A stretch of 64,000 nucleotides of DNA from Cladocopium goreaui. Lineage: Eukaryota > Sar > Dinophyceae > Suessiales > Symbiodiniaceae. Below are positions 1 to 64,000 of this stretch, in pieces. The stretch is from contig CAMXCT020002768.1 in assembly GCA_947184155.2 (NCBI GenBank), forward strand, positions 544,419 to 608,418, in the 5' to 3' direction. Each line of letters starts with the position of its first letter. Within the stretch, counting starts at the first letter, position 1. Made by a program: the position numbers and the translations under genes. The notes beneath the pieces are model-generated. The model made no database searches. It saw only the letters and a list, made by a program, of their open reading frames with translations, and had not been told where the DNA came from.

Positions 1-52
1 TTCCTCGGGTCGCAGGGCGGTCGCAGCGTTGCTGCTGGAGCCTGGGAGCCTG
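1..52 (+). CDS. Ankyrin-repeat exon, cut by window start
   Basis: Frame 2 reads GRRAVAALLLEPGSL, which fits the second helix and turn of an ankyrin repeat (compare the usual pattern GH..VV.LLLE.GA). A possible GT donor follows at 53. The exon begins outside the window or at the internal AG at 15. This is the first of about a dozen ankyrin-like islands on the plus strand over the next 13 kb, so it is probably part of the same gene. Confidence 0.5.
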
Positions 53-84
53 GTCTTTACAACCAGGGATCCATTTATCCATCT

Positions 85-165
85 GGAGAACCATAGGAAA
101 ACATAGGAAAACCATAAAAACCATAGGAAAACCATAAAAACCATAGGAAAACCATAGGAAAATGG
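85..165. repeat. Short tandem CCATAGGAAAA repeat
   Basis: Imperfect 11-17 base units of the type CCATAGGAAAA or CCATAAAAA are repeated about seven times. The long minus-strand reading frame across it is a product of the repeat and not a gene. Confidence 0.6.
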
Positions 166-414
166 TGATTTAATGAGAGTTGATTAGGTGGTTTAATGGG
201 ATTTTTCATGGGATTTACCCGGCCTGGTAAACATACAAAAAACTGATGGGAAAGATCCACCATTTTCTAGCTGGATAATTCCACTATATCTACCCTTTTC
301 AATATCTGGTTACCAGGAATACTGAAACATAATACCACTACAATAATCCAGCAAAATTGGGATGAAATCATGACGTAAATCATGAAAGTCTATAGGAATT
401 TCATGAGATAATGA

Positions 415-520
415 CTGGTTGGTGGTTTGGAACCATGGAATTTTATGACTTTCCCATCGTATTGGGAATAGTAACCCCAACTGACGAACTCATATTTTTC
501 AGAGGGATTGAAACCACCAC
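415..520. repeat. Family B inverted-repeat element, degenerate
   Basis: It starts CTGGTTGGTGGTTTGGAA and ends with a mirrored GAAACCACCA after a TTTTTCAGAGGG tract. The same layout recurs at 7384, 11500, 12371, 27700 and 48014. The right end is eroded. Confidence 0.55.
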
Positions 521-889
521 TACAATATTGTAATAGGAACTATGATTATTGTTCCAAGCAACCAATTGCTACAAAAATCAGCCATGATTATTGATGAATA
601 GCAATTAAACATAATTAAACTACAGATTTTTTTGTAAATGAACTAGCAATTACACAACAGGAACCAGTTAGATGAAAACGATATTTACAAACCATTCACC
701 AACTAGTATAATGATACATACATCATCATACAACCCATCGTATCAATATGATTCAATATGAACATGTATTCACCAAGCATATAAATGCATACATATATAT
801 ATATACACAGAAAAATTGTTCGTTATTTCATCATTTTCATCCATGGCTATCATAGCTATGTTACGGCTCCCGGTGCCCACCATGGCTAT
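521..889. other. AT-rich spacer with no recognisable feature
   Basis: I see only AT-rich sequence here, with a short TA microsatellite near 790-805. There are no exon-like GC islands and no complete inverted-repeat element. Confidence 0.5.
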
Positions 890-915
890 CCATGGCTCCC
901 GGTGCCACCATGCAG

Positions 916-1002
916 GGCTCGCACGGGGGACCTGATCCGCGCCGCGCTGCCGTCGGCGTCCTCGAAGTTGGCCTTCATCTACGCCGCGCGGGAGGCCGGG
1001 AG
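916..1002 (+). CDS. Exon-like island, possibly ankyrin related
   Basis: A GC-rich block follows an ATGCAG acceptor, and a GT lies at 1003. One frame reads GDLIRAALPSASSKLAFIYA and ends AAREAG, which loosely resembles the first helix of an ankyrin repeat. The base composition contrasts sharply with the AT-rich flanks. A second frame is also open, so the assignment is weak. Family A element 1040-1145 lies just downstream. Confidence 0.4.
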
Positions 1003-1039
1003 GTCCACCAGTGGGGTCCCGGGGATCTTCCGGTGGATT

Positions 1040-1145
1040 TACCCTCTGGTAAACTAACATAGCTATGGAAAGATCCACCATTTTTCATGGGAAAATCCAT
1101 TATAAATGGCCATTTTCAATAGTTATGTTGGTTTACCAGAGGGTA
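1040..1145. repeat. Family A palindromic MITE-like element
   Basis: Ends are TACCCTCTGGTAAACTAACA and the mirrored GTTTACCAGAGGGTA, enclosing about 80 bases that can fold back. It is in the forward orientation (ATGGGAAAATCC core). TA is present at both ends, compatible with a TA target duplication. Confidence 0.85.
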
Positions 1146-1494
1146 CCCCAATTAGATGAATCAATAGGCAGACCACAATTAGATGAATGGTATTAATGGG
1201 GATACCCCAGTTAGATGGCTGGAATATCCCCGATTGATGGATTACAAAAGTGGTCAGAAATCGCTTACCAGAGGGGCCATGGAGTCACTTAACTGATGAT
1301 CACCAATTGGTGATCATAACTGGCTCTAGTGGATTCTAGCCTTGTTCCTAACCAGTCGACCCATCCCATGTCCCATCGAAGCACCAACGCAGGAAAGCTG
1401 CTGGTTTCACAGATGTTATTGGTGCTCAATCCCCATGCAAAATGGGGTGATGGACACCACATTTTCGTGGGAGTGTATCCTTGGTCAAGCAATT

Positions 1495-1516
1495 TCCGCA
1501 GCCGTTTTGGCTCAAG
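1495..1516 (+). other. Relic dinoflagellate spliced leader (DinoSL)
   Basis: The stretch TCCGCAGCC followed by GTTTTGGCTCAAG equals the 22-base DinoSL (first base any of A, G, T) except for two transitions, T to C at leader position 5 and A to G at position 10. DinoSL is trans-spliced onto nuclear mRNAs of dinoflagellates. A genomic copy joined to coding sequence is the recognised mark of an mRNA that was reverse-transcribed and reinserted. Here it sits 54 bases upstream of a matching open frame. Confidence 0.85.
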
Positions 1517-1922
1517 ATTCCTTTTGCACCCCGCATTGTCGTGTTGAGCAACTTCCGTGCTTTCTATCGATGTTTCGAGTGTCTGTAGTTTTGGCAAGCG
1601 GTCACAGTGAAAGCACTTCAATTACGCGGTCCTCCAAAGTAGGGGACTTGAAGATTTTGGCCCAGATGTCGCTTCAATAAGGACTCCTGAGGCTTGTCAC
1701 CGCAGACGGGCACATTTTGGGCGACCCTTCTCGCTGGTGGATGCACAGCTTGAAGACCAAGACTGCCTCACTGCTGTTGCACTACAAGCAACGGTGGCAG
1801 GAACAAGAAAGATGTCTCGTGGGGCCTTCGCACTGTGGTGCTGTGGTGAAAGCAGGATAGTCACATGGGGCCACCCGGATGGTGGGGGTGACAGCTCTGC
1901 AGTATGGTGTCTATGGCTATGA
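1495..1922 (+). pseudogene. Retroposed, broken copy of a dinoflagellate RCC1-like repeat protein
   Basis: After the relic leader, an ATG at 1570 opens MFRVSVVLASGHSESTSITR, ending in SSKVGDLKILAQ..LQ at a TAA (1678-1680). The same frame continues past the stop as GLLRLVTADGHILGDPS. The family resemblance then moves to another frame (about 1737-1922), reading LEDQDCLTAVALQATVAGTR, GAFALWCCGESRIVTWG and GGDSSAV. I recognise this from memory as the family, very abundant in Symbiodinium, with a ubiquitin-like N-terminal segment followed by RCC1-like VTWGDP..GGDSSAVQDQL units. This copy therefore has one in-frame stop and one frameshift near 1716-1740. Resemblance stops at about 1901, inside the first RCC1-like unit, where a GTATGG could be a splice donor or a 3' truncation point. 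It is a dead fragment, or at best a first exon with errors. Confidence 0.8.
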
Positions 1923-2488
1923 CATGAGTTTCTTTACGTGTTCGATTTTATCAATTTGCGGGGCCTGCAAGGCCGTGATTTAAGTTTAGCGGACAAAGAG
2001 TGGGGGATTACCGTGATGTTAAGGAGGTAGAATGGAATATTATGGGTATGGGGATACATCTTTGCAATCCTTTGTAATTAAAGGCAACAAATTAGCAGGC
2101 AAGCCACCAAGTTTCGTAGGTATGTGAGGATATTCAATGATGTACCATGTTTATAATATATAGATGCAATGTACTAAACTAGACGTCCCTGGTGTCTCGT
2201 TTCTCTTGGACATACCCATGTTGGTATGGCTCAAAACCACGCCTACAAATTGAGCAACATTATATCTTGGCCCACAATTGGACATATATTGTATATTTGA
2301 AAAATATGTGCTATTGAAAACAATTTGATCCATATCCAATATTATATATGGTCCTAATTAATATGATATTTAAAACAAATTGTATCTTAGGTTTGTGATT
2401 AAATATGGATCAAAATATGGATGGAAACTGTTCGGTATGAATCAGTCAATATGAGATGAATAGGTCCCCTTGACTCAGCTCAGTCCAG
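1923..2488. other. Spacer, no feature seen
   Basis: The sequence is AT-rich with no GC island, no complete inverted-repeat element and no tandem repeat. It lies 3' of the retroposed fragment. I see no poly(A) tract that would mark a retrocopy end. Confidence 0.4.
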
Positions 2489-2511
2489 AAGTGGCGAAGG
2501 AACATTACCCT
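2489..2511 (+). CDS. Very short exon-like island
   Basis: It lies after CTCAGTCCAG. The frame reads PEVAKEHYPAEIKHGN across and beyond it. No clear GT donor is seen; a GC donor at 2512 is possible. Weak call based on acceptor and peptide character only. Confidence 0.25.
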
Positions 2512-2552
2512 GCGGAAATCAAACATGGCAATAGAAATCAGCTATTTATAGA

Positions 2553-2657
2553 TACCCTCTGGTTATTTAACATAGCCATGGAAAATGGCCCATTCATAGA
2601 TGTTTTACCTATTCAGAATTGGGATTTTCTATAGCTACGTTAAATAACCAGAGGGTA
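2553..2657. repeat. Family A element, GGTTATTTAAC subfamily
   Basis: Ends are TACCCTCTGGTTATTTAACA and the mirror GTTAAATAACCAGAGGGTA. It closely resembles the copy at 52533-52637 in length and interior (TGGCCCATT.ATAGATG), defining a subfamily. Confidence 0.85.
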
Positions 2658-3248
2658 ATTGTCCCGGTGCCATTGAAATGTCCAAATTTCGTGCGGATTT
2701 TTCAAGGGACAGACCGATCCTCCCAGAAACCATGGTTTTTTCCAGGCGATAAGACCACATTTTTGGCACCATACAATGGGGGTGTGTTGCCGATGAACGG
2801 GATGAATTACGACAAAAAAAACGACTACAACATGTCTTGTTGGGGGCCCTGATGGTTAATCACCCAAAACACACTTTGAAAGCGGGCGTATGCCCTCAAG
2901 ATTGCATTTGGCTGGGTACATCATGTCGCGACCCCTTTGGACCTCACCATAGATTGGGGAAATCATCAAATGGCCTTACATCTGAGCTGGGAAATATGCC
3001 GATTCTCCTAGATCCACTGATCCAATGCTGCAGTTGCGACAATTTATATTGGTTTCCTACTTTCTCTTTGTTAAATCACTTTATTTGTGTGTTTGTCTTC
3101 AAATCAAACAAATTTCCACATATTCATCGAAAATCAAATCACAGAATGCGAACGATTCAACCAATATCAACCAATATCAACCACCTTTGACATTTAATCA
3201 GCCTGATTTTTGGTTGGTGATGTGTTTTTTGCCCAAAAAATCCATCAG

Positions 3249-3305
3249 GGAAGCCGCGAGTGCGTCTCTTCGCTGCTGCTGACCTCTGGCGGGTTGCTGA
3301 CCCAG
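3249..3305 (+). CDS. Ankyrin-repeat exon
   Basis: It starts after ATCAG. Phase 0 reads GSRECVSSLLLTSGGLLTQ, matching the second helix and loop of an ankyrin repeat (GH.ECV.LLL..GA.L). The end is set at a possible GC donor (3306), or 10 bases later at GTCCGG. The other two frames give arginine-rich or stop-containing peptides, so this frame is preferred. Confidence 0.6.
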
Positions 3306-3352
3306 GCTGTGGGTCCGGGATGGTTAAGAACACATGAGGGGTTTCATACATG

Positions 3353-3436
3353 GGGGTACCCAAAATGGATGGTTTATAATGGTAAATCCTATTAAAATGG
3401 ATGATTTAGGGGTACCCCTATTTTAGGAAACCTCCA
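3353..3436. repeat. Family D element (GGTACCC / ATGGATGGTTTA)
   Basis: It contains GGGGTACCCAAAATGGATGG and a mirrored ATGGATGATTTAGGGGTACC, followed by TTTTAGGAAACCTCC. Relatives lie at 33050, 41125, 42986 and 55728. Confidence 0.5.
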
Positions 3437-4222
3437 CATGTTACAGAAATATGAAGTAATGTGGGTAAAACAATGCCATAAACCACCCCTTTTTTTGATG
3501 GTTTATACAAGTTTCTACCACCAACCACATTAATATCGCACATTAACAGAATCTGCCCCTGGACCTTGGATTTTGAGCCATTCCCATGTAGGTCCGGGAT
3601 AATGGAGATTGATATTGGAGGATATCACCGACTATAAATGGGGGTCTAAGCGAGAATTTCTTGATTGGAGATTGATATTGGGGATATCAACCAAACTTGA
3701 TATGCTATATGAAACATTGGTTGTTTGGGGGTTGTGCTCGCCATTTTCAGACACACCCATATGGGAAAATTCAGCAACAACCACAATATAGCCTTATAGT
3801 GTGGTTAGAACAAGTTGATACCAACAAATATGGGGGAACGGGTGAGATGACTTTGAATCCGGTGTTGGCATTATATCTATCTTAGAAATCACTTTTATCT
3901 GACACCGCCTCTGGATGAGGAGTGCAATTGCAGGGCAACATTGAGAAACAACCGAGATTTAGGAATTAGCCGCCTTTGACCAGGCATACTTATCATACTT
4001 ATCCAAGCTGAGGCTCTATCAGCGATTACAAGCCATCTGTTTCTTCTGGAGTTGTGCAGCAACCGGAGGCTCAACCATGCTCAACCAGTCAAACCCTTCA
4101 GATGCTTCTATAGGAAATCAATGGAAATCATTGAGATCCCCGGCTTTGCCGCTTACCAACTACAGACCCGGGATGGCTTTTTTGACACCAACTTCTGGTA
4201 GAACCAGCTCATTTGTTTGCAG
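3437..4222. other. Intron or spacer, no element identified
   Basis: No recognisable repeat family or exon is seen. A short direct duplication, GATTGATATTGG, occurs at 3608 and 3670. The sequence is otherwise unremarkable and moderately AT-rich. Confidence 0.4.
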
Positions 4223-4297
4223 GTGGATGATGCGTCCTGGGACGACGAGGTTGGAAGAGTGGTGTGGAAAGCGCATGGAGAATATGACTACCCAATG
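4223..4297 (+). CDS. Acidic exon, unassigned
   Basis: A textbook acceptor (TTTGTTTGCAG) precedes a phase-0, 25-codon block reading VDDASWDDEVGRVVWKAHGE then YDYPM. It ends at a GTATCA donor at 4298. It lies between two ankyrin exons, so it may encode a spacer of the same protein. No domain is recognised. Confidence 0.65.
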
Positions 4298-4304
4298 GTA
4301 TCAT

Positions 4305-4412
4305 GTATACATATATATATATATATGTATATAATTATATATATATAATTATATGTATATTTATATAGATATATAATTATATATACATATATAATCATAT
4401 GTATATATGGAA
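4305..4412. repeat. TA-rich microsatellite
   Basis: Nearly pure alternation of A and T with interspersed ATGTATAT and ATAATTATAT units. Confidence 0.7.
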
Positions 4413-4851
4413 ATGTTCAAGTGGTGACCTTCAGATGGAATCATTCCATCAAGAAAATTTATGGATTTTCGAGCAACATAGCATCTATGCCACAGCCAGA
4501 GTTTCTTCCAACAGAGAAATGGGTATGGGTCAAAATTAGGTACCCCAATAATTGGATGGTGAATAATGTGAATACTCAACTAGACATTCACATTTGTGGT
4601 CCCACATCGGTCTTCCATTTTGACCCACATCCAAATGAGATCAGGAGAAATAGCGGAGAAGCACGAATTATCCAAGTCTTTGAACATCATATAAGATGAC
4701 AACGGGAATGGAAGCACTGAGAGGGGGGTTCAACCGCCGATGATCGGGAGACTGACCAAGAAATCATGTTCTCTTTTTCCCCAACTGTCTGAATCTGCCA
4801 GTTCTACTTTCTTAAGAAACAATGTTCTCTTAACCCCCCTGGTATATTTCG

Positions 4852-4963
4852 TACCCTCTGGTAATTTAACATAGCTATCAAAAATGGCCATTGAAATAGT
4901 GAGTTTTCCCATTAAACATGGTGGATCTTTCCATAGTTTTCTGTAAACGTTTACCAGAGGGTA
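4852..4963. repeat. Family A element, reverse orientation
   Basis: Ends are TACCCTCTGGTAATTTAACA and CGTTTACCAGAGGGTA. The core GTGAGTTTTCCCATTAAA is the reverse complement of the forward copies. Confidence 0.85.
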
Positions 4964-5100
4964 AATCCCATGAAAAATCCCATTAAACCACCATAAAGCC
5001 TCATTAAATCACCATTTTCCTATGGTTTTCCTATGGTTTTCATGCCATTTTTGGGAAACCATGGCCATTTGGGAAACCGGTAGATTCAACCGACGCCCAG

Positions 5101-5220
5101 GACCTGGCCCTCTGCAGCCTGAAGGACGCCGAGAACGCGCCCCGCGGCTCGGCGCTGCACGGCGCCGCGCTGAACGGCCACAGCGAGGTGCTCGTGGCGT
5201 TGCTGGCGTTGCGCCAGCTG
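5101..5220 (+). CDS. Ankyrin-repeat exon, the clearest full unit
   Basis: Exactly 40 codons in phase 0 lie between a CGCCCAG acceptor and a GTGATG donor. It reads DLALCSLKDAENAPRGSALH, then GAALNGHSEVLVALLALRQL. SALHGAALNGHSEVLVALL is the ankyrin consensus TPLH.AA..GH.EVV.LLL with only small changes. GC content is far above the flanking introns. The minus-strand open frames here are shadows of this exon. Confidence 0.85.
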
Positions 5221-5714
5221 GTGATGTTCGTGTGGTGAAAACCAGGAGGTTCTGAAAAAACAACCTGTTGATGGATAACCCATCCTATTGTTGTTGGTTA
5301 TTCCTCCTATAAAAACCCATCTTATTGTTGTAGGTGATGATAGGATAACCCATGATAAACCATTGTTGTTGGTTAACCCATTCTATTCTAATTCTATTCC
5401 CATTGTATCTCAGGTTCTGTTTTTTCTACGGAGAAATTCACATGGACTTCACCAACGATGGGATTTATCGGGATAGCAATGGCAACCCTCCGCTAGGAAA
5501 TCACAGGAAATCATGTCGCAGCTATGGAGAATCACCTATATTTTCAATGGGTAAATCATGACGTTACTGTATAAATGTTTGAGAGTCCTCATGAATTACT
5601 TATACCTTCAGGCTTTTTGTTGGCTATGGGGATGGATCAAAACCTATTTGATGGGGATCAAACCTGGGATATTTCATCAATGGTATATAACCAACACTAA
5701 GATTTTGAGGGATT

Positions 5715-5818
5715 TACCCTCTGGTAAACTAACATAACTATGGAAAATCACCATTTTTCATGGGAAAACTCACTATAAATGGCCATTTTCAATAGCTATG
5801 TTAAATTACCAGAGGGTA
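5715..5818. repeat. Family A element, forward orientation
   Basis: Complete 104-base copy with both TACCCTCTGG ends and the TTCATGGGAAAACTCACTAT core. Confidence 0.9.
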
Positions 5819-6367
5819 TAGTTTATCCATGGCCATATCCACTAGAATTCGTGGGATATGGCCATGGAGACAAACATCTGGCCAAAAATCCAACCGCTAT
5901 GAGAGGATGTGAAGAAAAGGGTAACAGGCGTTTGACGCAGCTAGGCCGCCATTTGTTTCCATGATAGTTTCAATAAGTTATGGAGATGTGCAGTGACTAT
6001 TGTATATCTAGATCTATTTGTACATGTCTATGACTATGTCTGTATCTATGTCTATGTGTGGATGGATTATATGATATGTTGATACATGCATTTTGTGTTA
6101 TATATTAATTGTGTTTAAACCCACACACCAATATACTGTAATGTATATATACATATAGAATCATATAGACACATAACAATCAACCATTCAATGTCATATT
6201 CAATCAACCTTAAGCAATCAACCAGCACTACCTCAAAAGTGCGCGTCCCATCTCATTGTACCATTTGGTTGAAAACGGTGTCCAAAACCCATGGTTTATG
6301 ATCATAATCTCCAATAAGGTAGTAGAGAAGTCCCAACAAATTCACCAAAGAAATGAATCAAACAGGG
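5819..6367. other. Intron sequence with TATG-rich tract
   Basis: Contains a CTATGTCTATG-type microsatellite at about 6028-6060 and AT-rich sequence after it. A 5850-5960 open stretch (GDKHLAKNPTAMRGCEEKGN) was noted, but it lacks a convincing acceptor and donor. Confidence 0.35.
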
Positions 6368-6480
6368 TACCCTCTGGTAAATAAACAGTTGGACCCTGAT
6401 TTCATCACCCATTTTTAATGGTTTCAGTAGTCTTCCAACCCCGATGACTGCCAGGGTCTATGTTAATTTACCAGAGGGCA
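6368..6480. repeat. Family C element (hybrid of family A ends)
   Basis: Outer ends are family A-like (TACCCTCTGGTAA, TTTACCAGAGGGC). The interior is different: TTGGACCCTGA on the left mirrored by CAGGGTC on the right, with CTTCCAACCCCGATGACTG. Further copies lie at 10789-10899 and 26705-26802. Confidence 0.8.
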
Positions 6481-6608
6481 AATCAATCAATGGATTGGTT
6501 TAAGGGAAAATTTACAGGAAAGCCCCATAATCCATGGGAAATCTATGGTGTCCTGTAGATTTTCCCAACAAAACCAATCCATTGAATCAAACAGGGTATA
6601 ACTTCATA

Positions 6609-6715
6609 TACCCTCTGGTAAACTAACATAACTATGGAAAATCACCATGTTCAATGGGTAAATCCACTATTTCTATGGCCATTTTCAATAGCTATTTTGA
6701 CATAACCAGAGGGTA
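6609..6715. repeat. Family A element, forward orientation
   Basis: Left end TACCCTCTGGTAAACTAACA. The right end has the ATTTTGACATAACCAGAGGG variant also found at 8421, 19409 and 58403. Confidence 0.85.
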
Positions 6716-6729
6716 ACTTCATGGCACAG

Positions 6730-6789
6730 GTGGTTCAGAAGCTCATCGACTGGGGCGCGGATGTGAACCAGATGCGCTTTGATACCGAC
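6730..6789 (+). CDS. Ankyrin-repeat exon
   Basis: It starts right after GGCACAG and gives 20 codons in phase 0: VVQKLIDWGADVNQMRFDTD. The string VV.KLID.GADVN is the end of one ankyrin helix plus the beta-hairpin. The donor is GTTGGA at 6790. It lies only 14 bases after a family A element, so that element sits within the 3' end of the intron. Confidence 0.8.
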
Positions 6790-6838
6790 GTTGGATGCTG
6801 AGAGAACGTCTGGTCTGCCTTGGTTGAATGGGGATTGA

Positions 6839-6942
6839 TACCCTCTGGTAATCCAACATAGCTATTGAAAATCACCATTTTTAATGGGAAAATCCACTAT
6901 TAATGGTCATTTTCAATAGCTACGTTAAATTACCAGAGGGTA
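6839..6942. repeat. Family A element, forward orientation
   Basis: Complete copy 49 bases downstream of the ankyrin exon. Two family A copies therefore bracket a 60-base exon within 335 bases. Confidence 0.9.
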
Positions 6943-7383
6943 AACCATAGGCAAACCATAGGCAAACCAACGAGTAGTTCATGAGGCGAAGAACCGGGGT
7001 ACTGTATACATTTTTACTGGAAAAGTCATCTGAAAAACTCGGACACATATCCAAAACGGTGACTAAATGGATGATCAATGGGCTGGGGTAAATGGCAGGG
7101 TCAATGGCTGAATGGTTGACCTTGTTTAGCTACACATGATGGATTTTGTTGTTTTCTAAGAACCAATGGTTTTAGATTGTCTGTCTAACTAAGGTTGGCA
7201 ATGGAAGCTGAACAAATACTGTAGATGTTTGTGAAACTCGCAGGTATTGAATTGAATGGTATAGCCGCATAGCCGCTGCTAGTGGCATCCCTGTTGAGAT
7301 GGCCTACATGACTGGTACCTATTGCAGCACTCGCAAATCCCCGAAGAAAATGGAGATTTATAGCTGGGAACACCAACTATACA
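6943..7383. other. Intron, weak exon-like stretch inside
   Basis: Around 7268-7310 a frame reads AAASGIPVEMAYMTG after a CATAG acceptor. This is reminiscent of an ankyrin helix but too short and boundary-poor to call. Otherwise no feature. Confidence 0.3.
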
Positions 7384-7481
7384 CTGGTTGGTGGTTTGGA
7401 ACATTTTTTATTTTCCATAATATATGGGATAATCCTTCCCATTGACTAATATTTTTCAAGATTGTTAAAACCACCAACCAG
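7384..7481. repeat. Family B inverted-repeat element
   Basis: Ends are CTGGTTGGTGGTTTGGAACA and the mirror AAAACCACCAACCAG. The interior is TATATGGGATAATCCTTCCC and ATATTTTTCAAGA. Confidence 0.85.
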
Positions 7482-8324
7482 TACATGCTGATTTTTCCAG
7501 CAAACCATGTTTAATAACACCCGAGGTTACATGGTGACTGGACAAGAAGATCCTCTTGCCAGATATTTCGGAGAAGCTCTCTGCTATTTAAGTTCTCTTG
7601 CCAGATCCAGTAAAACCAAGGCTCCGTGCCAGATCCAATCCCCAAACATGAGGTTATGGAAATTACCAGAGGGTATATCCCCATATATCATCATAATATC
7701 AGAATTCATCATAATAATCACCATTAATCAACATTAATTCTCAGGTATCAACCAGTTAGCTATGTTAGTAATTTAAAACTTGTATCTTCTGGTGCCAGAA
7801 CATGTGGGCTGTGGGAATTTCTCCGACTCGCCGACTTTCGGAATTCCCCAGCTGTTACCCATCAGACCAACCTCATGGCGCAAAGTTTGCGCCAAAGGTT
7901 GTCACTCTAGTTATCTGATGTGGCAATGTAAACATCCCTCCACTGCAATGTCATCACCTTTTTTTATATGTTGAGGGATGTAAACATTACTGTATATAAT
8001 CACTTTTTTTAAATGTGATATTATGTGATTATATAAATTGCCCCATTAGATCAATTAGATCCACTAGGCCACTAGCCCCATTATATGGTGTATGCCCCCT
8101 TTCACGGCCAGTTCGGGAATACGATGATCCAATGGATTTTTCGGTGTGTTCCCTTTTAATTTTATTTTTTTTTCAACGAAAGCCATGTTGGTTTTCAGAT
8201 CCCCAAGATCCCCAAGATCAATCCCCGAAAGCCAGTCTTGGTGAAACACCATGAGGAGAACCACTCTTTTTGTCTTGCTTATATAGATGACCATTGACTC
8301 AGATCCAAATCTTCAGATCCTGGT
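7482..8324. other. Intron or spacer without a confident feature
   Basis: A solitary family A right end (TTACCAGAGGGTATA) survives at about 7661-7676. CTTGCCAGAT/GTGCCAGATC fragments recur at 7555-7640. I see no convincing exon. Confidence 0.35.
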
Positions 8325-8421
8325 TACCCTCTGGTAAACTAACATAACTACCATTTTTCATGGGAAAACTCACTATTTCTACGGCCATTTTCAATAGCTA
8401 TTTTGACATAACCAGAGGGTA
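8325..8421. repeat. Family A element, shortened left arm
   Basis: It begins TACCCTCTGGTAAACTAACA and ends CATAACCAGAGGGTA, but lacks about 8 bases of the left arm (ACTACCATTTTTC instead of ACTATGGAAAATCACCATTTTTC). Confidence 0.8.
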
Positions 8422-8720
8422 TATGTCCCATGAAAATATCCCATCCCCAGGTTTGTTGGCCCAAGCCTCCATTTATCGCAACGCTGAAATCAATCACTGG
8501 TGTTTTCCCTCTGCGATGAAAAAAACATGGCTTGCTGGAATTCATGTGTCATTGATATAGTCATTTATGTTTGTGTTTTTTCCATTCAAACCTCCATTCA
8601 TAGGAAAAATCCGCTATAGAGATTGTCATATAGGGACATCATCCATAGATAGGTGAATTGTCGCATCATTTTCCCATCATTGTCCAATTACAACCTCCAT
8701 TTTCATAAGGCATTTTCCAG

Positions 8721-8805
8721 GCGGCCAAAGGTTGACCTGCCACGTTGTCGAGGCTACGGCCCTGATCTTGGCTGCACAGAAAGGCTGGTTGGAGGCGCAA
8801 ATTTT
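8721..8805 (+). CDS. Ankyrin-repeat exon
   Basis: It follows CATTTTCCAG. The frame reads GQRLTCHVVEATALILAAQK, then GWLEAQILF. TALILAAQKGWLEAQILF fits T.L..AA..GHLE.VQ.L. A GT donor at 8806 leaves a split codon. The other two frames hit stops or are proline/arginine-rich. Confidence 0.75.
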
Positions 8806-9605
8806 GTTTGGGTGGTTTAGCCATGAAAAAGGCCGGTTTCACCATCGAAAATGATGATTTAATGGAATTTAATGGAATAAATATGGTTTAACTATATGGG
8901 TATGGATCAATACCTATTAATACCATTTTTAGGGGGATGAACATCCATTTACCAGCTATTTTGATGTTCACCAGGGGTACAAGGTTTTGACACACTGCCA
9001 TATATTTAACTGGTTTAACCATCGAAAATGATGAGGTGATCGATGATTTTTGCTGGAATTGTTCATGGGATAAATATACTGTAATGGCCCAATGTTAAGA
9101 AATGGAGATATCATCGGAATAGGAAACACTATGATGGGAGAATATTATGGGCATATTCCAGGAATGACATGGAAATATCATGGGATTCACCATCTGGTAA
9201 TTTGTTACATAGCTATGGAAAATCACATGTTTGTTCAATATATGTATGAGGTACCCGTTCAACGAACTAAATGACCATGTTCAATAGCCTAGGATCTGCC
9301 TGGATTTGATGATGATGATTTGGTTTATTTTCAAAACCGGGAAATCCATGGAAATCCACTACTTCAGGAAACTGTTTTGGGCATATTCTGGATTTGTTTG
9401 TGGCTTCCTTAAGCAAATAAAGGATGTCTATCGTAGATATATCTATAAAGGATGTTAAATGGGCAATCTAGAAGTGGGGGCACCGAAAAATTCTTGGTGT
9501 AGTTCATGGGCCTATGTCACAACGAGCCACACAGGTTTACAAAAAATCTGGAGGTGAACGGAGGAGCTACGAATTGAGTTTCTCAAAACCACATGACAGT
9601 TATAA
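8806..9605. other. Intron with family A fragments
   Basis: A partial family A arm (CATCTGGTAATTTGTTACATAG) lies at 9189-9235 without its partner. No exon is recognised. Confidence 0.4.
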
Positions 9606-9709
9606 TATCCTCTGGTAATTTAACATAGCTATTGAAAATGGCCATTTATAGTGGATTTTCCCATTAAAAATGGTGATTTTCCATAGCTATGTTAATTTAC
9701 CAGAGGGTA
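9606..9709. repeat. Family A element, reverse orientation
   Basis: The left end is slightly decayed (TATCCTCTGGTAATTTAACA). The right end GTTAATTTACCAGAGGGTA is intact. Confidence 0.85.
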
Positions 9710-9901
9710 CCTTACGATAACGTATAGACACAACATAATACCAATACTATATGTGATTCAAATATACAATAGACCAACACAAACGAGGAAGGAAGCATTA
9801 TTTAAATGGATTGAATTGGCAATCATTGGGTATAAACCATCAAACATGGAGAATGGATTGGCTTAGGAATCGCTTGGTGGCTTGATGTGGTGATCCAGCA
9901 G

Positions 9902-9953
9902 GGGTAAGTTTGGCGCCTCCCCTTTGAGCATTGCTTGGGCAAATGAAGATTTG
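9902..9953 (+). CDS. Ankyrin-repeat exon
   Basis: After a CCAGCAG acceptor the frame reads GKFGASPLSIAWANEDL, equivalent to the D..G.TPL..A...GHL start of an ankyrin repeat. No GT donor occurs nearby, so a GA or GC donor, which dinoflagellates tolerate, may be used; the end is approximate. Confidence 0.6.
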
Positions 9954-10259
9954 AATACCAAGATCAACCACAACAGCTATAACATTAACATGGATTTACA
10001 TGGATTAACCATGTATACACTGTATACAGTGTAAATTATCATATTTCCTTAATCCGAAACAAGGCTCTTTTGGCCATTTGGGGGTTGATTCCCCTCATGA
10101 TACCCAGATAATTAGATATATATATATGTATACATAATTATATTATAGCATATATATATATATATATTTAATTTTATATAATATATAGTTATATATTTCT
10201 ATTGTACATATGTTTTTGTTGCTTCCCAATGTTTCTCCCTATCGATTTTGGGGTCTTAG

Positions 10260-10315
10260 AAAAGGTGGTCTCCATCCTTCTGGAAAACGGAGCCGAGATT
10301 GAGGCGCGATCGGTG
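10260..10315 (+). CDS. Ankyrin-repeat exon
   Basis: It follows GGGTCTTAG. The frame reads KVVSILLENGAEIEARSV, a close match to the VV.LLLE.GA.I.A segment of ankyrin repeats. The donor is either GTGGTG at 10313 or GTGACC at 10316. Confidence 0.75.
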
Positions 10316-10399
10316 GTGACCCCGGGAGGGGTTCCAAGGCGCCGAAATCATGGCGCCTCAAAAAATCACATCATGTTCACCACCTAAAAACATAGTGAC

Positions 10400-10507
10400 T
10401 ACCCTCTGGTAAACATACAAAAAACTATGGAAAGATCCACCATTTTTCATGGGAAAACTCACTATGAATGGCCATTTTCAATAGCTATGTTAAATTACCA
10501 GAGGGTA
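10400..10507. repeat. Family A element, forward orientation
   Basis: Left arm carries the AAACATACAAAAAACTATGG variant. Right end is canonical TTAAATTACCAGAGGGTA. Confidence 0.85.
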
Positions 10508-10575
10508 GTGGTTAATGGTGGTTGAAAAAGTGGTTTTCATAGGGTATAAACCAACAACAATGGGAATATGATGGT

Positions 10576-10700
10576 TAGGAAAAAATATCTGGTTGGGGAA
10601 ATGTTTGGAACATGACATTTTTGATTTTCCCCAAGAGTTGGGATGATGATCCAATCTGCGAGCTCATATTTTTCAGGGGGCAGGTCAACCACCAATTGGT
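10576..10700. repeat. Family B element, diverged
   Basis: CTGGTTGGGGAAATGTTTGG at the left, CATATTTTTCAGGGGGCAGG and TCAACCACCAATTGG at the right; the interior is longer than in other copies. Confidence 0.5.
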
Positions 10701-10788
10701 TATCATCTCGGTCATCTATGATTGGCTACGCTGAACCAGAAATCTGTGGCGTTTCAAGACTTGAAATTTTAAACAAAATGAAGAAATT

Positions 10789-10899
10789 TACCCTCTGGTA
10801 AATTAACAGTTGGACCCTGAAAATCACCCATTTTTAGAGGAAACTCATCTTCCAACCCCGATGACTACCAGGGTCGAACTGTTAATTTACTGGAGGGTA
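10789..10899. repeat. Family C element
   Basis: TACCCTCTGGTAAATTAACA and GTTAATTTACTGGAGGGTA ends, with the family C interior TTGGACCCTGA and CCAGGGTCGAAC. Confidence 0.8.
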
Positions 10900-10939
10900 A
10901 TGAACAGTATATATATATAGTTAAACAAAAGACTTGTAA

Positions 10940-11021
10940 GGCCTATTTTTGAGGGAATATCCCCACAATTCATATGGCCAAACATATGGTACTAACGTAC
11001 CTCCATCTGTTGGATCCTGAG
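10940..11021 (+). mobile_element. Family E introner-like element ending at a 3' splice site
   Basis: This about 82-base sequence is nearly identical to 21370-21451 (GGCCTATTTTT to TTGGATCCTG). It carries TACTAAC at 10990-10996, the ideal branch-point heptamer, 26 bases before the terminal GAG. The next base begins the ankyrin exon at 11022. The repeat therefore supplies branch point and acceptor for that exon. The interpretation as an intron-generating element is inference. Confidence 0.6.
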
Positions 11022-11090
11022 GCCCGGGACAGGCAAGGCCGAACGCCCTTGAGTTGGGCCTCGGGCAACGGACACGTGCACGTTGTGGAG
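11022..11090 (+). CDS. Ankyrin-repeat exon
   Basis: Phase 0 reads ARDRQGRTPLSWASGNGHVH then VVEA. D..GRTPL..A..NGH..VV is a textbook ankyrin start and first-helix pattern. Donor is GTTGTG at 11082 or GTGGAG at 11085; the end is approximate. Its acceptor is provided by the family E repeat. Confidence 0.8.
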
Positions 11091-11159
11091 GCCGGCAAAA
11101 CATCCGGTTAAACGTGTTGTTGGTGCCGCTGGGCCGGGGTGACTATAGTGACTATATGA

Positions 11160-11216
11160 TTTACTATATGATTGATGATGATGATTGATGATGATGATGA
11201 TGATGATGATTTACTA
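11160..11216. repeat. GAT/TGA trinucleotide microsatellite
   Basis: Interrupted runs of GATGAT alternating with TTACTATA units. Confidence 0.7.
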
Positions 11217-11252
11217 TAGTGACTCTAGTTGATGATGATTTACTATAGTGAC

Positions 11253-11362
11253 TACCCTCTGGTAATTTGTTACATAACTATGGAAAGATCCACCATTTTT
11301 AATGGGAAAATCCACTATTTCTATGGCCATGTTTCATAGCTATGTGAGTTTACCAGAGGGTA
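11253..11362. repeat. Family A element
   Basis: TACCCTCTGGTAATTTGTTA at the left and GTGAGTTTACCAGAGGGTA at the right; the arms carry the TTGTTACATAACTATGG variant. Confidence 0.85.
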
Positions 11363-11499
11363 TAGTTGATGATGATTTACTATATGATTGATGATCTCAT
11401 TACATCATTGACTGCAACTCATTACATCATCATGATAATTGACTATATATATACTTGATAAAACTCATATCTATATCATAGCATTCACTATTTAATGAC

Positions 11500-11611
11500 C
11501 TGGTTGGTGGTTTCAAACATGTTTAAAATTTTCCATACTTTATATGGGATGTCATCCTTCCCATTGACGAACTCCATCATGTTTCAGAGGGGTAGGTCAA
11601 CCACCAACCAG
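11500..11611. repeat. Family B element
   Basis: CTGGTTGGTGGTTTCAAACA, ATGGGATGTCATCCTTCCCA, CATGTTTCAGAGGGGTAGG and GTCAACCACCAACCAG in order; same subtype as 48014-48119. Confidence 0.85.
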
Positions 11612-11733
11612 ATATGATTTGTGGATTAACCACTATTAACCATTATTAACTATTAACCATTATTAACCATTATTAACCATGGTTAAATCACCATGAAATC
11701 ACCAACCAGTTGATTATATCATCGCCTTCCGAG

Positions 11734-11776
11734 GAACTCGTGGACCGCTCTGCCCACCTTGATTTGCCGGAGCGGG
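11734..11776 (+). CDS. Ankyrin-repeat exon
   Basis: Follows CTTCCGAG. The frame reads ELVDRSAHLDLPERG, equivalent to LLDRGAHLDL.D.G of an ankyrin hairpin. Donor GTGCTG at 11777. Confidence 0.6.
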
Positions 11777-12370
11777 GTGCTGCATCGATTATGGGATTTT
11801 CGATGTGGGTTTTCCCAGCATTTTTCCGAAGGAAACCTTGGAATTTCCTAAAGAAACCCATGGGTTTTCCACATTTGTTTCTATGTTTACCCCACGGTAA
11901 GGTTGATGATGAAAAATGAGAAGTTTAAGCAACAGAACATGCGAGTTTCCGTAGAAAACACTATCTGTTTAATATGAGTCGCTAACGCATTCTAAGTACA
12001 GTGTATGTCAATAGGCAATAGGAATGGGTATTTCACCATTGGTCGTTGCTTTTCCTTGGGCATTGAAGATCCGCTAGGGAGGGATCCAGTAACGACCCTG
12101 CCAATAGTTAAGGAGGTGGGAAGAAATTGTTTTCCGCCAAAAACTGTTGTGGTTTTAGAAACATTAATACCGTAATACCTGTGATAATGGCACGGGGTCA
12201 TTGAATGTTTCCTGTATGACTGTATGTGTCTGGTACTGTAGTTTCACATGCGTTTTCTGGTTTCATTCACTCTTGATTTGATACCCACCCGTGTAGGGGT
12301 TGGTCGTTTTCTTCACCACAAAGCAGCACTGCATAACTTTGATGATCCCATATTTCTTAATATTAAATTA

Positions 12371-12469
12371 CTGGTTGGTGGTTTCAAACAGGTTTTATTT
12401 TCCATAATATATGGGATAATCCTTCCCAACTGAATAATATGTTTCAAGATGGTTAAAACTACCAACCAG
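12371..12469. repeat. Family B element
   Basis: CTGGTTGGTGGTTTCAAACA to AAAACTACCAACCAG, with the TATATGGGATAATCCTTCCC interior as in 7384-7481. Confidence 0.85.
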
Positions 12470-12565
12470 ATTATATATATATATATACATTATCTGTTGT
12501 ATATGTGTAAATATGAACTGTTTTTATCAGTATACAATCTACATTATGTTTTTTTTCTGGTGTAG

Positions 12566-12604
12566 GGTGCGCTGTTGGATTGCTCACATTCAGTCACCGC
12601 CAAT
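12566..12604 (+). CDS. Ankyrin-like short exon
   Basis: Polypyrimidine tract plus GGTGTAG precedes a phase-0 13-codon block, GALLDCSHSVTAN, with donor GTTGAC at 12605. ALLDCS.SVTAN resembles the ALLDAGADVNA end of an ankyrin repeat. Confidence 0.5.
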
Positions 12605-12786
12605 GTTGACCCCACCCGTCATTGTTGTTTGTTAATGCCCTATTGTTTTTTATATAACATAGTATGGATTTCTTTTTCAATGTAAATAGCATCATTCTTA
12701 TCATCTATAAATGGGCCGTTTTCCAGAGCAAAACTGTGATTCAATGACCAGGTCGGGTGCCAACACCCAGCCTTGGTTGAGCGCAG

Positions 12787-12885
12787 GACTTGAAGGGCAT
12801 GACGCCCTTGATGTATGCAGCGGGCATTGGCCAGGCGACTTTTTGTGATGGGAAGTGGCTCCAAATGGTCGAACTGTTCCGGCGG
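12787..12885 (+). CDS. Ankyrin-repeat exon of exactly 33 codons
   Basis: Between acceptor TTGAGCGCAG and donor GTGAAT lie exactly 33 codons, one canonical repeat length: DLKGMTPLMYAAGIGQATFC then DGKWLQMVELFRR. D..GMTPLMYAA and the later MVELFRR correspond to the two helices. Phase 0 at both ends would allow unit-by-unit exon duplication. Confidence 0.85.
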
Positions 12886-13387
12886 GTGAATTGGTTCGTT
12901 GGTGCAGATGTTTATGGCTTGATACAGCAACACACCTTTGGCTAGAACAAAGAAATTATGCATCTATTTTGGTTTAGCCCATTGTTGTAGGATGCCGTAT
13001 GGTTACTTAAACCCAAAGCTAGGGTGATTTTTTCGATGATGGGCATCCCAGTTTTGATATCTTGAATTGAGGTTTGATAGTTGGCCCAACTTGTCATGGT
13101 AGCTGATGGTGTGGCATGTAACCCCTGTTAGATAAACTTCCTGATGAAATGAGTCATTTGACGTTCAAGCTTTTGCCGCACAATTCGTTGTAGATGGTAT
13201 ATATAGAGCGTCATGTGGTATTTTGCATGGTAAACCCAACTCCATAAATCATCCCTAATAGAGATTTATGGCATTGGGTCATTGGGTCATTGGGTCATTT
13301 GGTTTTACCATATCATTGGGTTTTACCATAGATCTTGTGCATTTTTCCCGCAGATCTTTTGTGATCCCCTCAACCTCGGCTCGTCAG

Positions 13388-13458
13388 GTCCCTGTGGCCG
13401 AGAAGCTCATTGAATTCAAAGCCAACATCCGGGCACGCCTTCGGGGAAGCGTCGGAAA
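13388..13458 (+). CDS. Ankyrin-repeat exon
   Basis: The frame reads VPVAEKLIEFKANIRARLRG then SVGK. VAEKLIEFKANI matches VV.LLIE.GANI. The acceptor could be GTCAG at 13387 (used here) or CCCGCAG at 13353, which keeps the frame open. Donor GTGGAA at 13459. Confidence 0.7.
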
Positions 13459-14578
13459 GTGGAAACCCTGCTTGGATTCAGAATTTATGTGTTCCCATAA
13501 CAAATAATTATATACATACACATTGTCACATTGATAAATAATTGATATATATTATATATATGTTATATATATATATATATACGCAGATACATACATATTA
13601 TATATAATCAAGGATATATTTATAATATATATATATGGGGCTTCCTGCAAATGGTTCCTTGTTACAATGACTATGTGTTTTCCTAATATCAAATCCCACC
13701 CCATGGCCTGAGATATGGGCAGTTTATGGTTTCCAGAAGCACTGTTTGTTGAGTTTCAATCCCTGGGGGATGACTGGCTCGAAAGAATTGAAAGAATGTG
13801 GATATTGCCGTGTCAATTTCGTCTTGAAATGATACGAGTTATGTGTACATACTGTACATGTCTTAAATTGAGAAACGGAAAGACAAAAACATTGGGTAAT
13901 ACGGCAGAAGCCCTGGTAGTTGGTGCTCCCATAGTAATCCCATCCCCCTAAGGTTGCCCCCTTTTTTGGCCTTGGGGGATGGGATTGTAAGACCAACCGA
14001 AAAAACACGGCAGGCAGTGGACAAAGAGGAGAAGACCGCTGCGATGCACGCAACGATCTATGACACAGAAACTGGGTTCAATGGGTTTTTGATCTTGAAG
14101 CATTTCCTGTTTCAGTGGGTTTGTCTTGTGGCCTGTCCAGTCAGCGCTCTGCAACGAAACGAGACCATTTTATTCCTTCCAACCCAATGCAAATGAGGGG
14201 AGTGGTCACTGCCACTCCAGTTCATTCTTCCTTCCCACTGATTCTCTTGCAAAACGCAGTATTTTATTGTACTTAAATGACCCTACGCTAGGACAGCTAA
14301 CAAAATGTTGGTCTCTAGCGGGATTAGAAGCGAGTGAACCCCGAAATGAAAGAGAATAGTTTTTTTTTGGAGCTTATGTATCTGACTAGCCACTGAAACC
14401 AATCTATATCCATATTTGGACGTGCTCCATCGAATCTTCACTGCATAATCAGCGCCATCATCCGGACAGAACCAAAGATTATAGGTTGGAACTCCCAATT
14501 ATGAAGTTTCTTTTCCACCCTGGACCCAGCAAATTTCACTCGCAATGAGGGATGCTGGTCGTATTTTTTGTGTCTTAG
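13459..14578. other. Long intron or spacer
   Basis: TA microsatellites at 13505-13640. Several open frames on both strands between 13715 and 14360 show no splice-site logic or known motif. A short foldback (CCCATCCCCC with GGGGGATGGG) sits at 13940-13984. Confidence 0.4.
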
Positions 14579-14671
14579 GACAAGATGGGGCTCCAGCAGA
14601 AGAAGCAGAAAATCTTGGACATGCTTCAACTGCGCGAGAAGGACCTGCATGATGATCCTGGGTTGGGGACG
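14579..14671 (+). CDS. Charged, coiled-coil-like exon
   Basis: A TTTTTTGTGTCTTAG acceptor and GTATAC donor flank 31 codons in phase 0: DKMGLQQKKQKILDMLQLRE then KDLHDDPGLGT. Leucine and charged residues are spaced as in an amphipathic helix. It marks the switch from ankyrin-type to helical exons. Confidence 0.7.
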
Positions 14672-15643
14672 GTATACCCCAGGGATTTTGCCATGTCTTG
14701 GTGTCTCCAAAAGTGATGCGCGTACAACGTCCATTTTTGCGTCAGGGGAATCTTAGGTTTTTTTTTAATAATCGTTGTTTTTATATGTTTTGATTGCACG
14801 CAAGAACATGTTTTTTTCGAATGCAACTCAGTGGCATGTGATTCATGTGATTCAGTGACAAGAACTGCGTGTATTTTCCGAACTGCGAATGGAAGCACCA
14901 GCCATTCCCCCCAGCCTGGCCGTGGGTGTCTCAATCATCAGCCAGTTCAAGTTGGTCAAACCCCATTGTGTCTTGGTGTCTATCCCTGTATCAACCAGGT
15001 CATATAAACTACAGGTAATATCCTGTGAAAGGAAAATATCCATGTCTTCACCAAGGTTGTCTATATACATGGCAACCGTTGTACTGGTTGATGATCTTAG
15101 TTTCACCATATGAAGCGAAGAAATTCATATCCATGCGTATCATTGTAGGTATATAATATATATATATAGTATAGTATTATAGAATATATATATATACACC
15201 TGGAACTTCCCAATACTGATTTTTTTGACTCCCCCAATAAAAGATGGATTTTGAGGCTTGATGTGGAAAAAGAACACATAAGAACACCGGAGTGGTGGTT
15301 TTTGCCGTTCGAGACATGTCGGAGGTTCCTTTAGTGGAAAAACGCGTTCAAGAAGCGTGAAAAAAAAACATTCAAAACCGTTCGGAGGCGTTCTGGAGTG
15401 AAAAAAAAACGTTCTGGAGTGGAAATAACCGTTCAGGAGCTCTTTTTCTCTTGAATTTGGCAAAATTGATCGATTTTGGCTTTGGTGTGGAAATTTCCAC
15501 GATCAAGAGGATCCAGGTATATATGATGATCATATATATATATATATACACATATGATTATATGTATATACATATGTAGTACATCAGAACCACTTGTTGA
15601 TTGGTTCTGTCTACCAAATGAGTTTCTTTAACAACGTCTGCAG

Positions 15644-15782
15644 CTGCTGGTCGCTTCCCCACCCGGGAATTTTCGCGCCGAAAAGGAGCTGGAACGGGAA
15701 GCGGAACGTGAAGCCGAACGCGAGTTGGAGCGAGCTGCCTTGGAGCGCGAGAGGCAGCAAGAAGCGGAGCTGGAGGCGGAAA
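15644..15782 (+). CDS. Glu/Arg-rich coiled-coil exon
   Basis: After GTCTGCAG the frame reads LLVASPPGNFRAEKELEREA and continues as EREAERELERAALERERQQE. Residues alternate E, R, A and L, typical of a long single alpha-helix or coiled coil. Donor GTGAAG at 15783. The minus-strand serine-rich frame is a shadow. Confidence 0.8.
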
Positions 15783-16132
15783 GTGAAGGGCAAATGACTC
15801 CAATTAATGGATGAATGGCTGGAGGAATATGGTGAATGGCTGGCGGAAGTTGAATCACCAGAAAACACATGTATTTCACAATATTTCACTCATTTCACAT
15901 GTTCAATCTACCTTTTAAAGTGTATTGGAGGTGGATCTTTTCTGAAAGATTGTGCTCTTTGAACTCACCACAGGATTTCATCCCAGACACACGGTGCTGT
16001 TGATGATTTGGGGATGCTGGGTATTCAGATCTGATCATTTTAAGTGGTCCAACAGGATGTCAATTTTTATCTGATCCACAAGTGTGGGGCCAATGGCCCA
16101 GTGGTACACCCCAGGACCCACGCAATTTCTGG

Positions 16133-16235
16133 TACCCTGTGTTATTTAACATAGCTATTGAAAATGACCATTTATAGTGGATTTACCCATTAAAAATTGT
16201 GATTTTCCATAGTTACGTTAGTTTACCAGAGGGTG
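16133..16235. repeat. Family A element, mutated ends
   Basis: TACCCTGTGTTATTTAACAT and GTTAGTTTACCAGAGGGTG; reverse-orientation core. Confidence 0.75.
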
Positions 16236-16593
16236 TCAATCAATCTTTAGAGGTTAGTGTTGCAAGTTCAAGTCACACCTAGCCATGTCCGATGAAAAGA
16301 GATCTGGTCGCAGCCTAGCACAGCTGGTGAAACCGTGAAACTGAGCCAGCTGTACTGAAAAAGTTTTATTGAAGTCACCCGTGAAACGGATGAAGCGAGA
16401 GTCCAAAGAGTGGCAGTTTGCTGGCCATAAAGCCATGCGAAAAGTTGTGGAAAACCGCCCTGCATTTGAGATGTGCTGTGTTCAATTTGTCCCATGAATA
16501 AAAAATCCACCATGGGGATTTTTTTAAAGAGACATGCTGTACTTTTTGTGGCCTTCAGTCCAAGCACTGCCCCATGCACACAAGCTGCCTCAG

Positions 16594-16648
16594 CCTGCGG
16601 TAGTGCCTGCGACGTCAGCACGGACAAAACGTTTGGAAGAGAGGCAAG
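16594..16648 (+). CDS. Exon, unassigned basic peptide
   Basis: After GCTGCCTCAG the frame reads PAVVPATSARTKRLEERQ with donor GTGGAT at 16649. An alternative acceptor nine bases upstream adds LPQ in frame. The charged end fits the neighbouring coiled-coil exons. Confidence 0.5.
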
Positions 16649-17394
16649 GTGGATACCAAGAGCCAACATCTATAATATTTATATGGTATATACACTGTGT
16701 ATGTGTGCAGTATATTATATATATTATATATATATATGTATTTTATATATATATGTATAGTATAGAGCTATGTATATATATATATATACACACACGCATA
16801 TGTATGTACATGTATGCAGTACGCTTGTATGTGTACACACTCTGAATATGTTTCTGTAGACATGTAGAGGCTCTCATTTACATAGATATTATGACATATT
16901 TGCATAGTGAAGCTGATATGACTAATATGAATGTGTAGATATGCATCCAAAAAAGTGAGGTCATCAGAGGACGCCCAAACCTGGTTAGTTGCCCCAGTCT
17001 GCCCACCCATGGCATGGGGATGCATGGGGTAGAAAAATGTCCCGACCGGTCGTGAAATCTCAAGACGTTAAACTATATGAGTGTCAGGCAAAATAATGGT
17101 TTACCAGCAGATGAGGGTCAAGCAAGCAAACTATGTTACCTTGCTCGGTAGCCACAAGAAATAGGTAAAAGTACCAAGCCAAGGTGTCTTTTACTGCGCA
17201 TTTCACTGGATGCCTACCGGGTGTCCCTAAAAAAATGGAAGGTAGAAAGAAACAGCAAGCCTTGTATCAATGCATTAGCTTCTGAATATGGGGTCCAAAG
17301 ATTCCAGAAGATAGATATCATAGATATCATAGATCCAAATATCATAGATCTCAAAACCTTTAGATACCATAGATCTAAACTGAGCAACTGAAAG
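16649..17394. other. Intron with TA/TG microsatellites
   Basis: 16705-16850 is a dense TATA and ACACGCAT microsatellite. 17305-17370 holds ATCATAGAT repeats. I see no confident exon. Confidence 0.4.
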
Positions 17395-17420
17395 ATGCCG
17401 GGGGCGCCTCGTGCCAAATG
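17395..17420 (+). CDS. Possible micro-exon
   Basis: A 26-base GC block (ATGCCGGGGGCGCC...) ends at a strong GTGAGA donor and follows CTGAAAG. Reads MPGAPRAK. Too short to be sure. Confidence 0.3.
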
Positions 17421-18052
17421 GTGAGACTTTGAATGCCAGAGGTGCTCTGATGGATTTAGCCCAAGTGGACCATTAGAAATACCCCGATGGCTGAAAAAAG
17501 ACGGGGGTTGACTGTTTCTGTTTCATTGGGGATTATTATAGCCCATAACAGGATACAATATAATATAGTAGGGATACCTATTGGCCAATCAGCTAGTCAG
17601 TGTAAACGGATGAGGTATATATATATATGTGTGTGTTTTCACTGCTCAAGTGATTGTCTTAACCGTTTTGCCTTTATCCGAAAATGGGAGCTACCCCAAA
17701 ACGGCGAGTTAAATATGTTGCATAATTAATTGATGAAATAATGAGTAAGCAGTGGATTTGGATCTCTACTTTCGGACAAACCCACCAACATATATACAGT
17801 ATATATAATGAATCTATACATAATCTGGTAACCCCATACGTACACCACGTGTGGGGATTGTTTATACTTGGCATTTCTGGCCGGAAAACTGGAGTGTTTG
17901 TTGTTGGGTCTACGAAATCACATATAGTTATACAATATACCGTATTATAATATGTTCATTATCCATATATAATATACAGTATTATAATATTTTATATATG
18001 TCCATAATATATAATATACATATATTATCATTTATATGTTGAATTGCACCAG

Positions 18053-18106
18053 GATGAGTCATACCACAAGGCTGGCAGGACCTTCGGTTGGCTCATGGAT
18101 TTGCCG
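18053..18106 (+). CDS. Exon, unassigned
   Basis: GCACCAG acceptor, GTGATG donor, 18 codons in phase 0: DESYHKAGRTFGWLMDLP. Composition is ordinary globular protein. No domain recognised; it lies in the charged-exon section. Confidence 0.65.
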
Positions 18107-18468
18107 GTGATGACCAACAGTGGATACCCCAAATGATAACCCATTACGGACCACAGAACACTCGGGCTCGACTGGGGTAGTGAGGAGATAGATTGGGGAA
18201 GGGGTTATAATAGGCTCTGGGTTATTTGGTGGAGCGCAGGCTGGCGCCGCGACTTCGATATTGGATATTTCATGTTAGTGATGTGGTCCGAAAGACAAAC
18301 TTGGTCAGATCCCAACTCACAAAAGGTGTTGGTTTTTGGATTTACGACGGCAAATTCCGACAGAATTTCCGACATTGTTCCCTCACTGTAAATGGGATTG
18401 CAAGTGGTGCTGGTGTAAAATGATGGTAAATTTGTCACCACGACCCGGGAAATGTTCCGGTCACTTAG

Positions 18469-18551
18469 GTACAGAGGGCGGCAACAGAGAAGACGGGGAC
18501 AGAGCTCTATGTGACTCTGTTGCAACGGAGGAGTGGTTGGCCCAACTACGG
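18469..18551 (+). CDS. Exon, acidic, unassigned
   Basis: After GGTCACTTAG the frame reads TEGGNREDGDRALCDSVATE then EWLAQLR, donor GTTGAT at 18552. The frame stays open to a TGA at 18591, so a terminal exon is an alternative. Confidence 0.55.
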
Positions 18552-19304
18552 GTTGATTCGACAAAACCAGTGAAACCCTGGGATATGAAATGATATGAAT
18601 GAAATGCAGGGATTGAAGCCACAAATGATGATGATTGGTTTGGTAATCTCAGGAATGGAGATGCGCTGTTTTCGTCACTGCCCTTCAACCAACCAGAGCC
18701 AATCCCGACATTGGGAAGCTTCACTTTGGAGCCTGAAATGAGGATTTTTTCCGCATCATTTAGGACAAAAAAATCCATTGGTGAGGGAAGTGCAGCAACT
18801 ACTGCCATGTGGGGTCCATGGTAATACTGAATACAATGCCCGGTGTACATACATATAGTTGCATATATATCACATACATAATCATATAATTATACATATA
18901 ATATATTATAGTTATATTATATATATATATTGTTATATTAATGTGTATATATATATGTGTGTGTTAACTGTAGGATTTTCAGCAGATACACTTGAAATAT
19001 TGGATTATCGCGTGCACACACACACATGGTACCTTTGTTTATGAATGGCTAGTTGATGGCGGAACATTTCTATGGAGGGATATTTCATACACCGCCCAAA
19101 CATGATGAAAATTAGTTACATTATATTATGTTTTTGTGATGGGTGTACCTATAACTATGTTTTGCTCGATTGAACATTGATTTTCTGTGGATGATGATTC
19201 ATCACAATGTCCCCATGTTTGTTGAAGAATAATGGTAATAATTTCTCATATGTATATATATATACACGCAGAGTGGGGCCCCCAAATGTCTATTACAATC
19301 CATC

Positions 19305-19409
19305 TACCCTCTGGTAAACTAACATAACTATGGAAAATCACCATTTTCAATGGGAAAATCCACTATAAATGGTCATTTTCAATAGCTATTTTGACATAAC
19401 CAGAGGGTA
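19305..19409. repeat. Family A element, forward orientation
   Basis: Complete copy with the TTTTGACATAACCAGAGGGT right-arm variant. Confidence 0.9.
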
Positions 19410-19470
19410 ACTCGTCCAATATATCCATTCTATCCCCCGGAAAAAAAAAAAAACCTTCAACAGTTCCCAG

Positions 19471-19512
19471 GTGGCCAAAGCCGTGCCACACACCTCTGAG
19501 GCCGGGTTTTTG
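19471..19512 (+). CDS. Possible short exon
   Basis: Polypyrimidine tract and GTTCCCAG are followed by VAKAVPHTSEAG in phase 0. No clear donor, so the end is approximate. Confidence 0.25.
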
Positions 19513-19651
19513 TTCGGATGATCTTCACTGGAAACCATGGAATTTTCCCATGAAATATGGATTATCCCAATTTTTGTTGCATGAAATATGGAAAACATCC
19601 CAAATTTTGGATGGTTAAATTATATAAATGGAAAGTTTTTGAGCATGATCC

Positions 19652-19759
19652 ACCCTTCAGTAATCTAACATAGCCATGGAAAATGGTCATGAAAATCATA
19701 GGTAAATCGTCTACTGTCATGGGTGCATTTTCATAGCTATCTGAAATTACCAGAGTGTA
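19652..19759. repeat. Decayed family A element
   Basis: Both ends are recognisable (ACCCTTCAGTAATCTAACAT, GAAATTACCAGAGTGTA) but several changes separate it from the intact copies. Confidence 0.6.
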
Positions 19760-19881
19760 ACCACAAAATTAACAAGAAACACACCAAACATGGTGATTTT
19801 GTTCAGCAATCGAGGATTGAAGCAGTTGGAGAATTGGCATAGTTCAAGGGCTATCGGCTATCGCTTCTTTGCGCCCAGCAG

Positions 19882-19926
19882 GTCTCGAAAGGAAAAGCCA
19901 AGGGATATGGCAGATATGACGGTGCC
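19882..19926 (+). CDS. Exon, basic, unassigned
   Basis: GCGCCCAGCAG acceptor; phase-0 15 codons VSKGKAKGYGRYDGA; donor GTGAAA at 19927. Lys/Gly/Tyr-rich linker-like peptide. Confidence 0.5.
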
Positions 19927-20443
19927 GTGAAAAAGACCACTCACTATATTTGACGCTAATTGTTTGCCGCACAATGACTATTGCATACTATTACTGTAGT
20001 TGAATAATTGTTAAACAATTCATCCACTCTTCAGAATGCTGAACAAAAGTCCCATGTTGGAAGCATCCAAGCTCAATAGAAATATATAGGGTTTTCTGAA
20101 AAGAAGGTACCCCATTCCATATGCTGCTTCACCATCACGGTCCTGCTTAGCATGGATATGTTGGGGCAAATCCTCATTTTCATACACACCCAACTATCAA
20201 ATACTGTTGGATATCCCCATTCTATACCCCCTATTTGTTGGCTAAGCCTCCATGTATTATTGATTAATCCCTGTAAGTAAATAAATAAATAAATAAATAT
20301 ATATATATATATGCCTAGACCCTCCAAGTAGCCAGAAAAATCATGGTAAACGGTTTTTACGTATTAAGATTCTGGTGTCAAATGCCTATTTTTATGGCTA
20401 CTTGGAGGATTTAATTTTAAATGTTGGGGATCATCGGGATCAG

Positions 20444-20482
20444 GACCATTTGAAAGCCGAAGACCGGCTCTCACTGAAACGT
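20444..20482 (+). CDS. Exon, charged, unassigned
   Basis: After GGGATCAG: DHLKAEDRLSLKR, donor GTGAAA at 20483 (alternatives at 20481 and 20489). The heptad-like L spacing fits neighbouring coiled-coil exons. Confidence 0.5.
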
Positions 20483-20734
20483 GTGAAAGTTCGTCCCTGC
20501 CTCAGAATTTCATGGGCTTCCTGGATCATTTTTTTTTTGACACACATCTCAAAGCTTAAGGGAAATTATGCGAAAAGCAATGAACAGGAGAAACCAAGAA
20601 TTTACAGAGATACAAAAAGAGTCAGTTTTTTTGAGATTTATAGATCCCATTCTTCGATTTGAACCTGGACACAGCTTCAGGAAATGACCACTGACTAATC
20701 AATTGCGACGGAGCCAGGGATGGTGAAAATCCCC

Positions 20735-20870
20735 ACTACCCTCGGCAATATGGCAATGAAAAAACACCCATTTATGGATGCTTTTCCCATTATACAACAC
20801 CTCCAGTTATAAGGGAGTTGCCATTGCCATGTTTGACTACCAAAGAGTGCATGGGGAGCTAGAGAGCCTA
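20735..20870. repeat. Family G inverted-repeat element, diverged
   Basis: Contains ATATGGCAATGAAAA on the left and GCCATTGCCATGTTTGACTA on the right. Related to 51376-51501. Confidence 0.4.
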
Positions 20871-20937
20871 ATCAATCCTATAATGCATGGTGGTAAAACC
20901 TGGTTTTGGGGTTTTCCCGTGTTTTAGAACTACTTAG

Positions 20938-20942
20938 CTCGC

Positions 20943-20975
<33 letters not shown>

Positions 20976-20980
20976 TTCTG
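20938..20980. repeat. CT dinucleotide microsatellite
   Basis: Run of CTCTCTCT with few interruptions. Confidence 0.9.
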
Positions 20981-21254
20981 TGTCTCTCTACAACACAACC
21001 CAATATGTGTACTGTAACATGCATGTATGTGTATATATATATATACATAAGACGTATGTTTTTTTTAATTATTATTTTGTATTTATGTCATTAGCATGCG
21101 AACATGTATATATATATATACTGTATATACATATACATAATATCTATCACTACTAAATATACATCAATAATTCTGCACATTTCATTGTGTTCACCTTTTC
21201 AAAACATGTTAATTCAGCGTTTTCCCTGAAATCAGTAAATGAATCATGAGTGAG

Positions 21255-21337
21255 CTGGGAATCCTTTGCACTGGCGGCATACCTTTGGGATTTCACCCTC
21301 AATGGCCATGACGAAATGGAACCGAGAAAAATTGGAG
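21255..21337 (+). CDS. Exon, unassigned
   Basis: The frame reads SWESFALAAYLWDFTLNGHD then EMEPRKIG and ends at a GTACCT donor at 21338. Acceptor is ATGAGTGAG (AG at 21253-21254) or four bases earlier. The ordinary globular-protein composition makes it a good exon candidate. Confidence 0.6.
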
Positions 21338-21369
21338 GTACCTACCATAGAAAAAAGGCCTATTTTTCA

Positions 21370-21451
21370 GGCCTATTTTTTGAGGGAATATCCCACAATT
21401 CATGTGGCCAAACTTATATGGTACTAACGTACCTCCATCTGTTGGATCCTG
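21370..21451 (+). mobile_element. Family E introner-like element, second copy
   Basis: Differs from 10940-11021 at only a handful of positions, including TACTAACG at the same place. It sits 32 bases after the donor of the exon at 21255 and 28 bases before the exon at 21480, so it fills most of a 142-base intron. Confidence 0.6.
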
Positions 21452-21479
21452 GAATTCCCAGTGCTCATTGTTTACTAAG

Positions 21480-21537
21480 CAAAAAGGTCATCCACGAAAG
21501 AGAACAGAACCCAACCAGCCCTGTAGAAGACCAGATG
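21480..21537 (+). CDS. Exon, charged, unassigned
   Basis: TTTACTAAG acceptor and GTAACT donor enclose KKVIHEREQNPTSPVEDQM after one split base. The upstream intron is almost entirely the family E element. Confidence 0.6.
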
Positions 21538-21844
21538 GTAACTTCGATCATCCCAGGGTTTCCAGGGAGCAATTTTTGTGGAAAATCAATGAAGATTCCC
21601 CCATTCATATCCATCTAAGGATGATATCCCATTGAACATACGGATTCCTTCCATTGCCATTCAGGTGACTACCAGGAGATATTTGCCACAGAGTCAGTCC
21701 AGTGGTATTGCACGGTATATGATCGCCTTTTTCTGATTCATAATTACGTGCAACTTGGTTTTATAGAAACTTACATAGATATATAATGATATATACATAT
21801 GTACATTAAATTATTGTATATTATCCTCATGTTTTTTATATATT

Positions 21845-21960
21845 TATCATTATTATTATTATTCTTATTATTATTATTCTTATTATTATTATTATGATTT
21901 ACTATTATTATTTACTATTTTTATTATTACTACATATTATTATTACTACATATATGATTT
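21845..21960. repeat. ATT trinucleotide microsatellite
   Basis: Runs of TTATTATTATTC and ATTACTACAT units. Confidence 0.85.
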
Positions 21961-21976
21961 TACATCTCCGCATAAG

Positions 21977-22038
21977 GCGTCCGACCGCCTAAGGCATCCG
22001 CGAGGAAGGCGACGAGTGCACTGCCTACGGCCCTAAGG
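21977..22038 (+). CDS. Possible exon, basic Ala/Pro-rich
   Basis: A GC island after CATAAG reads VRPPKASARKATSALPTALR with donor GTCTGA at 22039. The minus strand is also open here. The high GC contrast supports coding use. Confidence 0.4.
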
Positions 22039-22396
22039 GTCTGACGCGATTTGGCAGGCCATTGTAGCACAGGCGGTGAATAACCATAGTCTAAACTGTC
22101 TGAAGCAGTTATATATGGATTATTATATGAGCTATACACGGTATATATATATATGGGATATATATGGGATATAAAAACCACTTACTGACTGGTTCCACAA
22201 AAACGGGATAGGATGGGTATGATGGATTATTCACCACTGAATAGAGAAGATGCACATCGTTCTGGACGATGTTGGGATACATTACATAAGCACATTGGCA
22301 CAGGATGTGGCATGTAGTGTTATGGGTCAAAACCCGACGGGTACCCTGAACCCGAAAATGTTTTTGTTGATGAATGTTCACCAACCCAAAATATGG

Positions 22397-22513
22397 TACT
22401 CTGTGGTTATTTAACGTAGCGAACTGGGAAATCACAATTTATAATGGGTAAATCATTATAAATCATCTACACATGAGCAATTTTCCATAGCTATGTTAAA
22501 TAACCAGAGGGTA
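22397..22513. repeat. Family A element, GGTTATTTAAC subfamily, decayed
   Basis: TACTCTGTGGTTATTTAACG left and GTTAAATAACCAGAGGGTA right, with 12 extra bases inside. Confidence 0.75.
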
Positions 22514-22893
22514 GTTAAGGTTTTGTTTGACCCAGGCCCGATGTGTTATTTTTCTCTTGTATTGGTCGAAATTCTCCTGTATGGTTGGTAGTACTGGCTG
22601 TGATTTACATGTATGCCTGTAAGGCTTTAAAGGATTTATAATTGTATATGTATACATATTCATGCATGCCCCATCCAAACTTGTATATATGGACAGATAT
22701 AGAGAGAGAGAGAGAAACTATATAGATGACACCATTTTTACATCACCTATCAGTATATATATACATATATATATATATCTCTTTCATTTATAGATGAACT
22801 TCCCACTTAAACCATTTAGTTGGGGGATTTCCCAGCTAGTCACCTTGGACTGAGGCTATGTCCATCCCACCATTGTTCCCCTTCATCTCAAAG

Positions 22894-23001
22894 GTTCCTG
22901 GGGTTGCTGTTCCATTTGGCATCGTAGGCCAATGGGCATCAAACCAAATCTTCACTGGGTCTTGCTCTCAGCGTCAAGATTCGTTTTTCGATCTCAATGG
23001 C
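22894..23001 (+). CDS. Possible exon, unassigned
   Basis: After CATCTCAAAG the frame reads VPGVAVPFGIVGQWASNQIF then TGSCSQRQDSFFDLNG before a TGA. An internal GTAGGC at 22924 could end it earlier. The peptide looks like real protein but boundaries are poor. Confidence 0.4.
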
Positions 23002-23845
23002 TGAGATATTCCTCCATGCCCATGAGTTTCTACAATTTGAAACCAGTTATGTATGTAATACAATGCAAAGCAACGTGATGTAAATGCATGGCAATGTAAT
23101 GCAATAAAATCTCATATCATGTTATAGTACATACTTAGCATACTTTCTCGGTACGTTCGGTACGATCGGGAATGGGCGTTCTTAAGCCGTAGGTTCCTTG
23201 ACGGTAGAGCAGTCACCATGTCGGAGTTGGATTAGTAAGATGATGAAACGCCGAAATGGCAATGGCGTCAGACGTCAACGGCAAAGAACCTTATTTGCAT
23301 GTTGAGGGGCTCCAAAAATGTAAATGGCTTCTGCCCGAGTTGCAAAACCAAGTTACATTTTGCGAGGCCAACAAAATGTAAAACACCCATTGTAGTTGAC
23401 TAGTGACTTGCGGTCCGAGACCGACGCGTTCGGAATGCGCGTTCTGCGGTACGTTCCAAAAGGATGCTTCGATTATATATATATATATATTATGTAATAT
23501 AATGCAATGCAATATATACAATATAATTGTATGTTATAGTTCAAATTTGATATTATCTTGTGTATGTATCTCAGAACAGGAAAAAAACAAAAGGAGTCAT
23601 GTTGCTAGAACATAACTCCTTTATGTTGTGTTTTGAGAGCAGCATCCTCGATGGGTCAATATGGGTCCCACCTTCCAGTTGAGCTGTGTCCATAGTTTGA
23701 TCGGCTTAGTGATAGATGATTCACGGGATTGGTTAACTGGCCAGCAACTAGATCGTAGGTAGTTATAAAAGTTATAGCCAGTTGTATGCCAGTTCCTAAG
23801 CAGTTGAGTAATTCCATTGTCCATCTAAGCAGCTGGTGCTTCCAG

Positions 23846-23889
23846 CTCGAGGTCATCAAATCCTTACCCAATGGTGTCATGGAGATCAG
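23846..23889 (+). CDS. Possible exon
   Basis: After GCTTCCAG: LEVIKSLPNGVMEI, donor GTTCCA at 23890. An alternative frame from AAGCAG at 23831 is also open (LVLPARGHQILTQW), so the frame is undecided. Confidence 0.35.
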
Positions 23890-24276
23890 GTTCCAACCTC
23901 AGCTGCGAAGATGTCACACTGTCCATGACTTGTTGGGGTTGCCGATGATTGTAGGTATCATGGTATAACCGCAGGTTCTAACATCCATGAACAACATCCT
24001 TTCCCAAAAACTGTCTTTCTTCATCATTTTCATGGAAACTTGAGCTAGACTAGACTTTATATACGATGTTGCTTCGTCAGTCCTCAAGGTTTAGCTGTTG
24101 ATATTCTACCAGCTGCCAAAAAAAAAAGAACAAATAAATCCCAACCAGCATCATCCCAGGAGACTTTTTGCACCACCAGCATACCCCTTGTTAGTGTTTT
24201 TTTAATGTGTTTCAAATCTTCCATCTTATTCCATCTTACATTTCATTTATGATCCCATTTTTGTCAACATGTATAT

Positions 24277-24366
24277 CCCATAGGATCCATGTATGGTATA
24301 TATGCTAACATTGGGGGTATATTGATGGTAAATGTCACCATATATACCATACATGGATCCTATGGG
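24277..24366. repeat. Family F palindromic MITE, copy 1
   Basis: A 90-base element with about 28-base inverted ends starting CCCATAGGATCCATGTATGG. It matches 55116-55205 in inverted orientation with only two differences by eye. Confidence 0.85.
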
Positions 24367-24436
24367 TATGGGATTTTGGTTGAAAGACCGGGCCCAACCA
24401 CCAACTGTCACCACTTGCTGCCGCCCGCCGTTCCAG

Positions 24437-24546
24437 GCCGGTCAAGGGCTGGTACGACTTGGCCACGTCCCTCTCGGCGTCCACGTCCCTCGCGGCACCG
24501 TCCGCTTCGCGCACGGCGCCGCGGGCGCCGGCCCCGCGAAGCGTTG
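24437..24546 (+). CDS. Ser/Ala/Pro-rich exon
   Basis: Strong acceptor (CCGCCGTTCCAG). The frame reads PVKGWYDLATSLSASTSLAA then PSASRTAPRAPAPRSVG, a low-complexity linker typical of third-position G/C coding bias. Donor GTGCCA at 24547. The two other plus frames are also free of stops for most of the length because of GC richness. Confidence 0.65.
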
Positions 24547-24587
24547 GTGCCACTGGCGATGTGGTGCGCTGACCTGGCAAACTGTGG

Positions 24588-24615
24588 TGATGATGATGAT
24601 GATGATGATGATGAT
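24588..24615. repeat. GAT microsatellite
   Basis: About nine GAT units in a row. Confidence 0.9.
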
Positions 24616-25019
24616 TGTTAATTTGACAATTGTTGTTGATATCGTGGGTTGTTATTGGTCAACAATGGTAGGTTAATCCTTAATTGATAGAATCATTCGT
24701 TATATAAACGGATGGTTTATTGATGGTATATCATTGGTAAGTGGTAAAACAAGGGTTTTGAACTGGGCCATTACAGTTAGAAGTTTTTGCAATATATAAT
24801 GAATCCTTTCCCCCTACTAAACCCCCCCAAATACTAAAAACTAGGGTCCATCTCTAATTTGACTTTTAATTGATCCCCTTTAGAAAACAATTTAAAAATA
24901 TTTAGAAATAAAGCTACCATTTGTGGGTTTCGCCCCCTAATAATAAAAACTAGTCAACCCCGAGGTGTTTATTATTAGGGTCCGTCCGATGTGTTTTAGT
25001 TTTTTATATTAGGGCGTTT

Positions 25020-25510
25020 AATTTATTATTAGGGCCTGCTTCGAAAACCAAATTTTGGCAATATGTTAATTGCGTTATATAAGGAAATTAAATTGATTTT
25101 GAAATTAAATCGGAAAAAATAGTTTTTATTATTAACGTTTTAAATGTATTAATAGGGTCCGCTTCGAAATCCCATTTTGGGCAATATTTTAATTGCGTTA
25201 TAAAAGAACATTTGATTGATTTTGAAATCGGCAAAAATAATTTTTATTACTAAGGTTTCAAATTTATTAATAGGGTCCGCTTCGAAATCCAATTTTTGGC
25301 AATATTGCAATTGCGTTATAAAAGGAAATTTAATTGATTTTGAAATCGGAAAAACTAGTTTTTATTATTAAGGTTTTAGATTTATTAATAGGGTCCGCTT
25401 CGAAATCCATTTTTTGGCAATATTGTAATTGCGTTATAAAAGGAAGTTTAATTGATTTTGAAATCGGCAAAAATAGTTTTTATTATCAAGGTTTTAAAGT
25501 TATTAATAGG
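25020..25510. repeat. Tandem repeat, about 118-123 bases, four units
   Basis: TAGGGTCCGCTTCGAAATC recurs at 25153, 25271 and 25389, with a diverged unit at 25030. Each unit also has GGCAATATTGTAATTGCGTT and TTTTTATTATTAAGG. The array is flanked on both sides (24948, 25528) by CCCCTAATAATAAAAACTA-like sequence. Confidence 0.85.
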
Positions 25511-25697
25511 GTTCCCTAATAATAAATACCCCCCTAATAACAAAAACTACCTGACATTATATAATTTATGGAAATATAATTATATATAATATAGTACGGT
25601 TTTAATACAATATATCTAAATACGTGGCCGGTGTGTGTGTGTGTATATATATATATTCCTGGCACTTTATTGTCATCCATGGCTACGCGACTCTGAG

Positions 25698-25736
25698 GCC
25701 ACTCGCGAGCTCCAGCAGCAAGCGCTGGTCCGGAAG
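25698..25736 (+). CDS. Coiled-coil-like exon
   Basis: ACTCTGAG acceptor, GTCGAT donor, 13 codons phase 0: ATRELQQQALVRK. Gln/Leu/charged, fits a helix. Confidence 0.55.
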
Positions 25737-26704
25737 GTCGATCTATGCATGGTGGATTTGTCCAATGTTAATTTACAGGAGGGTAAGTAAAAATGGGATT
25801 TTCTAGTGGTTAAAAATATGGGTTTAACCATCAAAACTGGGGATGTCTGATGAGATATTGATGGAGATATATTGGTTATAGTTTATAGTTATATCACTGT
25901 TTTCTGTATATATATACCCACATATATCTTTTACATCCCATCAAAAAAGGTCACCTAATGTTGATTTAAGTATGGCACATAGTGATTCAACAGGGCGATA
26001 AAGTAACATGGTCAAAAGTTGGCTTAAGATTTATAAGCAACCATTCACATTGTGATTATAGGATATTCATTGAAATATGGCATGGGACTAAAACAACGAG
26101 CGTTGTGAATCAAGAATCGGATTGTATACGCATGTTGGGGATGGTCATTCATCCACTAGTATGGAGTTATATTCTCACGACGTTTGGATTCCCCATGCGA
26201 CGCATGACCATAAGCCATAAACCAACTACAAAAAAAAATGACCCTGGTACAAATACACAATATATTATTTGCAAGTGGGTTATATACTATACGGCTGACA
26301 TTGATCTTAAGTACATCATTCCCACTATATTATATATATACTGTACACATGTGATTTTATTTTGATATGGTTCTTCACCACTGAACGGGATACAAATCCA
26401 AGTGGAAAATTCCATAGTTTTTCCGGCTTCGGTTGGCTATGATTGGAATGGTAATTATGGCCGGTTGCAGTTTAAGATGTATATGTGATATCCAAACAAT
26501 TCTGATACCAATTGTATTGGTCATAAATGTCACCCGTGGCCGCAAATCTTGTATTCGACAATCACCAATTTCAGAAAACTCCACTTTCACCTGTTTGATC
26601 ATAGTAATAAGAAACATAGCAGTAGGTTCAATAACTCCAGTAGGTTCAATAACTCCAGTTGGTTCATAATAGTAATACAAGAATTCTGATCCCAGCTGGT
26701 TCAA

Positions 26705-26802
26705 TACCCTCTGGTAAATTAACATAGACCCTGAAAATCACCAGTTTTTAGTGGAAACTAGTCTTCCAACCCCTATCTGGCAGGGTCTATGTTAATTTAC
26801 TG
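26705..26802. repeat. Family C element, right end lost
   Basis: TACCCTCTGGTAAATTAACA, AGACCCTGAAAATCACCAG, and GGCAGGGTCTATGTTAATTT, then the terminal GAGGGTA is replaced by GGTTCAATAACTCC. Confidence 0.75.
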
Positions 26803-26855
26803 GTTCAATAACTCCAAGCGTCGTTTCGAATGTCCCACGCTTTTAACGCTAGGAG

Positions 26856-26906
26856 TCGGCAGATCGCTGGGATGCCATGAACAAGCGACGGCAGCAGCGC
26901 GTTGAG
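26856..26906 (+). CDS. Arg/Gln-rich exon
   Basis: 17 codons in phase 0, SADRWDAMNKRRQQRVE, between GCTAGGAG and donor GTGCGC. Charged helical character as in neighbours. Confidence 0.6.
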
Positions 26907-27425
26907 GTGCGCCAGTCATACGTCGTAACTTATGACCCTCATAGACGATGACTATATCTAACATGAAACGTGGTTAACTAATGGTTAACTAATGGTTAAT
27001 CTAATAAAGTTCCCCAAAAAAAAGAGGTTGGCCATGCTTTATAGGGTTTTTAAACTGATTGAGCTTATGATTACAGCTACTTTAAGCTAACTATAAATCA
27101 ATTTGGCGATCTAGGCTTTCAGGATGAACCTTTCAAATCAGAATTGTCATGGGGAACATGATGATCAACCACTGAATTAATTCAGACCTTGGGATTGTAT
27201 TATTCGGACATTCCCGGAACCAGTCTGTATGTTGTTGACCTCTTCAATCCGTGTTATTTGCTCAAGGTTGCACTTTGTTTGTTGATGCTGTTTGCCCTCC
27301 ATTTGGGTTCAGTTTAACCAAGTTTGGGCATTGGTTTTTGGTTCATGTCTCAGTTTAGGGGTTGATGTTGACCAGTCAGTTTGTGTGCGGTTTATTTGCT
27401 GGCTGTAATTCGCACTTGCTTCCAG

Positions 27426-27452
27426 ATGGTGCAGGATATGATGCAGGAGCAA
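27426..27452 (+). CDS. Short Met/Gln-rich exon, possibly terminal
   Basis: After TTGCTTCCAG the frame reads MVQDMMQEQ followed by TAA. It could be the last exon of a gene, or an internal exon using a GA or GC donor. Confidence 0.35.
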
Positions 27453-27699
27453 TAAGTTTGCCAGTCATGGCAACCTGGTTTCCCCATGGGTGGTATCATG
27501 GGCACCACGGCAACCTACCAGCCTAACTATCCACTAGGACTTTTTCCAGGTACCTAGATATTTTGATAGGGTCATAGCCACTAGTATGCCCATAGCCCGG
27601 GTTACGGGTGGGACTTGGCTGGAATCACAGATAGCTGATTTCTTTCTGGCTATTGCCGGGTTGACTGCCCTAGCTCATTTATAATGACTAGTAAATAAC

Positions 27700-27795
27700 T
27701 GGCTGGTGGTTTCAAACATGTTTTATTTCCATCATATATGGGATAATCCTTCCCATTGACTAATATTTTTCAGAGGGGTTGAACCCACCAACCAG
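27700..27795. repeat. Family B element
   Basis: CTGGCTGGTGGTTTCAAACA to GTTGAACCCACCAACCAG with TATTTTTCAGAGGGG inside. Confidence 0.85.
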
Positions 27796-27865
27796 ATAAT
27801 GCGTAGGACCCCATATTTTTTTTTATGGATCCATTGCTAAATCAGAAGCAAGTTTCAACCAGCAG

Positions 27866-27901
27866 GAGACGGAGGTCGCACGTCGAGCACTCGCCTCGAG
27901 G
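27866..27901 (+). CDS. Charged short exon
   Basis: CAACCAGCAG acceptor and GTGCGA donor enclose 12 codons in phase 0, ETEVARRALASR. Confidence 0.55.
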
Positions 27902-28689
27902 GTGCGAGTGAGAGGATCTATGTTCAAATGGCTATAGCGGCATCATGTTAATAGACAGATGGTTTGACAAAATAGTGAAATATGTGATATAATAGAGAGA
28001 TGTTTTGACAAAATAGTGAATGTTGGTTGCAGTCTGAAAATGCCCTTTCCATTCTGCTGAATTTCATCGAATTTCATGGTGATGTATATCCCCATTGTGA
28101 AGGTTTGCTGTGAATCCAGGTGTCTGCTCCCAGCATATCCTTTGGACCAAGGTCGATGTCGTACACAAGCCTGTGGGGGCTCCCAAGGGAGAGATATGGG
28201 AACAGCCAGAAATGGACATGGGAATTGATTAAAACCATACCAATAACATTGGGATTTCATCAATTTCATCGCAACAAATAGTTAATTATTTTCGGCACCA
28301 AGTATCAGGACTTCATCCACAAAACGACGACTAAAACGAACATAGCGGAAAACTTGGATATAGGACTTGGATATGGATGAAAAAAAGAGGCGTAGACCTG
28401 GGGATACGACCATCTAAAGCTACATGGCTAGGTGGTTCCTGAAAGGAGAGGTTCATGCCAGTAAGTATCCACCTTCAGAAGCCTCCGGTTTTTTCCTTTA
28501 AAAAAAATGACCCAAAAAAAGGATATTTCAGATCCCAAAAATCACATTGTTGAGGTTCGTTCGTAAGCCGCTTGGCTTTGTCGGAAAACAATGTACTCCA
28601 AGAATCCAATTGTATATTACCAGTAATACCCGCAAGAGGCGGGGCGGAAGTTGCCTTGGGGGTATATAAGACCTTTCTCATCTATAGAC

Positions 28690-29135
28690 CTTGCATGCGC
28701 CGTGCGCCAGCCAAGCCCGTGTGTGCGTGCATTCTGCGAAAGTGGTGTCCTGTTTCACATGTCACATGTGAAGCTCCACTTCGCACTTCACACTTCTCAC
28801 TGCACTCTTCACACTCCACACTACACACTCCACACTTCACACTTCATCTCATCTGAGATCTTCTCACCTTATCCCAGCTCATCTCTTCTCATCTCATCTC
28901 TTCTCATATGTCATCTAAGCTTTCATGAACCACTTCCCAGTACTACTTCGAGAACTTGCATGCGCCGTGCGCCAGCCAGGCCGGTGCGGGCGTGCTTTGT
29001 GCGAAGCTGTTGCAGTGTTGTTGCCCAAGAACATGACCTGCGCGCGACCCCGGCGCAATGCAACGTCAAGCAAACACTTTCCTCACACTTCACATTGCAC
29101 TCTTCACACCCCACACCCCACACTTCACACTTGCA
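28690..29135. repeat. Duplicated GC block plus CACTTCACAC tract
   Basis: CTTGCATGCGCCGTGCGCCA occurs at 28691 and 28957, each time followed by a CACTTCACACTCCACAC-type tract and a TCATCTCATCTGAG tail. The unit is about 266 bases and begins the first satellite cluster. Confidence 0.8.
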
Positions 29136-29349
29136 CTTAGTCTCAACTCATCTCATCTGAGCTCTTCTCATCTCATTTCATGTCTTCCCATATGTCAGCT
29201 AAGTTCTTCTTGGCTATTTTAATGTCATCTGAGCGCAGCTCAACCTTTCTCATCTCACCGAAGCCAGTCTCAACTCATCTCGGCTCTTCTGCACGTCAGA
29301 AAGCTTGAGACACAGATGCATTTACACAGAACAGTCTTTACAAAAATAC

Positions 29350-29765
29350 TTTGTACTACAAAGCTTGCACAAAGTACGTCCCAGCACTACTTTGTACTAC
29401 AAAGCTTGCACAAAGCACTTCCCAGTACTACTTTGTACTACAAAGCTTGCACAAAGCACGTCCCAGCACTACTTTGTACTACAAAGCTTGCACAAAGCAC
29501 TTCCCAGGTACTACAAAGCTTGCACAAAGCACGTCCCAGTACTACTTTGTACTACAAAAAAAATTGCACAAAGTACGTCCCAGCACTACTTTGTACTACA
29601 AAGCTTGCACAAAGCACTTCCCAGTACTACTTTGTACTACAAAGCTTGCACAAAGTACGTCCCAGCACTACTTTGTACTACAAAGCTTGCACAAAGCACT
29701 TCCCAGTACTACTTTGTACTACAAAGCTTGCACAAAGCACTTCCCAGTACTACTTTGTACCACAA
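29350..29765. repeat. 41-base satellite, about ten units
   Basis: Each unit contains the palindrome CTTTGTACTACAAAG and GCACAAAGCACTTCCCAG. Because 41 is not a multiple of three, all three plus frames stay open and give long, gene-like but repetitive translations. Confidence 0.9.
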
Positions 29766-29950
29766 AGCGTTTACACACAGAACACTTGCACAAAGTGCTT
29801 TTACACATGGCAAGCGTTTACACGTACAGAAACTTTTACGCAGAGACGCTTTTACACACAGAGAAGCTTTTACACACAGCAAGCTTTTACACACATTTTT
29901 TTTTTACACAGCAAGCTTTTACAGAAAAAAGTTTTTACACAGAGAAGCCT
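29766..29950. repeat. 16-base satellite, inverted orientation
   Basis: Units of GCTTTTACACACAGAGAA type, the reverse complement of the array at 37837-38378 and 39166-39692. Confidence 0.85.
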
Positions 29951-30177
29951 TCTTGTACATAATCACAACAGGAATTGCAGCTCCAAAACCGGATGGATCT
30001 CGACGCCAAAGCGAAAAAGAGAGGATTTTGAAACACTTTTTAAAAGGAACTTTAAAAGGAAAATTGCAAGCGCAAAAATTGAGAAAATCTGCTGACAAAC
30101 CACTGTCGCAGCCTTCATACAGCCACTCCAATACTATTTAGGAGATCCAGCTGCAAAAAGAGAGTAGTATTACGCAC

Positions 30178-30965
30178 ATGCAGCCGGGGCGCCCAGCAAC
30201 CTTGACGCAGCCATTCGAATGCGATCTGCAACCACAGATTCAAGAAACGCAAAGAACTACGCACACAGACACAACCACTCGTTGCAGAACACAGAGGAGG
30301 AACCAATCGCGTCCGGAACGACCGCAGCCGCACCTGCCGCACACACGAGGTACTTTCTTCGCCGGCTGCAACCACTTTACACGGAAAAATACAAGGTTTC
30401 GTGCTCCGGCTTCCTCCCCAAAACAAAGCCCAGGCAACATCCATGCAGCCATTACAATACGTTTCGCAGCATCCCGTAGCAAACCTGCATCTCTCTACAC
30501 ACACACGGCAACACCAGATGACAACAATCATGCACCCATTCCAATGCGGTCTGCAACCACAGATTCAAGAAGCGCATAGAACTACGAACACAGACACAAC
30601 CACTCGAGGAACCAATCGCGTCCGGAACGACCGCAGCCGCACGTGCCGCACACATGAGGTACCTCTCATCGCCCGATGCAGCCACTTTACACAGAAAAAC
30701 ACAAGGTTTCGTGCTCCGGCTTCCTCACCAAAACATAGCCCATGCAGCACTCATGCAGCTATTCCAATGCGATCTGCAACCACAGATTCAAGAAACGCAT
30801 AGAACTATGCGCACAGGAACAACCACTCGTTGCAGAACACAGAGGGGGAACCAAACCACCGCAGCCGCAACCGCCGCACACAGGAGGTACCTTTCATCGC
30901 CGGCCGAAGCCACTTTACACGGAAAACCACACGGTTTCGTGCTCCGGCTTCCTCCCCAAACCCTA
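30178..30965. repeat. Long tandem repeat, about 225-325 bases, three units
   Basis: GATCTGCAACCACAGATTCA recurs near 30223 and 30771, and as a GGTCTGCAACC variant near 30548. Each unit includes CGTGCTCCGGCTTCCTC. Unit 1 carries about 100 extra bases. Reading frames across it are repeat by-products. Confidence 0.85.
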
Positions 30966-30977
30966 GGTCACCCCGGA

Positions 30978-31345
30978 CGTAAAGTCTCACACCAAAGTCT
31001 CACACCACCCTTTATTGAGTGTATTCTTATGTGATAGAAAGTTTCACACCGAAGTCTCACACCACCCTTCATTGAGTGTATTCTCATGTGATGTAAAGTC
31101 TCACACCAAAGTCTCACACCACCCTTCATTAAGTGTATTCTTATGCGATGTAAAGTCTCACACCACAGTCTCACACCACCCCTCATTAAGTGTATTCTTA
31201 TGTCATGTAAAGTCTCACACCAAAGTCTCACACCACCCTTCATTGAGTGTATTCTTATGTGGTGTAAAGTCTCACACCACCTTTCATTGAATGTATTCTT
31301 ATGTGGTGTAAAGTCTCACACCACCCTTCATTGAGTGTTGAGTGT
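30978..31345. repeat. 57-base satellite, about six units
   Basis: Units contain AAAGTCTCACACCA twice and TTCATTGAGTGTATTCTTAT. The last two units are shortened to about 43 bases. Confidence 0.9.
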
Positions 31346-31642
31346 ATTGATACAGGTGAAAGTCATCCGTAACTTTGAAAATTGCTTCCCAACTTCCTTT
31401 GATCATTGTTCCAATTGAAATGGGTGATCATCACTTTCCCATTGACAAAAGTTATGATATCACCATTCTTGGGACCACCCCGCATATCATTTTCTATCAG
31501 CTTGTTGCAGAGTCGGTCCAAACATGTTTAAACATTAAATTGTTACTGTTAATGTTTACATTTTGAACCGTTTCAACACGTTTGGAGCCATGACCCCCAA
31601 AACGTTTTACGTTTAAACATATGTGTTGCTCGAACATGTCCC

Positions 31643-31759
31643 AAGTCCCAACTGAGTGATGGAAGAAATAAGAACGGAAGAGTGAAACAGAAGCACCAGG
31701 GTAATTTCACTATCAGTAGATTTCTCATTCTCAGCTCTTTATTCTGCAAGCGAGCATGA
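31643..31759 (+). CDS. Possible exon, basic
   Basis: An open frame reads KSQLSDGRNKNGRVKQKHQG then NFTISRFL to a TGA at 31757. It has protein-like composition but no clear acceptor. Confidence 0.25.
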   Translation, partial: KSQLSDGRNKNGRVKQKHQGNFTISRFLILSSLFCKRA

Positions 31760-31932
31760 CCTCATGCTGTTGCGTCCAGAATATCTTGGAATTTGTGTAA
31801 ACACATGTTCCCTCCAAAGCCCGGGTTCGCCCACACTCTAACAACACATCCAAACAATATGATATACTTATCACCAGAGGATGAATGAGAACACTGGCTA
31901 TACGCAGTGATTTTGACTGTAGGTTTTCAGGA

Positions 31933-31964
31933 TTTAGGGTTTTAGGGTTTTAGGGTTTTGGGGT
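31933..31964. repeat. Telomere-like TTTAGGG tract
   Basis: Three TTTAGGGT units plus TTTTGGGG; resembles the TTTAGGG telomere repeat of plants and dinoflagellates but with an 8-base period. Interstitial position. Confidence 0.6.
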
Positions 31965-32006
31965 TCGTTGTTTCGGAAAGTAAAAAACTTAAACCCTGCG
32001 ACGCAG

Positions 32007-32058
32007 GGATTTGAGCATGTCGAAGGATATGCGGGATTCGCCGCGGGCAAACCTAGGG
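32007..32058 (+). CDS. Exon, unassigned
   Basis: GCGACGCAG acceptor, one split base, then DLSMSKDMRDSPRANLG and donor GTTTGC. A competing frame reads GFEHVEGYAGFAAGK. The frame is therefore uncertain but the island is well bounded. Confidence 0.5.
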
Positions 32059-32229
32059 TTTGCAGCGAACATGTTTAAACATAATTTGTATACATGGTTT
32101 TACATCTGTTTAAATGAATTTCTTACGCGCATGATCTCATCAGAATATATATATATATACATCCCATCAGAATCCTCATTGATGCTCGGTTCATGATATA
32201 TCCCTTCAACTTTCACCGTTGTCGCGGAG

Positions 32230-32283
32230 GAGGCAGCTGTTGACACAGAGGAGACGGGAGTCGCTGAGGAGAAGAGGAGAAAG
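32230..32283 (+). CDS. Acidic/basic exon
   Basis: 18 codons in phase 0, EAAVDTEETGVAEEKRRK, between GTCGCGGAG and donor GTGCCG. The frame is open upstream as FTVVAE, so the acceptor may lie earlier. Confidence 0.65.
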
Positions 32284-33049
32284 GTGCCGGAGCCAAGATG
32301 AACCACTTGTTTTTTGCGGTGCCCGATTTTCAGACAAACCTAAGATCTGATCAGATTTGGGTATGGATCCAAAACTAGAATTCCATTTGGGGGATGAACA
32401 TCCATAAATTCCAGCTATTTCGGTGTTCACCATGGGATACCATGGTGAACGTTGGTAGAGAGGCATCCAACTTTGGAAGTGACCAAGTTTGACCCCATAC
32501 CTAAGTGATGGGTCTCAAAATTGAGAGCAATGTCCCCAAAGTGTTATTCTGTTGGTAACTATACCCTTTCTTAGTTGGGGAACCTCCTGGGTTTTGATAC
32601 ACAACCAGGAATGAACCACACTTCCAGCTTAATCTGGATCGACTGTTTGGACATACCCGAAGATCACAGCAGCTATGTGGTGGTTCACCTCAGTTAGTAA
32701 GTGGGTTGTACCCTTCATTATGACTAGGGTAAGTAGGTGTCCAGCTATAACTGGGGTTATTACATACTAGCTGGGATGAGCCAGTGGCCAGCACATGTAA
32801 TAGCTGGGAAGTGGATGGAAATAGCTAAACATCCAAAACTGGTCCCACAGGCAGGAGCATAGTAGTAACACTTTCCCAGATAGGGGTTGCAATCACCCAC
32901 AGGGTGCTTGAAACGGTCACAGTGGTCCCGAAACGACCATGTGTTTCCAGTCGCAGCTCAATGGGCTGTAGTCTGATAGGCAGCTGTCCTGTACCCAGAA
33001 GTGAGTTCCTCAGCACCTGGGTGTTTCGTGGTCTTGCCATCGTTGCTTA

Positions 33050-33140
33050 AGTGGGGGTACCGCAATAGCTGGATGGTTTATTTCATGGAAAATCCTATTA
33101 AAATTGATGATTTGGGGGTATCACTGAGGAAACCATTCGT
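33050..33140. repeat. Family D element
   Basis: GGGGGTACCGCAATAGCTGG, ATGGTTTAT, CCTATTAAAATTGATGATTT and GGGGGTATC, ending GAGGAAACC. Confidence 0.5.
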
Positions 33141-33300
33141 CCAAACCTGGGATGCTCCTCAAACATTATCAAACATTTCACTCAGGCCCAACGTTTTGGC
33201 ACCCCCGGAATTGTTGTATGCCAACATTGCCACATTGAGGATTACACAAAATGGAATGGTTCATGCTCGGGGGACAAATCCGGGTCATTGCATCTATAGA

Positions 33301-33303
<3 letters not shown>

Positions 33304-33333
<30 letters not shown>

Positions 33334-33424
33334 TGTATGTATGTATGTATGTATGTATGTATGTATGTATGTATGTATGTATGTATGTATGTATGTATGT
33401 ATGTATGTATGTATGTATGTGTGT
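33304..33424. repeat. GTAT tetranucleotide microsatellite
   Basis: About 30 uninterrupted GTAT units. Tetra-repeat frames (MYVC...) on both strands are artefacts. Confidence 0.95.
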
Positions 33425-33482
33425 ATATTATATATATATATATTTGACTTGGGTCTTGGTTCGCTCCAATCTTCCCTTTCAG

Positions 33483-33521
33483 TCGCTTGCGCAGCGTCTG
33501 CGGGAGACGCTGCGTCCCGGG
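33483..33521 (+). CDS. Short charged exon
   Basis: Acceptor CTTCCCTTTCAG; 13 codons phase 0 SLAQRLRETLRPG; donor GTGCGT. An in-frame extension VRLTA to a later GTTATG is possible. Confidence 0.6.
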
Positions 33522-34009
33522 GTGCGTCTGACAGCAGTTATGCCTGCAAGAAACCATGGAATTTTGAATGAACTCAAGAGAGCAGGTCCTACAAAAATAG
33601 GATCCTACAGGCTGAATAGAGATTGGTACCATGCACCTAGCTGTTGTTTTTTAATGATTCATTTACCATACTTTATCCCAACTCAAACTAAGTCAGCAGG
33701 GAATCAAACAAACACCAGCTGACCATGAGGGCCCCATATCCCAACTTGTGGGGGTTAGAATCCGATAGTCATACCCATTAATAATCATACAACCAGTATG
33801 TAATACCCATTAATGACCAGTATTGACCAACTCACAACCATCATCAACTATTAGCCAACGTATAATCATTATTAATCACCATTATCCATTAGTATCCAAG
33901 ATTATTTTCCATTATCCATTATAATCATTATTACCCATTAGCCAACTTCATTATTAACCACCATTATTGCTACTATAACTATTGACCAACTGCATAAGAC
34001 GAACCCCAG

Positions 34010-34084
34010 GAATCTGCGGCCGATGAGACGGGCTTTCAAGTGCACGAGGAGAAGCGGAGGAAGGCGCATTCGGCTCGGAAGCTT
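34010..34084 (+). CDS. Charged exon
   Basis: 25 codons in phase 0, ESAADETGFQVHEEKRRKAH then SARKL, from AACCCCAG to donor GTGTCT. An internal GTGCAC donor at 34040 is an alternative. EEKRRK echoes the exon at 32230. Confidence 0.7.
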
Positions 34085-34970
34085 GTGTCTTTGTTGGCGA
34101 TGAAAACATACGCGACTATATATGTATAAATTGTATTTATGTGTATATATATATGTGTGTGTGTATATATATATATCACCATGTACATATACATGTACAT
34201 ATCACTGCACCATCGATTTTGCGAGTTTCATCACCAAAATCATGGGTTCACATGATTTAGCTCACAAACCATATGATGTTCACAAGTTTGGTGTGGGCAG
34301 CGGTAGCTCTGAATATTTGCAGGGGTACCGGCCCAGTGTGGGACCATGGGCAATAGCAACTGATATAAGGCAATAGAAGGGGTGTGGCCATGGGAGATGG
34401 TTAATTTGCATTCATTTACAAGGGATTTCGGATGATGGACATGAGAGAAACAATCATTTGACTCATCCGGATAGATACCCTGCTCAAAACGAACTCTGAT
34501 AGGTACTTGGGTACTTTGGCCATGGCAGGTTCTTGAGTTTTCAGAGTGGGCAACAGTCTCACTAACCTTGGGTGCTTTGCGGTCCTCATGTCCCACCCAA
34601 GATGAAATACGTTGATACATGGGATCCGCACATTAACAACTGTGCGCGATGTATCACAATGTTTTACATCTTTGAATGAATTTAACTCCCCAATAGAAGT
34701 GATGTGTCAACTTTCAATACAAAGATGGGACCAACTGTCTGGCGGACGAACATCCACAAATGCTGGATAGATTTTAACGACCTCACATTGACACCACTGT
34801 AAATTATGGTTCATAGGGCTAACTGCTAACTATCCCAAAATGATGAAATATGATGAAATGATGATAACATTTTTATTTGGGGTTCGTGAATTAGGATGAA
34901 ATTTCTCCAGAAAAAGGCTGGCGATTGTAATGCTTGCGTTCGGACTCACCAGGCCTTCTGGTTGCCTCAG

Positions 34971-35023
34971 GTCCTACAAAAGCTTCAGAAAGCTCAAGAT
35001 GCAGGGGCTGAGGAGCAGGCGAG
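34971..35023 (+). CDS. Coiled-coil-like exon
   Basis: GGTTGCCTCAG acceptor; VLQKLQKAQDAGAEEQA; donor GTCAGC at 35024. Heptad-like L/K/Q/A spacing. Confidence 0.65.
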
Positions 35024-35084
35024 GTCAGCACCGAACATCATAGAATCAGACACCCATTTAAGATACAAGGGTTAATCATTACAA

Positions 35085-35300
35085 AGCACGATTAAGCACT
35101 ATTAATAACCACTATTAAACTATTAATAAGCACTATTAATTATCTCTATTGACCACTATTAACGACTATTAGCCACTATTATTAAGCACCATCAACCACT
35201 ATTAATCACGATAAACTACGATTAACCATTATTAATCACTATTAACCACTATTAACGACTATTAACGATTATTAACTATTAACCACTATTAACCACTTGG
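35085..35300. repeat. ACTATTAACC-type simple repeat
   Basis: About twenty imperfect decamer units (CACTATTAAC, CGACTATTAA). A similar tract lies at 33780-33980. Confidence 0.85.
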
Positions 35301-35334
35301 ATTTGGAAAATGGATGAGACGTGCTTGTTCTTAG

Positions 35335-35457
35335 AAGAAGAAACTGGCCTGAATTTGATGGATACTGATTTTGATCCCTCGCATTGGTTTAGTTTGGAGG
35401 AACCCGTGGGCAACTGCCGCGAAAATTATCCAGTTTCGCTGGCCTCTGATTTAAAAG
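35335..35457 (+). CDS. Acidic exon
   Basis: GCTTGTTCTTAG acceptor and AAAAG|GTGAAA donor bound an open frame reading EETGLNLMDTDFDPSHWFSL then EEPVGNCRENYPVSLASDLK. The frame also extends back to an ATG at 35310 and forward to a TAA at 35472, so a 54-codon free-standing small gene is an alternative reading. No domain recognised. Confidence 0.6.
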
Positions 35458-35964
35458 GTGAAAAGTCAACCTAATCCTGACAGAAATGCGGGGATGTCTC
35501 AGAACTACTGATCCTGAAAAAAGGCCCTCCATGCTTTCACTATAGTCCCAAACCGGCACACTCAATTGCACAGTGATGATCCAAGAACAGCACATATGTG
35601 CCATGCATATCATATAATTGATCTGTTGCAAGTTCCCGCAGCGGCCTGGTTCTGATTTAGAGTACAGCTTTCTCTTTTTGGCTATCATTTTGAAAAATGG
35701 TTGTCTTGAACCCTGGTATTTTAAAAAGTGACATTTACACATCTGACATCATTTGACCAGATTGTCGGAACTCAAATAGAATACGAAAACGCAAAGGAAA
35801 ATAACAAATGATAATGTCAATTTCGCCCAGATTTGCGAAATAGGAAATTCGTTCCAGGATTACTTTAATTTGTTCTATTTATTTGATGTTGATACAGATA
35901 TGATCTTGATAATAAACAGGCACGAGCACACACACACCCTATTGATACCCGATATGTCCCTGAG

Positions 35965-36032
35965 GCGGTGCCCGACGTAGCCAGCACCTTGCTGGAACTG
36001 AAGCGACAGCAGGGGGAGGTGCAGTCGACCAG
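35965..36032 (+). CDS. Coiled-coil-like exon
   Basis: After ATGTCCCTGAG: AVPDVASTLLELKRQQGEVQ then ST, donor GTTGTG at 36033 or GTGCAG at 36019. Leu/Lys/Gln helix. Confidence 0.7.
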
Positions 36033-36536
36033 GTTGTGTTGGGAAGTGACCTGTTCAGGTGGATTCCCTGGTGAAAAGAAACGATTTGGTGCGCTTATGT
36101 CATTTAATAATAATAGTGGTGCTATTATGATATATATATATACAAATATATAATTAGAATGTTTTGAAATTATACTTATTTTCATTGTATATCACACGCA
36201 TTATGTATGTTGTGGAAATGCGATCTGCACATGTTTATTTATATATTTACACACCCGAAATTAAGAGCATGCATGCAGATGAAATGATATCATCTCCAAT
36301 TACCTAATGCAGAACTAGATCCTTCACAAAACCGCAATGTTTGGAGGATGTTTGTAAGTTGGGGTAGATAAATAGGCAACCTACAAGTGGGACGGTTGGA
36401 ATCCCGCAAAAAAATGATTGTGATGGTTTATGGCATTGGGTTTCCCACATTACCCTACCATCCAATGATTGATCATGTTGTTTTTCCCGAGAGCGTCTGA
36501 GCGCAGGGTTCTTCCAATAGTGGGGGTCTGTATCTC
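36033..36536. other. Intron or spacer, TA microsatellite only
   Basis: TA-rich tract at 36130-36155 and unremarkable AT-rich sequence up to the satellite. No exon seen. Confidence 0.4.
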
Positions 36537-37110
36537 ATCTTCTCATCTTCACACCTTCTCATCTTCACACCTTCTCATCTTCACATCTTCTCATCTTCAC
36601 ACCTTCTCATCTTCATCTTCACACCTTCTCATCTTGACATCTGCTCATCTTCACTTTCTTCACATCTGCTCATCTTCACACCTGCTCATCTTCACACCTG
36701 CTCATCTTCACATCTGCTCATCTTCACATCTGCTCATCTTCACATCTGCTCATCTTCACATCTGCTCATCTTGCTCATCTTCACATCTGCTCATCTTCAC
36801 ATCTGCTCATCTTCACACCTGCTCATCTTCACATCTGCTCATCTTCACATCTGCTCATCTTCACATCTGCTCATCTTCACACCTTCCCATCTTCACATCT
36901 TCTCATCTTCACATCTGCTCATCTTCACATCTGCTTATCTTCACATCTGCTCATCTTCACATCTGCTCATCTTCACATCTGCTCATCTTCACATCTGCTC
37001 ATCTTCACATCTTCACATCTTCACATCTGCTCATCTTCACATCTTCTCATCCTCACATCCTCACATCTTCACATCTTCACATCCTCACATCTTCACATCT
37101 TCTCCTCTTG
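36537..37110. repeat. 16-base satellite TCATCTTCACATCTGC
   Basis: About 36 tandem units, some TCATCTTCACACCTTC variants at the ends. The His/Ser/Leu-rich frame across it is an artefact. Confidence 0.95.
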
Positions 37111-37189
37111 CCCTCTTGCCCTCTTGCTCTCTCCTTCTTTTCTATTTCTCTTCTGAAGGCGGGGGCAGGGCAGTGCAAACGAGACGGCA

Positions 37190-37836
37190 CGAAACGCAAC
37201 CCTTTCGCACGAAATGAGGGTCGATCGGCAAAAACTGAGGAAAAATTGCGATTTGAGTTGTGCCGGAGCAACCCTTTCACACGAAATGAGGGACGATCGG
37301 CAAAAACTGAGGTAAAATTGTGATTTTACTTGTGCCGGAGCAACCCTTTCGCACGAAATGAGGGTCGATCGGCAAAAACTGAGGTAAAATTGCGATTTCA
37401 ACTTGTCCGGCGCAACCCTTTCGCACGAAATGAGGTTCGATCGCCAAAAACTGAGGTAAATTTGCGATTTCAACTTGTCCGGCGCAACCCTTTCGCACGA
37501 AATGAGGTTCGATCGCCAAAAACTGATGTAAAATTGTGATTTCAAGTCGTCCGGCGCAACCCTTTCGCACGAAATGAGGTTCGATCGTCAAAAACTGAGG
37601 TAAAATTGCGATTTCGTGTTTCCGGTGGACCTTTTCGCACGAAATGAGGTTCGATTGTCAAAAACTGAGGTAAAATTGCGATTTCAACTTGTCCCGCGCA
37701 ACCCTTTCGCACGAAATGAGGTTCGATCGGCAAAAACTGAGGTAAAATTGCGATTTCAACTTGTCCCGCGCGACCCTTTTGCACGTCCCTTTCGCACGAA
37801 ATGAGGTTGGATCGCCAAAAACTGAAGTAAAATTGC
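37190..37836. repeat. 71-73-base satellite, nine units
   Basis: Each unit has CCCTTTCGCACGAAATGAGG, TCGATCGGCAAAAACTGAGG and AAAATTGCGATTT. Regular spacing. Frames on both strands are open because the unit lacks stops. Confidence 0.95.
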
Positions 37837-38378
37837 GATGTGTGTAAAAGCGTCTGTGTGTAAAAGCGTCTGTGTGTAAAAGCGTCTGTGTGTAATAGCG
37901 TCTGTGTGTAAAAGCTTCTGTGTGTAAAAGCGTCTCTGTGTAAAAGTGTTTGTGTGTAAAACTGTTTGTGTGTAAACTTTTGCGTGTAAAAGCGTCTGTG
38001 TGTAATAGTGTCTGTGTGTAAAAGCTTCTGTGTGTAAAAGTGTCTGTGTGTAAAAGTGTTTGTGTGTAAAAATGTTTGTGTGTAAACGTGTTTGTGTAAA
38101 TGTGTCTGCGTGTAAAAGTATCTGGGTGTAAAAGTGTCTGTGTGTAAAAGCGTCTGTGTGTAAAAGCGTCTGTGTGTAAAAGCGGTGTAAAAGTGTCTGT
38201 GTGTAAAAGCGTCTGTGTGTAAAAGCGTCTGTGTGTAAAAGTGTCTGTGTGTGAAAGCGGTGTAAAAGTGTCTGTGTGTAAAAGCGTCTGTGTGTAAAAG
38301 CGTTTGTGTGTAAAAGTGTCTGTGTGTGAAAGTGTCTGTGTGTAGGGGCATCGTTGTGTAAATAAGTCTGTGTGTGCA
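37837..38378. repeat. 16-base satellite GTGTGTAAAAGCGTCT
   Basis: Over 30 units, plus two 9-base deletions giving GCGGTGTAAAAGTG. The minus strand gives a repetitive Thr/His/Phe/Tyr translation. Same unit as 39166-39692 and, inverted, 29766-29950. Confidence 0.95.
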
Positions 38379-38470
38379 AATGCACTCAGAATGACCGAAC
38401 TGTGCGGCCCGCAGATTTTCATTTGTGAAGACACTTCAAAATATCCAATCACTGCGCTCGCTTGCACGAG

Positions 38471-38512
38471 CCCTCGGCTGAACCTGTGGAGCATCTGTCG
38501 CGGACTCAGCTT
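38471..38512 (+). CDS. Short exon
   Basis: TTGCACGAG acceptor, 14 codons phase 0 PSAEPVEHLSRTQL, donor GTTTCA. It lies between two satellite arrays, so low transcript evidence would refute it. Confidence 0.45.
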
Positions 38513-38997
38513 GTTTCACATATGCATAGAGACTATCTGTATGGAAAACTATCAGACTATCACTTCATTCGTCTTCATTTCACTACGATTTTTGACGGCA
38601 TCACTACTATTTCATTTTGATGGCGGCTCAAGGTCCTGGATAGCAAGTTCTGTCATGGTTTTAACTCAAGCTGCAGTGGTATTTTCACATTCAATGGATG
38701 CAACGGCCCGTTTCAACCGGAACTGTCTGAGAGACGGGCTGCTACCACAAAGAGACAAATCGATATATTTTATATTGAGATAGGAATAGCAATATGAAAT
38801 AGAGATGGATGTATGAGTGTTAATATATAGAGATGGATGTATGAGTGTTAAGATAAGAGTTTCAATTCCAGTCACAGTCAGGAGTCAGGTCCCTAAACCC
38901 AAAAAGAACCAACTTATGTCATATTGTAATACTGTGTGTGTCCCAGCCCAGAAACGTTCACCGCCTGCCAGGTCCGCCCGTTTATACTTTTTTTCAG

Positions 38998-39036
38998 GGG
39001 ATGGCAAACCACCTTGGTTGGGGGGCCCCAAAGCAC
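38998..39036 (+). CDS. Possible exon
   Basis: CTTTTTTTCAG acceptor then GMANHLGWGAPKH in phase 0. End approximate because no good donor follows; the frame stays open to 39120. Confidence 0.4.
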
Positions 39037-39121
39037 ATAGCCCTCATGACATGTTTACAGATGCTTTTTTCGAGTCACATGGAAATAGGACTTCGCCACA
39101 CCACCCCGTCGGATTGCTGAG

Positions 39122-39147
39122 GTGGCCACGACAACGATGACTTCGCT
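39122..39147 (+). CDS. Micro-exon with consensus donor
   Basis: GCTGAG acceptor, VATTTMTS, and the perfect GTGAGT donor at 39148. Only 26 bases long. Confidence 0.4.
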
Positions 39148-39165
39148 GTGAGTACATGGGACGGC

Positions 39166-39692
39166 CTCTGTGTAAAAGCGTCTGTGTGTACAAGTGATTG
39201 TGTGTAAAAGCGCTTGTGTGTAAAGCCGTCTGTGTGTAAAAGCGTCTGTGTGTAAAAGTGTTTCTGCGTAAAAGTGTTTGTATGTAAAACCGTCTGTGTG
39301 TAAAAGCGTTTGTGTGTAGAAGCTTCTGTGTGTAAAAGCGTCTGCGTGTAAAAGCGTCTGTGTGTAAAAGTGTTTGTGTGTAAAAGTGCCTGTGTGTAAA
39401 AGCGTCTATGTGTAAAAGCTTCTGTGTGTCAAAGCGTTTGTGTGTAAAAGCAGCTCCTGTGTGTACAAGGGTCTGTGTGTAAAAGTGTCTGTGTGTAAAC
39501 GTGTCTGTGTGTAAAAGTGTCCGTGTAAAAGCGTCTGTGTGTAAAAACATCTGTGTGTAAAAGCGTCTGTATGTAAAAGCTTCTGTGGGTAAAAGCTTTG
39601 TGTGTAATAGCCTCTGTGTAAAAGCTTCTGTGTGTAAAAGCTTCTGTGTGTAAAAGCTTTTGTGTGTAGAAGCGTCTGTGTGTAAAAGTGTT
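39166..39692. repeat. 16-base satellite, second block
   Basis: Same GTGTGTAAAAGCGTCT unit as 37837-38378, more diverged. Confidence 0.95.
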
Positions 39693-39941
39693 TGCGATGC
39701 AAACTATTGTCTTGCACTTCTCACTATTTTGTCTTGCTACTCCTCTTCTCGACTGCCTATAAGACATCTTTCATATATTGTTTGTAAAATTGTGTCTCCA
39801 TACTAACAAGAGAAGACCCTGCTCCTCTACGCTCTCGGGCCATCCGTCGTCTAGTTCTTCACATTTTCCCCTGTAAATGACAATTTTCCTCGTTTAAGTG
39901 ATCCCTGTGGGTCCTCCATTTTGAGAACTTCCCTTTGGGAG

Positions 39942-40031
39942 TCCAAGCTTCACGCCGCCCAGGGCGCCTGGGACTTTTCTGATGAGGAAGAGTTCTCAGA
40001 TGATGAGGAGAAGGTCCGGTTCGACTGGTGA
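39942..40031 (+). CDS. Acidic exon, possibly the C-terminal exon of a gene
   Basis: SKLHAAQGAWDFSDEEEFSD then DEEK in phase 0, followed either by donor GTCCGG at 40014 or by VRFDW and a TGA (40029-40031). Upstream the frame is open as LRTSLWE, so the acceptor may be GAG at 39925 or 39941. An acidic tail ending FDW-stop is a plausible protein end. No family recognised. Confidence 0.7.
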   Translation, partial: SKLHAAQGAWDFSDEEEFSDDEEKVRFDW

Positions 40032-41009
40032 TTGAACCAAAACAGTAGGGGTTTTTAGGGATATCATAAGGATATAAATCAGAATATGAATAACATTCTA
40101 ATTCCAATGTAATATAGTTGCTGGGTTCCGGGTATAATTAAGGGGGATTACAAACCAATTTATGCAGATTGACATGGAGGGGTTAACCAACAGCAATGGG
40201 ATTTATAAGGATAGAATGGGAATATAGCGGGATTTGCCCTCTGTTGATTTAAGGTAATTATATAGCTAAATGGAAAATCACCAGGGATATAATGGGTTAA
40301 TCTAAAGTTTTATCAAACTACTGCTCTATCTACCTGTCTACTTACCTATCTACCTGTCTACCTAATTATTTATCTATCTACCTACCTATCTATTTATCTA
40401 CCTACCTACCCTATCTATTAATCCAATTTTCTATCTAGTTGATCTAATCATCTAATTTTCTCGGATCCAATCTTGCACTGACCCATGAATATAGATGTTC
40501 CTATAGATCTCCCTTAAACCAATCCCTATAGATTTCACCTTTAAGCTTTAAACTATTCCTTTTGTTGGGGACTCAGGAGCTACTCACAGTAACGTTTTCC
40601 TTCAACCAACCCATTTAATCATGTTAAATGATGTCCTATAGGTGTTTTCCTTAAACCAATCCCTATTGATTTTACACAATGGTGTGTTCCTAAACCAGAG
40701 TGGACAACTTATAGATAGAGTTTTCCTATGATTGATCGTATATGGTTTTCCACTATAGTTGGAAGAGTGTTCGTATTATTGATATTTCCATGTTATTCAT
40801 AGTATTCATATCAGAGTTTCCCATGAATAAATGCCTGCTTTCTTAGAGCAGAGTGGAAAGCTATATAGATTTAGAGGCTTCCCAATTATTGATATGAAAG
40901 TTGCACTAAACTTCCTATAGTAGGAACATATTTAACCTGGTTTCCCTTTTGATTATATTGAAGATATTCTTAGAGTTTTTCTTAACAAACGTTCCCTGAT
41001 GATTTTGAG
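40032..41009. other. Intergenic or intron sequence with CTAC/TATC repeats
   Basis: 40320-40420 is a CTATCTACCTAC-type tetranucleotide tract. A family A fragment (CCCTCTGTTGATTTAAGG) is at 40236. No exon seen. Confidence 0.45.
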
Positions 41010-41075
41010 GACCGTGGGGACGCGGACACCCAGGAAGTGCAGGTGGCCCAGGAGGCCCTCCCTGGCACCCGGATG
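41010..41075 (+). CDS. Acidic/Gln-Val-rich exon
   Basis: GATTTTGAG acceptor, 22 codons phase 0 DRGDADTQEVQVAQEALPGT then RM, donor GTATTC. Confidence 0.7.
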
Positions 41076-41124
41076 GTATTCGAAAATAGCTGGTGAATGG
41101 ATGGTCGGATGGTTATTCCCCGAG

Positions 41125-41235
41125 TCATATGGAGGTTTCCTGACATGGGGTACCCCTAAATCATCCATTTATAGACTGATTTTCCATGAAACCATTTTTG
41201 GGGATCCCCCTTTGATGGAAACCCCCATATGGTAG
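41125..41235. repeat. Family D element
   Basis: GGAGGTTTCCTGACATGGGG, TACCCCTAAATCATCCATTT and mirrored GATGGAAACCCCCATATGG. Confidence 0.5.
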
Positions 41236-42119
41236 TTTCATGGGTTTTGATCCCATCTAAAAAAACAAACATAACAAACTATGGAACGCCCATTTTGAAG
41301 GATCATGTCCGTGGAGAATTGATATGTTACGGGTGATTAAACCAACCATTCTGTAGAAGTTGGTACAATAATGTGCAAAAGCGCTAAGCAACAATATGGG
41401 GATGGATTGTGGATATGTGTGTTTGTCTGCAAAAAATGCAGGAAAAAATGTCACTGGTCGATTGTCATGTCCCTCATTATTTGATGGCCACTTTGAGGTA
41501 TACCGCATTTTGTGAGAGACCGAAATATGGAAACAAAACACTGGGTATACACTTAATCATTTCTTTTGTGTTGTTTTTATGTTTTTTTGGTGCGTGTGTC
41601 ATGATATGTTTACCCAAATTTCCACTAGTGTGGTCATTCAATTCCGGTCATACTTGTAGAGTTGGTTGCACCTACCCATGTCAACGTGAGTTTCGACTCG
41701 GTTTTATGATTTTGATATTTGGTTGATCCACACCTAAAAAACCTGTATGCATGATGGTTATAGTAATTATTAGCAAAGACATTATTTTGTCAATTTGCGT
41801 GTTTTGTTGTTCAAACTGCGACCATATATTTCTTGCAAACACGCGCACGCACAGACCGGCCAACTAGCAACTAGAAAATAATTCATTTCTTGGATGTCCT
41901 ACTTAAATCAAGTGTCCATACATGTCTATGGGTTTCTTTTGCCAAAATTGTTGGACAGAGTGCTTGGATCAAAGTTTGAACCTGCGAGGGGGCACCAGAT
42001 CGATTGGTCATTCTGATATGACACCCTCTCACGTTTTGGTTTCCCATTGGATCCATACACACATGTTTTGTGGTATGCTTATTCATACAGATTGAGTGAA
42101 CCGCCTGGTTTTATACTAG
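41236..42119. other. Spacer without supported feature
   Basis: A plus frame at 41409-41726 contains a hydrophobic run (LIISFVLFLCFFGACVMICL), but there are no splice or start signals that make it convincing. Confidence 0.3.
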
Positions 42120-42244
42120 TAGTTGATGATTGTTGATGACTGTTGATGATTGTTGATGATTGTTGATGATTGTTGATGTTGTGTGTTGTTTGTTGTTTGT
42201 TGTTTGTTGTTTCTTGTTTCTTGTTGTTTGTTGTTTCTTGTTGG

Positions 42245-42277
<33 letters not shown>

Positions 42278-42575
42278 TTGGTTGTTGGTTGCTGGTTGTT
42301 GGTTGTTGGTTGTTGGTTGTTGACTGTTGGTTGTTGGTTGTTGGTTGTTGGTTGTGGTTGTGGTTGTGGTTGTTGCTGTTGTTGTTGTTGTCGTTGTTGT
42401 TGTTGTGGTTGTGGTTGTGGTTGTTGTGGTTGTTGTGGTTGTTGTGGTTGTTGTGGTTGTTTGGCTGTTTGGTTGTTTGGTGTTTGTTGTAAGGTGTTCG
42501 TTGTTGGTTGTTCGTTGTTCGTTGTTGGATGTTGGTTGTTGGTTGGTTGTTGGTGTTGCTGTTGCTGTTGCTGTT
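42120..42575. repeat. Strand-asymmetric G/T triplet repeat
   Basis: About 450 bases of TGTTGATGA, TTGTTGTTTG and GGTTGTTGG units, almost without A or C on the plus strand. Long frames on both strands are low-complexity artefacts. Confidence 0.95.
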
Positions 42576-42884
42576 GTTCTAATTATATTATTTTGTTTTT
42601 GCACCAAAGCGGGCATGCACGAAAAAACAGGTGATTCCATATCTAAATACACCTATACAACGAGGTGTGGCACTGTGAAATCCGCCATCAAAATATCCCA
42701 TAGGTTGGCGTTTCCCAACCAGATTGGATCACCAGCGGGTAAAGATCCCGCTATCATCAAGGCTGAAACGGCTGTTTCCGGTTGCATCCAAATTCTTTGG
42801 AAATCAGTTCCCAAATCTTGTCTCCAAGTTGGGACTGTCACATAGGGCCGAAAAAGGGTTCCCCTTAAAACCCTGCATTGCCAG

Positions 42885-42966
42885 GACCCACACCTGCCGT
42901 CGGGGGACGAGGAGGACGAGGAGGCACAGCCCGAAGCGACACTGTCCGGATGCCCAGTGGAGCACC
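42885..42966 (+). CDS. Acidic exon
   Basis: TGCATTGCCAG acceptor; DPHLPSGDEEDEEAQPEATL then SGCPVEH; donor GTTTTT at 42967. GTGGAG at 42957 would give a 24-codon phase-0 exon. Other frames are Arg-rich and less protein-like. Confidence 0.7.
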
Positions 42967-42985
42967 GTTTTTGCTGAGATAATGA

Positions 42986-43090
42986 AATGGAGGGTTCCTA
43001 AAATGGGGGTCTCCCCAAATCATCTCTAGTAGGATTTCCATTATAAACCATCCATTTTGGGGTACCTCCATTTTAGGAAACCTCCAAATT
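42986..43090. repeat. Family D element, best copy
   Basis: GGAGGGTTCCTAAAATGGGG and the mirror CCATTTTAGGAAACCTCC enclose ATCATCTCTAGTAGGATTTC and AAACCATCCATTTTGGGGTA. Confidence 0.7.
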
Positions 43091-43156
43091 TAGATAAAAG
43101 GGAACTGCATGATATGTTCCGTAGGGTGATCATGTATGTTTTGCAGTGTAGCGTAG

Positions 43157-43208
43157 GCGGCGTAAGCTCTTCGCGCAGGCTGAGCTGCCAGCAGCTGACT
43201 CCTGCATG
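43157..43208 (+). CDS. Exon, unassigned
   Basis: TAGCGTAG acceptor; RRKLFAQAELPAADSCM; donor GTTTCC at 43209. Four GCGTAGG copies downstream could act as alternative acceptors. Confidence 0.6.
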
Positions 43209-43589
43209 GTTTCCGCGTAGGCTGTCTTCCACATGGCGTAGGGCCGCGTACACACTGCGTAGGTACCCTGAGTTAGTGTATAGGACCCCTGCTCAGCCCA
43301 GTGCGACGGTGCAGAGTACTTTGGGGTTCACCCGTGTTCACGATGATGATCCCCACTGGTGAATATGTTCAGGGGAGCTGGAACTATTTTAGTAGGCCGT
43401 AGGCTTTTCTTTTCCTATGTTTTTTGGGTTACTATGTACATATATATATATATACATAATGTACATGATTATATATGTATTTAAAGAAACAATATGTGTA
43501 TATAATAGTGGATCTTGATTAGTGTAGGGCCCCCCCAAACAAATGTTGGTGTCTATTTAATGTGATTTTTTTCAGGGACCGGGGTCTGA

Positions 43590-43945
43590 ATGATATTGGA
43601 TCAATTGATTTCAAGATGTTCAATTGATTTCAATTTACTTTCAATTGATTTCAGTTTACTTTCAATTGATTTCAATTTACTTTCAATTGATTTTGATTTA
43701 CTTTCAACTGGTTGAAATTTACTTGCCATTGATTTCAATTTACTTTCAATTGATTTCAATTTATGCTCAATAGATTTAATTTTATGTTCAATTCACGTTC
43801 AATTGATGTTCAATTGATATTAACTTATTTTCAATTGATTTCAATTTACATTCAATTGATTTTCAATTGGTTTCAACTTACTTTCAATTGATATTCAATT
43901 GAATTTGATTTAGTTTGAATTTATTTTCAATTGATTTCAACTTAC
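43590..43945. repeat. About 21-base repeat TTTCAATTGATTTCAATTTAC
   Basis: Roughly 15 imperfect units, each with the MfeI-like palindrome CAATTG. Confidence 0.9.
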
Positions 43946-43949
43946 TTTC

Positions 43950-44310
43950 AATTGACATCCCATAGTAATCCCATAGAAATGTCATGGAAATCCTATAGGA
44001 ATCCCACAGAAATCCCATAGAACGATCATAGAAATAACACGGAAATAGCGTAGGAACTACAAAGAAATCCCATAAGAATCCCATAGAATTCCCTCAGACA
44101 TCCCATAGTAATGCCATAGAAATATAGAAATACCATAGAAGCCCCATAGGAATCCAAAGGAAATCCCATAGACATCCTTTTGAAACCCCATAGGAATCCC
44201 ATAGAAATACAATAGACACCCCTTTAGAAACACCATAGAATATCATAGAAACACCATAGAAATTCCATAGAACTCCCATAGTTTTTTTGAAATACCATAG
44301 AAACAGCATA
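43950..44310. repeat. CCCATAGAAATC-type repeat
   Basis: About 25 imperfect 12-15 base units (CCCATAGAAAT, CCCATAGGAAT). Confidence 0.9.
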
Positions 44311-44849
44311 GAAATCAAGGAGAGGATGCCAGGAGAATTGAACTAAGTAAGAGACAAAGACTGTAGCAAAGGAAAGGAGTAATGGATTTTTGAAAAAAAT
44401 ACTTCAACAAAAATACTGGACACAATAGAGGACCACCACAACAAACATACTATTGAAGATCAATGCTGCTCATGGGTTATCCCCTTGGAAAATTTGTTTG
44501 GGTGCTCTTATTTTTTTTATTTTGGTGTTTTAATAAAATACGTGGTATGTTGATTTTGTTTTATCATTTTCTATGGTTCAAAACATTTTGCAATATAAGT
44601 AGTTGATTATTTTTTAAAAAAATGATACACATTTAAAAAAAATGAAAAAACAAAAACTCAAAAAAATGGCATCAGAAAAAAATGCCCCAATACCAACCCA
44701 CCCCAGCAATTCCACTGGGTCAGCATTATTTTGGGAAAACTTGACACAATACCGTATCCCCTCACTAATCGGGATACTACATTATATAATATATATATAT
44801 ACCGTTTTGATTGCATGCCAACTGCCAGTTCGCAGTTAAGTGTCACCAG

Positions 44850-44881
44850 GTCAGGCGTGGGAGAGGAGCTTCAGGCCTGCA
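44850..44881 (+). CDS. Short exon
   Basis: GTGTCACCAG acceptor; SGVGEELQAC; donor GTTTCC at 44882. Confidence 0.45.
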
Positions 44882-44927
44882 GTTTCCCAGTTTTCCCCAG
44901 AGGATGAACGCCATGCAACACTCTGAG

Positions 44928-44952
44928 GGATGAGCGGCTCGCTACTTGCCCG
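44928..44952 (+). CDS. Possible micro-exon
   Basis: CACTCTGAG acceptor, DERLATCP, donor GTCATT. The frame stays open as VIFKISEFL to a TAG. Confidence 0.35.
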
Positions 44953-45204
44953 GTCATTTTTAAGATTTCCGAATTCCTGTAGTGATTTTAGCGATATCCC
45001 CATCATGTCTGACTTTTCAGCACTGGTTACACTAGATTATATTTTATATATACATAATAATTATTATATGTATATATTTTACATGTATATATATATATTA
45101 TGGGAAGAGAACTAGGAAGCTTCATTGGCCGCTTCCGTATGTGGAAGAGGCCATGATTTCCTGTAGATTTTCCGTCCCTGGATGGGTTGATCCATCTGCG
45201 CCAG

Positions 45205-45240
45205 GTTCTGTTGAAGGTGGATCCTGAAACTGTGGCCGGG
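45205..45240 (+). CDS. Short exon
   Basis: CTGCGCCAG acceptor, 12 codons phase 0 VLLKVDPETVAG, donor GTCCCC. Confidence 0.55.
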
Positions 45241-45763
45241 GTCCCCTGCAGAGTGGCTTGAGATAGGCCAAAAAAAAAATCAGAATACACCTCGGAGGAA
45301 TTACTAGGAATTATCATTGTCGGTTGCCTTCTGTTGACACTATTTATGTCATGTATCATGGTACGCAACACTTCAAAAGTACTCCAATGCCAGCATGTCT
45401 TGTTTGCAAGAAATGTAAGCGTTCAGAAGAGGGGATCCTGTAGCCATCGATTTGCGTGCTAAGTTTCGGCCATCTGGTGGACCTGCGAGAAACTTTTGAA
45501 TAAAAATGTTGAGGAAAATGGTTTTGACGTTTTGACCAACTTCTAAAAAAAACAAACAACTCATGATTTATTTCCTACGTTGCACAAAACTCCTGTTTTC
45601 AGAGGATTGTTGACTTCCAGTTCACAACCTCAAAGAAAGGCTATTAAAGTTATTGTATAGTCTGGAGTATTACTGCGGATATTAAAGTTATGATATAGTC
45701 TGGAGTATTAGGTACTTGTAGATTATAGACAACCTATAATTAGTATAGATTACCCAGGTACTG

Positions 45764-45878
45764 TACCCTCTGGTAAACTGCCACATAACTATGGAAAATC
45801 AACACCATTTTTCATGGGAAAATTCACTATTTCTATGGTGGATCTTTCCATAGTTATGTGACAGATTACCAGAGGGTA
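45764..45878. repeat. Family A element, first of a tandem pair
   Basis: TACCCTCTGGTAAACTGCCA to ACAGATTACCAGAGGGTA. Its two arms are of different subtypes. Confidence 0.85.
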
Positions 45879-45882
45879 GGTT

Positions 45883-45950
45883 GTAAACTAGCATAACTAT
45901 GGAAAATCACCATTTTTAACGGCAATACTCACTATAAATGGCCATTTTCA

Positions 45951-45979
<29 letters not shown>
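45883..45979. repeat. Family A element, left end missing
   Basis: Starts GTAAACTAGCATAACTATGG right after the previous copy and ends GTTTACCAGAGGGTA, so the pair shares or lost one terminus. Confidence 0.8.
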
Positions 45980-45981
<2 letters not shown>

Positions 45982-46068
45982 CAGATACTGTAGCGGTAGG
46001 TTCTTACTGTAGATCGTTGCAGATGATCAACTCTCCACCGCGGACGCCTGGTTTGGGTTCCCGCCCAG

Positions 46069-46096
46069 GAATCCCCGCCCAACTTTGAGGAACTTG
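46069..46096 (+). CDS. Short exon with consensus donor
   Basis: TCCCGCCCAG acceptor; ESPPNFEEL; donor GTGAGG. Confidence 0.5.
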
Positions 46097-46559
46097 GTGA
46101 GGCCAGTGACACATATCTACTTATATGTGGTTAAAAGAAGAATAAACCATCCCCCAGTCACCATTTTTTATAGGTATAAACCATTCCCAAATGGATGGTT
46201 TATGACATTGTTTTACCCACATTATATATATACAGGGATTTATGGTGATTTTTGATTTAATGGTGATTTAGTGGGATTTAATGGGATATGATACAACTAC
46301 ATAACCAACAATCTTGATTCTACTATATGATGTATTAGTATTTTTTGTATATGTAGTTGTATCTATATATATATATGGCAGGGAGCTTCAAAATAAAGCA
46401 TGCTTGGGATGATGGGTTGAGAAACCTGATATTGTTGGATGGGTTGAAACCACTAATCAGATCTTTTTGTATATATAGAGCAACCCCTCAAAAAAAGAGT
46501 TAAAATCCTACCTTAAAGTAGAGATGAATTACTGTTCCATCTTTTTGTGGAGTGCTATA

Positions 46560-46880
46560 TTTATATAGATATATATCATATAACATATATATATATTTAT
46601 AATATGTATAATTTATAATACATATATATATATTAATATAATATAAATTATATTAATATAATATAAATATATTAATTTAATATATATATAATTATTAATA
46701 TAATATATATGATATTATATAATATATATAAATATATAATATAAATATAAATATATTAATATACTATATATATAATTATTAATATAATATATATATATAA
46801 TTATTAATATAATATATATATATATATGATATTATATATATTGTATATATATATACACTATACAATATATTATATTATAT
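46560..46880. repeat. Almost pure A+T tract
   Basis: About 320 bases of TATATAATTATTAATATAAT-type units, practically without G or C. Confidence 0.95.
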
Positions 46881-46914
46881 ATACCTACATCCTCGTCAGG
46901 TGCCCTCTCCAGAG

Positions 46915-46963
46915 GACGGAATCCGGGGGCCGTTCCGCCTGAGTTTTGGAAGATGGCAGGAGT
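46915..46963 (+). CDS. Exon, basic
   Basis: CTCTCCAGAG acceptor; DGIRGPFRLSFGRWQE; donor GTGGAA at 46964. Emerges abruptly from the AT tract. Confidence 0.5.
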
Positions 46964-47403
46964 GGAAGCAACGAACTTCCAATTTTCTCAGATTGACAGT
47001 GGTTGAAATGTGAAGGTTGCTACATTTCACATGTCGTTTAAGCTTAGCGGATTTTATCAGATTGATTCACCAGCAGCTTAAAGTTGCATAGAAGCGAAGG
47101 TGACTGCTGTATCTCATGCAATTTAGGAAATCTGGGTACAAACATGAAAAGTGAGGGTGTCGGTATCACTAGGCAAAGTAGGTATATCACCAAACAAAAT
47201 AGGGGTAGGACTGTAGAAGCAGGAAGTTAATGGGTCGAAATCAAACGTTTGCGGTCGGCTGAAATATATATATATATATACACATATCAGATTTATGCAA
47301 TACTCTATGTGCAAGACTGTTTGCATGCATTTATTCCATTGTCCATCGGTTTGATGACTTGAGAAACAATTCTCCCCTTGACTGCAGCCATGTTGGCTTT
47401 CAG

Positions 47404-47435
47404 GCCCCTCGCACGGTCCTCGCAGCGTACCAGGG
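47404..47435 (+). CDS. Short exon with consensus donor
   Basis: GTTGGCTTTCAG acceptor; APRTVLAAYQG; donor GTACGT. Readthrough continues as YVQRDGAFTC to a TAG, so a longer exon is possible. Confidence 0.5.
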
Positions 47436-48013
47436 GTACGTACAACGGGACGGTGCTTTCACGTGCTTTCCGTAGGAAAGTTGGCAAATCCGAGTCCGAC
47501 TCGTTTCGGCCATGGTGTTCTGGGCCCCGATCCTGGCTCTGCAGGACAGCAGTGCGGTGCTATGATGTTTGAACCATTGCACCATTGTTGTGAGGTCCTT
47601 TGCAGCTGTCATTTTGACGGTACATGAGATCATTTCCTGTTTACTTGTTTGAGTATATTTTTTTCCTTACAGGAGTAAGTCTTGACTTGAAGAACCTGTT
47701 ACTGCACCATATGAGTATGCTTCATCACTGGAATTATTTGCTTGGAATGGAAAAATCAAGCAATCCCTTTGCGCCAACCCCCAGCAACCGCCATTGACTC
47801 CCTTCATTTTGGGGTTCCATGTCGGTGCGGGTCAGTCAGGTCACCCAAATTCTTGTGGCAACGCCCGGCATTTTTTCCACGACATGTTTCATCATAGTTA
47901 AGCCTCAAATCTTGCATCTTGAAACAGAAGTTAAATGTGGTTATAGACTATAATCTGTTAAACAAGTTCAACAAGTTATAAACATCATTCAACATCATTA
48001 AACATCTATAAAC
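47436..48013. other. Spacer, no feature supported
   Basis: Mixed composition with no repeat family and no convincing exon. Confidence 0.35.
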
Positions 48014-48119
48014 CTGGTTGGTGGTTTCAAACATGTTTTATTTTCCATATAATATATGGGATGTCATCCTTCCCATTGACGAACTCCATCATTTTTCAGA
48101 GGTGTAGGTCAACCACCAA
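48014..48119. repeat. Family B element
   Basis: CTGGTTGGTGGTTTCAAACA, GGGATGTCATCCTTCCCATT, CATTTTTCAGAGGTGTAGG and TCAACCACCAAA. Confidence 0.8.
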
Positions 48120-48154
48120 ACCTCAAGTTGTGCAGCTTAACTCCACCATGCCAG

Positions 48155-48224
48155 GCCGTCACAGCCACAGTGGCCACAGTGGAGGTGGCCAGCGTAACAA
48201 ACGTCGTTTCGGGCCATCCTGAAG
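48155..48224 (+). CDS. Val/Ala/Thr-rich exon
   Basis: CCATGCCAG acceptor; AVTATVATVEVASVTNVVSG then HPE; likely GC donor at 48225. ATV repeats suggest beta or linker structure. Confidence 0.65.
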
Positions 48225-48773
48225 GCGATCCGTGGTCATGGGGACATAAGAAATATTTACTCATTAGATATAATATATATATACATATAATGATTATTGT
48301 ATGAATGTGTATTGCTTATTGTTTTTTATTTAGTATCAATGATCAATGATTATCAATAATTGTCATCATCATTATATGTTATTAGTATTGGTGTTGTTAT
48401 TAAATGATAGTTAGGACTGGGGAAACTATCACAATACAAATTGACATAGCTCTATTTCAGGTTTGTGCATTATGATAACTTACCCAGATATAATATACAT
48501 ACTGCTTGGGTTCAAATATGTCGTTGTTTCAAGCATAGTTGGGATGTTGGTTTTTCGATGACTTGTTTTGGCTTGTTAAACGGATTGGTTAAAGCACCAA
48601 CCTATCAACATATGTATTTCACGTGTGTGTAGATGTTGTGTGAAAACATGTACAGTATATGTATACTTAAATACAAACCACAAAAATGAGATGAGCAGAA
48701 ATGTGGGATTTAGAGTTGCTTGGACATGGTTTTTTATACGCATCACCTTTATGTTTACTGTTTGGCTGGTCAG

Positions 48774-48859
48774 CTGGAGAAAGCCAGGGAATATGACCAA
48801 TGGGCTGTTGGTCTCGTCGACAAAGCGTCATTTGTGGGTTCATCCAAGTGGATCGACAG
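48774..48859 (+). CDS. Exon with strong splice sites
   Basis: GGCTGGTCAG acceptor and GTAAAT donor; LEKAREYDQWAVGLVDKASF then VGSSKWIDR. One of the best-supported unassigned exons; overlapping frames on either strand are shadows. Confidence 0.75.
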
Positions 48860-49087
48860 GTAAATGGTTTCGGTGTCTGACCCAAAAATGTATGTTTACA
48901 TATATATATATATATGTAATATTATATATTTTATATATATATATATATTTGTTATATTATATTATATATATATTATAGTATATTATATTATATATATATA
49001 TGTTTTTTCCGACACCCCTCAAGTGATCAATACATGAAATGATAAAATGATTTGCAACCAAGGATTGAGTTTCAACCCTCCATGTAG

Positions 49088-49143
49088 TGTGCCATCTGTG
49101 ATTCCTGCAAAGTGTCGTCTTGCTTTCAGCATCTTTCAGCAAT
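49088..49143 (+). CDS. Cys-rich exon with GTAAGT donor
   Basis: After CATGTAG the frame reads CAICDSCKVSSCFQHLSA and stops at the ideal donor GTAAGT (49144). Four Cys and one His suggest a metal-binding knuckle. An alternative frame continues for 60 codons without splicing (IFQQCKSERTAAARISCVFS), so the reading is not settled. Confidence 0.45.
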
Positions 49144-49482
49144 GTAAGTCTGAAAGGACAGCAGCTGCTCGGATATCATGTGTGTTTTCTCCTGGGTCAC
49201 AAGACTCATTTCAGCGATATCCCTCCTGTCACAACTTCTCTCTACAAAGGAATTATCCAATCATCCTCCCACAAGACTCTGCTCCACTATATACACATAT
49301 ACACATAGGATACACGTACATACATACACACAGGATACACAAATGATACGCGTATGGCGTGCGCAAATATATATATATATATATACACATACACAGTATA
49401 TAGTTCAAAATCTTCCAGTCCAGAGTCCAAAGGGCATTGGAAAACATCTCAGTCCGCCGGTCCTCGTTCAGCTTCAGCGCAG

Positions 49483-49631
49483 GCATGCTGTCCCTGCTGC
49501 GGCGCGAACCCAGTGAACCCAGTGAACCCAGTGGCTTAGTAGAGGACATGGAGGATCCACAGGACTACAGCAGTGAAAAAAAGATGAAGATTTATGATTT
49601 ATGTCCTGTGGGCCCCCAAGATAATATGGGG
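49483..49631 (+). CDS. Exon with EPS repeats
   Basis: After GCTTCAGCGCAG: GMLSLLRREPSEPSEPSGLV, then EDMEDPQDYSSEKKMKIYDL and CPVGPQDNMG, ending at donor GTATCC in phase 0. It is in phase with the collagen-like exon at 49985, suggesting they belong together. Confidence 0.75.
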
Positions 49632-49984
49632 GTATCCATACATACATGTGTGTGTATATATATATATACAGTATTCTGTAGTTGATTTTGTACTGTAATG
49701 TTTATACGGGATTATGAAGTCACCCATGGTTAACGGGACACTTGTTACATTGTTTACCAACCAGCCAAGCCGGATCCTGATTTGTTCCAGCCATCCATCA
49801 TCAACCCCTCAAAATGGATGGTGGAATATGGTCTAATGCTATTTTATGGCTCTATTGGTAGCCAAGATTTTGACCCATGGCCCAGGCCATTGCATTTAGC
49901 GCCAAGACAGACAGTTGACCCATCCAATCTGGGGATGGAACCCCTACCTCCTCATATGTTTGTGGTCGAAACAGCCAAGCGCAG

Positions 49985-50414
49985 GAGGTTGAGATGGAAG
50001 CAGAAGCAGAGGAGGCTGCCTCCAGCCTCTCATCTGGGCTTCGGAATGCCTCCGCCAAGGTCCTTGCAGATGACCATGGTGAAGGCACTGAGATGATCCA
50101 TGAAGATCCCCCCCTGGAAGATCCTCAGAACGCCCAGAACGCCACCCTATTGGAGGGTGCCGCAGGTCGCCCTGCGCTGATCGTCAGTGGCATGTATGGT
50201 CCAGCAGGTGATATGGGGGAACGTGGACCCGCAGGGCCTCAGGGGCTGCAGGGCCCCATGGGCCCTGCCGGCGCCTCGGTGATAGGTCCCACGGGCAGTC
50301 AGGGCAGGCCAGGGCAGCAGGGGAAGATGGGCAAGACGGGCAAGGTGGGCCTCAAGGGCCATGCCGGCAGCCAGGGCGAGCCAGGCCGGGTTGGGATGGG
50401 TGACGTAGATCCAG
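49985..50414 (+). CDS. Collagen-like exon (Gly-X-Y triplets)
   Basis: The largest exon seen (430 bases, AGCGCAG acceptor, GTACTG donor). It starts EVEMEAEAEEAASSLSSGLR, an acidic helical part. From codon 72 it becomes Gly-X-Y: GPAGDMGERGPAGPQGLQGP, a two-residue break (VI), then GPTGSQGRPGQQGKMGKTGK and further triplets to GRVGMG, about 22 triplets in all (50198-50400). A triple-helix stalk is likely. Collagen-like proteins occur in dinoflagellates and other protists; without signal peptide or partner domains the role is unknown. The minus-strand frame is a shadow. Confidence 0.85.
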
Positions 50415-50993
50415 GTACTGACACACATTGTATAAATGGCTAGGCAGATGTGACCGGGAGCACCTGGGTATGATATGGGAATGCTGTTGAAACTGTCCAA
50501 GTTTGTTGCTGCACTCAAGCATCCTGGCAAGGGTTCTGTGTGTTTTTTTTTGCAGATTCCCCTGCTGAGCATGGGGTACTTCAGAGATCTTCAGAGGATT
50601 TAGAGTGTCTTAAACTGGGATCAATTGGCTACAACAGTGGCATATGCCCTATCTTTAAGTTTTAGGTTGACCTGGCAATGGAAAATCACTATTTTCAATT
50701 CTTTCCATCTCTTTTTCAATGGGTTAAAACATGTTAAAACCATCTCCGAGGGAAAAATTGTCCAGTTTTCATCACCGGAGGATACTCATCTGCACAGTTT
50801 TCGCTTTCCCTTGTTTGCTGAGGCCCAAGTCACTTTCTGTGGACATTTGTCATGTTTCTATTGGAGTACCGTTAGTGCAGTTCTACTTCCTCCAGACTCC
50901 CCACACTCCCGAAACATCATGCGAAACACGGCGCCAGGAAAAGCCTGTGAAGACTTCTACAAATGGTCACAGCTTCTGGACTACTACAGCCAG
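50415..50993. other. Intron or spacer with open frames
   Basis: Two plus frames are open from about 50730 to 51065. Peptide TPHTPETSCETRRQEKPVKT after CTTCCTCCAG could be an exon, but a second frame (TAPGKACEDFYKWSQLLDYY) competes. Not resolved. Confidence 0.3.
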
Positions 50994-51036
50994 GTGGTCT
51001 CAAAAATGGAGGCGCAAGCCAGCACACATGTCCGAG
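50994..51036 (+). CDS. Exon, unassigned
   Basis: ACAGCCAG acceptor; VVSKMEAQASTHVR; donor GTGCCG. Followed by CCGCAGGGTCCGCAGGGTGG, which in another frame reads PQGPQGG like a further collagen snippet. Confidence 0.45.
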
Positions 51037-51375
51037 GTGCCGCAGGGTCCGCAGGGTGGAGATGAGGAGATTTGGATCATCCCACTGAGTGGTTTTTTGT
51101 TGACCACCGAATTTCTGCCTGGTTGAGAAATCCCAACTGTTGGTAGCTTGTCCCATGAAAAGAACTGCGGTAGAACCTCAGAAACCAGCTACTGAGTTGG
51201 ATGTTGCTCCAAGATGCTCCAAGTTGTAGAATCGATATCTCTGATGATGATGCTAAATACGCACATGTCATAGCTTCATCTAGCTGATATGGGTCTGAAA
51301 ATGGGGCATACCGTACCCATATGTATACTTGTAATTGGGACAAAGACGGTCATAACCACCAAAGTTTTTTAGAGG

Positions 51376-51501
51376 TACCCTCAGTTATCAAACGTGGCAA
51401 TGGAAAATCCACTATAAATAAAAAACATCAATGATTTCCCCACTATATAGAATCTCCATTGCTAGTGGATTTCCCATTGCCACGTTTGATGATACTGGAG
51501 G
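51376..51501. repeat. Family G inverted-repeat element
   Basis: ATCAAACGTGGCAATGG on the left and CCATTGCCACGTTTGATGAT on the right form a near-perfect stem; ends TACCCTC and GGAGGG. Confidence 0.75.
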
Positions 51502-51567
51502 GATCCGGAGGGTACCCCGTTTTCAGTTCAACCAACCCATCTCCCCTTCGGTCCCCTTCGGCCCCAG

Positions 51568-51668
51568 GCATCAATCGCGAAGTCTCGATGCTACAGCAGC
51601 AGAGTGCCATCTACACGGCGCGCAGCTTCGCCCTGAGCAACGGATCGGTGGATTTGCACAACTACATG
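51568..51668 (+). CDS. Exon, unassigned
   Basis: TTCGGCCCCAG acceptor; GINREVSMLQQQSAIYTARS then FALSNGSVDLHNYM; donor GTGGCG at 51669 or GTGCAT at 51680. Good globular composition; downstream neighbour of the collagen-like exon. Confidence 0.7.
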
Positions 51669-51911
51669 GTGGCGCCTTGGTGCATACGTCGTATACGTTG
51701 AATGGTGATCTGACCAGGAAACATGGGTTCTACATTGGTTCTAAATGAGCCCAAATCGGGGGTTAAGTAAGAAATGCTGGAAGTTTTGACTAGCCATTGT
51801 GGTTTGTTCTAGCAAAATAGCCGCTAGTAACCAGCATACATGATGTCTGAATGAGCCTAAATGATGGCCATTGGGCCGGTGGGTAAGAGAGTTTCTCACA
51901 TGGAACCCCAG

Positions 51912-52014
51912 GGAAATCCCCCAACGACGAAGAAACAGGTTTGGAGGATGATGTTCCAGCTTTGAGAGTGGAACCTACTCGGAGATCCTGTATTGTCTCC
52001 ACTTGGGGTCCATG
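51912..52014 (+). CDS. Exon, acidic then mixed
   Basis: GGAACCCCAG acceptor; KSPNDEETGLEDDVPALRVE then PTRRSCIVSTWGPW; donor GTTAGT at 52015 or GTCCAT earlier. Confidence 0.65.
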
Positions 52015-52215
52015 GTTAGTGTCGTGGTGCCCAGAAAATTACCAAGGAACATGAGGAAGCTTGTGATACAGTCCTGTCGGGAAGGGGTAGAAGGCTGTAC
52101 TGGGAGGGTATGTGATGATATGTCTGTACTTTCGACAAGTCCAATCCGCCCAAATGCAGATCAAAGGTTTCGGTTCTCCAATAGCCCCGTCAATTCACCA
52201 AAACCATCCATGTAG

Positions 52216-52254
52216 CTGCCATGTTTGAGGCGAACTACAAGCGGATGGCCGCTT
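52216..52254 (+). CDS. Short exon
   Basis: CATGTAG acceptor; AMFEANYKRMAA; likely GC donor at 52255, otherwise a TAG at 52257 would end it. Confidence 0.5.
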
Positions 52255-52433
52255 GCTAGATACCTGCAATTGTTGGTTGGTCGTCGGCCGGTTGTGCTGG
52301 TGGTACGGGTCAAAATGGATCAAAATGGGACATATCCAAAGCTACGGATACGGCCTGCTGGCGCAGAAGAATCCATGGAAAAGTCATCGAATGTTCGATT
52401 TTGGCCCAGAACTACAAATTGTGATTGGCTTTG

Positions 52434-52532
52434 TACCCTCTGGTAAACGTTTACATAACTATGGAAAGATCCACCATGTTTAATGGGAAGGCTAACTATT
52501 TCAATGGCCATTTTCAATACTATGTAACAAAT
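52434..52532. repeat. Family A element, right end overwritten
   Basis: TACCCTCTGGTAAACGTTTA start; the expected right end is interrupted at AACAAATT by the next copy. Confidence 0.8.
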
Positions 52533-52637
52533 TACCCTCTGGTTATTTAACATAGCCATGGAAAATGGCCCATTTATAGATGGTTTACCTATTCAAAATT
52601 GTTATTTTCCATGGCTATGTTAAATAACCAGAGGGTA
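52533..52637. repeat. Family A element, GGTTATTTAAC subfamily, nested
   Basis: Complete 105-base copy abutting the truncated copy; close relative of 2553-2657. Confidence 0.85.
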
Positions 52638-53260
52638 TATCATTTCAAATGATAGATGCCAAAAGGTGACAGATGAAGCTTGTTAGCCCAGTTAGCCCAG
52701 ACCCCCCAATGGCCGCCTCACGAACAGTAACACCTAGTAACACCTGAATCATTGTGCTGCAATTCTGTGGATGGAAGAAATCCTGCACCAGTTGGTAGAT
52801 GGTTTAATTCCTTTTACTGTCATCCTGTTATTTATAGTGTTTCATACCTTTATCACATTTTATCACATTTTTAGGATGACAAATGTTGTGGAATACGTCA
52901 GTAATACCAAAGGATTTGATTGGGCAAGTCAGCGATTCCACAGGAGACTCTAGGACCGAACCGTATCAAACCCATGTCGGACATTTCAAACTAAGGTGTA
53001 CAAAGCATATTGTATATGTATATATATATATATACACATAATGTACACATTGTAGATCTGTATATACAACGATACATACAGATACATCTACATAGTATAC
53101 ACTTACTCCATGGATCTCTATGGCATGTCTATAATATTATGTAGTATATATATATATATACATACTATTATGTATACATAGCCGTTGAATGCCTGAAATT
53201 TTTGGAACTGTGGTTCCCATCGTTCCCATCGCTTGAGCCCCCTGCTCGCTTCCGGCTGAG
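52638..53260. other. Intron or spacer, weak coding hint
   Basis: After CACATTTTTAG (52874) the frame MTNVVEYVSNTKGFDWASQR runs to a TAG at 52951, a possible terminal exon. TA microsatellites at 53010-53170. Confidence 0.3.
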
Positions 53261-53315
53261 GTGAAGTCAGCGACTTCTGCCAAGGAGGTCGATGAGTACT
53301 TGGCCAGGCGATGGG
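53261..53315 (+). CDS. Exon, unassigned
   Basis: TTCCGGCTGAG acceptor; VKSATSAKEVDEYLARRW; donor GTTATC at 53316 or GTCGAT at 53288. Frame stays open for another 19 codons. Confidence 0.65.
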
Positions 53316-53649
53316 GTTATCAACCAATGGTTTTTAGGGGAGTTAGGGGAGTTCATCAAGGATTTTCATGATATTTAATGGGGAAGTCAGAAAAACATGA
53401 TATTTTTGTGGATGTTTCAGGATGGTTGTGACATTTTTGGAAGTCACGAAATTCACCAGCGATGGATGATTTAAGCATGAAACATGGGGATTCAACTGGA
53501 AAAATTCCATCGATTCCAAGGGGAGGTAAGCGATTTGATTCCAAGGGAGTTCACAAACATGGCACTGGGATAGACTTAAAAACACATGAGATGTATATAT
53601 CAATGGCCATGACTCAGGATCCGATTGATTGGAGGTATCTACCATATAT

Positions 53650-53700
53650 AAGGCCTTATATATATGGTACTAACGTACCTCCATTTTAGGATCCTGAAGA
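53650..53700. repeat. Family E, partial third copy
   Basis: AGGCCTTATATATATGGTAC, TAACGTACCTCCATTTTAGG and ATCCTGAAG reproduce the right half including TACTAAC. Confidence 0.6.
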
Positions 53701-54559
53701 TCTCCCATATATTGGGAATATCATGGTGACCAAGAATGTCATTGTCGTTTGAGCTTTTGAATTCGGTTGGTATGATATGGGTCTGGAGATGGGGTAACTA
53801 TCCAAAAATGCTCAGGATATCACAGCGATGACATGTGATAAATCAGAATCATACAGGTCCAAATGTCCAAATTGTGGTCTATAGTATCTATAGGCTATAG
53901 GATGCTATAGGCATATTCCGTGTGTCTAACAACCATCTTAAAACAGTGGAAGCATTCCATCCTTAGAGAAAAATAGAGTTGAACACACAAAAAGGATCAG
54001 TCCATTGCCGATCTGCAGGATCTTTGGTTTTACCCATACCCTTCTGGAATCCCCTCATGTTTTCCGCAAGGAGGAGAAACCATCTAGAAATTGCAAACAC
54101 TTCCACTCCTCCGATGTGTTCATCCCCTGAAATGGAGTTTTCAGGGCTCCTTTTTTGGAGCGTCCGATACTTTGGTGGGTTGTGCACCGGAATATGTAAT
54201 ATTTTTTACATATTTTCACCATGTTATACCGGTACCATTTCTTACTGATTATGGATGCTGCGTGATAATCTTGAAGAGTGGATACTACTCGGACAATTGA
54301 TAGAGGGGATGGCTTTTGCTCGGGAATAAAACCGACATAAAAACATCCATGTTTATGCCAGTGAAGCTGTTTCTTCAAGTTTCCATGTGTTTATGCAGTG
54401 TCCCTATATGTCCAAAGCATTGAATATATGTGGATGTGATCAAAGAGATATCGTCGTATCCAGCCAAATCTGCGTTTTAAAGAGACCTTGGCCGATTCAC
54501 TAGAGGACCTCCCCCCAGTCTATCAAACCAAATGAAGCAGCTTAGCAACCAGGGTCTAC

Positions 54560-54663
54560 TACCCTCTGGTAAACTAACATAACTATGGAAAACCACAATT
54601 TTTAATGGGAAAATCCACTATAAATAGCCATTTTCAATAGCTATGTTAAATTACCAGAGGGTA
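54560..54663. repeat. Family A element, forward orientation
   Basis: Complete 104-base copy, TACCCTCTGGTAAACTAACA to AAATTACCAGAGGGTA. Confidence 0.9.
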
Positions 54664-54751
54664 ACCCGGTTGCTCCAACTTACTATGGGTCCATGATCAC
54701 CATCTTAGGAGGTTAATGGACAGGGAGCAACCCTTTGTTTTTGCCTGGCAG

Positions 54752-54790
54752 GATGTCGATGGTTACTCCCATGGATGCATTGACCCTTGG
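54752..54790 (+). CDS. Short exon
   Basis: TTTTTGCCTGGCAG acceptor; 13 codons phase 0 DVDGYSHGCIDPW; donor GTGCAA. Confidence 0.55.
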
Positions 54791-54979
54791 GTGCAATGAG
54801 AAAGGAACCCTTGCCTGGGAGGATCAGTGGAAAGGTGAAACACTGTGGGCCATTGGGCTGGCCATTTTTTATCCAAGGCTCATGGAATTCTTGGTATGAC
54901 CCGAGGGCTCATGTAATGAATGCCCAACAAATTCGTGTACTGTATGATCCTGAACGGGCCAACGAAGCTCTGTGCCCAG

Positions 54980-55066
54980 GCATGAGGCCCAGCGACTGTA
55001 TCCAGCCTTCATCGGCACACAGAGGGTGGCCTCTGTTATGCAAGCGCAGAGTCAGCACCAAGGGCC
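54980..55066 (+). CDS. Exon, unassigned
   Basis: TGTGCCCAG acceptor; HEAQRLYPAFIGTQRVASVM then QAQSQHQG; donor GTGTCT at 55067 (others at 55026, 55051). A second frame (GMRPSDCIQPSSAH) is open but less protein-like. Confidence 0.55.
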
Positions 55067-55115
55067 GTGTCTTTCCTGCAGGCTTTGAATGTTGAGACAT
55101 ACATTGACTATGTTA

Positions 55116-55205
55116 CCCATAGGATCCATGTATGCTATATATGGTAACATTTACCATCAATATACCCCCAATGTTAGCATATATACCATACATGGATCCT
55201 ATGGG
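55116..55205. repeat. Family F palindromic MITE, copy 2
   Basis: Reverse complement of 24277-24366 apart from two bases; flanked by TA on both sides. Confidence 0.85.
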
Positions 55206-55452
55206 TACTATGTTGACTTTGGATTTGGATGGTTTTGTTGTTTTTTTTTGCCAAATTTCTATGAGCTTTCGATGGGTTTCTCATCTGCAAAAAAAAGGAG
55301 ACTTTGCCCCATCTCAGAGGATTAAGCCAACGACTATCAGTGGCTTAAATTGCTCTTAAGAAATGTGTAAATCGATGCAGTTGAGAAAAACATATGCAAA
55401 AAAAATCCGAACAACAGTACCATTTTGTGGTATTGTGTGGCTTATTTTGTAG

Positions 55453-55579
55453 CTGGTCTTACTAGAAACTTGTTCGACGTTCCATCCCAAATGGAGCTGA
55501 TGAGGTTCGCTGCACGAAGCCATTTCGCTGCACCCGGAGAGTCTGGCAAGGATAAAAATGAGAAGAGCAATACTTTGAG
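55453..55579 (+). CDS. Exon within a long open frame
   Basis: The frame is open from 55371 to a TGA at 55599. The best part follows TTTTGTAG or TTACTAG: NLFDVPSQMELMRFAARSHF then AAPGESGKDKNEKSNTLR, donor GTGTCA at 55580. Upstream the open frame is hydrophobic (LWYCVAYFVAGL), so a membrane-anchored small protein is an alternative. No family recognised. Confidence 0.6.
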
Positions 55580-55727
55580 GTGTCAGCCTGAACACGGGTG
55601 AATGGTGGGTGAATAGGTCGATTGTTGCCAGAAAAGGAGAAGTAACATTATGAAGAATCATTAATATGTACAGTATATTATATATATATACAATATATAT
55701 ATATACACATATATATTGTGTAATATG

Positions 55728-55790
55728 TGGAGGTTTCCATATTATGGGGGTACCCCTAAGTCATCCATTTTAGTTTCGGATTTTCGATGA
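55728..55790. repeat. Family D element, half copy
   Basis: GGAGGTTTCCATATTATGGG and GGTACCCCTAAGTCATCCAT; right half missing. Confidence 0.5.
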
Positions 55791-55835
55791 CATAACCAAC
55801 TAGCTATTGGGCGGGAATCCCCCATGACTGTTGAG

Positions 55836-55863
55836 CTCCCTGGCGTTTCGCGGGAGATCGAAG
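55836..55863 (+). CDS. Short exon
   Basis: GACTGTTGAG acceptor; LPGVSREIE; donor GTCTAT. The frame extends upstream to MTVE. Confidence 0.4.
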
Positions 55864-56123
55864 GTCTATCATGATCTTAAAGGAATGTCTAAACAGATTA
55901 CGGATGAGTGGATGGTTAACAAGATAGCAACCTGCAGTTTGGTTGATGTGTAAAGATCCCCCAAATGGGGATTCCTATATAATTATTATGGGGGACCCCA
56001 GAATCATCCACAATTTGGTCATTTGCACTGGGAAAAAAAAAGGTTTCGGGGTACTCCGATTTTCCAGACACCATTCTCATTGGATACAGTATTGGTAACG
56101 CCGCCTTATCCTCAGTTTTCCAG

Positions 56124-56143
56124 AGAGAGAGAGAGAGAGAGAG
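56124..56143. repeat. AG dinucleotide microsatellite
   Basis: Ten GA units. Confidence 0.85.
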
Positions 56144-57016
56144 AGGCGGTGCTTGTTTTTGCTGATGGATGACTAATCTGTCCCCTTTCTGATACATTAA
56201 GAATTAGTTTGGGCTTTAGGCAGGGATTCCCCTTTCGATGCAAAGTTGGATATGACTGCCTTCCGTCTTGTTGGTGATCTGGGAAATGAAGCGAAGTTTT
56301 GGAGGTTTGCCACTACTGTATCAGTTTGCAGTAGGTTTCTGCCACCCGAATTCCTTAATGGCAGTCTAGTCATGACTAGTCAATAAATTTCACTTGGTGT
56401 GGCGTTTCACGTTCACAGTAGCAAGAAGTACAGAAATCCTCAGCTCATGGGAGCCTGAAAAATTGCTGCTGTGAGGGGCTCGCTATTTCCATGTCAGAGG
56501 TAGTTCACTGGAGGGTATGTGACATATCTATAATATGTCTTGCATACTGTGACGATCCACTTGCAGTTTCCCGCAAGTACAGGTAGTGATTAGTGAATCA
56601 CCACTGCTCAGCTGCTTCAAACGACCCATCGGTCAGGTCGAGCCTTTCTGTCAGCTTGCTGGCTGTGGCAGGTGCACAAGCTGCCTCTGTGGCGGTGAAA
56701 TTTTACCATCCCCCAACTAACATAGACCCTGCCAGAGAGGGGAAATGGGTCATTCTCAGAGTCCATCTACCACAGCCTGCTGAGAAATGGCCCGTGATGT
56801 CTTCCACCCTGTCGTTGCTGAGCATTGGAGAAGTACCATGCTGTTGTCTTACATTGTCTTACTGCATTTTCTGCAGCCAGCCTGGATTAAGAATCATCAA
56901 CATCGACCCATATTTGCTGGTTCATCCTACTCAGCGAGTTGGTAGAAAAAATCTCGTTTTAAAATTGTCTTAAATCCGTGGATCAACTTATCAACCCTAT
57001 TTATCCTAGCTAGGGA

Positions 57017-57123
57017 TACCCTCTGGTTATGTCAAAATAGCTATTGAAAATGGCCATTTATAGTGAGTTTTCCCATGAATAGCATGGTGATTTTCCATAG
57101 TTATGTTAGTTTACCAGAGGGTA
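57017..57123. repeat. Family A element, reverse orientation
   Basis: TACCCTCTGGTTATGTCAAA to GTTAGTTTACCAGAGGGTA; the left end is the mirror of the CATAACCAGAGGGTA variant. Confidence 0.9.
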
Positions 57124-57226
57124 TCACCTATTTACTTCCTTGTGGGATTTTAACCCCTTGTGGACATTCTATACGCCCGGCCTTCTGATGGCCGCTATGG
57201 TGAGGTTCGCTCCCTGCCTCTGACAG

Positions 57227-57279
57227 GTGCATATCTACACTGACCCTTCCACCCGCAACGAAGGGCGCGGATAAAAAGG
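57227..57279 (+). CDS. Exon with consensus donor
   Basis: CCTCTGACAG acceptor; after one base the frame reads CISTLTLPPATKGADKK and meets donor GTGAGA at 57280. Confidence 0.6.
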
Positions 57280-57946
57280 GTGAGACTCTGTGCCTGCGCT
57301 GAATCATAATTCTATGAGATATTATATATATATATAAACTAATATATCATTAACTATATGATTGAAAAAGACATGAGCTGTAATACATACATATATATAT
57401 ATATTGTTATGCATGATATGATTTGATATGATATATATATACATACACCATGCTAGATCTATGAATTTACGCTTACACATATCCAAAAAACTCCAAACAT
57501 ATAGCAACATTAAGCCCATGATGAAAAGAAAATTGGAAAAGATCCAGGATCACCCAGTCTGGCAAGGTAGATACAGCATGCCGGAGCTAGACAGTTTACA
57601 CCCTGTTTCACCACGCTTTTGTATGTGTATAGGTGATAGCTGGCAAGGCTGGTAGTCCATCGTTAACTGTGTCCATATTTGGAATGAGACGTGCAAGTGA
57701 CCAACGCTGTATTTGTTCCTGCGTCTTTGTAAACACCCATCTGTTGTAACTCATTGTGATTATACAGCTAATGCTGGTCGCAACCAATCTAGATTTGGAG
57801 CTTCATCAACTAGTATTACGTGTATATATATATATATACATATATATAGATATATAGATATATATATATATTCAGTATCATATATGATACTGTATTCCAG
57901 AAAAAAGTGACCTGTGTTGTTTCCCACTCTCTGCTGGTCGACCCAG

Positions 57947-57978
57947 GAGGAGGTGTCACTGCCAGCGCTGGTGGACAG
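57947..57978 (+). CDS. Short exon
   Basis: GGTCGACCCAG acceptor; EEVSLPALVD; donor GTGCGA. Confidence 0.5.
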
Positions 57979-58287
57979 GTGCGACAAGAGAGGACCTGGC
58001 ACTACTTCCAGGATGTTTTTAGATGTGTTTACTAATTAATGGTGCTATATTATTATATGTGTACTATATACAGTATGTATATATTTGTATATAATGTGGG
58101 TATAAGAGATCATAAGAGTTTCGTGAAATGTCCAACCTATAAAGCAATTCTGCGAATGTTACACTCTTTTTTGTCGGCTCAAGATTCTTGGAAGGGTTCC
58201 TGGGGGCAAAATTTCTCGAGAGGAGCTGTTTTTTTTTGCCCGTGAAATCCTGTATTTTTACTGTATCCATCGGCAGATCTCTTCAAT

Positions 58288-58403
58288 TACCCTCTGGTAA
58301 TTTAACATAGCTATGGAAAATCCATTATAAATGGAGGTTTTATGGGGAAAATCATCTGTAAATGGTCCATTTTCCATAGCTATTTTGACATAACCAGAGG
58401 GTA
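58288..58403. repeat. Family A element, expanded interior
   Basis: TACCCTCTGGTAATTTAACA to TTTTGACATAACCAGAGGGT with about 10 additional internal bases (GGAGGTTTTATGGGG). Confidence 0.85.
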
Positions 58404-58507
58404 TACTCCAACTTAACCGTTCCATGAATAATTCTTGATTTAGTTCTTCATTTCCTCATCGTGGTTTTTCCTCAAATTCATAAACCATCGCCCGTCCGCC
58501 CCTTGAG

Positions 58508-58541
58508 GCCGTCCATGGATCACTGGGAGCTGCAAAGACGT
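58508..58541 (+). CDS. Possible exon
   Basis: GCCCCTTGAG acceptor; PSMDHWELQRRA in one frame, AVHGSLGAAKTC in another; donor GTGAAG at 58542. Frame undecided. Confidence 0.4.
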
Positions 58542-58871
58542 GCTGTGAAGTGTTTGGAATGCCCAGCTTTGGTGCAGAAATGATCCTGTTTGGCTGTCCC
58601 ATACGAAAATGGAGATGTGACTGTGTCTAAACTGTGTATTTCTGGGTGAATTAAACTGGCTAAGTTGGTTTGACTAACATAGTATAACTACGTTTATGGT
58701 AGAGATATTTCTATTTAATGGGATAAAAAGCAACTTATGACTGGGGGGGCATCACATTGTCATGGGAGAATGTTCAAAGGATATGACCGAAAAACCTGAG
58801 AAGCTCCAACCTATGCCCAAGAGAGGGTGGTGTCATGCAGATTTTGACGGTCAGCACAATGCTGAGATGGT

Positions 58872-58975
58872 TACCCTCTGGTAATTTAACATAGCTATTG
58901 AAAATGGCCATTTATAGTGAGTTTTCCCATTAAAAATTGTGATTTTCCATAGCTATGTTAGTTTACCAGAGGGTA
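58872..58975. repeat. Family A element, reverse orientation
   Basis: Complete copy TACCCTCTGGTAATTTAACA to GTTTACCAGAGGGTA. Confidence 0.9.
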
Positions 58976-59699
58976 TCCTGATCAATCACGGCAAGCCATG
59001 TCCGACAGTCCACTAGCCTCATGTGCCAATGCAAAATTATGGTCAAGAGCACAGATTTTGGCAGTGCTGACATTCTCTGCGTACGAATTTCAAGACTTAG
59101 GGGACCGCGAAAACAGATTTGCATGGTGGTTCATCCTGCTCAAGTGGGTTTTAATCCCAGCAGTGGAGTAACCCTACTTATCCCACTTATAACATACAAC
59201 CGGGAATATAACCTATCTACCATTCGTGGGATGAGCTCCCAGGATCCCAGCGTTCCACCATCCCATTCTTCTCTTTTTGTGGCACCACCGCAGTGAGGCA
59301 TCAAAGAAAAAGGTGAAATTTCACCCAAGGAGGGGGGTCCGGACAGGGAACAGCTGTAGAATCCACGAAGTCTGATCGTTCTTGAACGCTTCAAAGTTCG
59401 TTCTCCTTGAAGGGTATATCAGGTGTATATATATATATATACCATTTGTTTGCGGGATTGAGAACCAACATGATAAGAAATTTGGGGATAGGTTGAAGCC
59501 ACGAGGCTTCGGTCTAGAGTTCACTTCTTGATCTCTCGCCCTATAGTCATTGTAGATCATTTGGTGGCAGAACTGAAAAAACATTTCTGCAGCTTGTGAG
59601 CCAAAGGAAATCATTCCCCATTGGGGGATGTAGAAGCTGACTATATATAGCTGACTGCTGGAAGTCTCAGAGAATTCACCATCATCATGTTCTCCTTAG

Positions 59700-59745
59700 A
59701 GAGGCTTTAGAAAAGGATGGACCCCCAGTGCATCCAAATCCAATG
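59700..59745 (+). CDS. Short exon
   Basis: GTTCTCCTTAG acceptor; EALEKDGPPVHPNPM; donor GTTTTT at 59746. Confidence 0.5.
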
Positions 59746-59922
59746 GTTTTTATCATCATTATCCGATCATGGCCACAATCAACCAGGTGATATACATGAA
59801 ATCAGAATTAAACCATCACAAATTGATAAATTGTATAGACATTATTAACCATAACTAACCATGATGAAAACCAGTTCTAACAGTTAAAATGGCTTATTTC
59901 ATTGGGATCTACCCATGTTCAG

Positions 59923-60000
59923 GTCCCAAACTCACATCCCAAACCCGCCAGGAGCTCCTTCGAATCCTGGGAATTCCCAAGCACAGCTCCTTCGGCAGCA
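59923..60000 (+). CDS. Exon, unassigned
   Basis: CCATGTTCAG acceptor; PKLTSQTRQELLRILGIPKH then SSFGS; donor GTTGGG at 60001. Basic helical segment. Confidence 0.7.
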
Positions 60001-60249
60001 GTTGGGTTGTAAAAATTAAGGGATTACCAGAGGAAATGCTTAGGGATTCTTTCGGAAAATCATCGGAAAATTTGTTTATGCATTTCTTTAGTCATCTACA
60101 AAAATAATGTATATCGATCTTACATATCTATCGGTAACGAGACCAGGATGATCCAACCAATGTTAGGAAAAAGATTGGATTGATGGTATCAATCCGCCAC
60201 TTAAGAATGATGGACATTGATTGTGGATGATGTTTTCACCAACCATCAG

Positions 60250-60360
60250 GTATCCTTTTGTAATGGGGAAGCCATGTTCGATAAAACTGCTGGAGTGGTC
60301 GTCCCCAACCCATCCCCATGTTTTGAATCGGATTTTTACGCTCTAGAATTGGAAGATAAA
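60250..60360 (+). CDS. Possible exon
   Basis: AACCATCAG acceptor; VSFCNGEAMFDKTAGVVVPN then PSPCFESDFYALELEDKHE before a TA microsatellite; donor not clear. Confidence 0.4.
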
Positions 60361-60593
60361 CATGAACTATATATATATATAATTTTATATATATATATAT
60401 TGTATAATATGGTATATATACTGTATTCTCCAAAATTCGTTGTTGGCCACATCCGTCGATATCGTCTCCAGATCATCTATACCGTCTATACCACCTCTCT
60501 GGGGTCCCCAGCGAAAAAAAAATATGAGCCCCAAGTCACAAGTCACACAAGTCATCAACTGGTGGGTGGTTTTATATGTTTAACATGTTCCCA

Positions 60594-60624
<31 letters not shown>

Positions 60625-60682
60625 AGTATATATATATACATATCTATTCCATCAACCATTAGAAATGTTATGTTCCGTCCAG

Positions 60683-60729
60683 GCTTCAAGGTGCTGAAGG
60701 AGGTCAGGGACGTCAGGGACGCCGCGGCT
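60683..60729 (+). CDS. Charged exon
   Basis: TTCCGTCCAG acceptor; FKVLKEVRDVRDAAA; donor GTCGGT. Confidence 0.6.
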
Positions 60730-61024
60730 GTCGGTTTTTTATTGTTTTTTTGTCGGCCAAGCTGGAAAGAAGGTGATGAATATCAGGAGATCATCCATGA
60801 ATAATAGCGATTTAGAGGGATTGATAGGAGCTTATGGATGTTTGATAAGGATTCATGACCAACTAGAATGGCAATCCATTTTTTGACTTAATCGTTGGTG
60901 ATTCGAGTATGTCCCATGTCTCATAGTCCCATGAATATCCTATTGCATCACCATTTGAATGGATTGACCACGCCCCTATATGTGGGTGTCTTTTCTCCAA
61001 CTTTTCACGGCGTAGCATAACCAG

Positions 61025-61072
61025 GATGGCAACGTCAACAAGGTCAAGGGCAAAACAGCAACATCTAAAATG
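61025..61072 (+). CDS. Short basic exon
   Basis: CATAACCAG acceptor; 16 codons phase 0 DGNVNKVKGKTATSKM; donor GTCTCC. Confidence 0.6.
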
Positions 61073-61215
61073 GTCTCCCCTTGAATATCTTGAATTTCAA
61101 TAAGTGTGCCATGAAATATTTTGGAAGAATAAATTTTGGTCGAAATCCCAGATATTTGGACAGAGAGGTTGGGGATATGATCAAGGGACGCAAACAACCG
61201 ATAGAACAAGAATAA

Positions 61216-61319
61216 TACCCTCTGGTAATTTAACATAGCTATGGAAAATGTTCATTTATAGTGAGTTTTCCCATTAAAAATGTTGATTTTCCATAGTTAT
61301 GTTAGTTTACCAGAGGGTA
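61216..61319. repeat. Family A element, reverse orientation
   Basis: Complete copy TACCCTCTGGTAATTTAACA to GTTTACCAGAGGGTA. Confidence 0.9.
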
Positions 61320-61821
61320 AATTTGATATCTTGTACAATACGCAAAGCAAAGCGCCGAATTCAGGGTTCCCGAACTTTCAGTCAAAAAACATCTGCTGAG
61401 GTTTTTCATATTCGTAGAGTGTGAAAACTTGTGTATATATACCTATCCAGACTGCTTTATATAGAATCATAAACATCAAGTAGCATATGCATACGTAAAA
61501 TGATTGACAATAGGATACAATAGGTATAACTTACAACATATAACATATTTAAGATAGCCTCCAGTAGACTAGATATGTATATATGTGGACAATCCACCAT
61601 GAAACATCATTTCACACGAAAGCCATAGATTTTCATGGCAGTTTGGTAGCTTACAGACGGTTATAGATTTATAGGATATAATATGTGTATATATATATGT
61701 ATAACTATATATATATATATGTACATAACACCATAATAAGTCATAATGTATAGTTAGAATATCACTTAAACATTAACCACTACATAGATAAACCATGGGA
61801 ATCCATGGGTTGCCACAGCAG

Positions 61822-61866
61822 GTACTCACCTTCGACAGGTCGGTTGTGGGCGATGGCCTGGCTGAT
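61822..61866 (+). CDS. Short exon
   Basis: TTGCCACAGCAG acceptor; 15 codons phase 0 VLTFDRSVVGDGLAD; donor GTCTTT. A consensus-looking donor on the other strand here is judged fortuitous. Confidence 0.55.
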
Positions 61867-62024
61867 GTCTTTTTTTGGGATGAAAACTGACAAAAAATGA
61901 CCATCAAAGAGCATCAGAAGTGGAGATGTACAGCAATACTTAGGATTTATATGGATATATATGGATTTATATATACCATCCAAACTTACTTAGGATTTAT
62001 ATATATATATACCATCCAAACTAG

Positions 62025-62115
62025 GGAAGATGAGTCAGCAGAAGATGAAAGATGTGACCAACACAATGAGGATTTGACTCACCAGAGAACAGGGATGTCA
62101 CCTGTGAAGAATTGA
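62025..62115 (+). CDS. Acidic exon, possibly terminal
   Basis: ATCCAAACTAG acceptor; EDESAEDERCDQHNEDLTHQ then RTGMSPVKN and a TGA at 62113. Donor GTGAAG at 62104 is the alternative. Confidence 0.65.
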
Positions 62116-62263
62116 TTCAACCAACAACTTGGAGTATCACCCCACGGATCGTCACTGGTTAGTAACCACAGCTAGTTATAACATGCTACAGCCCATCTAT
62201 TGATGGGATAACCTCCACTGCTCGGCTCAAGATCTTTGTGCGGCGACGGGGTTCGTTGCGCAG

Positions 62264-62300
62264 ATGGATTCAAAGATGGAGAAGGAGCAGGACGTCAATG
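62264..62300 (+). CDS. Short charged exon
   Basis: GTTGCGCAG acceptor; MDSKMEKEQDVN; donor GTGCGA at 62301. Could also start a new gene because it begins with ATG. Confidence 0.55.
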
Positions 62301-62498
62301 GTGCGAAGTCATCATAGTTTGATCAATGTTTCGGGATGGGGTGCATTTGCATCTAGGTAAATACACCTATATACACGCCATGCATTTGTGGCACGCATAT
62401 GTGTACTATAGACTATGTATATATATATATACCGTATACACTTAGATTATCCCTTATTTATCTATCTATGTATATAAACTATGCATATATATATATAC

Positions 62499-62640
62499 AT
62501 ACATACATAACATAACATAACATTACATTACATTACACTACATTACATAACATAACATTACCTTACCTTGCCTTGCCTTACATTACATTTTATTACATTA
62601 CATTACATACATACATACAGACATACATACATACTGCATA
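62499..62640. repeat. ACATT/ACATA microsatellite
   Basis: Pentamer ACATT, ACATA and tetramer ACAT units in tandem. Confidence 0.9.
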
Positions 62641-62796
62641 TATGTTTGCACAGTTATAGATATTTGTATATATATTTTCTCCTTTAGCTTACACATATTC
62701 CGGGTGAGTCTGCTTTGTGGATATTGATGTGCTTTGTCAATAAGTATTGTACCTGGATGATCATGGATGATTTGGGGTAATGACCCCTGCTTGCAG

Positions 62797-62850
62797 ACGC
62801 CCAAGCGAGGTCACCAGCTGTTGTGACTGAACCCATGAAGGGATGGACAT
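62797..62850 (+). CDS. Possible exon
   Basis: CCCCTGCTTGCAG acceptor; AQARSPAVVTEPMKGW; end approximate, no clear donor before TGA at 62863. Confidence 0.35.
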
Positions 62851-63079
62851 CTCATCAACCATGAAGGTTTTTTCAATGACTTACCCACATGAGAGCGAGC
62901 CATGGGATGTCGGAAAAGCAGTAGAGACATGTTTTGTGGATACTCGACATGTTTGGAGTGCTAGAAATTTCAACTTGAATTAACAGCCATTGGTGACGCA
63001 ATGTTTGTTCCTCCACATGTTCCAGTTTTTGTTGCGGTGGTTCCCATGTGTTTTTTTTCAGGAACATCTACCAGAAACA

Positions 63080-63175
63080 CCCACACTCTCCGGTAATCAA
63101 ACATGACAATCGACAATTCTCCATTTAGAGATCGTGTTCCCATTGCATTTATCGGGAATTTCCCAGCTAGCCATG
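63080..63175. repeat. Family G element, diverged
   Basis: ACTCTCCGGTAATCAAACAT, GACAATCGACAATTCTCC and CCCATTGCATTTATCGGG. Confidence 0.35.
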
Positions 63176-63420
63176 TTTATATAAGTACCACAGACTAGGA
63201 TATATGATATATATATATATATACACATATGATATATATATATATATATACACATATGATATATATATATACACACACATATGATATATATATTTATATT
63301 TATATTTATATATATATATATTATGTACATATTATATATTATATATTATATATTATCATCCATTAATTATCCATTAAATTACCCAGCTAGCCATGTTTGT
63401 TTGCCTGGTTTCCGCCGAAG

Positions 63421-63496
63421 CGGGACCGGCGCAGGAGGCTCCTGTCGTCCCGGCAGCTGGGTAGAAAAGCAGGGGCAGAGGGGGCAGAGGGGGCCT
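63421..63496 (+). CDS. Arg-rich then Gly/Ala exon
   Basis: TTTCCGCCGAAG acceptor; RDRRRRLLSSRQLGRKAGAE then GAEGA; donor GTAAAA at 63497 or GTAGAA at 63461. Confidence 0.6.
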
Positions 63497-63656
63497 GTAA
63501 AAATATGTTGCAATGGAGCCAATGAATCGCCGATGAAACTTGTATTTTATGACTGAATGAAACTTAACTATGATGAAAATACTACTGACTGATAAAAATC
63601 TATGAATGGCTGAATGATGCTGAATGGTTGTTTTGTTATCGAAGGAAGTTTAGAAG

Positions 63657-63947
63657 TCAAACTTCCGACAATATGGATAGATGAAAAGCAGAGCAGGGCA
63701 GAGGCAGAGAGAAGAGGAAGCTTAGAAGAGAGAAGATCAGAAGAGAAAGAGTAAGAGGACAGAAGATACAGATGCGCGAAAAGGTAGAAAAGTCGTGAAA
63801 CACTGTGTTTTTCCAATGATTTGTGGCTCCGGAGGGTCGAAAAGTAGGCTCGCTAAAGCGGCGGGTGCGGACCCAGCTGGCCACAGGAGCGATGAAAAAT
63901 TGCACGCCGTTGTGGCGCGAAGCACATTTCCAAGTCAAAATGTACAA
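63657..63947 (-). CDS. Minus-strand open frame, probable repeat-derived
   Basis: The frame reads ASRHNGVQFF, ASWVRTRRFSEPTFRPSG and ATNHWKNTVFHDFSTFSR. From memory, very similar strings recur in predicted proteins of Symbiodiniaceae, which suggests a dispersed repeat rather than a single-copy gene. The N-terminal Met choice is arbitrary. It would be the only minus-strand coding candidate of note. Confidence 0.35.
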   Translation of the reverse strand: MYILTWKCASRHNGVQFFIAPVASWVRTRRFSEPTFRPSGATNHWKNTVFHDFSTFSRICIFCPLTLSLLIFSLLSFLFSLPLPCSAFHLSILSEV

Positions 63948-64000
63948 AACACCTCAGCGTCGGACCACTTTTGGAAGTGGCGATGTCGAAAAAGTGCACG

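Follow-up and report, generated by a model that had tools for sequence, protein, structure and literature searches.

A 64-kb stretch of DNA (here called the window, the whole stretch that was analysed) harbors what is very probably a leader-tagged retrocopy of an RCC1-like mRNA, inserted in unique DNA and subsequently decayed without function. The copy carries a relic of the dinoflagellate spliced leader (DinoSL) at the 5' edge of its homology, lies between unique flanks, has relatives with open frames, and each of its breaks is seen directly in comparison with them. The original prediction had described it as a retrocopy of a leader-bearing RCC1-like mRNA, and relatives from the window's own genome support that description. 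A mature RCC1-like repeat mRNA, trans-spliced to DinoSL beforehand, would have been reverse transcribed, and the cDNA, from the leader through the end of a short 3' UTR, would have been inserted into unique DNA, possibly by LINE-type machinery as proposed in a passage of PMC10235124. Later decay would have altered two leader bases, introduced one stop codon and removed 4 nt with a shift of the frame, whereas the repeat array between repeat 1 and the 3' UTR may have been lost either at copying (by a template jump) or by later deletion; the resulting copy would be silent. The parts of the copy are listed in Table 1.

Table 1. Parts of the putative retrocopy, in window coordinates.
Feature	Position	Strand	Basis
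Relic DinoSL, presumed 5' boundary of the copied mRNA	1495..1516	+	20/22 match; L067 homology from 1496
5' UTR of the presumed copied mRNA	1517..1569	+	aligns with relatives
N-terminal coding part, frame 1, from ATG 1570	1570..1677	+	reading frame; alignment to relatives
In-frame stop TAA; sense codon in 8/8 aligned relatives	1678..1680	+	alignment
N-terminal coding part, frame 1 continued, up to 4-nt gap versus 8/8 aligned relatives	1681..1730	+	alignment
Remainder of N-terminal domain and first RCC1-like repeat, frame 3	1731..1901	+	alignment
Junction of internal loss: repeats 2 to last and stop codon absent	1901..1902	+	comparison with 8 relatives
Remainder of the 3' UTR; its counterpart in L065, L066 and L068 follows the stop codon directly	1902..1985	+	alignment

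The spliced leader relic

The relic at 1495-1516 (+) reads TCCGCAGCCGTTTTGGCTCAAG and is identical to DinoSL (DCCGTAGCCATTTTGGCTCAAG) in 20 of 22 bases, the two changes both being transitions; a pattern search confirmed the match as it had been claimed, ahead of the ATG at 1570, and found it to be the only DinoSL-like site in the 64-kb window at ≤3 mismatches. The bases behind its CAAG are ATTCC, without the GT found in the SL RNA gene. The original prediction depended on such a match being uncommon in shuffled sequence, and this held. One of 100 dinucleotide shuffles of the window contained a DinoSL match at ≤3 mismatches, which is the one point in favor of a chance match, or of a stray SL RNA gene, beside an unrelated fragment. 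This explanation nevertheless deserves practically no credence: in 10 Mb simulated on both strands with the chance model used for the leader (a third-order Markov model trained on the window) the top score was 17/21 (once) and 18 was never reached, against 19/21 for the window site; L067 carries a relic at the same junction; and a stray SL RNA gene would have GT behind the leader. The match is not due to chance, lying far outside it, and the leader shows that the DNA is that of a dinoflagellate.

Tandem relic leaders, which had been looked for upstream of 1495, could not be demonstrated, the best resemblance being at chance level. A candidate at 1481-1489 (TTGG-TCAAG) was rejected because it was equalled or beaten in 847 of 2000 simulated flanks. 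In stacked relics, the upstream one is expected to be the younger and better kept.

Boundaries of homology and flanking DNA

Homology between the window and L067 starts at 1496, which is the second base of the 22-mer and the first invariant leader base, and L067 has its own relic at the same junction (19/21). With L065, L066 and L069 the homology starts at 1506 and with L070 at 1507, all inside the leader, and these four relatives have decayed leader remains at the same place as the window leader. L068 possesses its own relic (17/21) at another junction, 22 nt nearer the ATG, and L071 and L072 align from 1518, just behind the leader position, and have no leader there. Among the eight relatives compared, DNA clearly upstream of the leader is common only to L065 with L066 and to L071 with L072, two pairs that illustrate the pattern left by duplication at the DNA level; the L069/L070 pair aligns from about 5-8 nt before the leader. 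Genome searches with the upstream (1200-1496) and downstream (1900-2460) DNA of the window returned only these stretches themselves, the flanks being single-copy in the sense of a DNA search, a method that skips very common words. Insertion of a leader-bearing mRNA is favored because similarity that begins at the leader, together with unique flanks, is what such an insertion predicts. Three marks of a leader-tagged retrocopy are present: a relic directly 5' of coding sequence, no GT behind the CAAG, and leader-bounded homology with unrelated flanks.

The copy could instead be a DNA-level duplicate of a relative that already bore a relic leader, its flanks having since diverged or been lost. 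Such a relic is inheritable, as leader remains are common across the family, and L065/L066 and L071/L072 look like such duplicates; however, homology with L065, L066, L067, L069 and L070 stops at or inside the leader, the window flanks are single-copy by search and, since the copied part diverges from L065-L068 by 13-16%, shared flanks should still be recognisable, all of which makes a duplicate quite improbable beside a retrocopy. As for other traces of insertion, no run of ≥5 A was found in 1901-2200 as a poly(A) remnant, and the best shared word for a target-site duplication was 5 nt long, a length reached or exceeded by 698 of 1000 random pairs. Separately, L071 (C1904) and L072 (C1156) agree at 99.4-99.5% identity for about 1.5 kb to each side of the family member, and their contigs are possibly haplotypes or a recent duplication.

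Reading frame, internal loss and 3' end

The peptide pieces that had been predicted are present in the predicted order, in frame 1 from 1570 (MFRVSVVLASGHSES..., TAA at 1678, ...LRLVTADGHILGDP) and then in frame 3 (SLVDAQLEDQDCLTAVA...FALWCCG...VTWG...GGDSSAV, until about 1901). Family matches had been expected in 1570-1680 and 1737-1901; by tblastn, the L067 open reading frame aligned at 1570-1728 and 1731-1904 (E 2e-35), its other matches in the window below E 0.01 fell in the same stretch, and the next match was at 22091-21993 (E 0.31). The single nonsense change (1678) and single frameshift that had been proposed correspond to the stop at 1678-1680 and to the 4-nt gap at 1730/1731 relative to eight relatives.

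At 1901/1902, repeat 1 (...GCAGT) passes straight into ATGGTGTCTATGGC..., whose counterpart in L065, L066 and L068 lies no more than a few nt past the stop codon; this 3' UTR similarity extends to 1974 (L065, L066) or 1985 (L068). The stretch missing from the window copy measures 640-1,226 nt in eight relatives. Only repeat 1 was retained, and no further RCC1-like repeats were found by tblastn elsewhere in the 64-kb window. Resemblance had been said to stop at about 1901 at a GTATGG, which is correct for the coding match but not for resemblance as a whole, as it resumes at 1902-1985 in the 3' UTR. Neither of the two causes offered for that stop, a lost 3' part or an intron, applies, because 1902-1985 matches the 3' UTR behind the relatives' stop codon; the comparison indicates an internal loss with the 3' UTR kept.

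That the locus is a working gene whose intron begins at the GTATGG (1900) can hardly be entertained. The coding match does stop beside a GT, and a later repeat of L069 has a 94-nt insert right after the corresponding GCAGT, but the other relatives read through this point of repeat 1 unbroken, no more repeats were found in 64 kb, 1902-1985 corresponds to the relatives' 3' UTR, and both the stop and the frameshift lie upstream of 1900. The L069 insert itself (at about 3570-3670) has GTGC at both ends and breaks the later repeat right behind GCAGT, the same point within the repeat at which the window copy breaks; it may be an intron or an insertion.

The RCC1-like family in the same genome

A DNA search of the window's own genome with window 1480-1960 gave at least 66 matches, including the window itself, with 40 of 224 first-look candidates scored, so that the family may be larger than the members compared. 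Among the matches scored, the closest relatives are L036/L065 (88% nucleotide identity), L037/L066 (87%), L038/L067 (84%), L039/L068 (82%) and L040/L069 (78%). The RCC1-like family, which had been invoked in the original prediction, is therefore present in this genome with open-frame relatives that are 84-88% identical to the window copy. Relatives with open frames were found in all eight loci looked at (359-576 residues, stop to stop), the frame of L069 being interrupted by its 94-nt insert. These frames comprise an N-terminal domain of ~85 residues followed by RCC1-like repeats, most of them 41 residues (123 nt) long, and end in ...QDQLxEL or a variant before the stop. For the L067 frame (450 residues), matches were obtained to Pfam RCC1_2 (2e-23) and to the HERC2 chain 3kci (1.4e-9), and the N-terminal part resembles ubiquitin-like models weakly, below their cut-offs. 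With the window pieces no Pfam model was reached and the single PDB match (E 0.69) was discounted; Rfam gave nothing on the window at gathering thresholds.

A working RCC1-like member requires a repeat array able to form a propeller, and the window copy, with repeat 1 only, has no such array. It is homologous to members carrying RCC1 repeats (84-88% nucleotide identity to L036-L038) and, because only repeat 1 remains, it is a dead relative and not a working member of the family.

Among the distant members (L046-L064, by tblastn), the N-terminal part is one piece in 17 of 19 loci and two pieces <25 nt apart in L059 and L063; several of them share contigs (C247, C4624, C179). The relatives compared showed no intron-sized break in their N-terminal part, and the absence of introns from this part of the window copy therefore proves nothing. 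L049 and L053-L058 were considered as intron-containing parents and rejected, their N-terminal parts being contiguous by tblastn. Searches of viral contigs with window piece 2 and with an approximate N-terminal part gave no relatives. Three IMG/VR contigs filed as viral (L002-L004, one of 157 kb) encode RCC1-like repeat proteins 43-56% identical to an approximate family stretch.

Kinship and decay

A tree built from 30 family rows places the window copy together with L036-L039 (support 98/95) without ordering the members of this group. The window, L038 and L039 have end branches of about 0.1, and L036 and L037 are nearly identical to one another; the tree would fit a burst of copying. At the 259 coding sites where four relatives agree, 16 changes are specific to the window, and the leader, changed at 2 of 21 bases, is consistent with this rate. 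The unique changes at codon positions 1, 2 and 3 number 4/85, 8/94 and 4/80, and at codons where the four relatives agree the window has 2 synonymous changes, 7 nonsynonymous changes and 1 stop, with synonymous to nonsynonymous counts of 6:7 and 4:6 in relatives. The latter counts are suggestive of decay, but all are too few to prove lost constraint or to separate the copy from its relatives, and a third-position excess was dropped as a test of lost constraint for the same paucity of changes. Judged by its lesions against the open-frame relatives (stop, frameshift and loss of the array), the window copy is a predicted pseudogene.

Leader remnants across the family and the genome

Thirty family members were searched for the last 11 bases of the leader (TTTGGCTCAAG) over the 250 nt that precede the aligned coding start, and 18 of these members (window included) carry them at 10 or 11 of 11 positions. 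This core ends 31-85 nt before the aligned coding start (the 85-nt case is L041, whose ATG lies 9 nt further upstream) and its carriers include members that differ from the window copy by 12-33%; L044 and L045 have ATA at the start position and no core. Scores of 0/30 were obtained for each of the reversed, complemented and reverse-complemented forms of the core, and 0/253 for window tiles. By position, the leader was matched in 32 of 102 cells at bases 1-6, 36 of 68 at bases 7-10 and 172 of 187 at bases 11-21, the last figure being inflated by the use of the core in choosing the site; rows from the same contig are, moreover, not independent. These counts come from 17 of the 30 rows; each of the 13 omitted either is nearly identical to a chosen row or lacks the core. 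The first six leader bases are thus near random in core-bearing members. In L070 an exact 15-nt relic precedes the decayed one, and the family looks as if it had been recycled through mRNA more than once. That the 3' half of the relic (ending ...GGCTCAAG) has been retained as a trans-splice acceptor or 5' UTR element, making the family self-propagating, is an unlikely idea: if true, each new retrocopy would bring its own site for receiving a leader. Truncation of relics by re-splicing is known (the 15-nt DinoRL described in part of PMC12014239), and it may explain the 3'/5' asymmetry without selection.

In the 1.17 Gb genome to which the window belongs, as C2768:544419-608418, 617 DinoSL matches were found at ≤3 mismatches versus 5 for a reversed-pattern control. 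At 30 exact leader loci inspected, GTAC follows the leader in one (L008), as in the SL RNA gene, and the other 29 have no GT behind the leader; L020 and L021 share identical following sequence. An exact 15-nt relic stands directly behind the full DinoSL in L018 and L034, and likewise, with an extra T (15-16 nt), in L032, an arrangement that two or more rounds of copying would leave. Relic leaders are thus common in this genome, as both the 617 versus 5 matches and the relics behind full leaders in these three loci show. An IMG/VR contig filed as viral (L001, 7157 bp) bears two exact DinoSL copies 147 nt apart, neither followed by GT.

Relation to known systems

Leader-tagged copying is an ordinary, well-described route of gene copying in dinoflagellates, and the window copy is another case of it. 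LINE-made processed pseudogenes are mRNA-derived and are defined by a poly(A) remnant and a target-site duplication. The window copy resembles them in being mRNA-derived and disabled, but has a spliced leader tag in place of those two marks. According to passages of PMC6050394, leader-tagged retrogenes make up 22.3 and 23.2% of the genes in two Symbiodinium genomes, and intron loss supports such an origin but is not required; leader-tagged cases with introns, and searches for pseudogenes, have been published as well (parts of PMC8045281 and PMC6050394). The window copy shares with DinoSL-tagged retrogenes and recycled cDNAs, as portrayed in portions of PMC6050394 and PMC12014239, a relic leader at the 5' edge with unrelated DNA around it, but unlike the retrogenes it is broken and its repeat array is gone; its relic is nearly full length, whereas a 15-nt remnant stands behind a new leader in transcripts. 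RCC1 genes are strongly expanded in S. minutum (189 genes, in a section of PMC4083563), which fits the family expansion named in the original prediction. The window copy shares RCC1-like repeats and membership of a large family with those expanded genes and differs from them in having one repeat and no Pfam match. A literature search found no dead RCC1-like retrocopies by title, a result that concerns titles and makes no claim of absence from print. The window copy is a clean example of a dead copy whose genome also contains four open-frame relatives from its clade, and dead copies of this kind are needed to measure the decay of leader relics without selection, as a yardstick for relics in living genes.

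Other elements in the window

The motif TACCCTCTGGTWA has 42 end sites in the 64-kb window versus 0.01 expected from shuffles. It belongs to an element, about 97-112 nt in length, whose ends are inverted (TACCCTCTGGTAA...TTACCAGAGGGTA; e.g., 1040-1145, 2553-2657, 4852-4963, 5715-5818 and 61216-61319), similar copies of which occur in 7 of 8 family regions (L066-L072); its appearance is that of a highly abundant MITE or introner-like element. Long arrays with 16-nt, 41-nt and 72-nt units are located at 36536-37102, 37839-38344, 39169-39688, 29347-29768 and 37195-37785, and overlap long open frames of repetitive letters. Additionally, a 174-residue open frame at 49919-50443 (+) contains a collagen-like GPAGPQGLQGPMGPAG stretch.
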